Source of the DNA: Hungatella sp.
Lineage (GTDB): Bacteria; Bacillota; Clostridia; Lachnospirales; Lachnospiraceae
Assembly (NCBI GenBank): GCA_022795805.1
Contig: JAAWHK010000007.1
Coordinates: 1 to 50,964 of the forward strand
Direction: 5' to 3'
DNA: 50,964 nt
In this document: piece after piece, positions 1-50,964 of the stretch
How the letters are laid out: each line of letters starts with the position of its first letter
Numbering within the stretch: position 1 is the first letter of the stretch
Translations under genes and position numbers: made by a program
The notes under the pieces: generated by a model
What the model saw: the letters and a program-made list of their open reading frames with translations, nothing else
Database searches by the model: none
Told to the model about the DNA's origin: nothing

Positions 1-72
1 GGGCAGCCACCGTCTTAGTGGATACCCCTACATTATAAAGGTTTCTGGCCCGTTTTTTAAGTGGTAAATGTT

Positions 73-507
73 TCATATATCCCGCCGCCACATGATGATA
101 GCGTCCTCCGTAGGCTCCCTGTAATAATCCTTTCTCCGCCCTTCCTCCGTAAAACCGCAGGATTCATACAGATTTATGGCCTTTTCGTTGTTGACCCGCA
201 CATCCAGGGTCATATCCCGGACCCCTTTCCTTCTGGAATAATCTACCATAAATTCCATTAATTTTCTGCCGTATCCCCGCCTGCGGGAGTCGGGATGAAC
301 CGCCACCCTCTCAATTTCTCCCTCATCTGCCACGATACGGAAGTTGGCGTAGCCCACCACGCTTCCCCTCTCCTCCACCGCCACAAAGCGGTACAGTTCA
401 TTGGAAAATGCCTCCTCAATGGCGCTTCTGGACCATGGAATGGAAAAACACAGCTCCTCCAGCCCGGCCACCGCCTCCAAATCCGCCCTATTGACCCATC
501 TGACCAT
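73..507 (-). CDS. rimI: ribosomal protein alanine N-acetyltransferase RimI
   Basis: This is a GNAT-fold acetyltransferase of 144 residues, the usual length for RimI, which acetylates the N-terminal alanine of ribosomal protein S18. The acetyl-CoA loop is visible as a Val-x-Pro-x-x-Arg-Arg-x-Gly stretch near residues 70-78, and the C-terminal half has the typical Asn-x-x-Ala-x-x-Leu-Tyr and CGF motifs. It overlaps the end of tsaB by 20 bases, so the two are probably co-translated. RimI beside the t6A genes tsaB and tsaE is the standard Firmicutes arrangement. The substrate is inferred from family and context; another protein N-terminus could also be modified. Confidence 0.88.
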   Translation of the reverse strand: MVRWVNRADLEAVAGLEELCFSIPWSRSAIEEAFSNELYRFVAVEERGSVVGYANFRIVADEGEIERVAVHPDSRRRGYGRKLMEFMVDYSRRKGVRDMTLDVRVNNEKAINLYESCGFTEEGRRKDYYREPTEDAIIMWRRDI

Positions 508-1198
508 GTTTCGCCTCCATCTCCCGCTCTGCCTGGGACTTTCTCAAATAATCCGGAACCAAATCCGCCGCCCCCGTTGTTACGCCCTTTCTTAAATACT
601 CCATGCCAAGGGCCGCCACAGACGCCGCCCTCTGGCGGTTGTGGGAACCGGGCGCAAAGTCAAAGGGAACCCGAAGCTTTGCCTCAATCACGCCTTTGTT
701 CACCGGCACCCCGTCGCCCAGAAAAATCACCGGTTCCCCAAACTCCTCCAGGCACAGTATCAGCTCCTCCATGGCCATGGCGCACTGCTCCTTCACCACC
801 TCCAGCCCTCGGCGCACGTGGTACAGTCCGGTGTAGACCTGGCCCCTTCTGGCGTCCATGATGGGGCACACCAACCCGTCGCTGCCCCACAAATTAAAGG
901 CCATGGCATCCACCGTAGGCACGTGAATCAGCGGCTTTTTCAAAGCCAGCCCCAGCCCCTTGGCCGTGGCTGTGCCGATGCGCAGGCCCGTAAATGACCC
1001 CGGCCCCGCCGCCACGGCGATGGCGTCTACAGTCTCCAAATCCAGCTCCACCATCCTCACAATCTCATCAATCATGGGAAGAAGAGTCTGGGAGTGGGTC
1101 TTCTTAAAATTAACCGTGTACTCCGCCGTCAGTTCATCATCGGTGACGATTGCCGCCGACGCCACCAGGGACGAACTTTCGATTCCTAATATCTTCAT
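488..1198 (-). CDS. tsaB: tRNA threonylcarbamoyladenosine protein TsaB
   Basis: TsaB is the inactive ASKHA-fold partner of TsaD in the complex that makes N6-threonylcarbamoyladenosine at position 37 of ANN-decoding tRNAs. The protein begins with the MKILGIESS phosphate-1-like motif and carries the GPGSFTGLRIG signature near residues 64-74, diagnostic for this family. Its length of 236 residues is normal. The start ATG overlaps the tsaE stop in an ATGA junction, so expression is translationally coupled to tsaE. TsaD itself is not in this window. Confidence 0.93.
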   Translation of the reverse strand: MKILGIESSSLVASAAIVTDDELTAEYTVNFKKTHSQTLLPMIDEIVRMVELDLETVDAIAVAAGPGSFTGLRIGTATAKGLGLALKKPLIHVPTVDAMAFNLWGSDGLVCPIMDARRGQVYTGLYHVRRGLEVVKEQCAMAMEELILCLEEFGEPVIFLGDGVPVNKGVIEAKLRVPFDFAPGSHNRQRAASVAALGMEYLRKGVTTGAADLVPDYLRKSQAEREMEAKHGQMGQ

Positions 1199-1650
1199 GG
1201 TTTCCGTCTTTCCTCCACTGTAATCTTCCGATAGTCGAACCCCCGGTCCAAATCCTTCTCAATCCGTATCCACACCGCATCCTCCGGCAAAATCTCCCCA
1301 ATCAGGGACGGCCACTCAATCAGGCAGACTCCCTCCCCGTAAAAGCAGTCCTCATACCCAATCTCCTCCATCTCCTCCACATCCCCGATACGGTACACGT
1401 CAAAGTGGTACAGAGGCATCCGCCCCTCCTCATACTGCTGCAGAATGGTAAAGGTAGGGCTGTTCACCGGCCCGCCGATTCCAAGCCCCCGGGCAAACCC
1501 CTGGGTAAACACGGTCTTTCCCACTCCCAAATCGCCCTCCAGGCAGTACACCCCGCCGGGCACGGCCTTAAGGCCCATGGTCCTTCCCAGCTCAAACGTC
1601 TCCTCCGGCCTAACCGTCTCATAAACCATCGTCTTATCACTTACCCCCAT
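1195..1650 (-). CDS. tsaE: tRNA threonylcarbamoyladenosine ATPase TsaE
   Basis: TsaE is the small P-loop ATPase that recycles the TsaB-TsaD complex in t6A synthesis. A Walker A motif, GDLGVGKT, is visible near residues 39-46, and the family's YHFDVYR and LIEW motifs follow. The length is 151 residues. The annotated ATG is the first in frame; a second ATG seven codons on (position 1629) is also possible, since neither has a perfect ribosome binding site. The gene lies 4 bases after the YcxB-like gene and runs directly into tsaB. Confidence 0.93.
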   Translation of the reverse strand: MGVSDKTMVYETVRPEETFELGRTMGLKAVPGGVYCLEGDLGVGKTVFTQGFARGLGIGGPVNSPTFTILQQYEEGRMPLYHFDVYRIGDVEEMEEIGYEDCFYGEGVCLIEWPSLIGEILPEDAVWIRIEKDLDRGFDYRKITVEERRKP

Positions 1651-1654
1651 GCCG

Positions 1655-2164
1655 TCACACCCGTTTCAGCCGCTGTCCGGGCAATACCTCCCGCAGAAAT
1701 CCGCCGAACGCCTCCTTCTCCCCGCCCAAGACCTGGTCGGAAATCAGGTAGGCCCGGATACTGCTCATATACAGAACGTAAATCCCGGGAATCCTCACCA
1801 CTTTCGTCACCTCATCCCAGGGCACCTCCATGGACTGTTCCCCCTGGGACACGGTAAATCCGTTTTTGTCAAACACCATATCCATGGCCGTCTTAAGCCG
1901 GTCATTTCCTGCCTGTTTCAGCGCCTTCAAAAACAGGATTCCCGGCTGCCACACCGTAAACATCATGACGCACACCAGCAAAAGCAGCCGGTATGCCGCC
2001 CCCGTCTCCCCCCATTTGGTCACAAGAAGATACAGGGAGGCCAGGGTAAACAGCACATTGAACACAAGAAGATACCCCTTGTTGGCGTGGTACATGGAAA
2101 ATTTCCACAAATCCTTTGCCTGCATCTGAATATGAAACCGAAAAGTCTGTTCCTGCGCCATCAT
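1655..2164 (-). CDS. YcxB-like domain membrane protein
   Basis: A 169-residue protein with two hydrophobic segments (about residues 30-50 and 55-75) flanked by a short cytoplasmic N-terminus and a soluble C-terminal half. The C-terminal part, with the pattern S-x-x-V-P-W-D-E-V-T-K-V near residues 110-125 followed by a YVLYMS strand, matches the YcxB-like family (PF14317), whose function is unknown. It lies 4 bases downstream of tex and 4 bases upstream of tsaE, so it belongs to the same transcript. No catalytic residues are evident. The family call is by recalled pattern, not by alignment. Confidence 0.7.
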   Translation of the reverse strand: MMAQEQTFRFHIQMQAKDLWKFSMYHANKGYLLVFNVLFTLASLYLLVTKWGETGAAYRLLLLVCVMMFTVWQPGILFLKALKQAGNDRLKTAMDMVFDKNGFTVSQGEQSMEVPWDEVTKVVRIPGIYVLYMSSIRAYLISDQVLGGEKEAFGGFLREVLPGQRLKRV

Positions 2165-2168
2165 CCAC

Positions 2169-4310
2169 CTATCCTTTCATTGTCAGGGCAATCCGCTTCT
2201 TGGCCAGGTCCACGCTCAGCACCTTCACTTCCACGATATCCCCCACGCTGACCACTTCCATGGGATGCTTGATGTACCGGTCCGTCATCTGGGAAATATG
2301 TACCAGCCCGTCCTGGTGCACCCCGATATCCACAAACGCCCCGAAGTCGATTACATTGCGCACCGTGCCTTTCAGCACCATGCCCGGGGTCAAATCCTTC
2401 ATCTCCAGCACGTCCGTCCGAAGAATGGGCTTTGGCATCTCATCTCTTGGGTCCCTGGCCGGCTTCTCCAGCTCCTTCACAATATCTTTCAGGGTCATCT
2501 CCCCGATGTTCAGCTCCCCTGCCAGCTTCCCGTAGTCCCCAATCTTCTTTCCGATTCCCTTAAGGCCGCCGGCCCCAATCTCCTCCGGCTCATACCCCAG
2601 CCGTTTCAGCAGAGTCTGGGCCGCCTCATAGCTCTCCGGGTGAACGCTGGTGCCGTCCAGAGGGTTTTTGCCCCCCTGAATCCTCATGAATCCCGCGCAC
2701 TGCTCATAAGCTTTGGGGCCAAGCTTGGCCACCTTGAGAAGCTGGTTCCTGCTCTGAAACGCCCCGTGCTCCTCCCGGTAAGCCACGATGTTCTTTGCCA
2801 GCGCCTTGCTGATGCCGGAAACGTACTCAAGAAGCGGCGCGGAAGCCGTATTCACATCCACGCCCACCTTATTGACACAGTCCTCCACAACCCCTGAAAG
2901 GGCCTCCCCCAGATGCTTCTGGTTCATGTCGTGCTGGTACTGGCCCACGCCGATGGACTTGGGGTCAATCTTCACCAGCTCTGCCAGGGGGTCCTGAAGA
3001 CGCCTGGCAATGGACGCCGCGCTCCTCTGGCCCACGTCAAAACCCGGAAATTCCTCCGTGGCCAGTTTGCTGGCGGAATACACGGAAGCCCCCGCCTCAT
3101 TGACAATCACATACTGCACCGGCTCCGGTATCTCCTTTAAAAGCTCCACGATAACCTGCTCCGACTCCCTGGAAGCCGTCCCGTTTCCGACGGAAATCAG
3201 GGAAATGTGGTAGGTCTTAATCAGTTTTTTCAGCACTGCCTTGGCCTCCGCCACCTTGTTCTGGGGAGCCGTGGGGTAAATCACCACCGTGTCCAGCACT
3301 TTTCCCGTCTCATCCACCACAGCCAGCTTGCACCCGGTACGAAAAGCCGGGTCCCAGCCCAGCACCACCTTCCCCGTGATTGGCGGCTGCATGAGAAGCT
3401 GTTCCAGATTCTTCCCGAACACCCTGATAGCCCCGTCCTCCGCCGTCTCCGTCAGCTGACTGCGAATCTCCCGCTCAATGGCAGGGGCGATAAGGCGCTT
3501 ATAGCTGTCCTGAACCACCTGCTTCAGCACCGGGGCTGTGTGGGGATTATTCCTTGTGATAACCTGCTTCTCCAGATAGCGGATAATGTCCTCCTCCGGA
3601 GCCGCCACCTTTACAGACAGAATCTTTTCCTTCTCTCCCCGATTCAGGGCCAGAACCCTGTGGCCCGCCGCCTTCCGGATAGTCTCTTCATAATTATAGT
3701 ACATCTCATAAACCGACTCTGTCTTCTCATCCTTTGCCGCAGACTGGATGCTCCCCTGCTTCAGGGTAAGATTGCGGATGTAGGTCCGGTATTTGGCCTC
3801 ATCGGAAATCCGCTCCGCCAGAATATCCCCGGCTCCGGCTATGGCGTCCTGAACGGAAGCCACGCCTTTTTCCTCCGATATATAGGCCCGGGCCGCTTCT
3901 TCCAAGGGCTCCTTCATCATCTGCAGGGCTATGGCGTCCGCCAGAGGCCCCAGCCCCTTCTCCTGGGCGATGGTCGCCCTGGTCCTTCTCTTGGGACGGT
4001 ATGGGCGGTACAAATCCTCCACCGCCACCAGCGTGGCGGCGTTCTGAATCTGCCGCTCCAGCTCCGGCGTCAGCTTCTCCTGCTCCCGGATGGAGGAGAG
4101 CACCTGCTCTTTCCGCTCCTCCAGGTTCCGCAGATACCGAAGCCTCTCATCCAGGCTTCTTAACACCTCGTCATTTAACGCGCCTGTGGCTTCCTTGCGG
4201 TAGCGGGCAATAAACGGGATGGTGTTTCCCTCATCAATCAGTTTCACCGCCGCCTCTACCTGGCCGCGGCCAATATTCAGTTCTTCCTGTAATGCCTTGA
4301 TAATATCCAT
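2169..4310 (-). CDS. tex: Tex-family S1 RNA-binding protein
   Basis: Tex is a cytoplasmic nucleic-acid-binding protein related to eukaryotic Spt6. The 713 residues show the family order: an N-terminal helical region with IPFIARYRKE near residues 31-40, a YqgF-like RNase H fold in the middle, a helix-hairpin-helix pair around residues 490-560, and a C-terminal S1 domain (residues about 640-710) containing GTVRNVIDFGAFVDIG. An AAGGGGA ribosome binding site precedes the ATG. The gene heads a run that continues through the YcxB-like protein, tsaE, tsaB and rimI. It is full length and has no anomalies. Confidence 0.95.
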   Translation of the reverse strand: MDIIKALQEELNIGRGQVEAAVKLIDEGNTIPFIARYRKEATGALNDEVLRSLDERLRYLRNLEERKEQVLSSIREQEKLTPELERQIQNAATLVAVEDLYRPYRPKRRTRATIAQEKGLGPLADAIALQMMKEPLEEAARAYISEEKGVASVQDAIAGAGDILAERISDEAKYRTYIRNLTLKQGSIQSAAKDEKTESVYEMYYNYEETIRKAAGHRVLALNRGEKEKILSVKVAAPEEDIIRYLEKQVITRNNPHTAPVLKQVVQDSYKRLIAPAIEREIRSQLTETAEDGAIRVFGKNLEQLLMQPPITGKVVLGWDPAFRTGCKLAVVDETGKVLDTVVIYPTAPQNKVAEAKAVLKKLIKTYHISLISVGNGTASRESEQVIVELLKEIPEPVQYVIVNEAGASVYSASKLATEEFPGFDVGQRSAASIARRLQDPLAELVKIDPKSIGVGQYQHDMNQKHLGEALSGVVEDCVNKVGVDVNTASAPLLEYVSGISKALAKNIVAYREEHGAFQSRNQLLKVAKLGPKAYEQCAGFMRIQGGKNPLDGTSVHPESYEAAQTLLKRLGYEPEEIGAGGLKGIGKKIGDYGKLAGELNIGEMTLKDIVKELEKPARDPRDEMPKPILRTDVLEMKDLTPGMVLKGTVRNVIDFGAFVDIGVHQDGLVHISQMTDRYIKHPMEVVSVGDIVEVKVLSVDLAKKRIALTMKG

Positions 4311-4336
4311 ATCGCTGTCTTTCCCCTTGCTATTTG

Positions 4337-4588
4337 TTATCCTTTAAGTCCTCTGGCCTGCCTGTCCATATCTTCAATCACAATATCATAAATCTCACCT
4401 AATGTAGAACAGTACTCCAGAACCTTCCACGGCTCATTGGTGTGAAAATGTATCTTTATCAGCTCATCATCCCCAACAGCCAAAAGGCAGTCGCCTTTCA
4501 GGTTCCGCGCAAAATAATCGCTGATTACATCCTCGTCCAGGTCTTCCCCCTCTATCAGCAGTTGGGTATCATACTTAAATTCCAGCAT
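4337..4588 (-). CDS. stand-alone FakA C-terminal-like (DAK phosphatase-like) domain protein
   Basis: A protein of about 83 residues. The start is the ATG at 4588, which follows AAGGAG with eight bases of spacing; the frame stays open further upstream without a ribosome binding site. The sequence resembles the C-terminal part of the fatty-acid kinase subunit FakA (YloV): FKYDTQLLIEG corresponds to the YCTEFL region, GDCLLAVGDDELIKIHFHTN to GDSLVVVGDDDLIKVHVHTN, and the end to the GEL-x-x-I-x-I-E-N-M segment. The DAK2 kinase domain is absent, so it cannot be a kinase by itself. It lies 26 bases upstream of tex on the same strand. Its function is unknown; a ligand-binding or regulatory fragment is possible. 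Confidence 0.7.
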   Translation of the reverse strand: MLEFKYDTQLLIEGEDLDEDVISDYFARNLKGDCLLAVGDDELIKIHFHTNEPWKVLEYCSTLGEIYDIVIEDMDRQARGLKG

Positions 4589-4658
4589 CGCGTATTCTCC
4601 TTCTCTTCCGACCAGACGGCCGGCTCTCCCCATTATATAGCGAATCTCTGCCTACGTC

Positions 4659-4687
4659 TAGACAGTATTTTATTTTCGTGATACAAT
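4659..4687 (+). promoter_or_regulatory. sigma-A promoter for the DUF4190 gene
   Basis: TAGACA and TACAAT are separated by 17 bases, and a TG dinucleotide sits one base before the -10 box (extended -10). It faces the gene at 4825, giving a leader of about 130 bases. By position only; start sites were not mapped. Confidence 0.6.
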
Positions 4688-4824
4688 TAGGATTACCGCA
4701 AAAGTATGCCGTCCAACCGGCGGCGTAAGTTCAGGTACGCCAAATGCGCCCCTTGTATTCTCCGGCGCCGCCTGCTGCCAGGCGCATGAAGGTTTGCCGC
4801 AGAAAAAAGAAAGAAGGAAATCAT

Positions 4825-5478
4825 ATGGACGAATACCGCAATCAAAACTCTGATGAACAAAACGGCTCTGACCGGCCACATCCATCTGAGTCCCCATATA
4901 GCTCCGGCTCCCCCATGGGAAACCAGCCCGGACAGGCCCCTAACCAGCCGCCATACGGACAGCAGCCGTGGCAGAATGCTTCCCAGAATGACCAGCAGTA
5001 CTGGCAGAACGGCCCGCAGAATAATCAGCAGTACTGGCAGAGCAATTCCCCCAACGGACAGCAGCCATGGCAGAACGGTCCCCAGAACAATCAATCCTAC
5101 TGGCAGAATGATTCCCAGAACAACCAGCCGTACTGGCAGAACAATTCTCCCAATAACCAGCCGTACTGGCAGAACGGACAGCCTCCCAAAAGGCGCAACA
5201 ACCTGGCTCTGGCGTCCATGATTGTGGGCATTTTTGCCCTTATCACCTGCTGCGTTCCTTTTATCCAGTTCCCTCTGGCCGTTACCGCGATTGTGCTCGT
5301 GATTCTCTCAAAGAAAAAACAGCCTTTAAGCGGCTTTGCCATTGCCGGACTGGTCATGGGCATTCTGGCCATCCTTTTGAGCATCGTGATGCTGCTCTAT
5401 TGGGGAGCTTACCTGCAGTTGATGAACGACCCGGAGTTTTCCAAAATCCTTAATGAAATGATGGAGATGTATCAGTAA
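4825..5478 (+). CDS. DUF4190 membrane protein with Q/N/W-rich tandem repeats
   Basis: A 217-residue protein. The ATG at 4825 is chosen because AGAAGGAAA lies just before it; longer in-frame starts have none. Residues 1-45 are polar and Pro/Gly/Ser-rich. Residues about 45-120 hold about six copies of an 11-residue unit of the form x-Y/P-W-Q-N-x-x-x-N-N-Q. A basic KRR patch precedes two transmembrane helices (about residues 128-155 and 165-195) that match DUF4190, with the GxxxGI and AIAGLVMG motifs of that family. The topology suggests a low-complexity, prion-like tail ahead of a small membrane anchor. No enzyme motif is present. Copies of DUF4190 proteins with disordered Q/N/P tails are common in Clostridia; their role is unknown. 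Confidence 0.8.
   Translation: MDEYRNQNSDEQNGSDRPHPSESPYSSGSPMGNQPGQAPNQPPYGQQPWQNASQNDQQYWQNGPQNNQQYWQSNSPNGQQPWQNGPQNNQSYWQNDSQNNQPYWQNNSPNNQPYWQNGQPPKRRNNLALASMIVGIFALITCCVPFIQFPLAVTAIVLVILSKKKQPLSGFAIAGLVMGILAILLSIVMLLYWGAYLQLMNDPEFSKILNEMMEMYQ
4960..5175 (+). repeat. 33-bp in-gene tandem repeat array
   Basis: About six imperfect copies of a 33-base unit encode the 11-residue unit built around YWQN and NNQ. Copies differ mostly at the first and middle codons, so the reading frame is preserved throughout. The array is coding, has no spacers, and could change copy number by slippage in multiples of 33 bases. Confidence 0.85.
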
Positions 5479-5525
5479 ACGCGCAGAGGGATATGCAGCC
5501 ATAAAAAGCCATATTCCTTTCTGCT

Positions 5526-5583
5526 GAGAAAACCAGTGCCGTCCGCCGGTATTACAGCCGGCTGGTACGGCACTGGTTTTCTC
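5526..5583. terminator. bidirectional intrinsic terminator
   Basis: A long near-perfect inverted repeat (gagaaaaccagtgccgt and its complement) encloses an inner GCCGGt/aCCGGC-type stem and ends in an A-run on one side and TTTTCTC on the other. It sits between the convergent DUF4190 and FMN-binding genes and can serve both. Confidence 0.88.
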
Positions 5584-5598
5584 TTGGTTTTTAACGGA

Positions 5599-6903
5599 TT
5601 ACTTTATTACCCCGTCATTCACCATCTCTGTATGCAGTTTCTTTGCCAGAGCCAGGTAATTGTCCCATGCGGTGTTTCTAAGGGTAAATCCTCCGGTTTT
5701 ATAATCGCCGGTGTCCTCAGTGGCCGGAAGGTCCGTCAAATCAAACAGATCCTGGGTCTCAACCACCTTTGCGTTCAGCGCGTCCATCTGCACGTTAAAA
5801 CCGATTCTGGACGGCTCCTCATAATAAATGCTGTAATATTTGGAAGTCCGGTAGTGGGGCTTTAAGACCTCATCTGCAATTTCCTCCGGGCTGTCGGCAA
5901 AAATCTCATCGTACTGACAGTCAATAATTTTGCCGTTTTCCACTACAATATCCAGCTTGCCGGACAGTCCCCCGCCCAGGTCTTCCGCAATACTGTAGTA
6001 TTTCTGGGTGCTGCCTTCATCCAGTCTCTCCGCAATCACGGCTGCCATGGGAATCATGCTCTGCTGAACCGAATTGCTGGCGCCGGCTACGCAGTCAATC
6101 TCGTCTGTCAGGCTCTGATTTTCTATCATCTGCTGCTCAGCCGCCAGAATGCCCTGAATAAACGCCACGCCTTTTCTCTCGCCCATCGTAAAATTGTACT
6201 CGGAAAGGCGCTTGCCCTGGTCCTGGTACAGGCGGGTATAGTAGTTGGGACGGCCGGTCTCGTTAAACTCGACCATCAGAAGCTCTCCCTCATCACTGGT
6301 TACCACCTCCAGCACTCCTGTGTGTCCCTGACGGAAGACCTGGCTCTCCTTGAAATAATTTCCCTTTACAATGCCGTATTCCGGCTTCACGGACCAGCCC
6401 TCGTCAAACAAAGTAGCCTGCTTTTCATCCAGTGCCGCGTTGGCCTCCTCGTTTCCTGACGCTGTATTTAACGCCTTCTGGACCGCATTTTTTATACCGT
6501 TGGAAGAAAGGGTCGCACCGGAAACGGCGTCCACCTCTGTGGACTGCTTCTCCACAATGGCGCTGGGAAGGGACTCAATGGCTTTGCTGCCGATGCCGTC
6601 CGTCTCCGAATCAGAAAGAATCGTTACGCCAAGAATCTTCTGCGCATCTACCTCCACAGATACCTTGATGGCGCCGCCGAAGCCGTCAGCCTCCGCTTCG
6701 TAGGTTCCCGGCTGGTACATCCCCCCTGCCGATGCCGTGGTTTCTTCCTCCGTCTTTGCTGTCTCCTTGGTTTCTGCCGAAGTCTCTGCAGCCGTTGTGG
6801 TTTCCGCCGGCGCTGTCGTCGCCAGAGCCTGTGTCTGTGCCGGCTGACTGCATCCTGCCAGTGCGATACTCGCCGCAATCACTGCCAGATGTCTCTTCTT
6901 CAT
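5599..6903 (-). CDS. FMN-binding domain lipoprotein, flavinylated
   Basis: A 434-residue secreted lipoprotein. The signal peptide ends in an LAGC lipobox with Cys18, followed by a Thr/Glu/Ala-rich linker to about residue 60. The first FMN-binding domain (about residues 65-150) has DAVSGATLSS, where Thr131 is the likely covalent FMN attachment site used by ApbE-type flavin transferases. A second related region (about residues 180-290) has a DCVAGASNS variant in which Ser replaces the acceptor Thr, and a third FMN-bind-like segment follows to about residue 390. Such proteins act in extracytosolic electron transfer. A strong promoter and AGGAGGA ribosome binding site precede it. It appears to be transcribed alone. 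The electron partner is unknown. Confidence 0.85.
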   Translation of the reverse strand: MKKRHLAVIAASIALAGCSQPAQTQALATTAPAETTTAAETSAETKETAKTEEETTASAGGMYQPGTYEAEADGFGGAIKVSVEVDAQKILGVTILSDSETDGIGSKAIESLPSAIVEKQSTEVDAVSGATLSSNGIKNAVQKALNTASGNEEANAALDEKQATLFDEGWSVKPEYGIVKGNYFKESQVFRQGHTGVLEVVTSDEGELLMVEFNETGRPNYYTRLYQDQGKRLSEYNFTMGERKGVAFIQGILAAEQQMIENQSLTDEIDCVAGASNSVQQSMIPMAAVIAERLDEGSTQKYYSIAEDLGGGLSGKLDIVVENGKIIDCQYDEIFADSPEEIADEVLKPHYRTSKYYSIYYEEPSRIGFNVQMDALNAKVVETQDLFDLTDLPATEDTGDYKTGGFTLRNTAWDNYLALAKKLHTEMVNDGVIK

Positions 6904-6960
6904 GGTCTAATCCTCCTGTTTTTGCTGATGGTAAAATTTATGTACCTGTCTGGTCACTAT

Positions 6961-6989
6961 ATCATAACAATTTTATGGGGTTTCGTCAA
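6961..6989 (-). promoter_or_regulatory. sigma-A promoter for the FMN-binding lipoprotein
   Basis: TTGACG and TATGAT are spaced by 17 bases on the minus strand, about 60 bases before the lipoprotein ATG. The -35 box overlaps the last codons of the upstream GNAT gene, showing that the lipoprotein has its own transcription start. Confidence 0.78.
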
Positions 6990-7438
6990 TTGAAAGGGGG
7001 TGTTATTTGTGCAAGTTCATGAATATTCTTATTTCGGTACACCAGGTCATCCCTGACCGTAAATCCAATCCTCTCCCAGAACCCGTTGCCAACTGCATTG
7101 CTTTTAAAAGCGACTAAGCCAACTTTATGGATTCCTTCCCTCTCCAAAGCGTCCATGGCGCTGTCTACAAGTTTTTTGCCTATTTTCCGATTTCTATAAT
7201 CCGGCAAGACAGCCATATGGTAAATATATCCTCTGCGGCCGTCATGGCCAGCCATAATCACTCCCACAATCTGTTCTCCATCCTCCGCAGCAAAACATGA
7301 TGTCGGATTGCGCTTTAAGAATTTACCGATTCCTTCTCTGCTGTCATCGGTTGTATTGAGCCCTATTCCCGGCGTGTTCATCCACAAATCCCGGATTCTG
7401 TCGTAATCCCTGATATCCATTACCCTGATTTTTATCAC
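6986..7438 (-). CDS. GNAT family N-acetyltransferase
   Basis: A 151-residue acetyltransferase. The GTG at 7438 is chosen because AAGGAGG lies seven bases upstream; the open frame runs 13 codons further without a signal. The GNAT core is clear: VGVIMAGHDGRRGYIYHMAV gives beta strands 3 and 4, and V-L-P-D-Y-R-N-R-K-I-G-K-K-L supplies the acetyl-CoA pyrophosphate loop (about residues 80-95). The C-terminus has the GFW-x-x-x-GF motif. The layout resembles YpeA-type acetyltransferases. The substrate cannot be told from sequence. It sits between the lipoprotein and the AT-rich cassette but has ordinary base composition. Confidence 0.85.
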   Translation of the reverse strand: MIKIRVMDIRDYDRIRDLWMNTPGIGLNTTDDSREGIGKFLKRNPTSCFAAEDGEQIVGVIMAGHDGRRGYIYHMAVLPDYRNRKIGKKLVDSAMDALEREGIHKVGLVAFKSNAVGNGFWERIGFTVRDDLVYRNKNIHELAQITPPFN

Positions 7439-7563
7439 TTTGTCCTCCTTGCAGCTGACCTGTACGAAAGGTTTCAAATACCATTCTTCAAATCCATATT
7501 CGGGTTATTGACCGCCATACTCTCTACCCCCACAGCACAAGGAGCCTCATAAATTTTCTGTGG

Positions 7564-7992
7564 CTAAAGCTCCGAATACTTTTCCTCTTTATTCCTTTCA
7601 AAAATTTCTAAAGTGCCATTATATTGCCTTATTAATTGTTTTTTCAAATTCTTGAATATGGGGTCATTATATAGCCGCGGAACTGAACTGCATATAATCC
7701 TCACACATATCCTCCGTTTTAATTTGGAGCCATACATGTCAATGGATGCTTTCAACTGCTTAATTGCGTGATATAGGTTATTTCCCTTCAGCTCAACAAA
7801 AATTGCCGTCGGGCAATCTGAATCATATACTATATATAAAAAATCGCATTTCAATATCTGTGATTCATCATAAATAATGCCGCCATCCATATGAAACAGG
7901 GCAATCTTATACCCTTTATCATTTATTAAATTATACCTTTTCCTGTTTTCTTCACAAACCGCCTGCTTCCTAAAATCTCTATAAAAATGCAT
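7564..7992 (-). CDS. small PD-(D/E)XK-nuclease-like protein of ATPase cassette
   Basis: A 142-residue protein of no family I can name. Residues 47-70 show the pattern of a PD-(D/E)XK nuclease core: Asp50 in a hydrophobic strand, then Glu67-Leu-Lys69 at the end of the next strand (FVELKG), followed by a helix (HAIKQLKAS). An in-frame stop lies nine bases before the ATG, so this start is firm unless initiation is internal; the ribosome binding site is weak, suggesting coupling to the ATPase gene 54 bases upstream. The gene is AT-rich like its partner and unlike both flanks. It may be the effector of a two-gene system; a DNA-binding but inactive fold is the alternative. Confidence 0.6.
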   Translation of the reverse strand: MHFYRDFRKQAVCEENRKRYNLINDKGYKIALFHMDGGIIYDESQILKCDFLYIVYDSDCPTAIFVELKGNNLYHAIKQLKASIDMYGSKLKRRICVRIICSSVPRLYNDPIFKNLKKQLIRQYNGTLEIFERNKEEKYSEL

Positions 7993-8046
7993 CTTCTCTT
8001 ATTTTTGCAATCATATGTCTCATCGGCACAACATTCCTGTAATTCC

Positions 8047-9375
8047 TTACAAATCATATTTCATCTCCAGTATATCAAGCTTATCGGATTCCTCATTAAT
8101 TTCCTGTGAAATTGTGTCTATCTCTATAGACTCAATCAGTCCGGATATTTTATCAACAATATTTTTCAACGTATCTTTCCCATTTTCACCAATTTTGTAT
8201 GCCAAAATTTTTTGAGGTGAAATTCTAAGCTGCTTTCTGATAATGGTTTCTTCGTTTTTGTTGGCCCCAATGTAATTTTCTACAGACGCAGACTGTATCA
8301 GCAGATTCGCAGAAGAAAGAATATATGGGCTATGAGTAGTTACTAAAAATCTACTGTTGCTGGAATTCATTGTCAGGGCAATCAACTCAACAATATTCCT
8401 CTGTGCTGCCGGATATAGATGCGCCTCCGGTTCCTCTAAAACAATATAGCTTTTTTTGTTCTCAAGAATAGCGACAAACAGCAGCAACAGTATCCATAAG
8501 GATTCCTGCTGGCCAGAAGAACCATAAATTAATTTAACCCAATGAGTATCATCAAAATATAATTTTTCTCCATCCGTATCATTGACATACTCTGCCTTTA
8601 ATATTTTTTTAATCAGTTCTTTTGCAATATTTGTATCCGCATTTTTTATCTGCCCCTGCACAGTTTTTAAATAATCATTTACAACATTATCCAGCTTACT
8701 GCCAAAGCGCGCCCGTGTTAACCGTATTTTCTCAATAAATTCTTTCATTGGCAAATCCAATATTGAAATATCAATTACATCTAATTGGTCTGATAATACG
8801 GATAACAAACTTCTTCCGGCCGGGATATATATGATATCTTCATCCGACTCAAAAATTTTATTGGCCAGTTCTGTGAAATGCACTTTTATTTCACTTTTCA
8901 GGCGAAGTTTATTGTTAAAATTAGCAACAAAATCCGCACTGGATTGCAGCTGATTTTCCCTGTATATCCTATGAGCATCCAGGAGAGACGCTCCAATCTC
9001 TTTTTCTAATCTATCCGAAAACTTAAAGAAAGCATACCCCTCTCTTAAACTAAGAGCTACCTCTTTTCCGCTCTTATACGAATAAATAATTTTAAATGAA
9101 GGCATATGTTTCGTTGTCCCAAAACATCCCATAAAATTTTTACGAATATACTTCAGAAAATTAATATACAGCTCATTTGGATGTGTCTGTAAAAAAGTTA
9201 CATCCTGTAAAATAAAATCAACATAATAATCACGGATTTTTTTGCAAAAAAACAAAACTTTTCCAATTGTACTTTTCCCAGATGCCTGGGGGCCAATTAT
9301 TATATTAATATTTTTATCTGCATCAATTTTAAGATTATTTATCGGTCCAAAATTTCTTATTTCTAAAAAACTCAT
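8047..9375 (-). CDS. ABC-type AAA ATPase (AAA_15/AAA_21-like, OLD-related)
   Basis: A 442-residue cytoplasmic ATPase starting at the ATG at 9375, which follows a purine-rich GGAGGAGGCGGAGG stretch. Residues 1-20 form the family's N-terminal strand pattern (FLEIRNFGPI). Walker A is GPQASGKST at residues 28-36, the ABC signature region is SGQQES near residue 300, Walker B is IVLEEPEAHLYP, and the switch His lies in TTHSPYIL. The long middle insertion is SMC/RecF-like. The C-terminal tail of about 60 residues has no visible TOPRIM motif, so it differs from complete OLD or GajA nucleases. Such ATPases power many phage-defence systems together with a separate effector, here probably the 142-residue gene downstream. 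Confidence 0.82.
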   Translation of the reverse strand: MSFLEIRNFGPINNLKIDADKNINIIIGPQASGKSTIGKVLFFCKKIRDYYVDFILQDVTFLQTHPNELYINFLKYIRKNFMGCFGTTKHMPSFKIIYSYKSGKEVALSLREGYAFFKFSDRLEKEIGASLLDAHRIYRENQLQSSADFVANFNNKLRLKSEIKVHFTELANKIFESDEDIIYIPAGRSLLSVLSDQLDVIDISILDLPMKEFIEKIRLTRARFGSKLDNVVNDYLKTVQGQIKNADTNIAKELIKKILKAEYVNDTDGEKLYFDDTHWVKLIYGSSGQQESLWILLLLFVAILENKKSYIVLEEPEAHLYPAAQRNIVELIALTMNSSNSRFLVTTHSPYILSSANLLIQSASVENYIGANKNEETIIRKQLRISPQKILAYKIGENGKDTLKNIVDKISGLIESIEIDTISQEINEESDKLDILEMKYDL

Positions 9376-9460
9376 ATACCTCCGCCTCCTCCAAGCAGTC
9401 AGGATTAATACATTTATCATATCATGGGGGCCGGCTTTTTACAAGTTCCCTGCTCTCCCT

Positions 9461-9856
9461 CTACGGTATCAGCTCCGCTCCCCACCAAAAAAGCGCCAGA
9501 TTTTTCACCGCCCAGTTAACCGCCGAAATCCCAATTCCCACATAAACCTCCGCCTCATAATGCCCCAAAAATCTGACGATTCCAGCCCGCCCCTGCCTCC
9601 TCCCCCATCTTCTCAAAGCCCATGCCCCGGACTCCAGGACTATCACAACGGCCATATATCCCACCAGGGGATGGTACCACAGACTCCGTCCAATCTCCCC
9701 CTGCATAAGATACCGCAACGCCCTGGTTCCTCCGCACCCCGGACAATAAAGCCCTGTAAGAGAACGAAACAGGCAGGGACACCCCTGCCTGAAATACTCC
9801 TTTAACACCTTAACCGCATATGTCACAACCGTCATAGCCATCATGGTCCCGCTCAC
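9461..9856 (-). CDS. DUF2752 membrane protein
   Basis: A protein of up to 131 residues with the DUF2752 signature LYCPGCGGTRAL near residues 32-43, followed by helices rich in Trp, Tyr and Leu. The family is a small membrane protein of unknown function with a conserved CxxCxxxR core. The likely GTG start overlaps the hom stop in a GTGA junction; an ATG four codons later is also possible, and no strong ribosome binding site decides between them. The gene ends just before the AT-rich cassette. Confidence 0.8.
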   Translation of the reverse strand: MSGTMMAMTVVTYAVKVLKEYFRQGCPCLFRSLTGLYCPGCGGTRALRYLMQGEIGRSLWYHPLVGYMAVVIVLESGAWALRRWGRRQGRAGIVRFLGHYEAEVYVGIGISAVNWAVKNLALFWWGAELIP

Positions 9857-11094
9857 TGGCGGTCGCCCCTAATAACCTGGAGCACCCGCTCATTCTCCGC
9901 CGTAAGCTCCTCCTTCAAAATCTCCAGATTCTCCGTAAACCTGGCTTCCTTCATCTCCCCTGTGAGGAAGGCGAACTCATCCGGCCCGTCCAGCTGCACA
10001 AACCTGGACTTTCCGAAGGCGGCCTCCACCAAATCCTTTCTGTCCTCACAGCTTCCCGACACCCGGACAAAGTAACGGTAAATCAAATCCTGTCCCGAAG
10101 CCACAGACAGCTTCTCCCCGCTCCACCCAATGGGAACGTTGGAGCTGATATGCTTGGCCTCTTCCACCATATCGGCCACCACCGCGCTGGCCGTAGGCAG
10201 TTTGCCCGCACCGCTTCCGTAGTACATGGTCGTTCCCACCATATTGCCCTTGACCACAATCCCGTTGTACACATCGCTGACCGCGTACAGCGGATGGTCC
10301 TTGCCAATCATCAGGGGAGCCACCCAGGCGTAGGTCTTTCCGTTCTCCATGCGGCTCTGCCCCACCAGCTTGATGGACATGCCAAGAGCGTCCGCATAGC
10401 GGAAATCCATATCCGTAATCTTGGTAATCCCCTCCGTGGGAATCTCCTCATAGTTCACTTCCCTGCCTGTGGCCATGGCTGTCAGGATGGCAATCTTCCT
10501 GCAGGTGTCATGTCCCTCCACGTCGGCTTCCGGATTCCGCTCCGCATAACCCAGAGCCTGAGCTTCCTTTAAGGCCCGCTCAAAGGAAGTCCCCTCCTTG
10601 TCCATCTTGGTCAAGATAAAATTGGTGGTGCCGTTTAGGATGCCGGTAATCTCCTCAATCTTCTCCCCCATAAGGCAGCGGTACAGCGGACGGATAATGG
10701 GAATCCCGCCTCCCACGCTGGCCTCGAACATGAAGTTGACCTTTTTCTCCCTGGCAATGGCCAGAAGCTCCGTGCCGTGGGCTGCAACAAGGGCCTTGTT
10801 GGAGGTAGCCACATGTTTCCCCGCCTCCAGGCACGCTTTCACAAAAGGATAGGCCGGTTCCAGGCCCCCCATGGTCTCCACCACAATCTTTACCTCTTCA
10901 TCCTGGCAGATGACCGAAAAATCGTGGACAATCAGCTTCTCCACCGAAGTCCCCGGAAAATCCCGAAGATCCAGAATATATTTCACCGAAAGCTCCTGCC
11001 CCACGCTGGCGGCCAGAACCTCCTTATTGGTCTCAAGCACCTCATAAACACCGGAACCAATGGTCCCGTAACCCATAATCGCAACTTTAATCAT
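9853..11094 (-). CDS. hom: homoserine dehydrogenase
   Basis: This enzyme reduces aspartate semialdehyde to homoserine, the branch point to threonine and methionine. The 413 residues begin with an NAD(P)-binding GYGTIGSGV motif, then the SNKALVAAHG loop and the catalytic core with GGGIPIIRPL and GILNGTTNFIL. A C-terminal ACT domain (about residues 335-413) suggests feedback control by an amino acid, probably threonine. AGGAGGA precedes the ATG. The next gene upstream encodes another ACT-domain protein, and this pairing is common in Firmicutes. Confidence 0.96.
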   Translation of the reverse strand: MIKVAIMGYGTIGSGVYEVLETNKEVLAASVGQELSVKYILDLRDFPGTSVEKLIVHDFSVICQDEEVKIVVETMGGLEPAYPFVKACLEAGKHVATSNKALVAAHGTELLAIAREKKVNFMFEASVGGGIPIIRPLYRCLMGEKIEEITGILNGTTNFILTKMDKEGTSFERALKEAQALGYAERNPEADVEGHDTCRKIAILTAMATGREVNYEEIPTEGITKITDMDFRYADALGMSIKLVGQSRMENGKTYAWVAPLMIGKDHPLYAVSDVYNGIVVKGNMVGTTMYYGSGAGKLPTASAVVADMVEEAKHISSNVPIGWSGEKLSVASGQDLIYRYFVRVSGSCEDRKDLVEAAFGKSRFVQLDGPDEFAFLTGEMKEARFTENLEILKEELTAENERVLQVIRGDRQ

Positions 11095-11232
11095 CTTATC
11101 CTCCTGGGAAAATCACGGGTTCCAGTCATCCCTGAACCCTTATGGGGAACTTCCTTGCCTGCCGCAAAGCCCGCCTCCGTCCGACTGCTCTCACAAGCCG
11201 TCCGAAAAGAGCCGGGCCCTCATGCCGCAATA

Positions 11233-11676
11233 CTATTCCCTTGCCAATATCTTCACATAATGAACTCCCTGCATGGCCTCCATCTCCTCCGTCATGGCAG
11301 AGAGACTGCCTGTATCCGACCGGACCTCCACACTGATGGTCAGAGTGGCAATGGAGTTCACAGGAATACTCTGGTAAATGGTCAGGATGTTGGCCTTGTA
11401 CACCGCCACAATCCGCAGCAGATCCGACAAAAGCCCCTGCTCGTCATCCATCTGCAGGACGAACGTAACCGTCTTTCCCTTGGTATTGTCATAAAACGGC
11501 AAAATATCATCTTTGTACTTGTAAAAAGAACTGCGGCTGATGCCCACCACGTCCGTGGCCTCCTGGATGGTCATGACCTTCTCCGACTCCAAAAGCTTCT
11601 TCGCTTCCACCACTTTCAGCAAAATCTCCGGCACAGCCTTCTCCTTCACCAGAAAATACTTTCCCTTTTCTCCCAC
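11233..11676 (-). CDS. UPF0735 ACT-domain protein (PheB-like)
   Basis: A protein of 147 residues. The GTG at 11676 is chosen because the mature family begins close to the KGKYFLV motif and AAGGATGG lies upstream; the open frame extends 18 codons further without support. It has an N-terminal winged-helix-like segment with SRSSFYKYKDDILPFYD (about residues 50-67) and a C-terminal ACT domain (about residues 70-147). This matches Bacillus PheB (UPF0735), a putative regulator of aromatic or threonine biosynthesis. It precedes hom on the same strand with about 140 bases between, so it may share control with hom. Confidence 0.87.
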   Translation of the reverse strand: MGEKGKYFLVKEKAVPEILLKVVEAKKLLESEKVMTIQEATDVVGISRSSFYKYKDDILPFYDNTKGKTVTFVLQMDDEQGLLSDLLRIVAVYKANILTIYQSIPVNSIATLTISVEVRSDTGSLSAMTEEMEAMQGVHYVKILARE

Positions 11677-11776
11677 GCTAGCCCATCCTTCCTGCCAAAC
11701 ACAAACCATTCGTTCGCACCACATACACATCTGTACTCACGTGAAAGATATTAGCACATTTGTATTTCTGTTGCAA

Positions 11777-12896
11777 CTACTTTTTTTCGCCGCCCAGACG
11801 AATCCACCGCAGATACGCGCTGATAAACGGGTCCAACCCGCCGTCCAGCACCGCGTTTACATTGCCGCTCTCCTCATTGGTCCTGTGGTCCTTCACCATG
11901 GTGTAGGGCTGGAGCACATAGGAGCGAATCTGACTCCCCCACCCGATCTCAGCCACATCCCCGCGGATATCCGAAAGATTGGCTGCATTCTCCTGCTGCT
12001 TTAAGATAAACAGCTTGGATTTCAGCATCTGCATGGCTTTGTCCTTGTTCTGGAACTGGGACCGCTCATTCTGGCACTGCACCACGATCCCTGTGGGGAT
12101 GTGGGTAATCCGGATGGCGGAGGACGTCTTGTTGATGTGCTGCCCGCCGGCGCCGCTGGACCGGTAGGTGTCGATGCGCAGGTCGTCCTGGTTAATCTCC
12201 ACGTCCAGATCCTCCTCAATATCCGGCATAATATCGCAGGACACGAAAGAAGTCTGCCGCTTTCCCGCCGCGTTAAAGGGGGAAATCCGCACCAGACGGT
12301 GAACTCCGTGCTCCGATTTCAGGTAGCCGTAAGCATTCTCCCCGTTAATCTGCACGGTGACAGACTTAATGCCCGCCTCGTCTCCGTCCAGATAGTCCAG
12401 AACCTCCGTGGTAAATCCCTTCTTATCCGCCCACCGGCAGTACATGCGGTAAAGCATGCTGCACCAGTCGCAGGACTCCGTTCCCCCGGCTCCCGCGTTG
12501 AGACGCAAAATGGCGTTGTTATTGTCGTACTGTCCGGACAGAAGCGTGGTGATACGCAGGGACTCCAGCTCCCCCTCAAACTCCTGAAGCATCTGTTCAA
12601 TCTCCGGAATCACGTCCGGGTCATTTTCTTCATATCCCATCTCAATGAGAAGCCCGATCTCCTCATACTGGTTCTCCAGCTTCTGAAAGCCTTCCACCGT
12701 ATCTTTCAGGTTCTTGGCCTCCTTCATCAATTTGGTGGAGCGCTCCGGGTCGTCCCAGAATCCCGGCTCCTCCATCGACCTGTCAAGTTCGGCAATCCGT
12801 TTTATCTTGTTGTCCAGGTCAAAGTGAATCCCTCACTTCCACTAATGGTTTATCATACGTTGATAACGTATACTTGAACTGGTCCAATTCTACCAC
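11777..12896 (-). CDS. prfB: peptide chain release factor 2, with programmed +1 frameshift
   Basis: RF2 recognises UGA and UAA. The gene is in two frames. Frame 0 starts at the GTG at 12896 behind AGAGGGTG, encodes 25 codons ending VRDSL, and meets TGA at 12821-12819. A +1 slip on CTT-T at that point continues as DLDNKIKRIAELDRS into the long frame whose first ATG is at 12775, giving 372 residues. The anticodon-like SPF is at residues 205-207 and the catalytic GGQ at 250-252, the same numbers as in E. coli RF2. An SD-like GAGGGA four bases before CTT should stimulate the slip. Low RF2 levels favour frameshifting, so the protein controls its own synthesis. Confidence 0.96.
12817..12836 (-). 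promoter_or_regulatory. RF2 programmed frameshift site
   Basis: The site reads SD-like gaggga, four spacer bases, the slippery CTT, then TGA followed by C. The TGAC context is the weak-termination context conserved in prfB genes. It is read on the minus strand at codons 22-26. Confidence 0.93.
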
Positions 12897-12990
12897 TGTG
12901 TCACCCTCTTTCTTTTCTTTAAAATTTTTTAAATCTCCCGCTGTCAGAACCGGAGACAAACACCCTCGGCCCCGTCAGCGGATATATGTG

Positions 12991-13030
12991 AAAAGCCGTG
13001 ACTGCGGAAGCTTCCGCAGCCAGGGCTTTT
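12991..13030 (-). terminator. intrinsic terminator of secA
   Basis: AAAAGCC and CTGCGGAAG form the arms of a stem around a symmetric AAGCTT centre, ending in GGCTTTT on the minus strand. It lies about 80 bases downstream of secA and upstream of prfB, so it separates the two. The stem is nearly symmetric and could also act on the other strand. Confidence 0.8.
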
Positions 13031-13107
13031 ACAAATATGCATCCTGATGTTATGCCATATAAAACCTCTGCGGCCGGAACTCTCCGTCCGCCGCCCCGTA
13101 CGCCCGC

Positions 13108-15681
13108 CTATTTAATGCGCCCGCAGCACTGCTTATACTTCTTCCCGCTGCCGCAGGGACACGGGTCGTTGGGGTATACCTTGCGCTCAATCTTCCGAAC
13201 CGGAGCTTTCACGGCGCTGTCGTCCTTGTTGGTGCCTGTCACTTTGGCCGCGGGCTCCCTCTCTACCTTCTGCTCTACCCGGATGTGGAACAGGATGCGC
13301 ACCGTATCCTCCTTCACCGCAGCCGTCATGCCGTCAAACATCTCGTACGCGCTCATCTTGTACTCCACCAGCGGGTCTCGCTGGCCGTAAGCCTGGAGGC
13401 CGATACCCTGGCGCAGCTGCTCCATATCGTCGATGTGAGACATCCATTTATTATCAATAACTTTGAGAAGAATCACCCGCTCCACTTCACGGATCTGCTC
13501 CGAATCCGGGAACTGGGCCTCCTTAGCCTCGTAAAGCTTAATGGCAGCTTCCTTCAGCATGTGCTTCAGCTCGTTCTTCTTCATGGAGTTCTTCTGCTCA
13601 TCCGTCAGCTTCACCGGCTCCAGGGGAATAATGGGAAGCAAAAGGTCATTGAGCTCCTTAATCTCCCAGGTATCCGCAGCGGCGTCATCGGGAATGGCCA
13701 TATCCACCGCATGCTCCACGATGTCTGTGACCATCTTCAGGATAACGTCCCGCATGTTGTCCCCGTCCAGCACCTTGCGGCGCTCCGCGTAGATGACCTC
13801 CCTCTGCTCGTTGGCCACCTCGTCGTATTTCAGCAGGTTCTCACGGATTCCGTAGTTGTTGTTCTCTATCTTCTTCTGGGCCTTCTCGATGGCGTTGGAC
13901 AGCATCTTGTGCTCAATCTGCTCTCCCTCCGGAACCCCCAGTGCATTGAACATGTCCATAAGCCGCTCGGAACCGAAGAGGCGCATCAAATCGTCCTCAA
14001 GGGAGATGTAAAATCTGGACTCGCCGGGATCGCCCTGACGGCCGGAACGGCCTCTCAGCTGGTTGTCAATACGCCTGGACTCGTGACGCTCCGTGCCGAT
14101 GATCTTCAATCCACCCAGCTCCCTGGCCTTGTCGTCCAGCTTAATATCCGTACCGCGGCCTGCCATGTTGGTGGCAATGGTCACTGCCTTGTAGACGCCG
14201 GCCTCGGCCACGATCTCCGCCTCCAGCTCATGGAACTTGGCGTTGAGAACCTTGTGGGGAACCCCCTTCCTCTTAAGCATCTTGCTCAGAAGTTCGGAAG
14301 TCTCGATGGTAATGGTACCCACCAGAACCGGCTGGCCCTTTTCGTAAGCCTGCTCCACGTCCTCAACCACGGCGGCAAATTTCTCCTTCTTGGTCTTGTA
14401 CACCACATCGTTTAAATCCTGACGTGCAACCGGCTTGTTGGTGGGAATCTCGATGGCATCCATGCCGTAGGTGTTGCGGAACTCCTTCTCCTCTGTCAGA
14501 GCCGTACCGGTCATGCCGGCTTTCTTTCTGAATTTATTGAAGAAGTTCTGGAACGTGATGGTGGCCAGAGTCTTGCTCTCCCGCCTGACATTCACATGCT
14601 CCTTCGCCTCGATGGCCTGATGAAGTCCGTCGGAATACCGCCGTCCCGGCATGATACGCCCTGTAAACTCGTCAACAATAAGCACTTCATCGTCTTTTAC
14701 CACATAGTCTTTATCCCGGAACATCAGGTTGTTGGCCCGCAGCGCCAGGATAATGTTGTGCTGTATCTCCAGATTCTCCGGGTCCGCCAGGTTCTCTATA
14801 TGGAAGAAATCCTCCACCTTCTTGACTCCGGACTCCGTCAGGTTCACCACCTTGTCCTTCTCATTGACCACATAATCCCCGGTTTCGGTGATGTCCTCGC
14901 CCATAATGGCGTTCATCTTGGTGAATTCCCCGGAAGCCTCGCCCCGCTCCAGCTGTCTTGCCAGAACGTCGCAGACCTCGTACAGCTTGGTGGACTTGCC
15001 GCTCTGGCCGGAGATAATCAGAGGCGTCCTGGCCTCGTCGATAAGGACCGAATCCACCTCATCGATGATGGCAAAGTCCAGTTCACGCAGAACCATCTGT
15101 TCCTTGTAGATGGCCATGTTATCCCGAAGGTAATCAAAGCCCAGTTCATTGTTGGTCACATAGGTGATATCGCAGGCATAGGCTTTCTTCCGTTCCTCAG
15201 AGGTCATGGAATTCAGCACCACGCCCACGGTCAGGCCCAGAAATTCGTGGACGCTTCCCATCCACTCCGCGTCACGCTTGGCCAGGTAGTCGTTGACCGT
15301 GACGATGTGGACCCCCTTGCCCGCCAGGGCGTTTAAATATGCCGGCGCCGTGGACACCAGCGTCTTTCCTTCACCGGTCTTCATCTCCGCGATGCGTCCC
15401 TGGTGCAAAACGATGCCGCCGATCAGCTGCACCGGATAGTGTTCCATATTTAATGTTCTTCGCGCTGCCTCCCGAACCGTAGCAAACGCCTCAGGAAGAA
15501 TATCGTCCAAAGTCTCCCCCGCTGCCAGCCTCTCCTTAAAGACTCTGGTGCGGTCCTTAAGCTGCTCATCGGATAGTTCCATCATGTCCGGGCGCATGGC
15601 CTCAATCTTACTCACAATAGGGTATATCATCTTCAGTTCGCGCTCACTGTGAGTTCCGAACATTTTTTCAATGAGATTCAT
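13108..15681 (-). CDS. secA: preprotein translocase ATPase SecA
   Basis: SecA drives Sec-dependent protein export across the membrane. The 857 residues show Walker A MKTGEGKT at about 100-107, the [12 protein letters not shown] Walker B region near residue 207, the [12 protein letters not shown] motif of the second nucleotide-binding fold, the helical scaffold, and a C-terminal zinc motif [13 protein letters not shown] (residues about 842-854) that binds SecB-like partners or ribosomes. AGGAGAG precedes the ATG. The promoter at 15733-15761 and terminator at 12991-13030 mark a single-gene transcript. It is full length and unremarkable. Confidence 0.98.
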
Positions 15682-15732
15682 GAGCTTCTCTCCTATACTG
15701 TCTCTTCATAATTTTACGGTATAATCTTATAC

Positions 15733-15761
15733 ATTGTATCACCAACCTCTGTTTTATTCAA
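15733..15761 (-). promoter_or_regulatory. sigma-A promoter of secA
   Basis: TTGAAT and TACAAT are separated by 17 bases, with TG one base before the -10 box. It lies about 50 bases before the secA ATG on the minus strand and about 100 bases from the DnaA-box row. Confidence 0.7.
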
Positions 15762-15866
15762 CTAATTCCCCTGTTCTTAACAAAAAATTCATTTTTCAGG
15801 ATTACATAATATTTCCTCTTATGGTAAACACAGCAGTTTTCACAAAAATTATGTTCGGTTTCCTCC

Positions 15867-15981
15867 TTGTCCACATTTTCCACAGGATTAAATCCACATA
15901 CCTCTTCAAAGTTATCCACATAAAAAATCCTTATTTCACGGGAAAAAGCAGTTATGCACAGAGTTATCCACATTATCCACA
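15867..15981 (+). promoter_or_regulatory. DnaA-box cluster
   Basis: Seven sites of the form TTATNCACA or close to it lie in one orientation within 115 bases. Perfect TTATCCACA occurs at 15912-15920, 15964-15972 and 15973-15981; TTATGCACA is at 15952-15960; one- or two-mismatch copies are TTGTCCACA at 15867-15875, TTTTCCACA at 15876-15884 and AAATCCACA at 15890-15898. The last two perfect copies abut directly. An AT-rich stretch follows to 16190. This fills most of the 520-base gap between secA and hpf. Chromosomal DnaA-titration clusters of this kind exist in Bacillus; here the role is unproven. Confidence 0.8.
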
Positions 15982-16144
15982 GGGTTTTTCACCCGTTTTC
16001 TTCCTGTCACACCCCAATATACACCTCTTCCCTTTTTGTTCATTACTCATAAACCGACACATTTCGACACGTTTTTTTGCACAGTAAGTCGGTGAATTTT
16101 AGAAAAAATTCCGCTTAATTGTCAAAATATTCTTCTTTATCACA

Positions 16145-16173
16145 TTGAATATTTCGACTATCTGTGCTATACT
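16145..16173 (+). promoter_or_regulatory. sigma-A promoter of hpf
   Basis: TTGAAT and TATACT are separated by 17 bases, about 30 bases before the hpf ATG. It lies within the AT-rich segment downstream of the DnaA boxes. Confidence 0.75.
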
Positions 16174-16203
16174 AAAACCATCTCAAAAGAAGGAGTTGAT
16201 TAT

Positions 16204-16734
16204 ATGCGTTACACGATTACAGGAAGAAACATCGAAGTGACTCAGGGACTTCGGGAAGCTGTTGAGGACAAGCTGGGCAAGCTGGAGAAGTACTTCACCC
16301 CTGACACGGAGGCAGCCGTCACTCTGAGCGTTCAGAGGGAACTGCAGAAAATCGAGGTTACCATCCCCGTCAAGGGCAGCATTATTCGTGCGGAAGAGTC
16401 CAGCACGGATATGTATGTGTCCATCGACCTGGTGGAAGAGATTATAGAGCGTCAGATCAAAAAATACCGCAAGAAACTCATTGACAAGAAGCAGTCCGCA
16501 CAGGCCTTCTCCGCATTGTTCATGGAGGAGGAAGAGGATGTGCACGATGAAGAGATCCGCATCGAAAAGACGAAACACTTCGACATGAAGCCCATGTATC
16601 CTGAGGATGCCTGCCTGGAGATGGAGCTTCTTGGACACAATTTCTACATGTTCCTCAACGCCGAGACCGACCAGATCAGTGTGGTTTACAAGAGAAAAGC
16701 CAACTCCTACGGACTAATCGAGCCGGAAGCATAG
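16204..16734 (+). CDS. hpf: long-form ribosome hibernation promoting factor HPF
   Basis: HPF binds the small subunit decoding centre and pairs ribosomes into inactive 100S dimers in stationary phase. The 176 residues comprise an N-terminal S30AE/YfiA domain (about residues 1-100, beginning MRYTITGRNIEVT) and a C-terminal dimerisation domain (about 120-176) with KPMYPEDACLEMELLGHNF and VVYKRK. The presence of both domains marks the long form typical of Firmicutes. AGAAGGAG precedes the ATG. It is transcribed alone toward a terminator shared with trxB. Confidence 0.96.
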   Translation: MRYTITGRNIEVTQGLREAVEDKLGKLEKYFTPDTEAAVTLSVQRELQKIEVTIPVKGSIIRAEESSTDMYVSIDLVEEIIERQIKKYRKKLIDKKQSAQAFSALFMEEEEDVHDEEIRIEKTKHFDMKPMYPEDACLEMELLGHNFYMFLNAETDQISVVYKRKANSYGLIEPEA

Positions 16735-16741
16735 ACGACAA

Positions 16742-16773
16742 GGCTGCTGCACGATTCGTGCAGCAGCCTCTTT
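16742..16773. terminator. intrinsic terminator between hpf and trxB
   Basis: A 12-base perfect stem, GGCTGCTGCACG with its complement, encloses a three-base ATT loop and is followed by TCTTTT. It lies just past the hpf stop and also faces the end of trxB, so it may stop both. Confidence 0.9.
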
Positions 16774-16787
16774 TATAAACTTTCTAT

Positions 16788-17783
16788 TTAACGTTCTGCC
16801 AGATACCTCTCTGCGCTGATCACCGCATTGGCCCCGTCGGCCGCTGCCGTCACAATCTGCCTTAACTGCTTTGTCCGCACATCCCCCGCCGCAAAGATGC
16901 CGGGAACGGATGTCCTTCCCTCTTCTCCGGCTTTGATATATCCTCTCTCCATCTCCACCAGCCCGTCAAACGCCTGGCTGTTGGGAACGATTCCCACGGC
17001 GATAAACACTCCCTGAACCGGAAGCAGAGAGTTCTCCTGCGTCTTTTTATTCTTAATCCTGAGATTTTCCACCCTGCCTTCGCCTATTATCTCTTCAACC
17101 ACGGTGTCCCACAGGATCTCTATGTTTTCCTGTTTAAATACCGCCTCCTGCAGGCTCTTAGCCCCCCGCAGCTGGTCTCTGCGGTGAATCAGATACACCT
17201 TTTGACATATCCGTGACAAAAAGACAGCATCCTCCAGGGCTACATCTCCGCCGCCTACTACGGCAGTGGTTTTATTTTTGAAAAAGGCCCCGTCACAGGT
17301 AGCACAGTAGGACACGCCCATACCGGACAGTTCACTCTCCCCCGGCACATTCAGATTCTGGTGATGCGCCCCTGTGGCTATAAGTACGGTTTTGGATTTG
17401 TAGATGCCGTTTTCACAGATCACGGATTTCACATCCGTCCCCTGGGGCGCCAGCTCCGCAGCGTGGAGAATCTCCTCCTGTTCCACACCTTTTGCAGCCC
17501 CGGCGGATTTTTCCTGTCCGGTTTCCACCTTTCTCACATCATCCGTCACAAACCGTGTCCCCAGCTTATCGGCATGTTCCCGAAGCTTTGTCCCCAGATC
17601 AAACCCGTTGATCCCCGGAAGCCCCGGATAGTTATCCACCTCATAGGTGGTAAGCACCTGCCCTCCGCTTACCATGTCTTTCTCAATAACCAGTGTATCC
17701 AGCCGTGCCCTCTGGGCATAAATTGCCGCCGACAGCCCTGCCGGCCCGGAACCCACAATAATCATGTCGTACAACCTGTCCAT
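16788..17783 (-). CDS. trxB: thioredoxin reductase
   Basis: A flavoprotein that reduces thioredoxin with NADPH. The start is the ATG at 17783, which follows GAGGTGAAG; an ATG seven codons upstream has no such site. The 331 residues have the FAD motif GSGPAG (11-16), the redox-active CATC (Cys160-Cys163) and the NAD(P)-binding GGGDVALEDA. Compared with the classical enzyme, an extra stretch of roughly 27 residues (about 88-117) lies between the FAD-domain strands before IATG. The C-terminal GDVRTKQLRQ motif is typical. Residue 36-ARL-type changes that could alter cofactor use were not judged. Confidence 0.94.
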   Translation of the reverse strand: MDRLYDMIIVGSGPAGLSAAIYAQRARLDTLVIEKDMVSGGQVLTTYEVDNYPGLPGINGFDLGTKLREHADKLGTRFVTDDVRKVETGQEKSAGAAKGVEQEEILHAAELAPQGTDVKSVICENGIYKSKTVLIATGAHHQNLNVPGESELSGMGVSYCATCDGAFFKNKTTAVVGGGDVALEDAVFLSRICQKVYLIHRRDQLRGAKSLQEAVFKQENIEILWDTVVEEIIGEGRVENLRIKNKKTQENSLLPVQGVFIAVGIVPNSQAFDGLVEMERGYIKAGEEGRTSVPGIFAAGDVRTKQLRQIVTAAADGANAVISAERYLAER

Positions 17784-17898
17784 ATGCTTCACCTCATTTT
17801 TCATAATTTTTCAAACCGCCTGCGGCGATGTGATTTTCATGCCTGAATCATAACTATTCTACCACACCCTTTCCCAAACATACAAACACAACTTTTCT

Positions 17899-17921
17899 CC
17901 ACGGTCAAAACGTGGTATACT
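17899..17921 (+). promoter_or_regulatory. extended -10 promoter with inverted repeat
   Basis: TATACT at 17916-17921 is preceded by TGG, an extended -10, and no good -35 box is visible. CCACG and CGTGG, seven bases apart, lie immediately upstream and overlap the -10 edge, a possible operator. It faces the SDR gene with an 85-base leader. Confidence 0.5.
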
Positions 17922-18006
17922 TGTTACAGTTCGCAGAACGGCTGAGAACCGCAGCGTACGTTCCGTATATCCGACAATCTCATTTTATTAAATAAGGGGT
18001 GATTTT

Positions 18007-18738
18007 ATGGCCAGAAAAACAGTTCTGGTAACCGGCGCTTCCCGTGGAATCGGAAAGGCCGTCGCCGTAAAGTTTGCGAAGAAAAATTACAATGTAGTCA
18101 TCAACTGTATTCACAGCGAAGAACGCCTGATGCAGACAAAAAAAGAAATTGAGTCCTACCAGGTTCCATGTCTGGCATTTATGGGGGACATGGGCGACCC
18201 AGCCCAGTGTGAAAAATTATTCGTACAAATAAAAAAACAATTCGGCTCCCTGGACGTGCTGGTGAACAACGCAGGTATCTCCTACATCGGTCTTCTCCAG
18301 GATATGAAAAGCGAGGACTGGGAACGGATTATCCGCACCAACCTTACCTCCGTATTCAATCTGAGCAGGCTGGCCATCCCCGGTATGGTAGCACAGAAAT
18401 ACGGGAAAATCATCAACATCTCCTCTGTATGGGGCAATGTAGGCGCTGCCTGTGAGGTGGCCTACTCCGCAACCAAGGGCGGTATCAATGCTTTCACCAA
18501 GGCCCTGGCCAAGGAACTGGCCCCCAGCAGCATACAGGTCAATGCTGTAGCCTGCGGGGCCATTGACACGGAGATGAATCAGTTTCTGGAGGAGGATGAA
18601 CTCATCGGACTGGTGGAGGAGATTCCTGCAGGCAGGCTGGGCAAGGCGGAGGAAGTAGCTGACCTGGTGTATCATCTGGGATATAAAAACTCCTATCTGA
18701 CCGGACAGGTCATAGGTCTGGACGGAGGGTGGACCTGA
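18007..18738 (+). CDS. short-chain dehydrogenase/reductase, FabG-like
   Basis: A classical SDR of 243 residues. It has the cofactor motif TGASRGIG (9-16), NNAG (87-90), and the catalytic set Asn112, Ser140, Tyr153 and Lys157 (YSATK). The C-terminus has a LDGGWT ending typical of FabG-type oxoacyl-ACP reductases. AAGGGGTG precedes the ATG. The stop is one base from the start of the PLC-like gene, so the two form an operon. There are no fatty-acid synthesis genes nearby, so a dedicated FabG role is unlikely to be the only option; the substrate is unknown. Confidence 0.85.
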   Translation: MARKTVLVTGASRGIGKAVAVKFAKKNYNVVINCIHSEERLMQTKKEIESYQVPCLAFMGDMGDPAQCEKLFVQIKKQFGSLDVLVNNAGISYIGLLQDMKSEDWERIIRTNLTSVFNLSRLAIPGMVAQKYGKIINISSVWGNVGAACEVAYSATKGGINAFTKALAKELAPSSIQVNAVACGAIDTEMNQFLEEDELIGLVEEIPAGRLGKAEEVADLVYHLGYKNSYLTGQVIGLDGGWT

Positions 18739-18739
18739 T

Positions 18740-19570
18740 ATGCCGACTACGTATGCCCACTACCGTTTTGGGAGGGATGTGTATAAACGGCTTCCCAAAC
18801 AGGCACAGGATATTATACGGTCCCACGGCGGCCTCTACAACATAGGTCTCCACGGCCCGGACCTTCTGTTTTACTATAAAGTATACAAAAAAAATCCTGT
18901 AAGCCAGACAGGATTTGCCATGCACGAACTGCCGGCCACAGAATTCTTTGAACACGCAGCCGGGATTATGCAAAAAAGGTACCTGAAGCATGCTTTAAAA
19001 ACAGACTTCTCGTTTCTCACTGCCTCAAAATATGCTTACCTTTTCGGCTTTCTCTGTCATTTTGCTCTGGACAGCAGCTGCCACCCATATGTGGAGCGCA
19101 TGGTTCGGGAAACCGGAATCTCCCACAGCGAGATAGAGGCCGAGCTGGACCGGGATCTGATGATACGGGACGGGATCGACCCGATGGTCTGCCGCCCCAC
19201 ATCTCACCTGCGTCCAAAAGCATTTTACGGAGGGATCATCGCAAGATTTTTCCCCGGCGTTTCCCCGGGGCAGATCGTGACCGCTATCCGCTCCATGCGG
19301 TTCTGCTGCAACCTGCTGGCGCCCTCCGGACAGAAACTCCGCTCCGTAATCCTGCGTTTCCTGAAAGGCACGCCTCTTCCTGCCACAGTCCGGGAAATGA
19401 TCATCAAGGAGCATCCCAATCCGGCCTGCGCCCCTATTACAAGAGAGCTGGAGCGAAGATACCTGTCGGCCATTGACAACGGGGCGGAACTGATAGTCAA
19501 TTTTATGGACCATGTTGAAAACGGGACGCCTCTGGATAAGCGTCTGGAACACACATTCGGGGAGCATTAG
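18740..19570 (+). CDS. zinc-dependent phospholipase C family protein
   Basis: A 276-residue protein of the zinc-dependent phospholipase C-like family (PF00882-type). Metal-ligand candidates are visible: His7 in TYAHYRFG, Asp41 in HGPD, His66, and FLCHFALDSSCHPYV (about residues 107-121) with the H-x-x-x-D and C-H-P pattern. No signal peptide is present, so it acts in the cytoplasm, unlike secreted toxins of the wider family. It begins one base after the SDR stop and ends in an intrinsic terminator that includes its stop codon. Function in this family is not established. Confidence 0.8.
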   Translation: MPTTYAHYRFGRDVYKRLPKQAQDIIRSHGGLYNIGLHGPDLLFYYKVYKKNPVSQTGFAMHELPATEFFEHAAGIMQKRYLKHALKTDFSFLTASKYAYLFGFLCHFALDSSCHPYVERMVRETGISHSEIEAELDRDLMIRDGIDPMVCRPTSHLRPKAFYGGIIARFFPGVSPGQIVTAIRSMRFCCNLLAPSGQKLRSVILRFLKGTPLPATVREMIIKEHPNPACAPITRELERRYLSAIDNGAELIVNFMDHVENGTPLDKRLEHTFGEH

Positions 19571-19582
19571 CTCCCCCTTTTT
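19559..19582. terminator. intrinsic terminator between PLC-like gene and greA
   Basis: GGGGAGC and GCTCCCC pair around ATTA and are followed by CTTTTT. The stem includes the stop codon of the PLC-like gene and faces the convergent greA end. Confidence 0.82.
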
Positions 19583-19586
19583 GTCC

Positions 19587-20090
19587 TCAAAAGCTCCGGA
19601 TCTGATCCTCCGTATCGTCTCCGGTGTTGTCGATCCGCCTGATTACCACATAGTATCCGGCCGTGTCACTGATCTTTACATACACCCGCTCCCCCACTCT
19701 GCGCCTGAAAATGGCTTTTCCCAGAGGCGATTCCGTGCTGATCATCCCTTTGAGGGAACTGCCCCTGATGGACGTCACCAGACGATAGGTCTCAACCTCG
19801 TCATCATCCTCCATGTAGAGTTCCACCGTGTTATTGATACCCACCTCGTCCTCCCGGGACTCGTCCGACACGATCTGGGCATTTTTCAGCATCCTCTCCA
19901 GATACCGGATCCGGCTCTCGTTCTGGTTCTTGTCCTTCTTTGCCGCATAGTACTCAAAATTCTCGCTCAGATCCCCCTGGGCTCTGGCCTCCTTCACCGC
20001 CTCGATAGCCACCTTTCGCACCACCAGCTTCCGGTGTTCGATCTCCTTTTTGATCTTTTCCACATCACTTCTTGTCAGCTTTTCGCCCAC
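19587..20090 (-). CDS. greA: transcription elongation factor GreA
   Basis: GreA inserts its coiled-coil tip into the secondary channel of RNA polymerase to cleave backtracked RNA. The 167 residues have the N-terminal coiled coil with the tip motif GDLSEN (about 39-44, acidic Asp and Glu) and a C-terminal FKBP-like domain with ESPLGKAI. The start is the GTG at 20090, backed by AAAGGAGG eight bases upstream, all of it inside the end of the GTPase-NYN gene. The 26-base overlap with that gene means translational coupling. The tip has Phe where many GreA proteins have Ala (SENFEY). Confidence 0.92.
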   Translation of the reverse strand: MGEKLTRSDVEKIKKEIEHRKLVVRKVAIEAVKEARAQGDLSENFEYYAAKKDKNQNESRIRYLERMLKNAQIVSDESREDEVGINNTVELYMEDDDEVETYRLVTSIRGSSLKGMISTESPLGKAIFRRRVGERVYVKISDTAGYYVVIRRIDNTGDDTEDQIRSF

Positions 20091-22797
20091 GGCCCGCTCC
20101 TCCTTTCACCCGTTTATCCTCTTCCTTCCCCAGCCTTATATCCTCCAGATATTCCGCCACATCCTCTTTTGCATGGCTTAAAAGATAATTCTTTCCTCTC
20201 CCCGCCCCCTGGCGCAGAGGTTCCAGATGCTCTGTCTCGATCTGATGTTCCGCATACAGAATATCCTCCCTCAGATCCTGTGCCGACAGAAGGCGGCAGC
20301 CCTCTCCCCGGATGATCAGCTGTTCCAGCCCGTCTGAGGTAGCCACGCTTACCTGATGGTCTTTCCCCATCCTGTGAGCCAGCTTTTCGATGTACTGGTC
20401 CGCAGTCTCCGCTTCCTTTGTGTATACCACATGGATGTTATTATATTTTATGGCCTGTCCGATACCGCCTTCCACCTTGTAGGCGTCAAACACCAGAATC
20501 AGGGTGCATTTTCGGTACCCCTGATAATTGCACAGAATATCCATAAGCTTGTGCCTGGCCCCGTCTATGGTGGCCTGCGCCAGATCCCGCAGCTCCTCCC
20601 ACGCAAAAATAATATTGTAGCCGTCTACCAGAAGATATTCCTCTTTTGGCTTATCTGCTTTGGAACTCCTTACAGGAGGCCTCTCCTCAAAGCTGACTCT
20701 CTTTGGCCCCTGCTGCCGGTATTTTTCCCGTTTACCGGTTCCGTAAGTCCGGATAAATATCGCCTCCAGTTCCTCATCGTCCACATGAAAACTGCCAGTC
20801 CCCGGATCGGCCGCCGTCCGGGACTCCTGTGTCCTCCCGGACTCCCTGTCCCTGCGCTCCTTCAGCTCTATGGGGCTCTCTACATGCATGTATTCCTTCA
20901 CCTGATACCAGGGCACATTAAATCCTGCTCCGTGGGCACAGAACACGGACCCTGACGGATTGTCCCCGTCCGCCTCCGGATCGTACCCCGAAGCCGCGGC
21001 CACGGCCTCCTCATTGCGGCAGGGCTCATACCCGGCCGGTCTTAAGGACAGCTGTCCCCGTCCTCTGGTGTAGGATATCACCTCCATCTGGTAATCCCTC
21101 ATGGCCGCCACCGGTGCGTTTCCGCAGAAAACGGTTCTGTCTCCCTCCTGCTTCGGAGGCTCAAACCGCCCCTGCATCCTGTCAATATCCGACATAGCCC
21201 GCCCTGTGTACTCTGACGGCACCTCCAGTCTGAACTCGTAATACGGCTCTAAAAGCCTGCATCCCCCTTCCATCAGTCCCTGACGGACCGCCCGGTAAGT
21301 GGCCTGCCTGAAATCGCCGCCCTCCGTGTGCTTCAAATGAGCACGCCCCGCAATCAGTGTAATCTTCATATCTGTCAGCTGGGCGCCTGTGAGCACGCCT
21401 CTGTGGCGCTTTTCCTCCAGATGAGTCAGGATAAGCCTCTGCCAGTTCCCGTCCAGAACATCCTGGCTGCACCTGGTATCAAACACGAGTCCACTGCCCC
21501 TCTCCCCTGGCTCCATGAGAAGATGGACCTCCGCATAGTGGCGCAGAGGTTCAAAATGTCCCACTCCCTCCGCGGTCTTCGCAATGGTCTCCCTGTAAAC
21601 GATGCTTCCTGTTCCAAACTCCACATCCACCCCAAACCGCTGCTTTATAAGACTCTTCAGAATCTCTGTCTGCACCTGTCCCATGACCTGAACCTGTATC
21701 TCGCCCAGAGCCTCATTCCAGCTGATATGGAGTTCCGGTTCTTCCTCCTCCAGAATCTGCAGTTTCAGGAGCATCCCATGAACATCACAGTCCTGCGGAA
21801 GAATTACCTGGTACGTCAGCACCGGAGCCAGAAAAGGCGTTCTCAGACGGCTCTCCACGCCCAGCGCCTGGCCGGGAAAAGTCCGCGACGGCCCCGCGAC
21901 GGCACACACGGTTCCCGACGGCGCCTCCGGGACCGCCTCATATCTGGCTCCGGAATAGATCCGGATCTGATTCACCTTTTCACCCGGACCGCCGTCCTGT
22001 AAAGCCAGCTCCTCCTTCACCTTCAGACTTCCCCCGGTTATCTTCAGATGGGTCAGGCGGCTGCCCTGCTCATCCCTGGATATCTTATAGACCCTGGCGG
22101 CAAATTCCTCCCCGTACACAGGCGCCTTTCCGTAAACAGCCAGGCCTTCAAGAAACGCATCTATCCCTTCCGCCCTCAGCGCCGACCCGAAATAGCAGGG
22201 AAATACCTTTCTCTCCCGGATCAGACGGGATATCTCTTCATCTGTCACGCTCCCCGTATCCAGATACGATTCCAGCACCTCTTCATCGCACACGGCAAGG
22301 TTCTCATCCCTTTCCTCCCTGCTGCCGCCAAAATCCACACAGTTCTCATGAAGCCGTTTCTTCAGTTCCCCCATGAGGAACTCCCTGTCCGTGCCCTTCT
22401 GATCCATCTTATTGATAAATAAAAACACAGGGACCCTGTAGCGCCGAAGAAGCCGCCACAAGGTTTCCGTGTGTCCCTGCACCCCGTCCGCCCCGCTGAC
22501 TACCAGCACGGCATAGTCCAGAACTTGCAGCGTTCGCTCCGTCTCCGGAGAAAAATCCACATGCCCCGGCGTGTCCAGAAGGGTTACCTCCTTCTCCCCC
22601 AGTCCAAACACTGCCTGCTTGGAGAAGATGGTGATGCCTCTCGTCCGCTCCAGCTCATAATTATCCAGAAACGCGTCCTGGTTATCTACCCGTCCCATTC
22701 TCCGGATGCGCCCCGTCTTAAATAGAATCACCTCCGACAGAGTGGTCTTCCCCGCATCCACATGGGCCAGTATCCCTATGACCAATTTTTCCCTCAT
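20065..22797 (-). CDS. TetM-like translational GTPase fused to Rae1/YacP NYN nuclease domain
   Basis: A 910-residue fusion. Residues 1-650 are a TetM/TetO-type GTPase: G1 AHVDAGKTT (11-19), G2 TRGIT (52-56), G3 DTPGH (75-79), G4 NKMD (129-132), G5 GSAL (204-207), then EF-G-like domains II to V. The tip loop that in TetM displaces tetracycline (SPVSTP before ADFR) is LKHTEGG before DFR (about 487-496), so drug protection is doubtful. A charged linker (about 650-715) leads to a NYN domain (about 718-850) with LLVDGYN, VFDAYK, TKEAETAD and VATSD, as in Bacillus Rae1, which cuts mRNA in the ribosomal A site. The start is uncertain: GTG 22827, ATG 22818 and ATG 22797 all lack a good ribosome binding site; 22797 matches the family start. 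It overlaps greA. Confidence 0.88.
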   Translation of the reverse strand: MREKLVIGILAHVDAGKTTLSEVILFKTGRIRRMGRVDNQDAFLDNYELERTRGITIFSKQAVFGLGEKEVTLLDTPGHVDFSPETERTLQVLDYAVLVVSGADGVQGHTETLWRLLRRYRVPVFLFINKMDQKGTDREFLMGELKKRLHENCVDFGGSREERDENLAVCDEEVLESYLDTGSVTDEEISRLIRERKVFPCYFGSALRAEGIDAFLEGLAVYGKAPVYGEEFAARVYKISRDEQGSRLTHLKITGGSLKVKEELALQDGGPGEKVNQIRIYSGARYEAVPEAPSGTVCAVAGPSRTFPGQALGVESRLRTPFLAPVLTYQVILPQDCDVHGMLLKLQILEEEEPELHISWNEALGEIQVQVMGQVQTEILKSLIKQRFGVDVEFGTGSIVYRETIAKTAEGVGHFEPLRHYAEVHLLMEPGERGSGLVFDTRCSQDVLDGNWQRLILTHLEEKRHRGVLTGAQLTDMKITLIAGRAHLKHTEGGDFRQATYRAVRQGLMEGGCRLLEPYYEFRLEVPSEYTGRAMSDIDRMQGRFEPPKQEGDRTVFCGNAPVAAMRDYQMEVISYTRGRGQLSLRPAGYEPCRNEEAVAAASGYDPEADGDNPSGSVFCAHGAGFNVPWYQVKEYMHVESPIELKERRDRESGRTQESRTAADPGTGSFHVDDEELEAIFIRTYGTGKREKYRQQGPKRVSFEERPPVRSSKADKPKEEYLLVDGYNIIFAWEELRDLAQATIDGARHKLMDILCNYQGYRKCTLILVFDAYKVEGGIGQAIKYNNIHVVYTKEAETADQYIEKLAHRMGKDHQVSVATSDGLEQLIIRGEGCRLLSAQDLREDILYAEHQIETEHLEPLRQGAGRGKNYLLSHAKEDVAEYLEDIRLGKEEDKRVKGGAGRGRKADKK

Positions 22798-22827
22798 GTC
22801 CCTGTTGCTGCCTTCCATCCGCTCCAC

Positions 22828-23814
22828 TTACAGCAGGCGCCTTCTCAGCTCTTCCCCGTCCAGGACGCTCAGGTAAGCCGGAGCAATGTCGAACACGGTC
22901 TTACATCCCGTCTGTCCTTCCCTGCCAAGCCGATATGCCGCCCTTGCATAGGCCGCGATCACGGATGCCGTAAACTCCGGATTGGAATCCAGCTTCAGGC
23001 TGTACTCTATAACATGGCTATTCTCATCCTTCCACCCTGTTCTGCCCGTGCGGATCACGACACCGCCGTGGGGAATACCCTTGTGATCTCTCTCCAGCTC
23101 CTCCCCGCTGATAAAATGAACCGTGGTATCATAGTCCGCAAAGTAATTGGGCATGGTCACGATCTCTTTCTCTATGGCCGCCAGGTCCGCTCCGTCCTCC
23201 GCCACAACGAAGCACTCCCTGGTATGTTTCTGCCTGACAGACAGCTGAGGCGCCGCCCCCCTTCTCACTGCATCCAGGGCCGCATCCACCGGAATGGTAT
23301 ACTGTCTCGCGTCCCTGACCCCCTTGATCCGCCGAATGGCATCCGAATGGCCCTGGCTGACACCCTTTCCCCAGAACGTATAATCCTGCCCTCCCGGAAG
23401 AACCGCATTGGCATACAGGCGGTTTAAGGAGAACATTCCCGGATCCCATCCCACGGAAATCAGCCCCACATGTCCGCTCTCCCTGGCCGCCTTGTCCACA
23501 GCATCGAAATGCTCCGGTATCTTTGCGTGGGTATCAAAACTGTCCACCACATTAAACAGCCTTACCAGCTCCGGTGTCTGCACCGGCAGATCCGTGGCGC
23601 TGCCTCCGCAAAGAATCATCACGTCCACCGCATCCTTCATGGAGACCGCGTCCTCAACCCTGTACACCGGGACATCGTCCGTCAGAATCTCCACGTTTTT
23701 TGGATCCCTCCTGGTAAATACTGCCGCCATCTCCATATCCGGATTGTGTCTCACGGCGCACTCCACGCCTCTTCCCAGATTGCCGTACCCTAAAATTCCT
23801 ATTCTGATTGTCAT
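22828..23814 (-). CDS. ddh: meso-diaminopimelate D-dehydrogenase
   Basis: The enzyme makes meso-diaminopimelate in one step from tetrahydrodipicolinate, for lysine and peptidoglycan. The 328 residues start with the NADPH motif GYGNLGRGVE (9-18), followed by the family's FTRRDP and LCGGSATDLP segments and VGWDPGMFSLNR in the substrate domain. The single-step ddh route is common in Clostridia and saves the acylated intermediates of the main pathway. It is followed with essentially no gap by the GTPase-NYN gene. Its length and motifs are normal. Confidence 0.93.
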   Translation of the reverse strand: MTIRIGILGYGNLGRGVECAVRHNPDMEMAAVFTRRDPKNVEILTDDVPVYRVEDAVSMKDAVDVMILCGGSATDLPVQTPELVRLFNVVDSFDTHAKIPEHFDAVDKAARESGHVGLISVGWDPGMFSLNRLYANAVLPGGQDYTFWGKGVSQGHSDAIRRIKGVRDARQYTIPVDAALDAVRRGAAPQLSVRQKHTRECFVVAEDGADLAAIEKEIVTMPNYFADYDTTVHFISGEELERDHKGIPHGGVVIRTGRTGWKDENSHVIEYSLKLDSNPEFTASVIAAYARAAYRLGREGQTGCKTVFDIAPAYLSVLDGEELRRRLL

Positions 23815-23865
23815 AATACATGTCTCCTTTAAAAACTTTTAATATTTATTTGTCGGTTTCCCGCC

Positions 23866-23894
23866 TTGACAGTGCCCATCTTTTATGCTAGATT
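23866..23894 (+). promoter_or_regulatory. promoter of the riboswitch-antiporter unit
   Basis: A perfect -35 TTGACA is followed after 17 bases by TAGATT with TGC just before it (extended -10). It drives the riboswitch leader starting near 23901. Confidence 0.75.
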
Positions 23895-23900
23895 AAAGTC

Positions 23901-24045
23901 ACAACGGAAAATACCTGTGAGGGAGTAGTAAGCGCATTCCCCGGAATGTGTGGCAAGTCAACAACCCCGGCCTATGGTCTGGCTTGTCTTAAATAACGAG
24001 ACTCATGTATAGCTGTGAAGGCTGTGCATAAGTCTTATTTTTTTG
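23901..24045 (+). ncRNA. yybP-ykoY manganese riboswitch
   Basis: The leader has the conserved pieces of the yybP-ykoY class in order: GGGAGTAG at 23921-23928, a P2 hairpin (gcattcc/ggaatgt), GTCAACAACCCC from 23957, a second stem (ggcc..ggc), and ACGAGACT at 23996-24003. The class senses Mn2+ and controls Mn2+ exporters. The 3' strand continues into a terminator hairpin, so the ligand probably turns the antiporter on by preventing termination. Identification rests on recalled consensus and was not scored with a covariance model. Confidence 0.82.
23999..24045 (+). terminator. riboswitch-linked intrinsic terminator
   Basis: AGACT and AGTCT flank a stem with several G-U pairs (atgtatagc against gctgtgcat), followed by TTATTTTTTT. 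The AGACT arm is shared with the riboswitch core, so the two structures compete. Confidence 0.75.
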
Positions 24046-24116
24046 ACCTGTGGATAGTCATTGCGGCTGTCTGAGGTCTTTTCTTTTGTAAATATAATAC
24101 GAAAGGACAATCAATT

Positions 24117-25091
24117 ATGAACCTTCCAGTTATTTTATTCCTGTTCCTCTTAGGGATCATCTTCATCGTAAAAGGCGGAGACCTGTTCGTGGATGCCGCC
24201 TCCTGGATCGCCGCAGTCAGCGGTATTCCCAAGCTGATCATCGGCGCGACGGTGGTCAGTCTGGCGACCACCATGCCTGAGATGCTTGTCTCCATGATGG
24301 CCGCCCTCCAGGGCAAAGTCGATATGTCCATCGGCAACGCCGTAGGAAGCGTCACCGCCAATATCGGCCTGATCATGGCTATCTCCCTGTTCTTCATGCC
24401 GGGAGCCATAAACCGGATCGACTATCTGCCCAAAGCGGCTCTGATGATAGGCTCCGCTCTTATTATCGTTATCGCAGGATTCCAGGGACATATTTCCGTT
24501 TCCCTGTCCCTTATTCTTCTTGTGATATTTGTCCTCTTTATTTTTGAAAATATCAGTTCCGCCAGGCGCACCATGACGGCGGAAAGCCTGGACAGCGGCT
24601 CTCCAAATCGGAACCGTCCCTCCAAAAAGGAAGTGACGGCCAACCTGGTCAAATTCATCCTGGGAGCTGTGGGAATCGTGGTTGGAGCCGATCTCCTGGT
24701 GGACAACGGAAGCGAACTGGCCCGAATCGCAGGCATCTCGGAGCGAATCATCGGCGTAACCATCGTGGCCATAGGAACTTCACTTCCTGAGCTGGTAACC
24801 ACCATCACCGCCGTGGTCAAAAAGCAGTCTTCCCTGTCGGTGGGGAACATTCTGGGGGCAAACATCCTGGATCTCTCCCTGATCATGCCTCTGTGTTCGG
24901 TGGTTTCCGGAAAGCCCCTTCCCATCTCCCAGTCGTCCGCTCTTGTGGACCTTCCCGCCTGTCTCCTCGTGGGATCAATAGCCATATTGCCTGCCATGAT
25001 CTCCTCAAAATTCAGCAGATGGCAGGGAATCGCGCTTTTAACTGTCTATATTGCCTATGTGATCATTACCTGTTTTGTCATAGGAGCCTGA
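24117..25091 (+). CDS. CaCA-family cation antiporter, Mn2+-riboswitch controlled
   Basis: An inner-membrane exchanger of 324 residues of the YrbG-type calcium/sodium antiporter family, about ten transmembrane helices in two inverted halves. The alpha-1 repeat reads GATVVSLATTMPEMLVS with a downstream SIGNAVGSV, and alpha-2 reads GVTIVAIGTSLPELVTT with SVGNILGAN; the acidic and polar residues of both repeats are intact. A hydrophilic loop (about residues 155-180) joins the halves. Because the leader is a Mn2+-sensing riboswitch, Mn2+ export is a likely task, although the family name says calcium. AAAGGAC lies before the ATG. Confidence 0.88.
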   Translation: MNLPVILFLFLLGIIFIVKGGDLFVDAASWIAAVSGIPKLIIGATVVSLATTMPEMLVSMMAALQGKVDMSIGNAVGSVTANIGLIMAISLFFMPGAINRIDYLPKAALMIGSALIIVIAGFQGHISVSLSLILLVIFVLFIFENISSARRTMTAESLDSGSPNRNRPSKKEVTANLVKFILGAVGIVVGADLLVDNGSELARIAGISERIIGVTIVAIGTSLPELVTTITAVVKKQSSLSVGNILGANILDLSLIMPLCSVVSGKPLPISQSSALVDLPACLLVGSIAILPAMISSKFSRWQGIALLTVYIAYVIITCFVIGA

Positions 25092-25135
25092 CTTTAACTG
25101 GTGCAGAGAGTTCGGTTCGCCGGGCTCTCTCACCT

Positions 25136-26521
25136 CTACAGAGCCGAATCTTCTTTCAATCTTTCCCGGCAGATTTCAATTACCCTCTCCATTGCCGGCC
25201 GGCCGGGTCCTCCCAACGTAACCCTCTTCTCCACGCAGGTCTTCATGCTGATGCATTCGTATATATCGTCCTCAAACACCGGACTGACTGCCTTAAATTC
25301 CTCCAGCGTCATATCGTCCAGCGCCATATCCTTCTCAATACAGTACAGCACCAGCCGGCCCACGATCCCGTGAGCATCCCGGAACGGCACCCCGTGATTG
25401 ACCAGATAATCCGCCGCGTCGGTGGCGTTGGTAAAACCGTTTTTCGCGCTGGCCTCCATCACATCTTTCCTGAAACTCATGGAAGCGATCATCCCAGTAA
25501 AAAGTGCCAGGCATCCCTTCACCGTATCAATGGCGTCAAAGGTCAGCTCCTTGTCCTCCTGCATATCCTTATCGTAAGCCAGAGGAATCCCTTTCATGGT
25601 CGTAAGCATGGACACAAGCGCACCGTAAACCCGTCCCGTCTTACCTCTCACCAGCTCCGCGATATCCGGATTCTTCTTCTGCGGCATAATGCTGCTTCCC
25701 GTGCTGTAGGCGTCATCCAGTTCCACAAACCGATACTCATTGCTGTTCCAGATGATGACTTCCTCGCTGAACCGGCTTAAGTGCATGGAAATTAACGACA
25801 GCGCGCTTAAAAGTTCAATGACGTAATCCCGATCTGACACGGAGTCCATGCTGTTGAGGGTTGGACCGTCAAACCCCAGAAGGCCGGACGTATAATCCCT
25901 GTCCAGAGGATAGGTGGTTCCCGCCAGAGCCCCGGAACCTAATGGACAGTAATTCATCCTTGCTCTGATATCCCGAAGGCGTGTTCTGTCCCTGTAGAAC
26001 ATCTCAAAATAGGCTCCCATATGATGGGCCAGGGTCACCGGCTGCGCCTTCTGCAGATGGGTAAAGCCCGGCATATATGTGTCAAGATTCTCCTCCATAA
26101 TCTTGAGTATCTCTTTCATAAGCGCCATCACCAGCGTATCAATCTCATCGATCTCATCGCGGCAGTACAGCTTCATATCCAAAGCCACCTGATCATTGCG
26201 GCTTCTTCCCGTGTGAAGGCGTTTGCCCGCGTCGCCGATGCGCTCAGTGAGTTTTGCCTCCACGAAGGAGTGGATATCCTCGTGCTCATTGGTGAACACA
26301 AGACTTCCTGATTCCAGGTCTCCAAGGATTCCCCTCAGTCCCCCTGTGATCGCCTCCTGATCCTCCTCCGACACGATTCCCTGTCTGGCCAGCATGGACA
26401 CGTGAGCGATGCTGCCCTCTATGTCATGGCGGTAAAGTTTGCGGTCAAACGACAGAGACTCATTAAAATTGTGAACCAGCTGGTTCTCCTCTTTTGTGAA
26501 GCGTCCGCCCCAAAGTTTCAT
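25136..26521 (-). CDS. argH: argininosuccinate lyase
   Basis: ArgH cleaves argininosuccinate to arginine and fumarate. The 461 residues carry the superfamily signature SSIMPQKKNPD (about 277-287) with the catalytic Ser in the flexible loop, plus HTGRSRNDQVA near residue 105. The ATG overlaps the YfhO stop in an ATGA junction, so argH is translationally coupled to a membrane glycosyltransferase-like gene at the end of the polysaccharide transcript; argG is not nearby. The protein appears complete. Confidence 0.97.
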   Translation of the reverse strand: MKLWGGRFTKEENQLVHNFNESLSFDRKLYRHDIEGSIAHVSMLARQGIVSEEDQEAITGGLRGILGDLESGSLVFTNEHEDIHSFVEAKLTERIGDAGKRLHTGRSRNDQVALDMKLYCRDEIDEIDTLVMALMKEILKIMEENLDTYMPGFTHLQKAQPVTLAHHMGAYFEMFYRDRTRLRDIRARMNYCPLGSGALAGTTYPLDRDYTSGLLGFDGPTLNSMDSVSDRDYVIELLSALSLISMHLSRFSEEVIIWNSNEYRFVELDDAYSTGSSIMPQKKNPDIAELVRGKTGRVYGALVSMLTTMKGIPLAYDKDMQEDKELTFDAIDTVKGCLALFTGMIASMSFRKDVMEASAKNGFTNATDAADYLVNHGVPFRDAHGIVGRLVLYCIEKDMALDDMTLEEFKAVSPVFEDDIYECISMKTCVEKRVTLGGPGRPAMERVIEICRERLKEDSAL

Positions 26522-29220
26522 ATATCTGTTCTCCTCTCTCCTCTTTGATTTTCAGAAGTGTTCTTCATTCGCTCCCTCTTTCTGCGCATTTCCATAAAAG
26601 CCATGGCCGCAAGGCACAGGACACATATACCGCTGATTCCAAGCCCCAGTCTCAGCCCCTGGGGTTCATAGGAAAGGGCCACCGTGTGTTTTCCCTGAGA
26701 CAGTTCAATCCCAAGAAACGTATCAAAAATCTTGTATGACTCCTGCCGGATCCCGTCCACGGTTACCTTCCAGCCTTTGTCATAGGGCACGCTGGTAAAC
26801 AGTACTCCCGCCTGACCCGCATCCACTTCCCCTTCCAGCCGTGTATCCACCCACCTGGTTATGCGCAGGGGGTAGCGGTTTAAAATATCATAAACCGATC
26901 CAAGTCCCTCGTTGGAGAATCGGTACACCCGGGCCCCCAGGCTCTCTTCATCCTCCTCATTGGTAATCAGGATCTCCACATCCGGTTGACAGATTCCCAG
27001 CTCCAGGAAGAATCCACGGTTGATATTTTTAAACGTCTGCGTCTCTTCCCCTATTTTGACCTTGACCTCTTTCACCTTTTTGTTTGAAATGTATGCGTAG
27101 TAATCCCCCTGCTGCCCGGGCGTCACCCGAAATGTCGTGCCGCTGTTGTCTCCGCCGGCGTCGATGAGCACCCTATCCGCTCCGATGACATCGCACAGAT
27201 TGTTCTGAACCTCCGCCGGATTCCCCAGGTCTCTCTGCCAGTCCGTCTCCAGATCCGGCGACACCATAAATCCCACCGGCAGCGTGGCGAGACGGTGATA
27301 CAGCCATGTATCTCCGCTTCTGTCCATCAGTTCCAGCATCTCGTTGTCTTCCTGCTCAGAGGAATACAGACCGTATTTCACGGAGAAGAGAGAGTCTGCC
27401 AGGGGGGTGCTTCCGGTGATGCTGTAGGCATTTGTATTTCCCTCGCATCCGATGTCCTTGAAAAATTCCGTCAGATCCGCGTTGGCTGTGGACGAAAACA
27501 GGGATACTGACGGAAAATTCATCCATGCCCCGTCATTCTTTGTCTTCCTGGTCACTTTCTCAATCCGGTAAAATGTGTCGCTGGGGATCAGGGATTCCGC
27601 CAGCTTCCTTACGTCTTCATTGTCCTTGACGTAGCTGGTCCTGCTTGTGGTGGTCACGCTGGTCACCGTCGTGTTTACCGCCGCCTCAACCGATACCAGC
27701 ACAAGGGCCAGAGCCATCACCCCGCCGTATCCCGCCTTTTTCTTTTTATAAAGGTAGAGAATGCCTCCGTACAGAGCCAGAAACAGTATGGCCGTATAGT
27801 ATGTGTAGAATTCAAAGTGTTCCTGCTCTACCAGCTTTTCCGCCAGAACCACGAATATCACCGCTCCCCAGAAAGAGATAACCACATGTTTCCAGGAAGT
27901 TCTGTACAGGTTGATATACGCCCGATAGCAGATCACAAGCATCAGGAAGATGTAGATAAACGATTGCCGGCATGGGAGACTGTTGGGAAAATGAAATCCA
28001 TGCCACACAAAATTCAGCGTGTTAACCGAAAAACTGGCAAAAAACAGAAGCAGAAGTCCGCAGTACACTGCCTTCTCCTTTAATTTAATCTGCCTGCATC
28101 CCAGATACAGCAGAAAGAACATGAGCACCGCCACGCCGCAGTATACATTGGGCCAGTGTTCAAGCCCTATCTCCGTGTCCACAATTCCCAGATGTCTGGC
28201 AAACATATCAAAGATGGAGAAATAGGAACTGACCGTCCTGGGAAAATCCGTGTCCGCCGAGGCAGTCGCCTGAAGGGCATATATCTCCGGAAGCAGCACC
28301 CCCGCAGCCAGTCCGCCGGCCAAAAGGGAGTACACCGTAAACTGCCGAATGTGAATCATGTAATCCCTTGCCCGCTTTCCCCTGCCTGTATCCAGTATCA
28401 GAAGACTGCCGAAATAGATCACCATAAAAATACAGATCATGATGGAAATATAATAATTGGAGAGAATGCTGGCGCCGAGTGCCGCGCAGTACAGCATCCC
28501 CTTTTTCTTTCTCACCAGCCGCTCCAGCCCCAGCATTATGACGGGAAACAGTATGATGCAGTCCAGCCACATGATGTTCCAGCTGTAGGCTGCCATGTAT
28601 CCGGACAATCCATAGAAAATCCCGAAAAGTCCCGCGCCAAAGTCGTCACTGTGACAGTGCTTTCTCAGATACCACGCAAAGGTCATCCCTGCCAGCCCAG
28701 TCTTCAGAACAATCCCGTACGTCATAAACTCGATGACCAGGCCTTTGGGGCACAGAAGCAGAAGCCAGTTAAAAGGACTGGCCAGATAGTATGCATACAG
28801 GGCGGAAAAATTGACCCCCATGCCTATATCCCAACTGTAAAGCAGGCTGCCGCCCTGGGTCAGCTTGTACTGGAACTCCGAGAAAAAGGGAGCGTATTGA
28901 TGATACATATCTGTCCTGAGAAAACTTTCCTCCCCGAAGGGAAAGATCCCCCTCTGGACAAAAATAATAATCATCACTGCCACCGGCACGCAAAAAGCAG
29001 CCCACAGTCCGTCGGAAGGCCTGAAATATCCCTCCATGGCGGCTGCCGGCTTTCTGAACCAATCGCCTTTCTGTTTTCTTCTGCTCTTTCTGGGGCGGCC
29101 GCCATACGTTCTCCCTTCGTCCGCCGGCTCATCCTCCGGCACTTCCGCTGCCGGCTCCAGGCGTCCGTCCAGCAGATGCTCCAGCTCCTCAGACACTCTC
29201 TTTATATCCTCATTCTCCAT
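26518..29220 (-). CDS. YfhO family membrane glycosyltransferase-like protein
   Basis: A 900-residue polytopic membrane protein. The first 90 residues are charged and cytosolic, then about twelve hydrophobic helices follow to residue 560, then a large extracytosolic domain (about 570-860) with a VTVDG strand, a final helix and a basic tail. The acidic loop just after the first helix (RTDMYHQY) and the overall plan match YfhO (GT-C fold), used in wall or lipoteichoic acid glycosylation with GtrA-type flippases. It overlaps the gtrA end by 11 bases, which supports that partnership. The substrate is unknown. Confidence 0.85.
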   Translation of the reverse strand: MENEDIKRVSEELEHLLDGRLEPAAEVPEDEPADEGRTYGGRPRKSRRKQKGDWFRKPAAAMEGYFRPSDGLWAAFCVPVAVMIIIFVQRGIFPFGEESFLRTDMYHQYAPFFSEFQYKLTQGGSLLYSWDIGMGVNFSALYAYYLASPFNWLLLLCPKGLVIEFMTYGIVLKTGLAGMTFAWYLRKHCHSDDFGAGLFGIFYGLSGYMAAYSWNIMWLDCIILFPVIMLGLERLVRKKKGMLYCAALGASILSNYYISIMICIFMVIYFGSLLILDTGRGKRARDYMIHIRQFTVYSLLAGGLAAGVLLPEIYALQATASADTDFPRTVSSYFSIFDMFARHLGIVDTEIGLEHWPNVYCGVAVLMFFLLYLGCRQIKLKEKAVYCGLLLLFFASFSVNTLNFVWHGFHFPNSLPCRQSFIYIFLMLVICYRAYINLYRTSWKHVVISFWGAVIFVVLAEKLVEQEHFEFYTYYTAILFLALYGGILYLYKKKKAGYGGVMALALVLVSVEAAVNTTVTSVTTTSRTSYVKDNEDVRKLAESLIPSDTFYRIEKVTRKTKNDGAWMNFPSVSLFSSTANADLTEFFKDIGCEGNTNAYSITGSTPLADSLFSVKYGLYSSEQEDNEMLELMDRSGDTWLYHRLATLPVGFMVSPDLETDWQRDLGNPAEVQNNLCDVIGADRVLIDAGGDNSGTTFRVTPGQQGDYYAYISNKKVKEVKVKIGEETQTFKNINRGFFLELGICQPDVEILITNEEDEESLGARVYRFSNEGLGSVYDILNRYPLRITRWVDTRLEGEVDAGQAGVLFTSVPYDKGWKVTVDGIRQESYKIFDTFLGIELSQGKHTVALSYEPQGLRLGLGISGICVLCLAAMAFMEMRRKRERMKNTSENQRGERRTDI

Positions 29221-29647
29221 CTCGGCTTCTCCCGTCCCCGGTTTTTTTAAAAATAAACAGCTTGCTGGGAATATAATTCAGCACCATAGAAGCTCCTGAC
29301 ACGATAAGTTTTCCAAAAAACTCATTCCAGTGAAGCATCCCCACCATAATAATCATGCCTGCCATCGTTATCAGAAACGTCGCCACACGGCAGGCGGCAA
29401 AGGATACAAATTCTTTCCACATCTGCTTCGGCTTCACCTCAAAACTTTGAAAAACCCAGAACTTGTTGCTCACAAAAGCAAACAGTACGGCCGCTGCCCA
29501 GCTCACCGCCGTGGACACCTGGTATTCCGCTCCCATATGCCACAGAATCCGGTGCGTAATCCAGTCCACCGCCGTGGTGAGAACACCGCAGATAATGTAG
29601 GTAACGCTCTCCCGGCTGCGCAGACTGCCCCATATATTTGAAATCAT
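29210..29647 (-). CDS. GtrA family membrane protein
   Basis: A 145-residue protein with four hydrophobic helices and the GtrA signature FVSNKFWVF (about 57-65). GtrA proteins are thought to flip undecaprenyl-linked sugars or act as accessories to membrane glycosyltransferases such as YfhO, which follows directly. GGGAGCAGGA precedes the ATG. A hairpin at 29676-29712 separates it from the upstream Wzz gene. Confidence 0.87.
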   Translation of the reverse strand: MISNIWGSLRSRESVTYIICGVLTTAVDWITHRILWHMGAEYQVSTAVSWAAAVLFAFVSNKFWVFQSFEVKPKQMWKEFVSFAACRVATFLITMAGMIIMVGMLHWNEFFGKLIVSGASMVLNYIPSKLFIFKKTGDGRSRDGE

Positions 29648-29675
29648 GTTCCTGCTCCCGTATACAATGTTTAAT

Positions 29676-29712
29676 AAGAGCTGTGGCGGTGTTTCTTCTC
29701 CACAGCTCTCTT
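29676..29712 (-). terminator. hairpin between wzz-like gene and gtrA
   Basis: AGAGCTGTGG and CCACAGCTCT pair around a 13-base loop. The tail on the minus strand is only TTATT, so it may be a weak terminator that reduces gtrA-yfhO-argH transcription or a messenger stabiliser. The better T-run is on the plus strand, where no gene ends. Confidence 0.5.
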
Positions 29713-29726
29713 ATTTTTCTGTGCAA

Positions 29727-31169
29727 TCACTCAAATACTATGCATCCTACCACAAGCTTCTGCAGGTCGCTGGCCTTCTCTATCTCCTGCTCCACATCGC
29801 TGTACAGCGACTTCCCGCACTGTTCGATAAGGATCACCCCGTCACATTCCGGCAGTTTCTTCAGCCCTCTGGCATCCTTTAAAAGATTCCCTCCTGTCAT
29901 CACCTTTATGCCGGGAAGCCTGGAGGACAGCTGGGATACAGCCTCGTCGATATGCGGCTCCGCCGCGCTGCCTATTACCAGCAGGGACCTGGCACCCTCC
30001 ATGTAGTTGCATATATTGGCGGAGATCAGTCCATACTCTTCATCCTCATTATCGCCGGATGCGCGCCCTTCTAAACCGTTGAGCCACTTATCGATCCTGC
30101 CTGCCTTTCCTCCGGCTAAAGGCAGCCTTCCCAGTATCTTTATCTTAAACCGATACTTTAACTCTTTGGCCGAATAAACCTTGTCGCTCATGACAAAGCC
30201 GATGCAGACAAAGAACACGGCCATGAAGGCTCCCAGCACGCCGCCGATGACCCCGTACTTTATTCCGCTGCTGACGGGATTGGCCTGCGCCTCGGGGCTC
30301 TTTATGTCTTCCAGCTCCTTCTTTTTCTCTTCCAGACTTGCATTCAGCCGGTTCAGCCTGTCCCGCTCCCCGCTCTGCTGGTCCGCCAGAGACAGATCAA
30401 CTTTGGAGCTGACGCTGTTGCTGATCTCTTTTACCGTATGCAAAGCGATGCCCGATCGGATCCGATCCTGAAACAGCTCCATACCGTCCAGAAGCTGTGT
30501 AAGAAGTTTCCTGGCCTCCTCCTCATCCTTATGCCTTACCTGAATTGTCAGCAGATTATCCTGCATGATATAGTGATTATCTTTCTGGTTGCGGATCGTA
30601 AATCCGTTATCCCTATTCTGTACGGTCATAAGATCATCCAGACGGTAATAGTCATCCAGACCGATGGTTACGGTTATAAGCTCCTGAAGATACCGCTCCT
30701 CCATGCCCATATCGGCCCCTATCTCTGACAGGAGTTCCCCGCTGGTCAGAGCCGACTGGTATGCCCTCATAACCGTGGCCGTAAGATTATCCGTCCCGTA
30801 TTCGCTGTCCCCGCTTTTATCAGTCTCCACAAAAAGCTCAGCTTTTGCCTCCCATACATCGTAGGGGCTCGTATTCATCAGGATGGAATCCTCCACGTAC
30901 TTCTGCTGATTAACAATGTCGCTGGTCAGATTATCGATCTCCCTGTTGCAGATCTCCAGCTTCTGTTCATACTCCTCCAGGGCCGCTGCATAGCTGTCGT
31001 CCTCATCCCCGGCGCTATTCAGGCTTCTCTGTGCGGACACAGCCTTAAATCCGCCCAGAAGCAGCGCCAGCACCACTGCCGCCGCCAAAATCGGCCTCCA
31101 CTTGCGCAGAACTGCGAACATAAGCTCTTTCAGATCTATCTCCCGCTCGTATGTATTCTCATAGTCCAT
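29727..31169 (-). CDS. Wzz chain-length regulator fused to a degenerate BY-kinase domain
   Basis: A 480-residue membrane protein. Transmembrane helix 1 (about 27-47) and helix 2 (about 305-330) bracket an extracytosolic coiled-coil region, the Wzz/YveK plan. After the second helix, residues about 375-480 resemble the CpsD/YveL tyrosine kinase: EYGLISANI corresponds to EAYR-x-LRTNI, SLLVIGSAAE to the strand before the P-loop, and DGVILIEQCGK to the Walker B strand. The P-loop GKST is replaced by HIDEA, so it cannot bind ATP in the usual way, and no Tyr cluster ends the protein. Such a pseudo-kinase may only scaffold chain-length control. No intact kinase gene is in the window. Confidence 0.85.
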   Translation of the reverse strand: MDYENTYEREIDLKELMFAVLRKWRPILAAAVVLALLLGGFKAVSAQRSLNSAGDEDDSYAAALEEYEQKLEICNREIDNLTSDIVNQQKYVEDSILMNTSPYDVWEAKAELFVETDKSGDSEYGTDNLTATVMRAYQSALTSGELLSEIGADMGMEERYLQELITVTIGLDDYYRLDDLMTVQNRDNGFTIRNQKDNHYIMQDNLLTIQVRHKDEEEARKLLTQLLDGMELFQDRIRSGIALHTVKEISNSVSSKVDLSLADQQSGERDRLNRLNASLEEKKKELEDIKSPEAQANPVSSGIKYGVIGGVLGAFMAVFFVCIGFVMSDKVYSAKELKYRFKIKILGRLPLAGGKAGRIDKWLNGLEGRASGDNEDEEYGLISANICNYMEGARSLLVIGSAAEPHIDEAVSQLSSRLPGIKVMTGGNLLKDARGLKKLPECDGVILIEQCGKSLYSDVEQEIEKASDLQKLVVGCIVFE

Positions 31170-31232
31170 AGTTCTTATCTCCTCTGCATTTTACTTTCAC
31201 AAAGCCCTCTGCACACATCAGCAGGCTTTCCC

Positions 31233-31241
31233 ATTATACCA
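31233..31241 (-). promoter_or_regulatory. extended -10 promoter for the wzz-like gene
   Basis: TGGTATAAT is a strong extended -10 on the minus strand, with no convincing -35. The predicted 5' end falls in a hairpin at 31201-31229 (aaagcc and ggcttt arms), which would cap the messenger. It gives the wzz-gtrA-yfhO-argH genes a start separate from the recombinase. Confidence 0.6.
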
Positions 31242-31295
31242 CAGTTTTTTCTATAATGTATTACTTTTATATTATTTTTTCAAATTTCTCCGCCG

Positions 31296-32249
31296 TCAAA
31301 CCATGCGGTTCATGTACGACTTCTTCTGCTCCATATTGCTGTGCACATAGATATCCATGGTGATCTTCACGGACGAGTGCCCCAGAATCTCCGACAGCGC
31401 CTTGCTGTCAAATCCGTTTTCGATCCACCTGGAGGCAAATGCGTGGCGGAGCGCGTGAATATTGATTTCCGGAATGCTTCGTCTTCTGAGAAGATTCTTA
31501 AACCGTCTCTGAACTCCTCTGGGCTCCATGCATCTAACCGTTCCGCTTATGATGTAACAGGCTCCGTCCCTCTTGTATCTCAGCATTTTTAAAATAAGAA
31601 AATCCGGAAGAGGTATCTCCCGGAGCGATGTCCCCGTTTTTGGGGTTCCTATGTATACGATTGTCCTGGGCAGACTCTCCTCTGTGTCGGATTTCAGGGG
31701 TCTGCACACGCCTCGGCTCATCTCCGGATTGCGGATCCTGGATACCGTGCGGTTAATCTGCAGCGTTCCGCTGGTCCAGTTTACATCCTTCCACTGAAGC
31801 CCGCACAGTTCTCCCACCCGAATCCCCGTACAGATCGAAATCAGCAGCCCCAGCTCAAACACATCATCCGATTCCTCCAGATACCGCAGCAGCCTGGCCG
31901 AATCCTCCTGCTCAAACATCTTTGTACTTGACCTTTTGTATCTGGGTATATGGTAGCGGAGTCTCTCCCCCGGCTCTATCCCCATATCCTCCCCCATCTG
32001 AATGATCCCTTTCAGCAAAAACATGATCAGTCTCATCGTGTTCCAGGATAAATCCTGATCCTGCTTTTCCTGTAAAAACCGGTCCAGCACCTCATTGCTC
32101 AGCTTCGCCACCAGGTGCGCCCCCAATTCCGGCAGAATGTGCTTCTCTATCATGGTAGTATAGACTCCGTATGTGGAGGGTTTTACCTGATAGCGGACAG
32201 TGTCCGCCCACTGAACACACAGTTCCGAAAGCTTCTTTTCGTTTGTCAT
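31296..32249 (-). CDS. orphan tyrosine recombinase in polysaccharide locus
   Basis: A site-specific recombinase of 317 residues. The ATG at 32249 follows AAGGAG by eight bases. Residues about 10-100 are a SAM-like core-binding domain, and the catalytic domain has the Arg of TGIRVGEL, HALRH (His-x-x-Arg), GHSS and the nucleophile Tyr in DIYVHS near the C-terminus, so all active-site residues are present. There is no excisionase, relaxase or phage gene nearby and no flanking direct repeats were seen. It sits inside an exopolysaccharide operon, so it may switch expression rather than move an element. Its ribosome binding site lies in a long palindrome. Confidence 0.9.
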   Translation of the reverse strand: MTNEKKLSELCVQWADTVRYQVKPSTYGVYTTMIEKHILPELGAHLVAKLSNEVLDRFLQEKQDQDLSWNTMRLIMFLLKGIIQMGEDMGIEPGERLRYHIPRYKRSSTKMFEQEDSARLLRYLEESDDVFELGLLISICTGIRVGELCGLQWKDVNWTSGTLQINRTVSRIRNPEMSRGVCRPLKSDTEESLPRTIVYIGTPKTGTSLREIPLPDFLILKMLRYKRDGACYIISGTVRCMEPRGVQRRFKNLLRRRSIPEINIHALRHAFASRWIENGFDSKALSEILGHSSVKITMDIYVHSNMEQKKSYMNRMV

Positions 32250-32250
32250 G

Positions 32251-32300
32251 GTTCCATCTCCTTTGCTGTTTGATAGGCCTATCATAGCAAAGAGATGGAA
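32251..32300 (-). repeat. palindrome overlapping the recombinase ribosome binding site
   Basis: The arms (gttccatctc-ctttgct-gatagg and cctatc-agcaaa-gagatgg-aaac) pair over about 22 positions with small bulges, centred on AGGCCT. On the minus strand the right arm contains the AAGGAG of the recombinase. In RNA it would hide the ribosome binding site; in DNA it could be a recombinase or regulator site. Confidence 0.8.
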
Positions 32301-32315
32301 ACCACCCCTTCATAT

Positions 32316-33089
32316 TCAGCGCCGCTTTCCTGTCTCCTTCCAAATTTTTGTGTATTTTTTTAAATTTCTCACCATATAAAACGAAAAGAAGTAAACCGAC
32401 TGAGGCAGCGGCAGCCCGATATGGCGGTACACTCTCCAGTGCATTAGAGCCGCCTTCCCTTTATTGCCGGACTTGGAGGCCCCGCTGACCCGATAAATCA
32501 GAAGCGGCTCGTTGACTCCTTTTGCCGTTATCGCTTCATGCTTCAGTACCTTCAGCCATACTGCATAGTCCTCATGCATATCCCCCGGCATCATAGGGTA
32601 TCTGACCATCAGGGCCTTTTCGGCCAGGACCGAGGAGCAGGAGATGACATTCTGTTTCAGCAGCCCGCGAAATCCCACTTCCTCCGGAACCTCCATCCGA
32701 TAATCCAGCCGTTCTCCATCCTGGTCCATGAAGGCGGAACCGGTGAAAATAAGCCTGGCATCCGTCCTTTCTGCCAGCTGCACCTGCCGCTCCAGCTTCT
32801 CCCTCTCCCAGGCGTCGTCACTGTCCAGGAATGCAATCCACTCTCCCCGGGCCATGGAGACGCCCAGGTTGCGCGTCTTTGCCACCCCCAGATTCCCGTC
32901 GTTCTCCATGTACCGGATTCGCGTATCCTGTTCGGCCAGTTCCAGAACCCTCTGCCGCGTATCATCCTTCGATCTGTCGTTGAGCACAATAAGCTCCCAC
33001 TGCCGGAAACTCTGGGCCATAACGGATTCAATAGCCTGCCTGATGGTCTTCTCCGCATTGTAGGCCGGCATTATCACACTTATGAGCAT
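32316..33089 (-). CDS. glycosyltransferase family 2
   Basis: A 257-residue GT-A fold transferase that adds a sugar to a growing polysaccharide repeat unit on the cytosolic face. It begins MLISVIMPAYNAEKTI, has the nucleotide-binding LNDRSKDDT and the metal-binding DSDDAW (about residues 92-97), and a HEDYAVWLK acceptor-side motif near 170. The layout resembles TuaG-type transferases. It begins one base after the priming transferase stop and ends 66 bases before the recombinase start. Donor and acceptor are unknown. Confidence 0.9.
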   Translation of the reverse strand: MLISVIMPAYNAEKTIRQAIESVMAQSFRQWELIVLNDRSKDDTRQRVLELAEQDTRIRYMENDGNLGVAKTRNLGVSMARGEWIAFLDSDDAWEREKLERQVQLAERTDARLIFTGSAFMDQDGERLDYRMEVPEEVGFRGLLKQNVISCSSVLAEKALMVRYPMMPGDMHEDYAVWLKVLKHEAITAKGVNEPLLIYRVSGASKSGNKGKAALMHWRVYRHIGLPLPQSVYFFSFYMVRNLKKYTKIWKETGKRR

Positions 33090-33090
33090 A

Positions 33091-34419
33091 TCAGATTCCC
33101 TCCGTACTTTCCGGTGTCAGCACGATCTTCACCGTCAGAAGCAGCAGCTTCAAATCCAGCCACAGGGAATAATGTTCAATATAGTAGAGATCCAGTTTCA
33201 GTTTATCGTAGGGAACCGTATTGTATTTCCCGTAAATCTGGGCGTAGCCCGTAAGCCCCGCCTTCACCTTCATGCGGTACGGAAACTCCGGCAGATTCTC
33301 CTTATATTCCTCTATGATCTCCGGCCTTTCGGGCCTGGGACCCACAAAGGACATATCTCCCCTGATGATGTTAAACAGCTGAGGGAGCTCGTCCACCCTC
33401 ACCTTACGGATGAAAAAACCTACGGGGGTAATCCGGGTGTCCCTCTTTTGTGCCAGCCTGGCCACTCCATCCTTCTCCGCGTCCACCCTCATGCTTCTGA
33501 ACTTATAGATATAGAATGATTCCCCAAAAAGGCTGCACCTTATCTGCTTATACAGGACGGGTCCTCCGTCGTAGAGTTTGATGGCCAGTGCCGTAATCGC
33601 CATGACCGGCGACGTCACCACCAGGATCAGCAGTGCAATGCCGATATCCATCAGCCGCTTCACAGCCATCTGATCCAGTGTCAGCGCATTGCTCCGGTTC
33701 AAAAACAGCGGTGTATCAAAAAAATGCATGATCTCCGATCCGGACAGCAGAATGTCCGAAATGCTTGGCATCGTGTAAATTCGGATCCGATGTCCGTAGC
33801 ACTCCTTCAGAATATCGTTTCTGATAAAATTGGGGACATCCCACAGTATGACCGTATCATACACCAGAAGCTTCTGCCGGATCTTATCCGGCTCCTCCTC
33901 CGCGTTGAGACTCTCCGCGATTAAAAATTTATCTTTTCGCTCCGCAATCTTGTTCCGGGCCTCCCCATCCTTATCCCTTCCGTATATGAGAAGCACCCGG
34001 TGAGGCGGAAAAAGTTTTCTGTACACCACCATGGACAGCATGGTCCATATGAGCATAAAACCGATCTCCCTGGCCGTGGTTATCAAAATAGGCGTCACCG
34101 ACAAAAAATGGTACGCCAGGAGAACGACCTCCACATAGAAGACCACATTGGCGCAGATGATTGCCACCACCTGGGAAAGCAGCACGTCAAACTGTTTCAG
34201 ATATCCGATCTTCAGTCCGCCATATACATGGGTAAAAAACATGAGGGCGACCATATACAGGGTCATAATATACCAGTGCCCTCTCGTCCAGAACGGAATC
34301 CTGATGTAGGGGTTATAGTACTCTTTCCAGGTCGCCGTCATCAGCATAGTCTGTATGAATATGTGAACGCCCGAAACCATCAAAGAATAGAGACGGCGTT
34401 TTATTTCTTGTATGTTCAA
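33091..34419 (-). CDS. polyprenyl glycosylphosphotransferase (priming sugar transferase)
   Basis: This enzyme starts exopolysaccharide repeat units by moving sugar phosphate to undecaprenyl phosphate. It has four or five N-terminal helices (to about residue 125), a Rossmann-like middle domain, another helix in the segment LMDIGIALLILVVTSPVMA, and the catalytic PssY/WbaP domain with KFRSMR, FIRKVRVDELPQLFN, MSFVGPRPERP and GLTGYAQ. The start chosen is a TTG at 34419 with AGAGGA six bases upstream; a GTG at 34506 overlapping the upstream stop would add 29 charged residues and has a weak site. It is in the middle of the minus-strand arm. Confidence 0.9.
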   Translation of the reverse strand: MNIQEIKRRLYSLMVSGVHIFIQTMLMTATWKEYYNPYIRIPFWTRGHWYIMTLYMVALMFFTHVYGGLKIGYLKQFDVLLSQVVAIICANVVFYVEVVLLAYHFLSVTPILITTAREIGFMLIWTMLSMVVYRKLFPPHRVLLIYGRDKDGEARNKIAERKDKFLIAESLNAEEEPDKIRQKLLVYDTVILWDVPNFIRNDILKECYGHRIRIYTMPSISDILLSGSEIMHFFDTPLFLNRSNALTLDQMAVKRLMDIGIALLILVVTSPVMAITALAIKLYDGGPVLYKQIRCSLFGESFYIYKFRSMRVDAEKDGVARLAQKRDTRITPVGFFIRKVRVDELPQLFNIIRGDMSFVGPRPERPEIIEEYKENLPEFPYRMKVKAGLTGYAQIYGKYNTVPYDKLKLDLYYIEHYSLWLDLKLLLLTVKIVLTPESTEGI

Positions 34420-34502
34420 CGAATTTCCTCTTTCTCCTTGTATTTTCAGCTGCTGCAAATCATCGCGGTTCACAGATTCCCTGTGGACATAACCGCGGAT
34501 CC

Positions 34503-35369
34503 TCACAGTTTTCCGGCCAGCCTCAAAAGAAACGCGCCGGGAAAGGCAGCCATTATCTCCGCCCGGGAAGCCGGAATCTCCCCGAAAGGATTTCTTTTCA
34601 GCTTCCAGCAGAAGCAGACGGCATGGGCCACGTATTTGTACCGCAGTACGGACGCGGAAGAGTCCTGGATTCGCTGCTGATAGTACAGCAGCCAGCCCTT
34701 GGGATTGTTCTCCCTCAGTTTGTCCACAGACCGGGTCAGACCATCGCCGCGGTACTCACAGATGGTCAGCACTTTCGTGAAAATATGCATTGCATACTGC
34801 CGGTCAATCAGGTCAAAAGCCACAGCTTCCGGAATAAATTTTTCATCCTCAAACACGGGAAACGGATACCGTGACAGAATATCGGTCCTGTATACCAGTG
34901 TAGTCTCCCCAAAAAACCCTTTCCGATACAGTTCGCTGACAGAGGCACTGCCACTGCAGGGAAACGTTTCTCCGAACATGGTGTGATGCGGATCCCTCCC
35001 TCTGTAAGCTACAATCCCTGCCAGGTGTTCCTTCTCCTTCAGAGATTCCCACTCTTCCAGAATGCTCTCCACCCCATCGTCCACCAAATAGTCATCGGAG
35101 TCGATACAGGTAAACAGTTCGGTGGGGCACAGACTCACGCCCGCATTATGGGCGCGCATCTTTCCGCCGTTTTGCTGAAAGTGGTATTGGATGGGGATCC
35201 TTGCCTCCTCTATCCACGACTGCACCATCTCTCCGGTGCCGTCATCGGAACCGTCGTCCACAATCAGCCAGATAAAATCCCTGCTGGTCTGGCGGCACAG
35301 CGCCTCGTAAGCCTTTGGAAGAATATATCTACGGTTGTAGGTAGGCGTAAAAACCGTAAGTTTAGCCAT
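34503..35369 (-). CDS. glycosyltransferase family 2
   Basis: A 288-residue GT-A transferase starting at the ATG at 35369, behind AAAGGTAGAG; the frame is open 16 codons further upstream without a signal. Motifs are FTPTYNRRYILP at the start, VDDGSDDGT for nucleotide binding (about 37-45) and CIDSDDYL (about 90-97) for metal. A C-terminal hydrophobic, basic stretch suggests membrane association. Its stop overlaps the possible GTG of the priming transferase. Its length and motifs are typical; the sugar specificity is unknown. Confidence 0.9.
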   Translation of the reverse strand: MAKLTVFTPTYNRRYILPKAYEALCRQTSRDFIWLIVDDGSDDGTGEMVQSWIEEARIPIQYHFQQNGGKMRAHNAGVSLCPTELFTCIDSDDYLVDDGVESILEEWESLKEKEHLAGIVAYRGRDPHHTMFGETFPCSGSASVSELYRKGFFGETTLVYRTDILSRYPFPVFEDEKFIPEAVAFDLIDRQYAMHIFTKVLTICEYRGDGLTRSVDKLRENNPKGWLLYYQQRIQDSSASVLRYKYVAHAVCFCWKLKRNPFGEIPASRAEIMAAFPGAFLLRLAGKL

Positions 35370-35374
35370 ATTCT

Positions 35375-36145
35375 CTACCTTTCTTTTAATTTGGCGCAGA
35401 TCCTCTTTACCGTCCATTTAAACCCGTACATGTATAAAGCGCCGTACAGACGCAGGGGCGGGAATCTTAAGATCCACTCTCCCCTCTTAACCCCGAACCG
35501 CTTTCTGGTCCGCTTCTCGAATCCATGCCATCTCTTCTGTCTCTCTGTCTTCCATCCCCCTGCAAAGTGATGGACTGAGTAGGTGGTGCTGTCGGCAAAT
35601 ATCTCCCCGGTCTCATAAGACTTGGCCGTAAAATAGCTGCAGGGATACAGATCCCCCTTATACCCGGCCCTTGTCAGACAGGTGTACATGATCTCAGGCA
35701 GCGTGATCACCGGCAGAGTCCCGTCCGGATTTACAAAATGTCTCCCGTCGTAATAGTCCAGACATGCCTTTATAAACGGATTGCCTTTTTCGGCGCCGAA
35801 CACTCCGGCCTCAATCCGATCCTTCTGAGGATTTTCATAGGCCAGCATAAGAGGCGCATCCAAAAGGGGGGCAAAATCTTTTTTTACCTCGATATCCATA
35901 TCAAGATAGATTCCTCCCATCGTGTATATGGCGTACAAGCGCACGACGTCGGCCGCCGTAGCATACCGTTTTCTCTCAAATGCCTCCTTTGCCCAGAAAG
36001 ATGAATTTATGTCAAAAGATTCCAGCGTCCATTTTTTAAATTCATAGTCCGGCAGCTTCTGTCTCCAACCGTCCATATATCTCTGAAATTCCTCTGGTAT
36101 CGGGTCCCCGCTGAGCCAGCAATAGTGTATGATTTTAGGGATCAT
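35375..36145 (-). CDS. glycosyltransferase family 32
   Basis: A 256-residue transferase with the GT32 hallmarks: MIPKIIHYCWLSGDPIP at the N-terminus, W-x-x-x-P-D-Y-E-F, ATAADVVRLYAIYTMGGIYLDMDIEV (about residues 62-87) containing the Asp-x-Asp, and a downstream HHFAGGW motif. Relatives transfer sugars, often mannose or galactose, in capsule assembly. It is the first gene of the minus-strand arm, about 90 bases from the promoter at 36232-36260. Only the family is certain. Confidence 0.9.
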   Translation of the reverse strand: MIPKIIHYCWLSGDPIPEEFQRYMDGWRQKLPDYEFKKWTLESFDINSSFWAKEAFERKRYATAADVVRLYAIYTMGGIYLDMDIEVKKDFAPLLDAPLMLAYENPQKDRIEAGVFGAEKGNPFIKACLDYYDGRHFVNPDGTLPVITLPEIMYTCLTRAGYKGDLYPCSYFTAKSYETGEIFADSTTYSVHHFAGGWKTERQKRWHGFEKRTRKRFGVKRGEWILRFPPLRLYGALYMYGFKWTVKRICAKLKER

Positions 36146-36231
36146 TCTGTCCGTTCTCCTTTTTATTCCCCTGCACCGGTTGATAAATATACCGTTTCCT
36201 GCTATATTTAAAGAATTAATATTCCTTTTAG

Positions 36232-36260
36232 ATTATAATACCATTGTACGGAAAAAGCAA
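36232..36260 (-). promoter_or_regulatory. promoter of the minus-strand exopolysaccharide arm
   Basis: TTGCTT and TATAAT are separated by 17 bases on the minus strand in the 150-base divergent gap. The plus strand in the same gap also has TATAAT (36234-36239) but lacks a matching -35. Confidence 0.65.
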
Positions 36261-36294
36261 ATGGATTGGAAAGGTAAGGTAGACAAACGAATAT

Positions 36295-37704
36295 ATGAAA
36301 GAATTAAAACGACTGGCAAAGGCCACCGGAATCTATTTTCTGGGGACTGTGGGAACGAAGCTGATTTCCTTCCTGCTCCTTCCCCTGTACACCGCGTACC
36401 TGCTGCCCAGCCAATACGGGCAGTACGATGTCAACATCACCTATGCACTGCTGTTCTCCTCCGTCTGTTTTTTGGACATCTGGACCGGAATTATGAAATA
36501 TATGTTTGAATCGGATGACAGCGCAAGGCAGTCGGGCGTCGTCTACAGCGGCATAGCGATTTTCCTGACCTCCTCCGCGATTTATATCGCTCTGATCACG
36601 TGTTTCGAATGGTTTATGGATATCGAATACCCTATGGGTGTTACCGCCTACGGTTTTTTTTTATGTTTGCAGAATCTCTACGGATATCTGGCCAGGGCAT
36701 ACGGGAAAAACATACTGTTTATTATTTCGGGGCTGGTATCAACCACATGCAACGCAGCTCTGAACATTTTGCTGCTGGTGGCGCTTAAGTGGGACTACCG
36801 GGCTCTTTATGTCTCTTTCGCCGCCGGAGTGCTGGCGCAGTGTGTCATTTTGGAGGCCAACATCCGGATTTTCCCCCGCTTCAGGAAGGAATACCTGGAT
36901 AAAAACACCATAAAATCCCTGCTGCGATTTTCGCTTCCCCTCTGCATCAACTCCCTGTGCTACTGGATGCTGACAGGCTACAATAAGATTATCATTGAGG
37001 AGAAGATCGACACCGCTGCCAACGGGTACTATGCGGTAGCCTCCAAATTCGGAGGGATTCTCATCCTGGTATCGTCCTGTTTCTCCATGGCCTGGCAGGA
37101 GCTGGCATACCGGAAATACGACAGAGACAAAAGCACAGGCCAATTCTACTCCTATGCCACGAATCTCTATATAAAAGTGCTGTTTGGCGGTTTTTTTGTC
37201 ATGCTTCCGGTTATCTATCTTATGTTCCCTTATCTGGTAGACGACGGCTATGATGCGGCACGCCCTCTGGTCCCCATCAATATGCTGGCAACCCTGGCGG
37301 GTATCCTGTTTATCTTCCTGGGGAATATTATCAGCACCTACAAAAAGAATAATATTGTATTTATCTCCACCCTGGCAGCCAGCGTTGTAAATGTGCTTCT
37401 CCTCCACATTCTGGTTCCTGCAGTCGGCGCTCAGGCCGCCAACATTGCGCTGCTGGCAGGATATCTGGTAAGCGACGCCCTGCGGATCCGCATGATTGCC
37501 GGGCTGATAGACTACCGTCTGGACTGGAAGATGTTTTTGTATCTTATTCCGTTTACGGCAGTCGTTCTCCTGGGATACTGGTTCGGACAGACGGGGGACA
37601 ATCTGATCCTCGTCTTTGCCGGCATGATCGCAGGTATCTGGAGCCTGTGGCCCGCCCTGGAGCCGCTTCTTTCCGGAATAAGAAATATGGGACAAGGCCG
37701 CTGA
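36295..37704 (+). CDS. Wzx-type flippase (MOP/polysaccharide exporter family)
   Basis: A 469-residue membrane protein with about twelve to fourteen hydrophobic helices and the Wzx/RfbX opening GIYFLGTVGTKLISFLLLPLYT (quoted in part: FLLLPLYT). It moves lipid-linked repeat units to the outer face for polymerisation. It is the first gene of the plus-strand arm, 149 bases from the divergent GT32 gene. The ribosome binding site is poor. Gene order with a GT2 and two polymerases downstream supports the role. Confidence 0.9.
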   Translation: MKELKRLAKATGIYFLGTVGTKLISFLLLPLYTAYLLPSQYGQYDVNITYALLFSSVCFLDIWTGIMKYMFESDDSARQSGVVYSGIAIFLTSSAIYIALITCFEWFMDIEYPMGVTAYGFFLCLQNLYGYLARAYGKNILFIISGLVSTTCNAALNILLLVALKWDYRALYVSFAAGVLAQCVILEANIRIFPRFRKEYLDKNTIKSLLRFSLPLCINSLCYWMLTGYNKIIIEEKIDTAANGYYAVASKFGGILILVSSCFSMAWQELAYRKYDRDKSTGQFYSYATNLYIKVLFGGFFVMLPVIYLMFPYLVDDGYDAARPLVPINMLATLAGILFIFLGNIISTYKKNNIVFISTLAASVVNVLLLHILVPAVGAQAANIALLAGYLVSDALRIRMIAGLIDYRLDWKMFLYLIPFTAVVLLGYWFGQTGDNLILVFAGMIAGIWSLWPALEPLLSGIRNMGQGR

Positions 37705-37710
37705 TATTCC

Positions 37711-37739
37711 TTGTCTTTTCCATATGATAATGTTATAAT
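37711..37739 (+). promoter_or_regulatory. promoter upstream of the plus-arm GT2 gene
   Basis: TTGTCT and TATAAT are separated by 17 bases just after the flippase stop, so the GT2 and polymerase genes may have their own start. Confidence 0.65.
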
Positions 37740-37792
37740 AATGTGCGAATTTCCGCAGAAAGTTTTATGTTTATTAAGATTGGAGACCTATT

Positions 37793-38569
37793 GTGACTTT
37801 AGATGTTTTGCTGTCAGCCATGCATTTGAAAGATTACCATTATATTAACTCTCTGAATATTATCGGCAGCTGTGTCATTGTCAACCAGTGCGACCGCACG
37901 GGCAGAGAGACCGTCGTTGATAACGGTCGGAATATTACCTATATCGAGACGACTGAGCGGGGATTGAGCAAAAGCCGGAATATGGCTATGGACCACGCTT
38001 CAGCCGATATCTGCATATTCTGTGACAATGATGTGGAATATGTAAAGGATTATCAGCAAATTATTCTGGAGGAATATGAGAAGCACCCTGAATACGACAT
38101 GATTGTCTTCCATGTAGAATCGGAGATCAATCCTGTCCCATGCTATCCCTCCCCCCGCAGCATCACCTATCTCACAAGCGGACGGATCATCTCCTATGAG
38201 ATTTCCTTTAAGCGGGACAGCGTAAAAGGCATCCGGATGAATGAGCGGATCGGAGCCGGAACCAGATACCGGATGGGTGAGGAAAATGCTTTCCTGTATG
38301 AATGTCTCAGACAGGGATTGAAGATCTATTACGTTCCCAGGCAGATTGCCCGGCTACGCTATGAGCCCTCCACCTGGTACAGCGGTTTCAATAAAGATTT
38401 TTTTATTGCCCGCGGAGCCAGTTTTCACGCGATGACGTCCCGGTATTCACTGCTTCTGGTCGCTCAGTACGCTGTCCGCAAACATAAACTGTACCGTAAA
38501 AACGTGTCCTTTTTCCAGGCAGTGCGGTATATGCTGGAAGGAAGAGATTCCTACAGACGCGGATACTGA
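37793..38569 (+). CDS. glycosyltransferase family 2-like protein
   Basis: A 258-residue protein starting at a GTG with GGAG seven bases upstream. The N-terminus is unusual for GT2 (TLDVLLSAMHLKDYHY), but TERGLSKSRNMAMDHASAD and CDNDVEYVK (about 74-82) correspond to the donor-binding and Asp-x-Asp regions of GT-A enzymes. A GEENAFLYECL motif near 165 matches the acceptor helix of this type. It is encoded in the plus-strand arm before two polymerase-like genes. Its nearest family is the small GT2 subset found in Clostridial capsule loci; the call is by motif. Confidence 0.78.
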   Translation: MTLDVLLSAMHLKDYHYINSLNIIGSCVIVNQCDRTGRETVVDNGRNITYIETTERGLSKSRNMAMDHASADICIFCDNDVEYVKDYQQIILEEYEKHPEYDMIVFHVESEINPVPCYPSPRSITYLTSGRIISYEISFKRDSVKGIRMNERIGAGTRYRMGEENAFLYECLRQGLKIYYVPRQIARLRYEPSTWYSGFNKDFFIARGASFHAMTSRYSLLLVAQYAVRKHKLYRKNVSFFQAVRYMLEGRDSYRRGY

Positions 38570-38594
38570 TAAATTTTTTCAAAGGAGAATTAAT

Positions 38595-39755
38595 ATGAAT
38601 CGTCAGAAACTGCACAGTCTCATTGACTGGTGTGCTATTATACTTTTCCTCTTCTGTGTCTTCGGCACCACTACCATCCCCTTTTTGTGGGACAGAGTCT
38701 TTAATATTGCGCCCTTTATCATGTTCGGCGCCCTGGGCCTTCTGCTTTTGAACAATGTTTCTATCCCGGAGCTTCTCCGCAGAAAGGACAGGGAGTTTTT
38801 CATCATGGCCGGCGGCGTTGTCCTCAGTCTGGTCAACCTGTTTCTGGTCCGTTCCCGAATGGGGGCCTTTTTTACCATTGCCGACTTTTTCCTGATTCTT
38901 TATCTGGCCGACAAGCTTCACTTTGACCGGATCCAGCTGGGTGTTATTGTCTCTGTCTGTTTTCTCATCTGGCTTTACTGGCAGTTTATCAACAGAGATA
39001 TCTTCTCGTCATCCCGTTTCAACACCAACACGCCGCCTATCTTTATGCTGGCCTTTTTCTGTGTTTTTATATGTTACTTCTTCGGTCTTTTGTCCAGGCG
39101 CGGCAGGATGCCCGGATGGGGATACCATGTAATCGCTGTTGTATTTGTCCTTCTTCTGGGCAAAAGAGCCATGGATTTCCGCTGCCGCGGGGTTCTGGCG
39201 GCCCTGGCCACATGGGTCTTCACCTACTTTTTCCTTCCAAAGCACAAGCGGACTATCCCTCTTGTCATCGGGTTCAGTCTTTTGTTCGCCGCCGTGTATG
39301 TCCTTCTGTGGAAAACCGGCGCCTCAACCGGAATTATAATCTTCGGAAAGAGATTTGCCAGCGGCAGGGACCGCATCTGGTATGAGTTTTTCAGGGCTTT
39401 CGTCCATCACCCCATTACAGGTATCGGTTCCGATTTTGCGGTGATGCTTCCGGATCTGCCTGAACGTCTGCGAATCGCCCACAACGCCCTTTTGGATCTG
39501 CTCTTTGTCCATGGCATCCCGGTCTTTCTGCTGGTACTCTATCTGATGTACAGCCAAATCAGTGAGATGATAGCCGTTTCCTTTGGCCCTGTAAGAGCCG
39601 CATGTCTGGCCTCTGTGTACGCCAGCCTGGCCATAGGAACCTTTGAGAATATTTACATTTTGTCCCCGTATAATATGCTGTTCATGATGATCTTCCTTAT
39701 GGCTCACACATTCGCCTCCAGGCAGGAAGTTCTCCATGAAGCGCCAAACTCATGA
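38595..39755 (+). CDS. O-antigen ligase/polymerase-like membrane protein (copy 1)
   Basis: A 386-residue polytopic protein with about eleven to twelve helices. The C-terminal half has GRDRIWYEFFRAF and HHPITGIGSDF (about 265-290), the pattern of Wzy_C/O-antigen ligase enzymes that join or polymerise lipid-linked repeats outside the membrane, and a periplasmic HNALLDLLFVHG follows. AAAGGAG precedes the ATG. It is clearly homologous to the next gene, with the same opening (IDW, IAP, LLLLN-V) and the same motifs. Confidence 0.85.
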   Translation: MNRQKLHSLIDWCAIILFLFCVFGTTTIPFLWDRVFNIAPFIMFGALGLLLLNNVSIPELLRRKDREFFIMAGGVVLSLVNLFLVRSRMGAFFTIADFFLILYLADKLHFDRIQLGVIVSVCFLIWLYWQFINRDIFSSSRFNTNTPPIFMLAFFCVFICYFFGLLSRRGRMPGWGYHVIAVVFVLLLGKRAMDFRCRGVLAALATWVFTYFFLPKHKRTIPLVIGFSLLFAAVYVLLWKTGASTGIIIFGKRFASGRDRIWYEFFRAFVHHPITGIGSDFAVMLPDLPERLRIAHNALLDLLFVHGIPVFLLVLYLMYSQISEMIAVSFGPVRAACLASVYASLAIGTFENIYILSPYNMLFMMIFLMAHTFASRQEVLHEAPNS

Positions 39756-39767
39756 GGAGGGATTTTC

Positions 39768-40913
39768 ATGAATACAAAAAAATATGGCCCTGTTATTGAC
39801 TGGTTTGTGATTTCAGTTTTTCTTATAACCGTCGTCTTAACTACCACCGTGGACCGTTTATGGGAAAAGTTCACCTATATCGCCCCGATTCCCGTGTTTT
39901 TTGCGCTGTGCCTTCTGCTCTTGAACCACGTCTCCGTCCGGGACTGTCTTAAGACCAGAGAAAAGGAGTTTATTCTCCTGTGCGTGGGGATCATTCTCAG
40001 CGGCGTCAATATAATTCTCATTCGTTCCAACATTGGCGCCTTTTTTACCATTACCAATTTTCTTCTGTTCCTGTACCTGGCAGATAAAGTCCGTTTTAGC
40101 AAGGCTCAGCTGACACTTATAGCCGCCGTCTCTCTGCTTATTCTCTTTTACTGGCTTTTTATTAACAGGGAGATCTACGGCAATGTAGCCACCAACCCTA
40201 ACCGGGCGTCCCTGTTTATTTTCATCCATTTCTGTGTCTTTGTGTGCTTCCTTGTCTGCTTTCTCCCCTCTCTCCAGGCGTCCAAACGGCTTCGCTCTGT
40301 AGTCCTTTTGCTGATAGCCTGCGGGGTTGGGGCACGCGTTCTTTCCCTCCACTGCCGGGGAGTCTTTCTCGCGGTTATCGTGTGGGCAGGTACGTATTAT
40401 GTCCTTCCAAAAAAGAAATTCACGGTTTCCCTCGTCATAAGCGTCAGCCTTCTGATACCTGTCGTGTATCTCATCCTGTGGAAATCCGGCATTTTCGACG
40501 GAGTAGTGGTCTATGGCAAAAACGTTAACAGCGGGCGGAATGTCATATGGTACGAGTTCCTAAAGGTTTTCATCCGCTACCCCATCACGGGCATCGGCTC
40601 TGACTTCGACCGGATGCTCCCGGATCTCTATGCCAAGGATACCCACCATGCCCTTTTGGATCTTCTGTTTGTTCACGGTATACCTGTTTTCATGATCGTC
40701 CTTTGTCTCATGTACAGGCGTATCCGCAGAGTCGTCACCGCCTTTGAAGGGCCTGTGCAATGTGTCTGTATTGCCTCCATATACGGAATTCTCTCTGCCG
40801 GGTCATTCGAAAACTTTTACATCGTATCTCCCTGCAATATGCTGTTTTTGATGATTTTTGTCATGTGCAACAGCATAAGCACCTCAGATATTCAACCGAA
40901 AACCGTCCCCTGA
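39768..40913 (+). CDS. O-antigen ligase/polymerase-like membrane protein (copy 2)
   Basis: A 381-residue paralogue of the preceding gene, 12 bases downstream, with the same helix plan, the WYEFLKVFIRYPITGIGSDF core and HHALLDLLFVHG. Conservation is strongest in the opening helix region and in the C-terminal active region; the middle loops differ. This looks like a tandem duplication. One copy may polymerise and the other ligate, or they may act on different linkages. A terminator follows directly. Confidence 0.85.
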   Translation: MNTKKYGPVIDWFVISVFLITVVLTTTVDRLWEKFTYIAPIPVFFALCLLLLNHVSVRDCLKTREKEFILLCVGIILSGVNIILIRSNIGAFFTITNFLLFLYLADKVRFSKAQLTLIAAVSLLILFYWLFINREIYGNVATNPNRASLFIFIHFCVFVCFLVCFLPSLQASKRLRSVVLLLIACGVGARVLSLHCRGVFLAVIVWAGTYYVLPKKKFTVSLVISVSLLIPVVYLILWKSGIFDGVVVYGKNVNSGRNVIWYEFLKVFIRYPITGIGSDFDRMLPDLYAKDTHHALLDLLFVHGIPVFMIVLCLMYRRIRRVVTAFEGPVQCVCIASIYGILSAGSFENFYIVSPCNMLFLMIFVMCNSISTSDIQPKTVP

Positions 40914-40929
40914 TTATCACGGGACAGAT

Positions 40930-40953
40930 AAAAGGGGCTGTTTGCCCCTTTTT
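40930..40953. terminator. bidirectional terminator at the end of the polysaccharide locus
   Basis: AAAAGGGGC and GCCCCTTTTT pair around TGTTT. The T-run on each strand lets it end both the polymerase genes and the convergent aminotransferase gene. Confidence 0.9.
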
Positions 40954-40965
40954 GTTATTCTGATA

Positions 40966-42282
40966 TTATTCCGACTTGTCTGGCTGTCCGTTCTCCTGCA
41001 TTTCCTTCAGAAGTTTATCCACGCTGGTCAATTTTACGCAGAGGGCAAACAGTTCCATAGCCAGCCGCAGATCATCCAGCGGCGGATAGGAAGGCGCAAT
41101 CCTTATGTTGCTGTCACGGGGATCCTTTCCGTAGGGGAAAGTGGCTCCCGCTTTGGTCATAATCAGACCCGCTTTCTTACATCTGGACACGATGGTCTTG
41201 GCACATCCGTCCAGAGAGTCAAAGGACATAAAGTATCCGCCTCTGGGTGTGGTCCATGTACCGATTCCAAGCCCGTCCAGCTCCTTCTTCAGGATCTCGT
41301 CCACAGCCTCGAACTTCGGCCGCAGAATGTCCGCATGATACCTCATATGCACCATCATGCCATGGATACCGCCGAAAAACCGCACATGTCTCAGCTGATT
41401 CACTTTGTCGTGTCCGATGGTCTGAATCCTCAGCTGCTTTGTAATATCCACCAAATTGTTCTGAGACGCTGCAATCGCCGCAATTCCGGACCCAGGGAAA
41501 CTGATCTTTGATGTGGACGCAAACTTGTACGCCAAATCCGGGTTGCCGGCCCGCTTGCAGGCTGCCAGAATCTCCAGGATATGATCCTGCTCCCAGTCGT
41601 ACAGGTGATGAATCGTGTATGCATTGTCCCAGTAGATCCGGAAATCCTTAGCTGCCGGTCTCAGCCGCGCGAACCGGCGCACCGTGTCATCGGAGTAGGA
41701 GATCCCCTGCGGGTTGGAGTACTTCGGCACGCACCATACCCCTTTGATGGACTCATCCCCTGCCACCAGCTCATCAATCATGTCCATATCCGGCCCTGTG
41801 GCCAGCATGGGCACATTGATCATCTCAATACCGAAATATTCCGTAATGGCAAAATGGCGGTCATACCCGGGAACCGGGCAGAGGAATTTCACTTTGTCCA
41901 GCTGGCACCAGGGAGTATTACCCATAACGCCGTGAGTCATAGAACGTGAAATCGTGTCATACATAACATTCAGGCTGGAGTTTCCGTAGATAATAATCTG
42001 ATCCGGATGAACCTCCATCATATCCGCCAGCAGCTCCTTCGCCTCGCTGATTCCGTCCAGAACGCCATAGTTACGGCAGTCGGTTCCGTCGTCACAGGTC
42101 AGATCGTCATCGCTGCTCAGGACATCCATCATTCCCATGGACAGATCCAGCTGATCCACACTGGGCTTTCCTCTGGACATGTCCAGTTTCAAATCCCTGC
42201 CCTGAAACTCTCTGTATTTCCCTGCCAGCTCTTTTCTCAAAGCCTGCAGCTCTTCTTTTGACATCTCTGCATATGGTTTCAT
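40966..42282 (-). CDS. PLP-dependent aminotransferase (PF12897 type)
   Basis: A 438-residue class I-fold aminotransferase. The PLP-binding lysine lies in STSKISFPGSG (about residues 260-270), and the family's DMSRGKPS, YGNSSLNVMYDTIS and PVPGYDRHF motifs are present. This group, described as PF12897, includes bacterial aspartate aminotransferases with a distinctive N-terminal extension. AAGGAGGAA precedes the ATG. It follows gatB with about 50 bases between and is possibly co-transcribed. The substrate pair is inferred from the family only. Confidence 0.85.
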   Translation of the reverse strand: MKPYAEMSKEELQALRKELAGKYREFQGRDLKLDMSRGKPSVDQLDLSMGMMDVLSSDDDLTCDDGTDCRNYGVLDGISEAKELLADMMEVHPDQIIIYGNSSLNVMYDTISRSMTHGVMGNTPWCQLDKVKFLCPVPGYDRHFAITEYFGIEMINVPMLATGPDMDMIDELVAGDESIKGVWCVPKYSNPQGISYSDDTVRRFARLRPAAKDFRIYWDNAYTIHHLYDWEQDHILEILAACKRAGNPDLAYKFASTSKISFPGSGIAAIAASQNNLVDITKQLRIQTIGHDKVNQLRHVRFFGGIHGMMVHMRYHADILRPKFEAVDEILKKELDGLGIGTWTTPRGGYFMSFDSLDGCAKTIVSRCKKAGLIMTKAGATFPYGKDPRDSNIRIAPSYPPLDDLRLAMELFALCVKLTSVDKLLKEMQENGQPDKSE

Positions 42283-42335
42283 ATTCTTCCTCCTTGTCCT
42301 TTGGCCATCTTTTAGGGGTTTCTTTGTACTTTACC

Positions 42336-43781
42336 TTATGAAAGCCGATTCGTCAAGAGATCTTTCACGATCTTGTTGACCAGCCCCGGATCCGCTTTTC
42401 CTTTCATAAGCCGCATAGTCTGTCCCACGAGAAATCCCATAGCCTTCTCCTTTCCGCTCCGGTAATCTGCCACTGACTGAGGATTTGCCTCCAGAACCTC
42501 CCTGGCAGCTTTTTGCAGAGCGCCCTCATCGCTGACCATCTTAAGCCCCCTCTCTTCCACATAAGCCTCCGGGTCCGTGTCATGGACAAATATTTCCTCA
42601 AAAACGTTCTTCGCTGTCGTGCGGTTGATGACTCCTTTGTCCACCAGGTTGATGAGTCCGGCCAGGTTCCCGGGACTGAACGCCATATCCTCCGGATCCT
42701 GTTCAAGCTCCTTTAAAAGCCGCATGGCCTCCACCATAAGCCAGTTGGAGGCTTCCTTGGGCTTTTCGCATATGGCGACGGTCTCCTCGAATATGTCTGC
42801 CATATGCTTTGAACCAGTAAGAATTCTGGCGTCATACTCCGGAAGCCCGAACTCCTTCTGATATCTTATGATCTTCTCAGGCTGCATTTCAGGCTGTCTG
42901 TCCTTTATCTCCTTTATCCACTGATCGCTTATGACCACCGGCGTCAGATCCGGGTCTGGAAAATATCGGTAGTCCTGTGCGTCCTCCTTGGAACGCATGG
43001 CATAGGAGCACTCTTTATTGTCATCCCACCGCCTGGTCTCCTGGACCACTTCTTTCCCCTCCTCGATCAGCTCGATCTGTCTCTTTCTCTCCCCCTCGAT
43101 GGCCCTGGCTATGGCCTTAAAGGAGTTCAGGTTTTTCATCTCCGTCCTGGTGCCCATCCGGGTGCTTCCCGCCTCCCGCACCGACAGATTCACATCCGCT
43201 CTCATGGAGCCTTCCTGCAGTTTGCAGTCAGAGGCACCCAAATACTGGATCATCATCCGCAGCTTGTCAAGATACGCGATAACCTCCTCCCCGCTTCTCA
43301 TATCCGGCTCCGACACAATCTCAATGAGCGGCACACCGCTTCGGTTGAAATCTACCAGAGAACAGTCCTCCCACTCATCGTGAATCAGCTTTCCCGCGTC
43401 TTCCTCCATGTGGATCTCATGAATCCCTATCTTTTTCCTGCCTCCCGCCGTCTCAATCTCCACCCATCCGTCATAGCAGACGGGAAGGTACAGCTGGGAA
43501 ATCTGATAGTTCTGGGGATTGTCCGGATAAAAGTAGTTTTTCCGGTCAAATCTGCACTGCCGGTTGATCTGACAGTTGGCAGCCAGCCCCACTGCCAGGG
43601 CATACTCCACCACCTGCCTGTTTAGAACCGGAAGAGAGCCCGGCATACCGGTACACACCGGGCAAGTGTGGGTGTTGGGAGCCCCTCCGAATGCAGTGGA
43701 ACATCCGCAGAAAATCTTCGTACTGGTGGCCAGCTCCACATGAACCTCCAGACCGATAACGGTTTCGTACTGTCTGCTCAT
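42336..43781 (-). CDS. gatB: Asp-tRNA(Asn)/Glu-tRNA(Gln) amidotransferase subunit B
   Basis: GatB is the tRNA-binding and kinase subunit of the transamidosome. The 481 residues have the zinc-site cysteines at 25, 27, 40 and 43, the kinase-core motif RKNYFYPDNPQNYQIS, the ADVNLSVR and KNLNSFK segments, and a C-terminal helical/YqeY tail. It follows gatA by a one-base-type junction with no gap, so the two are coupled. Together with the non-discriminating AspRS upstream, it makes Asn-tRNA(Asn). Confidence 0.97.
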   Translation of the reverse strand: MSRQYETVIGLEVHVELATSTKIFCGCSTAFGGAPNTHTCPVCTGMPGSLPVLNRQVVEYALAVGLAANCQINRQCRFDRKNYFYPDNPQNYQISQLYLPVCYDGWVEIETAGGRKKIGIHEIHMEEDAGKLIHDEWEDCSLVDFNRSGVPLIEIVSEPDMRSGEEVIAYLDKLRMMIQYLGASDCKLQEGSMRADVNLSVREAGSTRMGTRTEMKNLNSFKAIARAIEGERKRQIELIEEGKEVVQETRRWDDNKECSYAMRSKEDAQDYRYFPDPDLTPVVISDQWIKEIKDRQPEMQPEKIIRYQKEFGLPEYDARILTGSKHMADIFEETVAICEKPKEASNWLMVEAMRLLKELEQDPEDMAFSPGNLAGLINLVDKGVINRTTAKNVFEEIFVHDTDPEAYVEERGLKMVSDEGALQKAAREVLEANPQSVADYRSGKEKAMGFLVGQTMRLMKGKADPGLVNKIVKDLLTNRLS

Positions 43782-45224
43782 CTATCTTCCCTCCCTGGTC
43801 TTCTCCAATGTGTAGGCGGCGCGTATGATCTTCTTTTCCTGAAAGCAGTCCCCTATAAGCTGCAGCCCTATGGGAAGCCCCTTCCCGTCCAGGCCGCAGG
43901 GAACCGACATGGCCGGAAGTCCCGCCAGGTTGACGGAAATCGTGTAAATATCTCCCAGATACATCTTCAGAGGATCCTTTAAGGACTCTCCCAACTTCGG
44001 AGCCGTGGTGGGAGCCACAGGCCCCAGAATCACGTCATATCTGGCAAAGGCCTTATCAAAAGCCTGTTTGATCAGGGCTTTTGTCCGCAGAGCCTTCAGA
44101 TAATACGCGTCATAGTAACCGGAACTGAGCACAAAAGCTCCCAGCATAATCCGCCTTTTTACCTCCGGTCCGAATCCCTCAGAACGGCTCTTTTTATACA
44201 TCTGGTGAAGCCCCTCATACTCCTGTGCCCGCAGACCGTATTTCACCCCGTCAAATCTGGACAGGTTGGAGCTGGCCTCCGCGGAAGCGATTACATAGTA
44301 GGCCGGGATGGCATACTCCACCAGGCTTAGATCAAACTCCTCCACAACCGCGCCCCGTTCTCTAAGCATTCTCACTCCCTCCAGAACCGCTGTTTTTACC
44401 TCTTCATCCAGCCCCTCCCCCATGTAATCTCCGGGGATACCGATTTTCATCCCCTTCACGTCCTCAACCAGAGCACTGGTGAAATCCAGATCATTTCTGG
44501 AAATCGAGGTACTGTCCTTATTATCATAGGAAGAAACAGTTTCCAGAACAGCCGCGCAATCGGAAACGTTCTTTCCCACAGGACCTACCTGGTCCAGAGA
44601 TGAACCATAAGCAATAAGGCCGTATCGGGACACCGTTCCATAGGTGGGCTTGATACCCGTCACACCGCAGAAGGAGCTGGGCTGGCGGATCGATCCCCCT
44701 GTGTCAGACCCCAGAGCGAAAAAACATTCATCGGCTGCTACCGCAGCACAGGAACCGCCGGAAGAGCCCCCAGGCACATGGTCCGTATTCCACGGATTTC
44801 TTGTGACGCCAAACGCCGATGTCTCCGTGGTGCTTCCCATGGCAAACTCATCCATATTGGTCTTGCCCAGGATCACAACCCCTGCTTTTTCCAGATTCAC
44901 AACTGCCTCCGCCGTATAGGACGGGACAAAATTGTACAGCATCCGGGAACTGCAGGTAGTCCGCAGCCCCCTGGTACAGAGATTATCCTTTATTGCTGCC
45001 GGAACGCCTGCCAGCGGCCCTTTAAGGGTCCCGTCTGCAATCCTGGACTGTACCTCTCGGGCTCGCTCCACAGCTCCCTCCTCATCCACAGTCACATAGG
45101 CATGAATGTCCGGCTCCTTCTGTTTTATCTGTTCCAGGGAAGCTTTCACGGCCTCGACTGCCGTAACCTCCCCGGCTTTTATCTTTCTGCCCAATTCCAG
45201 GGCGCTTAGTTCCAATATATTCAT
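43782..45224 (-). CDS. gatA: Asp-tRNA(Asn)/Glu-tRNA(Gln) amidotransferase subunit A
   Basis: GatA is the amidase that frees ammonia from glutamine for transfer to misacylated tRNA. The start is the ATG at 45224, behind AAGGAGCGG; the frame is open 58 codons further but that part is non-homologous. The 480 residues carry the Ser-cisSer-Lys triad in VPAAIKDNL (Lys79), GSSGGS and GSDTGGSIRQPSS. It lies between gatC and gatB, as usual. Confidence 0.97.
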   Translation of the reverse strand: MNILELSALELGRKIKAGEVTAVEAVKASLEQIKQKEPDIHAYVTVDEEGAVERAREVQSRIADGTLKGPLAGVPAAIKDNLCTRGLRTTCSSRMLYNFVPSYTAEAVVNLEKAGVVILGKTNMDEFAMGSTTETSAFGVTRNPWNTDHVPGGSSGGSCAAVAADECFFALGSDTGGSIRQPSSFCGVTGIKPTYGTVSRYGLIAYGSSLDQVGPVGKNVSDCAAVLETVSSYDNKDSTSISRNDLDFTSALVEDVKGMKIGIPGDYMGEGLDEEVKTAVLEGVRMLRERGAVVEEFDLSLVEYAIPAYYVIASAEASSNLSRFDGVKYGLRAQEYEGLHQMYKKSRSEGFGPEVKRRIMLGAFVLSSGYYDAYYLKALRTKALIKQAFDKAFARYDVILGPVAPTTAPKLGESLKDPLKMYLGDIYTISVNLAGLPAMSVPCGLDGKGLPIGLQLIGDCFQEKKIIRAAYTLEKTREGR

Positions 45225-45288
45225 TTTACCGCTCCTTTCCGGCGCTTTCCACATGGGCCGCCTTCCTTTCCCTGCCCTCTCGCCTTTT

Positions 45289-45582
45289 TTATTCCACAGT
45301 CCTGGGGACCTTAAAAGCTCCGTCCTTCTGCTGTGGTGCATTCTCCAGCATCCTGCTTCTGTCGTCCCCGTTGGTAACCACATCCTCCCGAAATACATTA
45401 TTCATCGAAAATATGTGGGTCATAGGCTCCACATCGCTGGTATCCAGCTCATTCAGCTTATCTATATAGTCCAGCATTCTCCCCATATCCTTTCCTGCGC
45501 TCTCTTTCTCTTCCTGGGATAGCTCCAGTTTGGCCAAAATTCCCACATACTTTATGGTCTCATCACTGATTATATTTGCCAT
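45289..45582 (-). CDS. gatC: Asp-tRNA(Asn)/Glu-tRNA(Gln) amidotransferase subunit C
   Basis: A 97-residue stabiliser of GatA. The ATG at 45582 is chosen because AAAGGAGCAGG lies just before it. Family features are AKLELSQEEKE, the MLDYIDKLNELDT segment, the VEPMTH turn and a conserved LRED-like stretch read here as FREDVV. It is the second gene of the aspS-gatCAB operon, 52 bases after aspS. Confidence 0.95.
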   Translation of the reverse strand: MANIISDETIKYVGILAKLELSQEEKESAGKDMGRMLDYIDKLNELDTSDVEPMTHIFSMNNVFREDVVTNGDDRSRMLENAPQQKDGAFKVPRTVE

Positions 45583-45634
45583 TGTCCTGCTCCTTTCTTC
45601 CCGGTTATTTTCCTGCATCCCCGAATTCCGTTCT

Positions 45635-46966
45635 TTACGGCTTCAGCCGATTTACATCCCTTGGAAACAGCGATGTCTCTCTGACGTTTTGTTCATTCAG
45701 AAGTCTCATGGTCAGCCGTTCCAGCCCGATTCCCAGTCCGCCGTGAGGCGGCATCCCGTACTTGAATATCATCAGGTATGGTTCCATATCTTCCGGATCC
45801 ATATGCCGTTTCTCCATCTTGCTCAGGATCTCTCTGTAATCATGGATCCTCTGTCCGCCTGTCGTCACCTCAAGTCCTCTGAACAGCAGATCAAAACTCA
45901 ACGTAAACCTTCCGTCCTCCGGGTCATCCATAGCATAGAAGGGACGCTTTTTACTGGGATAATGGGTCACATATACGAAGTCGCTTCCATACTCTTCCTT
46001 AAAATACTTTCCGATCAGCTGCTCCTCCTCCGGTTCCAGGTCATAAGGATTTCGAATCTTCCGTCCGTATTTCTCCGCGGCCAGCTCCTTTGCCCTGTCA
46101 AACCTCACTGCCGGGATCCTGGCCGCATCGGGAAGCACCACATCCAGCATATCCAGCTCTTTTCTGTACTCCCTTTCCAAAAGCTTCATGGTGTACTGTA
46201 AAAATCCGGTCTCCATAGCCATCACGTCCTCAAAACCGTCAATATACCCCATCTCAAAATCCAGCCCCACATACTCGTTGAGATGTCTGGTGGTGTTGTG
46301 TTTCTCCGCCCTGAACACGGGAGCCACCTCAAACACCCTGTCAAAGACGCCCACCATGGTCTGCTTGTAAAACTGAGGACTCTGCGCCAGCTCCGCCTTC
46401 TTGTTGAAGTAGTCCAAACGGAACACATTGGAACCGCCCTCCGCTCCGCGCACCACGATCTTAGGCGTATGGATCTCCGTAAACCCCTGGCCCTGAAGAA
46501 ACTCCCTGAATCCCCGGACAATGCCCTCCTGAACCTTAAACTTTGCCCGCTCCCTCACATTGCGCAGTGATACGGGACGCATACCCAGCCGTGCCTCCAG
46601 GGACTCGTGCATCTTATATTTGTTGACAGCCACAGGCAGAATCTGATCCGGCTCCGACAAAACCCTGATCGTGTCCAGTCGTATCTCAAATCCGTGGGGA
46701 GCACGCGGCTCCCGAACCACGGTTCCGGCCGCCTCCACGGCTGACTCCTCCCTCAGCTCCTTCAGACAGAACGCCGTCCTGCCCTCCTCATACACACACT
46801 GCACCAAGCCGTCGGCCTTTCTCAGAATAATGAATGCCACCTCGCCCATATCCCGGATATTATGCACGGCCCCCCTTATCTTTACAGGCTTTCCCTCATA
46901 ATGTCCTCCGATAATCCGGCAAATTTCCAACGTCTCCTTTTCTCTCACTCCTGTCAAAAATTCCAT
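45635..46966 (-). CDS. aspS: non-discriminating aspartyl-tRNA synthetase (AspRS2 type)
   Basis: A 443-residue class II synthetase of the archaeal-type AspRS family, shorter than bacterial AspRS because it lacks the GAD insertion. It has an OB-fold anticodon domain (about residues 1-105), motif 2 FRAEKHNTTRHLNEY, and motif 3 GLGIGLERLTM near the C-terminus. Such AspRS2 proteins also aspartylate tRNA(Asn), feeding the GatCAB genes immediately downstream. A T-box leader controls the operon. A second, bacterial-type AspRS would be expected elsewhere in the genome. Confidence 0.93.
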   Translation of the reverse strand: MEFLTGVREKETLEICRIIGGHYEGKPVKIRGAVHNIRDMGEVAFIILRKADGLVQCVYEEGRTAFCLKELREESAVEAAGTVVREPRAPHGFEIRLDTIRVLSEPDQILPVAVNKYKMHESLEARLGMRPVSLRNVRERAKFKVQEGIVRGFREFLQGQGFTEIHTPKIVVRGAEGGSNVFRLDYFNKKAELAQSPQFYKQTMVGVFDRVFEVAPVFRAEKHNTTRHLNEYVGLDFEMGYIDGFEDVMAMETGFLQYTMKLLEREYRKELDMLDVVLPDAARIPAVRFDRAKELAAEKYGRKIRNPYDLEPEEEQLIGKYFKEEYGSDFVYVTHYPSKKRPFYAMDDPEDGRFTLSFDLLFRGLEVTTGGQRIHDYREILSKMEKRHMDPEDMEPYLMIFKYGMPPHGGLGIGLERLTMRLLNEQNVRETSLFPRDVNRLKP

Positions 46967-47026
46967 ATCACTCTCTCCTTACCTGAATGTAGTCTGTTTC
47001 GATTCCGGTCAGGATAAAAACCAAAT

Positions 47027-47070
47027 AAAAATCCCGCCCCGGAATACTGTTACATACTCCGGGACGGGAC
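47027..47070 (-). terminator. T-box terminator hairpin
   Basis: GTCCCGTCCCGGAGTAT-type and complementary GTATTCCGGGGCGGGAT arms form a strong stem around GTAACA, followed by TTTTTATTT on the minus strand. Confidence 0.88.
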
Positions 47071-47369
47071 ATCATATTCTACAAGTAAGTGTAGTGCATC
47101 ATGCTCCGCGGTACCACCCGCATTGAGACCGGCTCCATGCAAAAGCCGGAACTCCACTCCTGACACGTAACGAGTGTCTGACGAGTATCCCTACTGACCG
47201 CGGTTATCTGTCTTTGATTTCAGGTGTTCAGAATACCGGCTCCGGAGTGTTCCCTTATTGCCTGGTCCAACGTGACAGCGCTCTCAGTCGGTGACGCCGT
47301 CTTCCTGTCGAAGTACCGCGGGCATGAGTCTCCTTCTTAGCCTTTGCCGTGCTTTGCCGCACTAAAATT
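47027..47369 (-). ncRNA. T-box leader of the aspS-gatCAB operon
   Basis: The leader carries the T-box sequence GCGGGTGGTACCGCGG at 47106-47122 on the minus strand and ends in the terminator below. A competing antiterminator uses the T-box bulge to sense uncharged tRNA. In stem I, the segment GGGAACACTCC (minus strand, 47244-47254) contains overlapping GAA and AAC codons, a candidate specifier for tRNA(Asn), as in the two-codon T-box reported for the C. acetobutylicum operon of the same genes; a GAC (Asp) codon in stem I is the alternative. Folding was done by eye. Confidence 0.85.
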
Positions 47370-47375
47370 GGTACT

Positions 47376-47404
47376 ATCTTAACACAATCAATTTTTGTTT
47401 GCAA
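47376..47404 (-). promoter_or_regulatory. promoter of the T-box/aspS operon
   Basis: TTGCAA and TAAGAT are separated by 17 bases on the minus strand, about 20 bases before the leader's first stem. Confidence 0.65.
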
Positions 47405-47470
47405 TACCTATTTTTCACAAATGCAGAGGATTTTCCCTCCAAATCCTCCCCTTTTTGCCAAAGATTAGCC

Positions 47471-47500
47471 TTGACCAACCCTCATTGTACCGCCTAAAAT
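47471..47500 (+). promoter_or_regulatory. promoter of mntP
   Basis: TTGACC and TAAAAT are separated by 18 bases, 45 bases before the mntP ATG. No yybP-ykoY riboswitch is seen in the short leader. Confidence 0.6.
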
Positions 47501-47544
47501 ATCCTTGGTTTTATGTATATATCGCTTCAAACAGGAGGATTCAT

Positions 47545-48102
47545 ATGACTTTATTGGAACTGTTTCTCATTGCTACGGGCCTGTCCATGGACGCCTTCGC
47601 CGTAGCCATCTGCAAAGGGCTCTCTATGGAAAAAATGAATCCCAGACATGCCCTGATCATCGGTCTGTACTTCGGCGGCTTCCAGGCCCTGATGCCCCTT
47701 GGGGGATATATCCTAGGCGCGCGCTTCCAGGATGCCATCACCGCCTACGACCACTGGATCGCTTTCGTCCTGCTGGCTGTTATCGGCGGGAATATGATCA
47801 AAGATGCGCTGTCCTCTGCGGAAGATTCCTGCGACGCCTCTGTTGCTTTTAAGGATATGGTGGTTCTCGCTGTAGCTACCAGCATCGACGCCCTGGCCGT
47901 AGGCGTTACGTTCGCGTTCCTTCAGGTGAGTGTTCTGCCGGCCGTATCGTTTATCGGAGTCATCACATTCCTTCTGTCCATCGCGGGAGTCTATGCAGGC
48001 CATATATTCGGATGCAGGTACAAATCTAAAGCAGAGCTTGCGGGAGGCCTCATACTCATTGCCATAGGTTTGAAGATTCTCATAGAGCACCTGTTTTTTT
48101 GA
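47545..48102 (+). CDS. mntP: manganese efflux pump MntP
   Basis: A 185-residue inner-membrane protein with six helices in two repeats. Each half carries the acidic signature, [13 protein letters not shown] in helix 1 and [13 protein letters not shown] in helix 4, where the Asp residues are needed for Mn2+ export. The ATG at 47545 is chosen for ACAGGAGG just before it; the longer frame is unsupported. It is transcribed alone, divergently from the T-box operon. With the riboswitch-controlled antiporter it is the second likely Mn2+ exporter in the window. Confidence 0.93.
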
Positions 48103-48106
48103 TCCC

Positions 48107-48718
48107 TCATCTTATTACATAGCAGCCACCGATATAGGGTACGGTCTCCTGATTTACCTTAATCTTCGCCTCGGTAATATACGCCACATTGTAACTGGAG
48201 ATCGTTCCCTGTCTCAGCTCTTCCAGCATACGGTCCTTGTTCTCCATCAGGATCGCGAAATCGTCTCCATGATATTCGGAAACCAGCCTTAAATATCCCA
48301 GCTTTTCCGGTTCTCTCTCCGGTTCCTCCGGCTCAATGTCTTCACCGCTGTCCTCTTCCTCCCATTGGTTCTCCTCCGCTTCCTCCTCCTCATAGGTCTC
48401 AAATTCCAGTTTCGGAGTCACCACTTTTTCGTTATATGTCACTTCATACCGAACGGTTCCCACGGGGACAGTATTGTCTATCTCTATCTCCTGTGTCACT
48501 CCTGTTCCCCAGTATCGGAGGCCTGCCACTTCCAGTATCCGTCCGTCCGGTTCGAAGTCAAAATCCAAAACTTTTGTCACCAGACTGTCCTCCCCGATCA
48601 GTTTCTCCCCTCCGTAGGCTAAGGAAGAGTATTCTACCACGGCGACGCCGGTCCCCACTCCGCCTATGAGAACTCCTGCAAGAAAAATCCCCCCTAAAAT
48701 CTTCTGTACTCTACGCAT
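48107..48718 (-). CDS. membrane protein partner of the PadR-DUF1700 module
   Basis: A 204-residue protein starting at the ATG at 48718, behind AAAGGGGG. It has a basic N-terminus (MRRVQK), one helix (about residues 7-30), an extracytosolic beta-rich region, a highly acidic Glu-rich stretch (about 110-145) and a C-terminal globular segment. The layout resembles the DUF4097-like or related secreted partners found beside DUF1700 genes, but I cannot name a family. It overlaps the DUF1700 stop by 8 bases and ends the operon. The acidic stretch has no cysteine pairs or enzyme motif. Confidence 0.7.
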   Translation of the reverse strand: MRRVQKILGGIFLAGVLIGGVGTGVAVVEYSSLAYGGEKLIGEDSLVTKVLDFDFEPDGRILEVAGLRYWGTGVTQEIEIDNTVPVGTVRYEVTYNEKVVTPKLEFETYEEEEAEENQWEEEDSGEDIEPEEPEREPEKLGYLRLVSEYHGDDFAILMENKDRMLEELRQGTISSYNVAYITEAKIKVNQETVPYIGGCYVIR

Positions 48719-49757
48719 CCTGTCCGTCCCCCTTTTCCTCCTGAATGTGAGTCCCATATTCGGATCCGCTCTTTTTCTGCTCTTTCTTTTCCGTCCGCTG
48801 CATAATCCCTGGTCTATACACTCTCCGCCTTTTCTCCGGTGCACGCCTTTCCTTTACTTCCCCTAGCGCAGCATCCTTCCTCTGCCCTCTTCTCCACAGC
48901 AATGTCATCCCCAGGCCTGCAGCAGAAAACATACAGCACACCATCCCTATGCAGCCGATGGTTACTCCTGCCAGAGGATACCCCTGCAATAGCAGTACTG
49001 CCAGAACTCCCGCCGCAAAAAGACTGAACAGACCAAATCCTCCTGTCAAAAGCGAAAACACAATCCAGCTTCCATTCCACATCAGGCGCATTCCCCACAG
49101 GACAGCTTCCGTCCCCCACTTCCATACTCTGCCTGCAGCCCTTCCTATGCCGTGGAACACGCTGCTTACGGCTCTCCCGCTATCTCTCAAAGCAACCTCT
49201 CCTGTCATCTCTGTCCTCCTTTTTCTCCTCTGTGTCAGGCCCATTCTTCCGCCCTTTTTCGCAGATTCTCCATTGGGAAAATTCTCTCCCGACTCCGAAC
49301 TCCGGATATCATCCCCAAGCTCTAAATCGGCGGACGCCATATGAGAACGAATCCATATAAAAGGGCGGCATATCTGCTTCCATCCCCATCCAAATACGTC
49401 TTTCAGCCAGCTGCCTGCCTTCTTTATTCTGTTCCACAGCTCAAGGCTTCCTCTCTCCCCCATCTGCTTCAGCTTTTCAAGACTTTCTCTCTCTTCCTGT
49501 CCTGTATGTTTCTCCTGCTTCTTTCTGCTTCTCCCTGCCTTTGAAACATAATCCACCCTCACATGATAGGCCTCCAGTATCTCGCCCGTCAGCTCCTGCA
49601 AGCTTCCGAAATCCGCAATCGCCTCTGCCTCTGTCAGGCCTTTTTTCACCTTAATATCTATATGCTGCTCATACTCGTCGATAATATCCCTCAGCTCGTC
49701 TTCCTGCAGCACGGAAAGGGACTTCTCCAGCTCTGATAAAAATTCTCTTTTACCCAT
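48711..49757 (-). CDS. DUF1700/HAAS-domain membrane protein
   Basis: A 348-residue protein starting at the ATG at 49757, behind GGACGGAGA. Residues 1-80 form the DUF1700 (HAAS) domain with FLSELEKSL, DIIDEYEQHI and AIADFGSLQEL. A basic linker of about 150 residues, including several KKGR and RRKRR patches, leads to two or three helices (about 235-310) and a basic tail. DUF1700 proteins are usually co-encoded with PadR regulators and may act as partners or anti-regulators at the membrane. The length of the linker is greater than in most members. Function is not established. Confidence 0.8.
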   Translation of the reverse strand: MGKREFLSELEKSLSVLQEDELRDIIDEYEQHIDIKVKKGLTEAEAIADFGSLQELTGEILEAYHVRVDYVSKAGRSRKKQEKHTGQEERESLEKLKQMGERGSLELWNRIKKAGSWLKDVFGWGWKQICRPFIWIRSHMASADLELGDDIRSSESGENFPNGESAKKGGRMGLTQRRKRRTEMTGEVALRDSGRAVSSVFHGIGRAAGRVWKWGTEAVLWGMRLMWNGSWIVFSLLTGGFGLFSLFAAGVLAVLLLQGYPLAGVTIGCIGMVCCMFSAAGLGMTLLWRRGQRKDAALGEVKERRAPEKRRRVYRPGIMQRTEKKEQKKSGSEYGTHIQEEKGDGQDA

Positions 49758-49773
49758 AATATTCTCCGTCCTT

Positions 49774-50103
49774 TTAATCACCATCATTCCTCATATTCTG
49801 TCTCAAAAACTTCCACACCCGATCTGACAGTTCTGTCCACTCTTTTTCCAGGCTGTCCCTGTACAAAACCCCCGCAGCCGTTACATGATAATACTTTCTG
49901 GGCGGTCCCTCTGTAGATTCCCGCAGATAAGTCTCGAAATAATGTTCGTTAGTCAGCCGCTTCAGGAGGGGATAGATGGTTCCCTCGTTCACGTTCACTA
50001 CCTTAGACACTTCCTCCACCAGTTCATAGCCATACATATCACGCTGCCGGACAGACTCAAGCACAATCAGCTCCAGGACTCCCTTCTTAAACTGTGCGTT
50101 CAT
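49774..50103 (-). CDS. PadR family transcriptional regulator
   Basis: A 109-residue winged-helix repressor of the PadR family (s2 type, no long C-terminal domain). The N-terminus MNAQFKKGVLELIVLESV and the wing motif VNEGTIYPLLKRL (about residues 37-49) are characteristic, as is PPRKYYHVTAAG. AAGGAGGA precedes the ATG. It heads the operon with the DUF1700 protein and the 204-residue protein, and its own promoter overlaps a palindrome, so it probably represses itself and the operon. The inducer is unknown. Confidence 0.92.
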   Translation of the reverse strand: MNAQFKKGVLELIVLESVRQRDMYGYELVEEVSKVVNVNEGTIYPLLKRLTNEHYFETYLRESTEGPPRKYYHVTAAGVLYRDSLEKEWTELSDRVWKFLRQNMRNDGD

Positions 50104-50131
50104 ATTGGCTCCATCCTCCTTATGGTTTTAT

Positions 50132-50164
50132 ATTATACCTACTACTTGGTAATGTCAAGTACTA
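50132..50164 (-). promoter_or_regulatory. PadR operon promoter with palindromic operator
   Basis: On the minus strand TTGACA (50158-50153) and TATAAT (50137-50132) have 15-base spacing. TAGTACTTG and CAAGTAGTA, arms of an inverted repeat with one mismatch and a 7-base centre (50140-50164), cover the -35 box and the spacer. The position suits binding of a PadR dimer to block polymerase. Confidence 0.72.
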
Positions 50165-50204
50165 ATTAAAAAATAATAGCGGAAAATATACTCTCCGAAA
50201 AATA

Positions 50205-50233
50205 AAAAAGCCTCGGAAAACCGAAGCTTTTTA
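50205..50233 (-). terminator. terminator of the tRNA cluster
   Basis: AAAGCTTCGG and CCGAGGCTTTT pair around TTTT on the minus strand and are followed by TTTTTATT. It lies about 3 bases from the last tRNA (Leu). Confidence 0.85.
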
Positions 50234-50235
50234 AA

Positions 50236-50321
50236 TGCCGCAGGCCGGAATCGAACCGGCACGGGAGATTAGTCCCGCAGGATTTTAAGTCCTGTGCGTC
50301 TGCCAGTTCCGCCACTGCGGC
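50236..50321 (-). tRNA. tRNA-Leu (TAA)
   Basis: A complete class II cloverleaf: acceptor GCCGCAG/CTGCGGC with discriminator A, anticodon loop CTTAAAA, a long variable arm and a GGTTCGATTCC T-arm. It decodes UUA and UUG. CCA is not encoded. Confidence 0.95.
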
Positions 50322-50360
50322 ATAATAAACTGTCATCACATCTGCCAAATATATGATAAA

Positions 50361-50433
50361 TGGGGCCTATAGGGCTCGAACCTATGACCCTCTGCTTGTA
50401 AGGCAGATGCTCTCCCAGCTGAGCTAAGACCCC
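50361..50433 (-). tRNA. tRNA-Val (TAC)
   Basis: Acceptor GGGGTCT/AGGCCCC with discriminator A, D-arm AGCTCAGCTGGGAGAGC, anticodon loop TTACAAG, and T-arm GGTTCGAGCCC. CCA is not encoded. Confidence 0.95.
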
Positions 50434-50455
50434 TTAAAAACTTATTTTAACATAA

Positions 50456-50529
50456 CGACCCGGATGGGATTCGAACCCACGACCTCCGCCGTGACAGGGC
50501 GGCGCTCTAACCAGCTGAGCCACCGGGCC
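50456..50529 (-). tRNA. tRNA-Asp (GTC)
   Basis: Acceptor GGCCCGG/CCGGGTC with discriminator G, D-arm GGCTCAGCTGGTTAGAGC, anticodon loop CTGTCAC, and T-arm GGTTCGAATCC. This tRNA is also charged by the AspRS2 of this window. Confidence 0.95.
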
Positions 50530-50561
50530 AAACAAATCTATCTTATATAATTATAAAACAA

Positions 50562-50635
50562 TGGACCTTCGGGGACTCGAACCCAGGACCGACCGGTTAT
50601 GAGCCGGTTGCTCTAACCAACTGAGCTAAAGGTCC
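50562..50635 (-). tRNA. tRNA with CAT anticodon (elongator Met or Ile2)
   Basis: Acceptor GGACCTT with discriminator A, anticodon loop CTCATAA. The body closely matches tRNAs annotated both as elongator Met and as Ile2 (lysidine). Sequence alone does not decide; the first base pair excludes initiator tRNA. Confidence 0.9.
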
Positions 50636-50664
50636 GAAATACACTTGGTAATTCCGTGTTTCAA

Positions 50665-50736
50665 TGACCCCAACGAGATTCGAACTCGTGTTACCGCCGT
50701 GAAAGGGCGATGTCTTAACCGCTTGACCATGGGGCC
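50665..50736 (-). tRNA. tRNA-Glu (TTC)
   Basis: Acceptor GGCCCCA/TGGGGTC with discriminator A, D-arm GGTCAAGCGGTTAAGAC, anticodon loop TTTCACG, and T-arm GAGTTCGAATCTC. In Clostridia a related tRNA(Gln) may also be charged through GatCAB. Confidence 0.94.
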
Positions 50737-50784
50737 CTCTTTCTTCTGCACCGCCGGCAACCTCTGCCTCTCTCTCGTGCCTAA

Positions 50785-50857
50785 CTCCCTGAGTTGGACT
50801 CGAACCAACGACACTGCGGTTAACAGCCGCATGCTCTACCGACTGAGCTATCAAGGA
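50785..50857 (-). tRNA. tRNA-Asn (GTT)
   Basis: Acceptor TCCTTGA/TCAGGGA with discriminator G, anticodon loop CTGTTAA, and T-arm GGTTCGAGTCC. It is the substrate of the AspRS2-GatCAB route and the likely ligand of the T-box at 47.0-47.4 kb. Confidence 0.94.
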
Positions 50858-50964
50858 TTATTGCTTTCTTCTCTCCTCTGCACATACCCTCAAAACCACA
50901 TACTGTACTATATCTTTCTCCACATTCCTTCCTCCAACTCCCTGTTCTTCTTAACGCGCTCCAT

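Follow-up and report, generated by a model that had tools for sequence, protein, structure and literature searches.

A single gene in the window, meaning the whole 50,964-nucleotide stretch of Hungatella sp. DNA analysed here, encodes a 920-residue protein in which an EF-G-like translational GTPase is joined to a Rae1-type nuclease, and its sequence makes it more likely a translation-surveillance or ribosome-surveillance factor than a tetracycline-resistance protein. The best explanation, in which we place about even confidence, is a chromosomal housekeeping factor that would bring the nuclease to paused ribosomes, with a range best read as the Lachnospirales and some other Clostridia. By sequence or by model, this explanation draws on the domains themselves, the intact GTPase and NYN residues, the replacement of stand-alone Rae1, a poorly ordered linker and a distinct domain IV tip.

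Architecture of the fused protein

The open reading frame, comprising translational GTPase, linker and NYN_YacP nuclease, is complete and lies at 20065..22827 on the minus strand, where the first-pass annotation had placed it. It is read here from a GTG at 22827; ATG codons at 22818 and 22797 are further candidates and the start is uncertain, the stop of the preceding dapdh gene adjoining the GTG and the starts of homologues often falling near the ATG at 22797.

The EF-G/Tet-type GTPase body (domains G, II, III, IV and V) occupies residues 16-606 (21010..22782, minus strand), as delimited by Pfam, NCBIfam, AlphaFold and PDB comparison. Pfam places GTP_EFTU at residues 16-229 (9.8e-49), EFG_III at 335-405, EFG_IV at 408-520 and EFG_C at 524-606, while domain II is assigned from the predicted model and an EF-G_D2 match at 242-316 (0.0002) whose 21.8 bits stay under the cut-off of 27. 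All five G motifs that had been claimed, together with the EF-G-like domains, are indeed present: AHVDAGKTT (21-29), RGIT (63-66), DTPGH (85-89), NKMD (139-142) and GSAL (214-217). With G1 to G5, the catalytic DTPGH and domains II-V, the protein belongs to the EF-G-like translational GTPase superfamily. Foldseek and VIA structural matches cover the model up to residue 646, and the AlphaFold model, read domain by domain, is silent on the position of the NYN domain.

The NYN_YacP/Rae1-type nuclease domain (residues 732-898; 20134..20634, minus strand) was defined by Pfam, by sequence match to PDB entries and by the invariant D735, D781, D810 and D832. It matches PF05991 at 1.8e-47 and 161.8 bits (cut-off 24.6) over positions 1-165 of the 166-position profile, and the motifs LLVDGYN, FDA, ETAD and VATSD reported from the first reading were all recovered. 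Bacillus subtilis YacP/Rae1 is the sole PDB match of this part at E ≤1 (5mq9, 5.7e-24; 5mq8, 7.8e-24), and it is through this sequence match that the domain is likened to the Rae1 structure. The four acidic residues align with D7, D53, D81 and D104 of the B. subtilis protein and are invariant in 35/35 fused proteins and 15/15 stand-alone homologues, so that the loss of metal-binding acids that would have spoken against a nuclease is not seen in the alignment. Rae1 has been described as a translation-dependent mRNA endonuclease of the ribosomal A site (PMC6613710, PMC10100781, PMC11780869), and S1025 is named among its substrates (PMC11780869). The two proteins have in common the NYN domain with its four aligned acids (E 5.7e-24), but Rae1 of B. 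subtilis is a small stand-alone protein, whereas here the domain forms the C-terminal part of a 920 aa GTPase at a different locus.

Between the two catalytic parts lie a C-terminal extension of the GTPase (residues 607-650, ending in NPSGSVFCAHGAGFNVPWYQVKEYMH; 20878..21009, minus strand), delimited by alignment, and a variable, largely low-confidence linker (residues 651-728; 20644..20877, minus strand), delimited by conservation and pLDDT. Residues S627 and G633 of the extension are invariant among 34 fused sequences. The linker has a mean top-residue frequency of 0.31, with pLDDT below 50 at 664-688 and 695-725, and it contains a short conserved motif of the [DE][LI]xxI[FLM] type (residues 684-695; 20743..20778, minus strand), picked out by alignment and model, whose E686 and I690 columns are nearly invariant, whose pattern recurs in 32/34 rows and for which AlphaFold predicts, at low confidence, a helix at 685-695.

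Relationship to tetracycline ribosomal-protection proteins

The tetracycline label that such a gene may carry is probably wrong, as the first-pass annotation had already suspected, for the protein fails the cut-offs of the NCBI models: it scores 423 bits against 775 for NF012153 (tet_protect) and 267.9 against 1100 for NF033148 (TetM/W/O/S), and likewise fails TIGR00484 (EF-G) with 288.1 bits against 659.4. A Tet-type control from the same bacterial family (L085) passes both Tet models, at 863.8 and 1319.8 bits, and four relatives, unfused and fused (L102, L110, L101 and L100), reach 378-408 bits for NF012153 and 262-288 for NF033148. The best PDB matches of the GTPase part, TetO (1.1e-69) and EF-G (1.7e-69), are nearly tied. 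In a tree of 55 GTPase rows the fused protein falls outside the Tet clade, a 100/99 split setting the four Tet rows against the 35 fused and 16 unfused sequences; one of the four (L087) is only Tet-like, lying under the Tet cut-off.

The tip of domain IV separates the groups further. Its loop I region (residues 420-433, EGVGHFEPLRHYAE; 21529..21570, minus strand), located by alignment, is better conserved across 34 fused sequences than any other part of the protein beyond the G domain. Loop III (residues 495-507, RAHLKHTEGGDFR; 21307..21345, minus strand) occupies the position of the SPVSTP loop of TetO and TetM, and reads AHLKHTEGGDFR in the fused protein as against YYSPVSTPADFR in TetO. The motifs H[FY]EP[LI] and KH[TS]xx[GDR]DF each occur in 35/35 fused and 15/16 unfused proteins and in 0/4 Tet rows, and S[VI]FC of the C-terminal extension occurs in 11/12 unfused tails examined and in none of the four Tet or Tet-like tails. 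When the Tet-type SPVSTP loop and C-terminal helix were sought in the fused protein, neither was found, AHLKHTEGGDFR and a different extension standing in their places. The earlier observation that the tetracycline-displacing loop is replaced thus stands, but as an argument taken alone it is weak: Tet(M) with S508A, P509A and V510A combined is reported to be still active (PMC4750697), and because Tet(M) tolerates this triple alanine change, the sequence of loop III alone would be no bar to ribosome protection.

In sum of its relationships, the fused protein differs from TetM, TetO and TetW (about 30-33% identity) in its domain IV loops, its C-terminal extension and its separate clade, and from EF-G in tip loops unlike those of the EF-G-like rows examined and in its extra C-terminal parts. 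The expectation that relatives are commonly annotated as tetracycline resistance held for two of the three annotated relatives checked, a fused protein of Agathobacter rectalis and an unfused one of Ligilactobacillus salivarius, both named TetM/TetW/TetO/TetS in public records, but not for the fused Monoglobus protein, whose record reads 'translation factor GTPase family protein'. Such Tet names on two relatives could inflate resistome counts.

Distribution of the fused and separate forms

The search for the same domain pair across the family, proposed with the first annotation, found the gene in about 134 of 150 genomes. At 1e-60 the GTPase query matched 136, but in two of them (G335 and G216) the match is to a 644 aa Tet-like gene alone. 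Of the 134, 122 carry frames of the fused length (848-1095 aa), six are unfused (G198, G270, G263, G326, G307, G402) and six have short or split frames (G355, G409, G317, G214, G276, G385). Most of the genomes examined in this major family of gut bacteria thus carry the fused protein. A fused gene and a separate Tet-like gene of 643-644 aa, at 31-32% identity, occur together in at least six genomes (G320, G407, G310, G334, G296, G339); SPVSTP is present in all three of these Tet-like genes whose sequences were inspected (L085, L086, L096), of which L085 alone was scored.

A wider set of 294 genomes covered the order, with the GTPase family counted at 1e-150. NYN_YacP was found in 268/294 and the GTPase family in 169/294, the latter divided by frame length into 137 fused (among them the broken G094 and G214, and G108, which a contig end truncates), 31 unfused (26 of full length; G263, G211, G020 and G158 partial; G121 borderline, with 505 bits) and G076, where the GTPase frame is cut at a contig end, beginning at base 3, and no NYN was found. 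The place of the NYN domain was seen in 137/137 fused genomes (60 fused or split frames, two broken ones in G108 and G094, a further 7, and 68/68), and another complete NYN_YacP gene is absent from 135 of them; G108 and G126 carry both the fused gene and a 177 aa stand-alone NYN, and the second NYN matches in G017 and G044 are fragments. In the window's own source genome (78% complete) the fused gene is the only NYN_YacP match. Judging from these gene complements, stand-alone Rae1 is replaced by the fused form in the window's family. All 31 unfused-GTPase genomes have the NYN in a frame of its own of 171-226 aa, and among genomes without a fused gene the unfused GTPase goes with NYN in 31/31 cases, as against 100/125 (Fisher's test, p 0.0046, kinship ignored).

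A further set of 199 genomes represented the phylum, G000 and G004 being common to the order set. Here the only NYN of each of the 12 fused genomes is the fused one (12/12), a stand-alone NYN is present in G588, the single unfused genome with a high score, and five further matches at 436-517 bits were left outside the fused and unfused classes. Unfused GTPase and NYN_YacP occur together in Neobacillus and Intestinibacter, and Collinsella combines an unfused GTPase with a distant NYN_YacP (8e-26). The rule that the GTPase never occurs without NYN, true across the 294 genomes bar G076, is broken by Bifidobacterium avesanii, whose unfused GTPase is accompanied by no NYN_YacP match; the GTPase can therefore persist without the nuclease. 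In the order set, at least nine genomes from the family lack both parts at the cut-offs used, so the fused gene is not essential everywhere. Together with B. avesanii and the two genomes with a second NYN (G108, G126), these nine are counter-points to the best explanation, as is G216, whose fused protein has a strongly diverged GTPase without the tip motifs.

Proposed function and alternative explanations

In the mechanism that we favour, the EF-G-like GTPase, which belongs to another lineage than the Tet ribosomal-protection proteins, would bind the ribosome, and on finding an empty or blocked A site would place its conserved domain IV tip in the decoding centre. The GTPase would then be released on GTP hydrolysis, and the tethered Rae1-type NYN domain would cut the mRNA in or beside the A site, the order of the two steps and the mRNA substrate being part of the proposal; the stalled ribosome would be cleared and the message would decay after the cut. 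Carried on a poorly ordered tether behind the EF-G-like body, the Rae1 domain would reach a high local concentration at the ribosome. The first-pass idea that the GTPase brings the nuclease to the A site meets one difficulty: domain IV of such GTPases and, as proposed in print, Rae1 itself would occupy that same site. The two would therefore have to act sequentially, or the cut be made elsewhere on the mRNA, and for this reason we favour a transfer of the site once GTP is hydrolysed, or a cut at the A-site edge.

In eukaryotic no-go decay, one stalled ribosome is the common target of a translational GTPase and an endonuclease. A bolder and rather doubtful extension, to which we give less credence than to the general proposal, is that the Lachnospirales carry out mRNA surveillance on stalled ribosomes with one polypeptide, in which a dedicated GTPase, through a decoding-centre tip of its own, would sense that the A site is empty or blocked and hydrolysis would hand over to the nuclease; if true, this would be a counterpart in logic to the eukaryotic pathway, and the unfused GTPase and separate Rae1 of other Bacillota would be its two-protein version. 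If the surveillance reading is true at all, an unstudied branch of translational GTPases would be tied to Rae1, there would be a hint of the route by which Rae1 might arrive at the A site in these bacteria, and cooperation between Rae1 and the unfused GTPase would be predicted elsewhere in the Bacillota.

The alternative that deserves most weight, unlikely as we think it, is that two jobs share one chain: the GTPase would have a translation function of its own, such as relieving pauses or back-translocation, and fusing the two would only keep a normal Rae1 near ribosomes, with no coupling between hydrolysis and cutting. The unfused GTPase across the Bacillota, found in B. avesanii without an NYN_YacP match, the tip motifs that are identical with or without the nuclease, and a long, poorly conserved linker all agree with it, but the fused form is present in most family genomes examined, where it replaces stand-alone Rae1, and a short linker motif is conserved. 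Markedly less probable is that the protein protects ribosomes from tetracycline or another A-site antibiotic and in this way confers resistance, perhaps helped by an RNase activity. This is the hypothesis put forward in PMC4342817; tet_protect is the closest NCBIfam model (423 bits), TetO is the best PDB match, nearly tied with EF-G, and Tet(M) is reported to tolerate changes in loop III (PMC4750697). The resistance reading is disfavoured by the failed Tet cut-offs, which L085 of the same family passes, by loops I and III and a C-terminal extension that differ, with their motifs, from those of the Tets, by the 100/99 split from the four Tet or Tet-like rows, and by a distribution over most family genomes, at least six of which have separate Tet-like genes. 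Just as improbable is a GTPase-targeted nuclease for rRNA or tRNA processing or for ribosome turnover: a role in rRNA/tRNA maturation has been proposed for NYN domains, as cited in PMC4342817, and stand-alone NYN copies adjoin rlmB and an RNase III-type gene, but Rae1, the closest characterised relative, is reported to be an A-site mRNA endonuclease.

The fusion architecture itself is not new, having been in print since 2015. Atkinson and others described a YacP-like NYN domain on 'Tet' proteins of ten clostridial species and suggested RNase-based resistance, in the passages of that paper used here (PMC4342817). Judged by this description, with its common domain order and bacterial group, the window gene is evidently one of these; in the literature searched, no other description of the fusion was recognised among the matches listed. 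Where the 2015 account had ten species and a resistance idea, the present analysis places the protein in a clade apart from the Tets, in most family genomes and in the place of Rae1. What is new, on the sequence comparisons, is this separate GTPase clade (100/99) with its own domain IV tip and its failure of the NCBI Tet cut-offs.

Origin, gene neighbourhood and mobile-element checks

The nearest named relative in the 55-row tree is a Lachnospiraceae MAG (L115, 95/95), which points to the Lachnospiraceae as the family. Thirteen unfused GTPases of diverse Bacillota cluster at 86/99, and the L. salivarius, Collinsella and Bifidobacterium proteins cluster at 99/94. Since this latter group joins a fused row at 97/76, its position suggests that the nuclease was lost there after transfer. 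The fused label changes three times in the best tree, only one change being forced by well-supported branches, and the NYN tree is no clearer than the GTPase tree on the number of fusion origins.

The fused gene of the window is flanked by dapdh and by a greA-like gene (19587..20090, minus strand), which overlaps the end of the fused frame by 26 bases, with AAAGGAGGA just 5' of the GTG start. A conserved operon with greA is not general: a greA match was found near 4/24 other fused loci (L041-L060, L075-L078), some of them cut by contig ends. Stand-alone NYN genes adjoin rlmB, an RNase III-type gene, cysS and a sigma-factor gene in the loci scanned (L061-L063 and L067 differ by ORF lengths and stood outside the scan), and in B. 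subtilis rae1 is reported to be co-transcribed with rlmB/yacO (PMC6613710). The window's fused gene does not have this placement beside rlmB, of the cysS-mrnC-rlmB-rae1 operon type.

A mobile or defence origin was considered and rejected. PADLOC gave nothing beyond a weak match of the NYN part to ThsB (0.00015), and of 1056 matching plasmid records only 2, both large replicons, reach 80% or more coverage of the query. In PHROGs the GTPase matches phrog_6880, 'translation elongation factor' (3.8e-135), and two contigs labelled 'Bacteriophage sp.' (MT835514 and MT835563) hold the GTPase and NYN close together; the first of these (L201) bears bacterial genes, namely addAB-like, feoB, mraW-like and tRNA synthetase genes.

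Unfused and diverged relatives of the fused protein

Three unfused GTPases, from Bifidobacterium avesanii (locus L125), Collinsella (L124) and Ligilactobacillus salivarius (L102), share 49–56% identity with the window protein. Their mutual grouping, together with the position of the group beside a fused row, suggests transfer accompanied by loss of the nuclease. No NYN_YacP match was found in B. avesanii. At the L. salivarius locus (L102:5400-7917), the GTPase gene is carried on a 204 kb plasmid and is adjoined by an rpsN (S14) gene and a gene for a "putative metal homeostasis protein".

The fused architecture was also found in a far more diverged form in genome G216 (L103, ORF 2674-5460), in which the GTPase part is just 28% identical and both domain IV tip motifs are gone; the linker motif and the NYN domain are retained. 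A fused-length gene is present on a further contig, labelled "Bacteriophage sp." in GenBank (L201, MT835514). This contig is probably bacterial DNA, since seven of the eight ORFs scanned around the gene match cellular-type families, including addAB, feoB, mraW and a tRNA synthetase.

Another Tet/EF-G relative, a protein of 641 aa in genome G335 (L087), carries HTHPLDF as its loop III and falls under the Tet cut-offs (453 against 775 bits); apparently, it represents a third kind of GTPase. An EF-G-like paralogue is encoded in the window's own genome (L036, contig C101), and has DTPGY in place of DTPGH, lacking the catalytic histidine at that position.

Other loci and window features

Judged from ORF lengths, the neighbours of four stand-alone NYN genes (L061, L062, L063 and L067) are unlike the cysS-mrnC-rlmB-rae1 order. 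The window also carries an AAA_15/AAA_21 ATPase (8047-9420) and, at 50236-50857, six clustered minus-strand tRNA genes.
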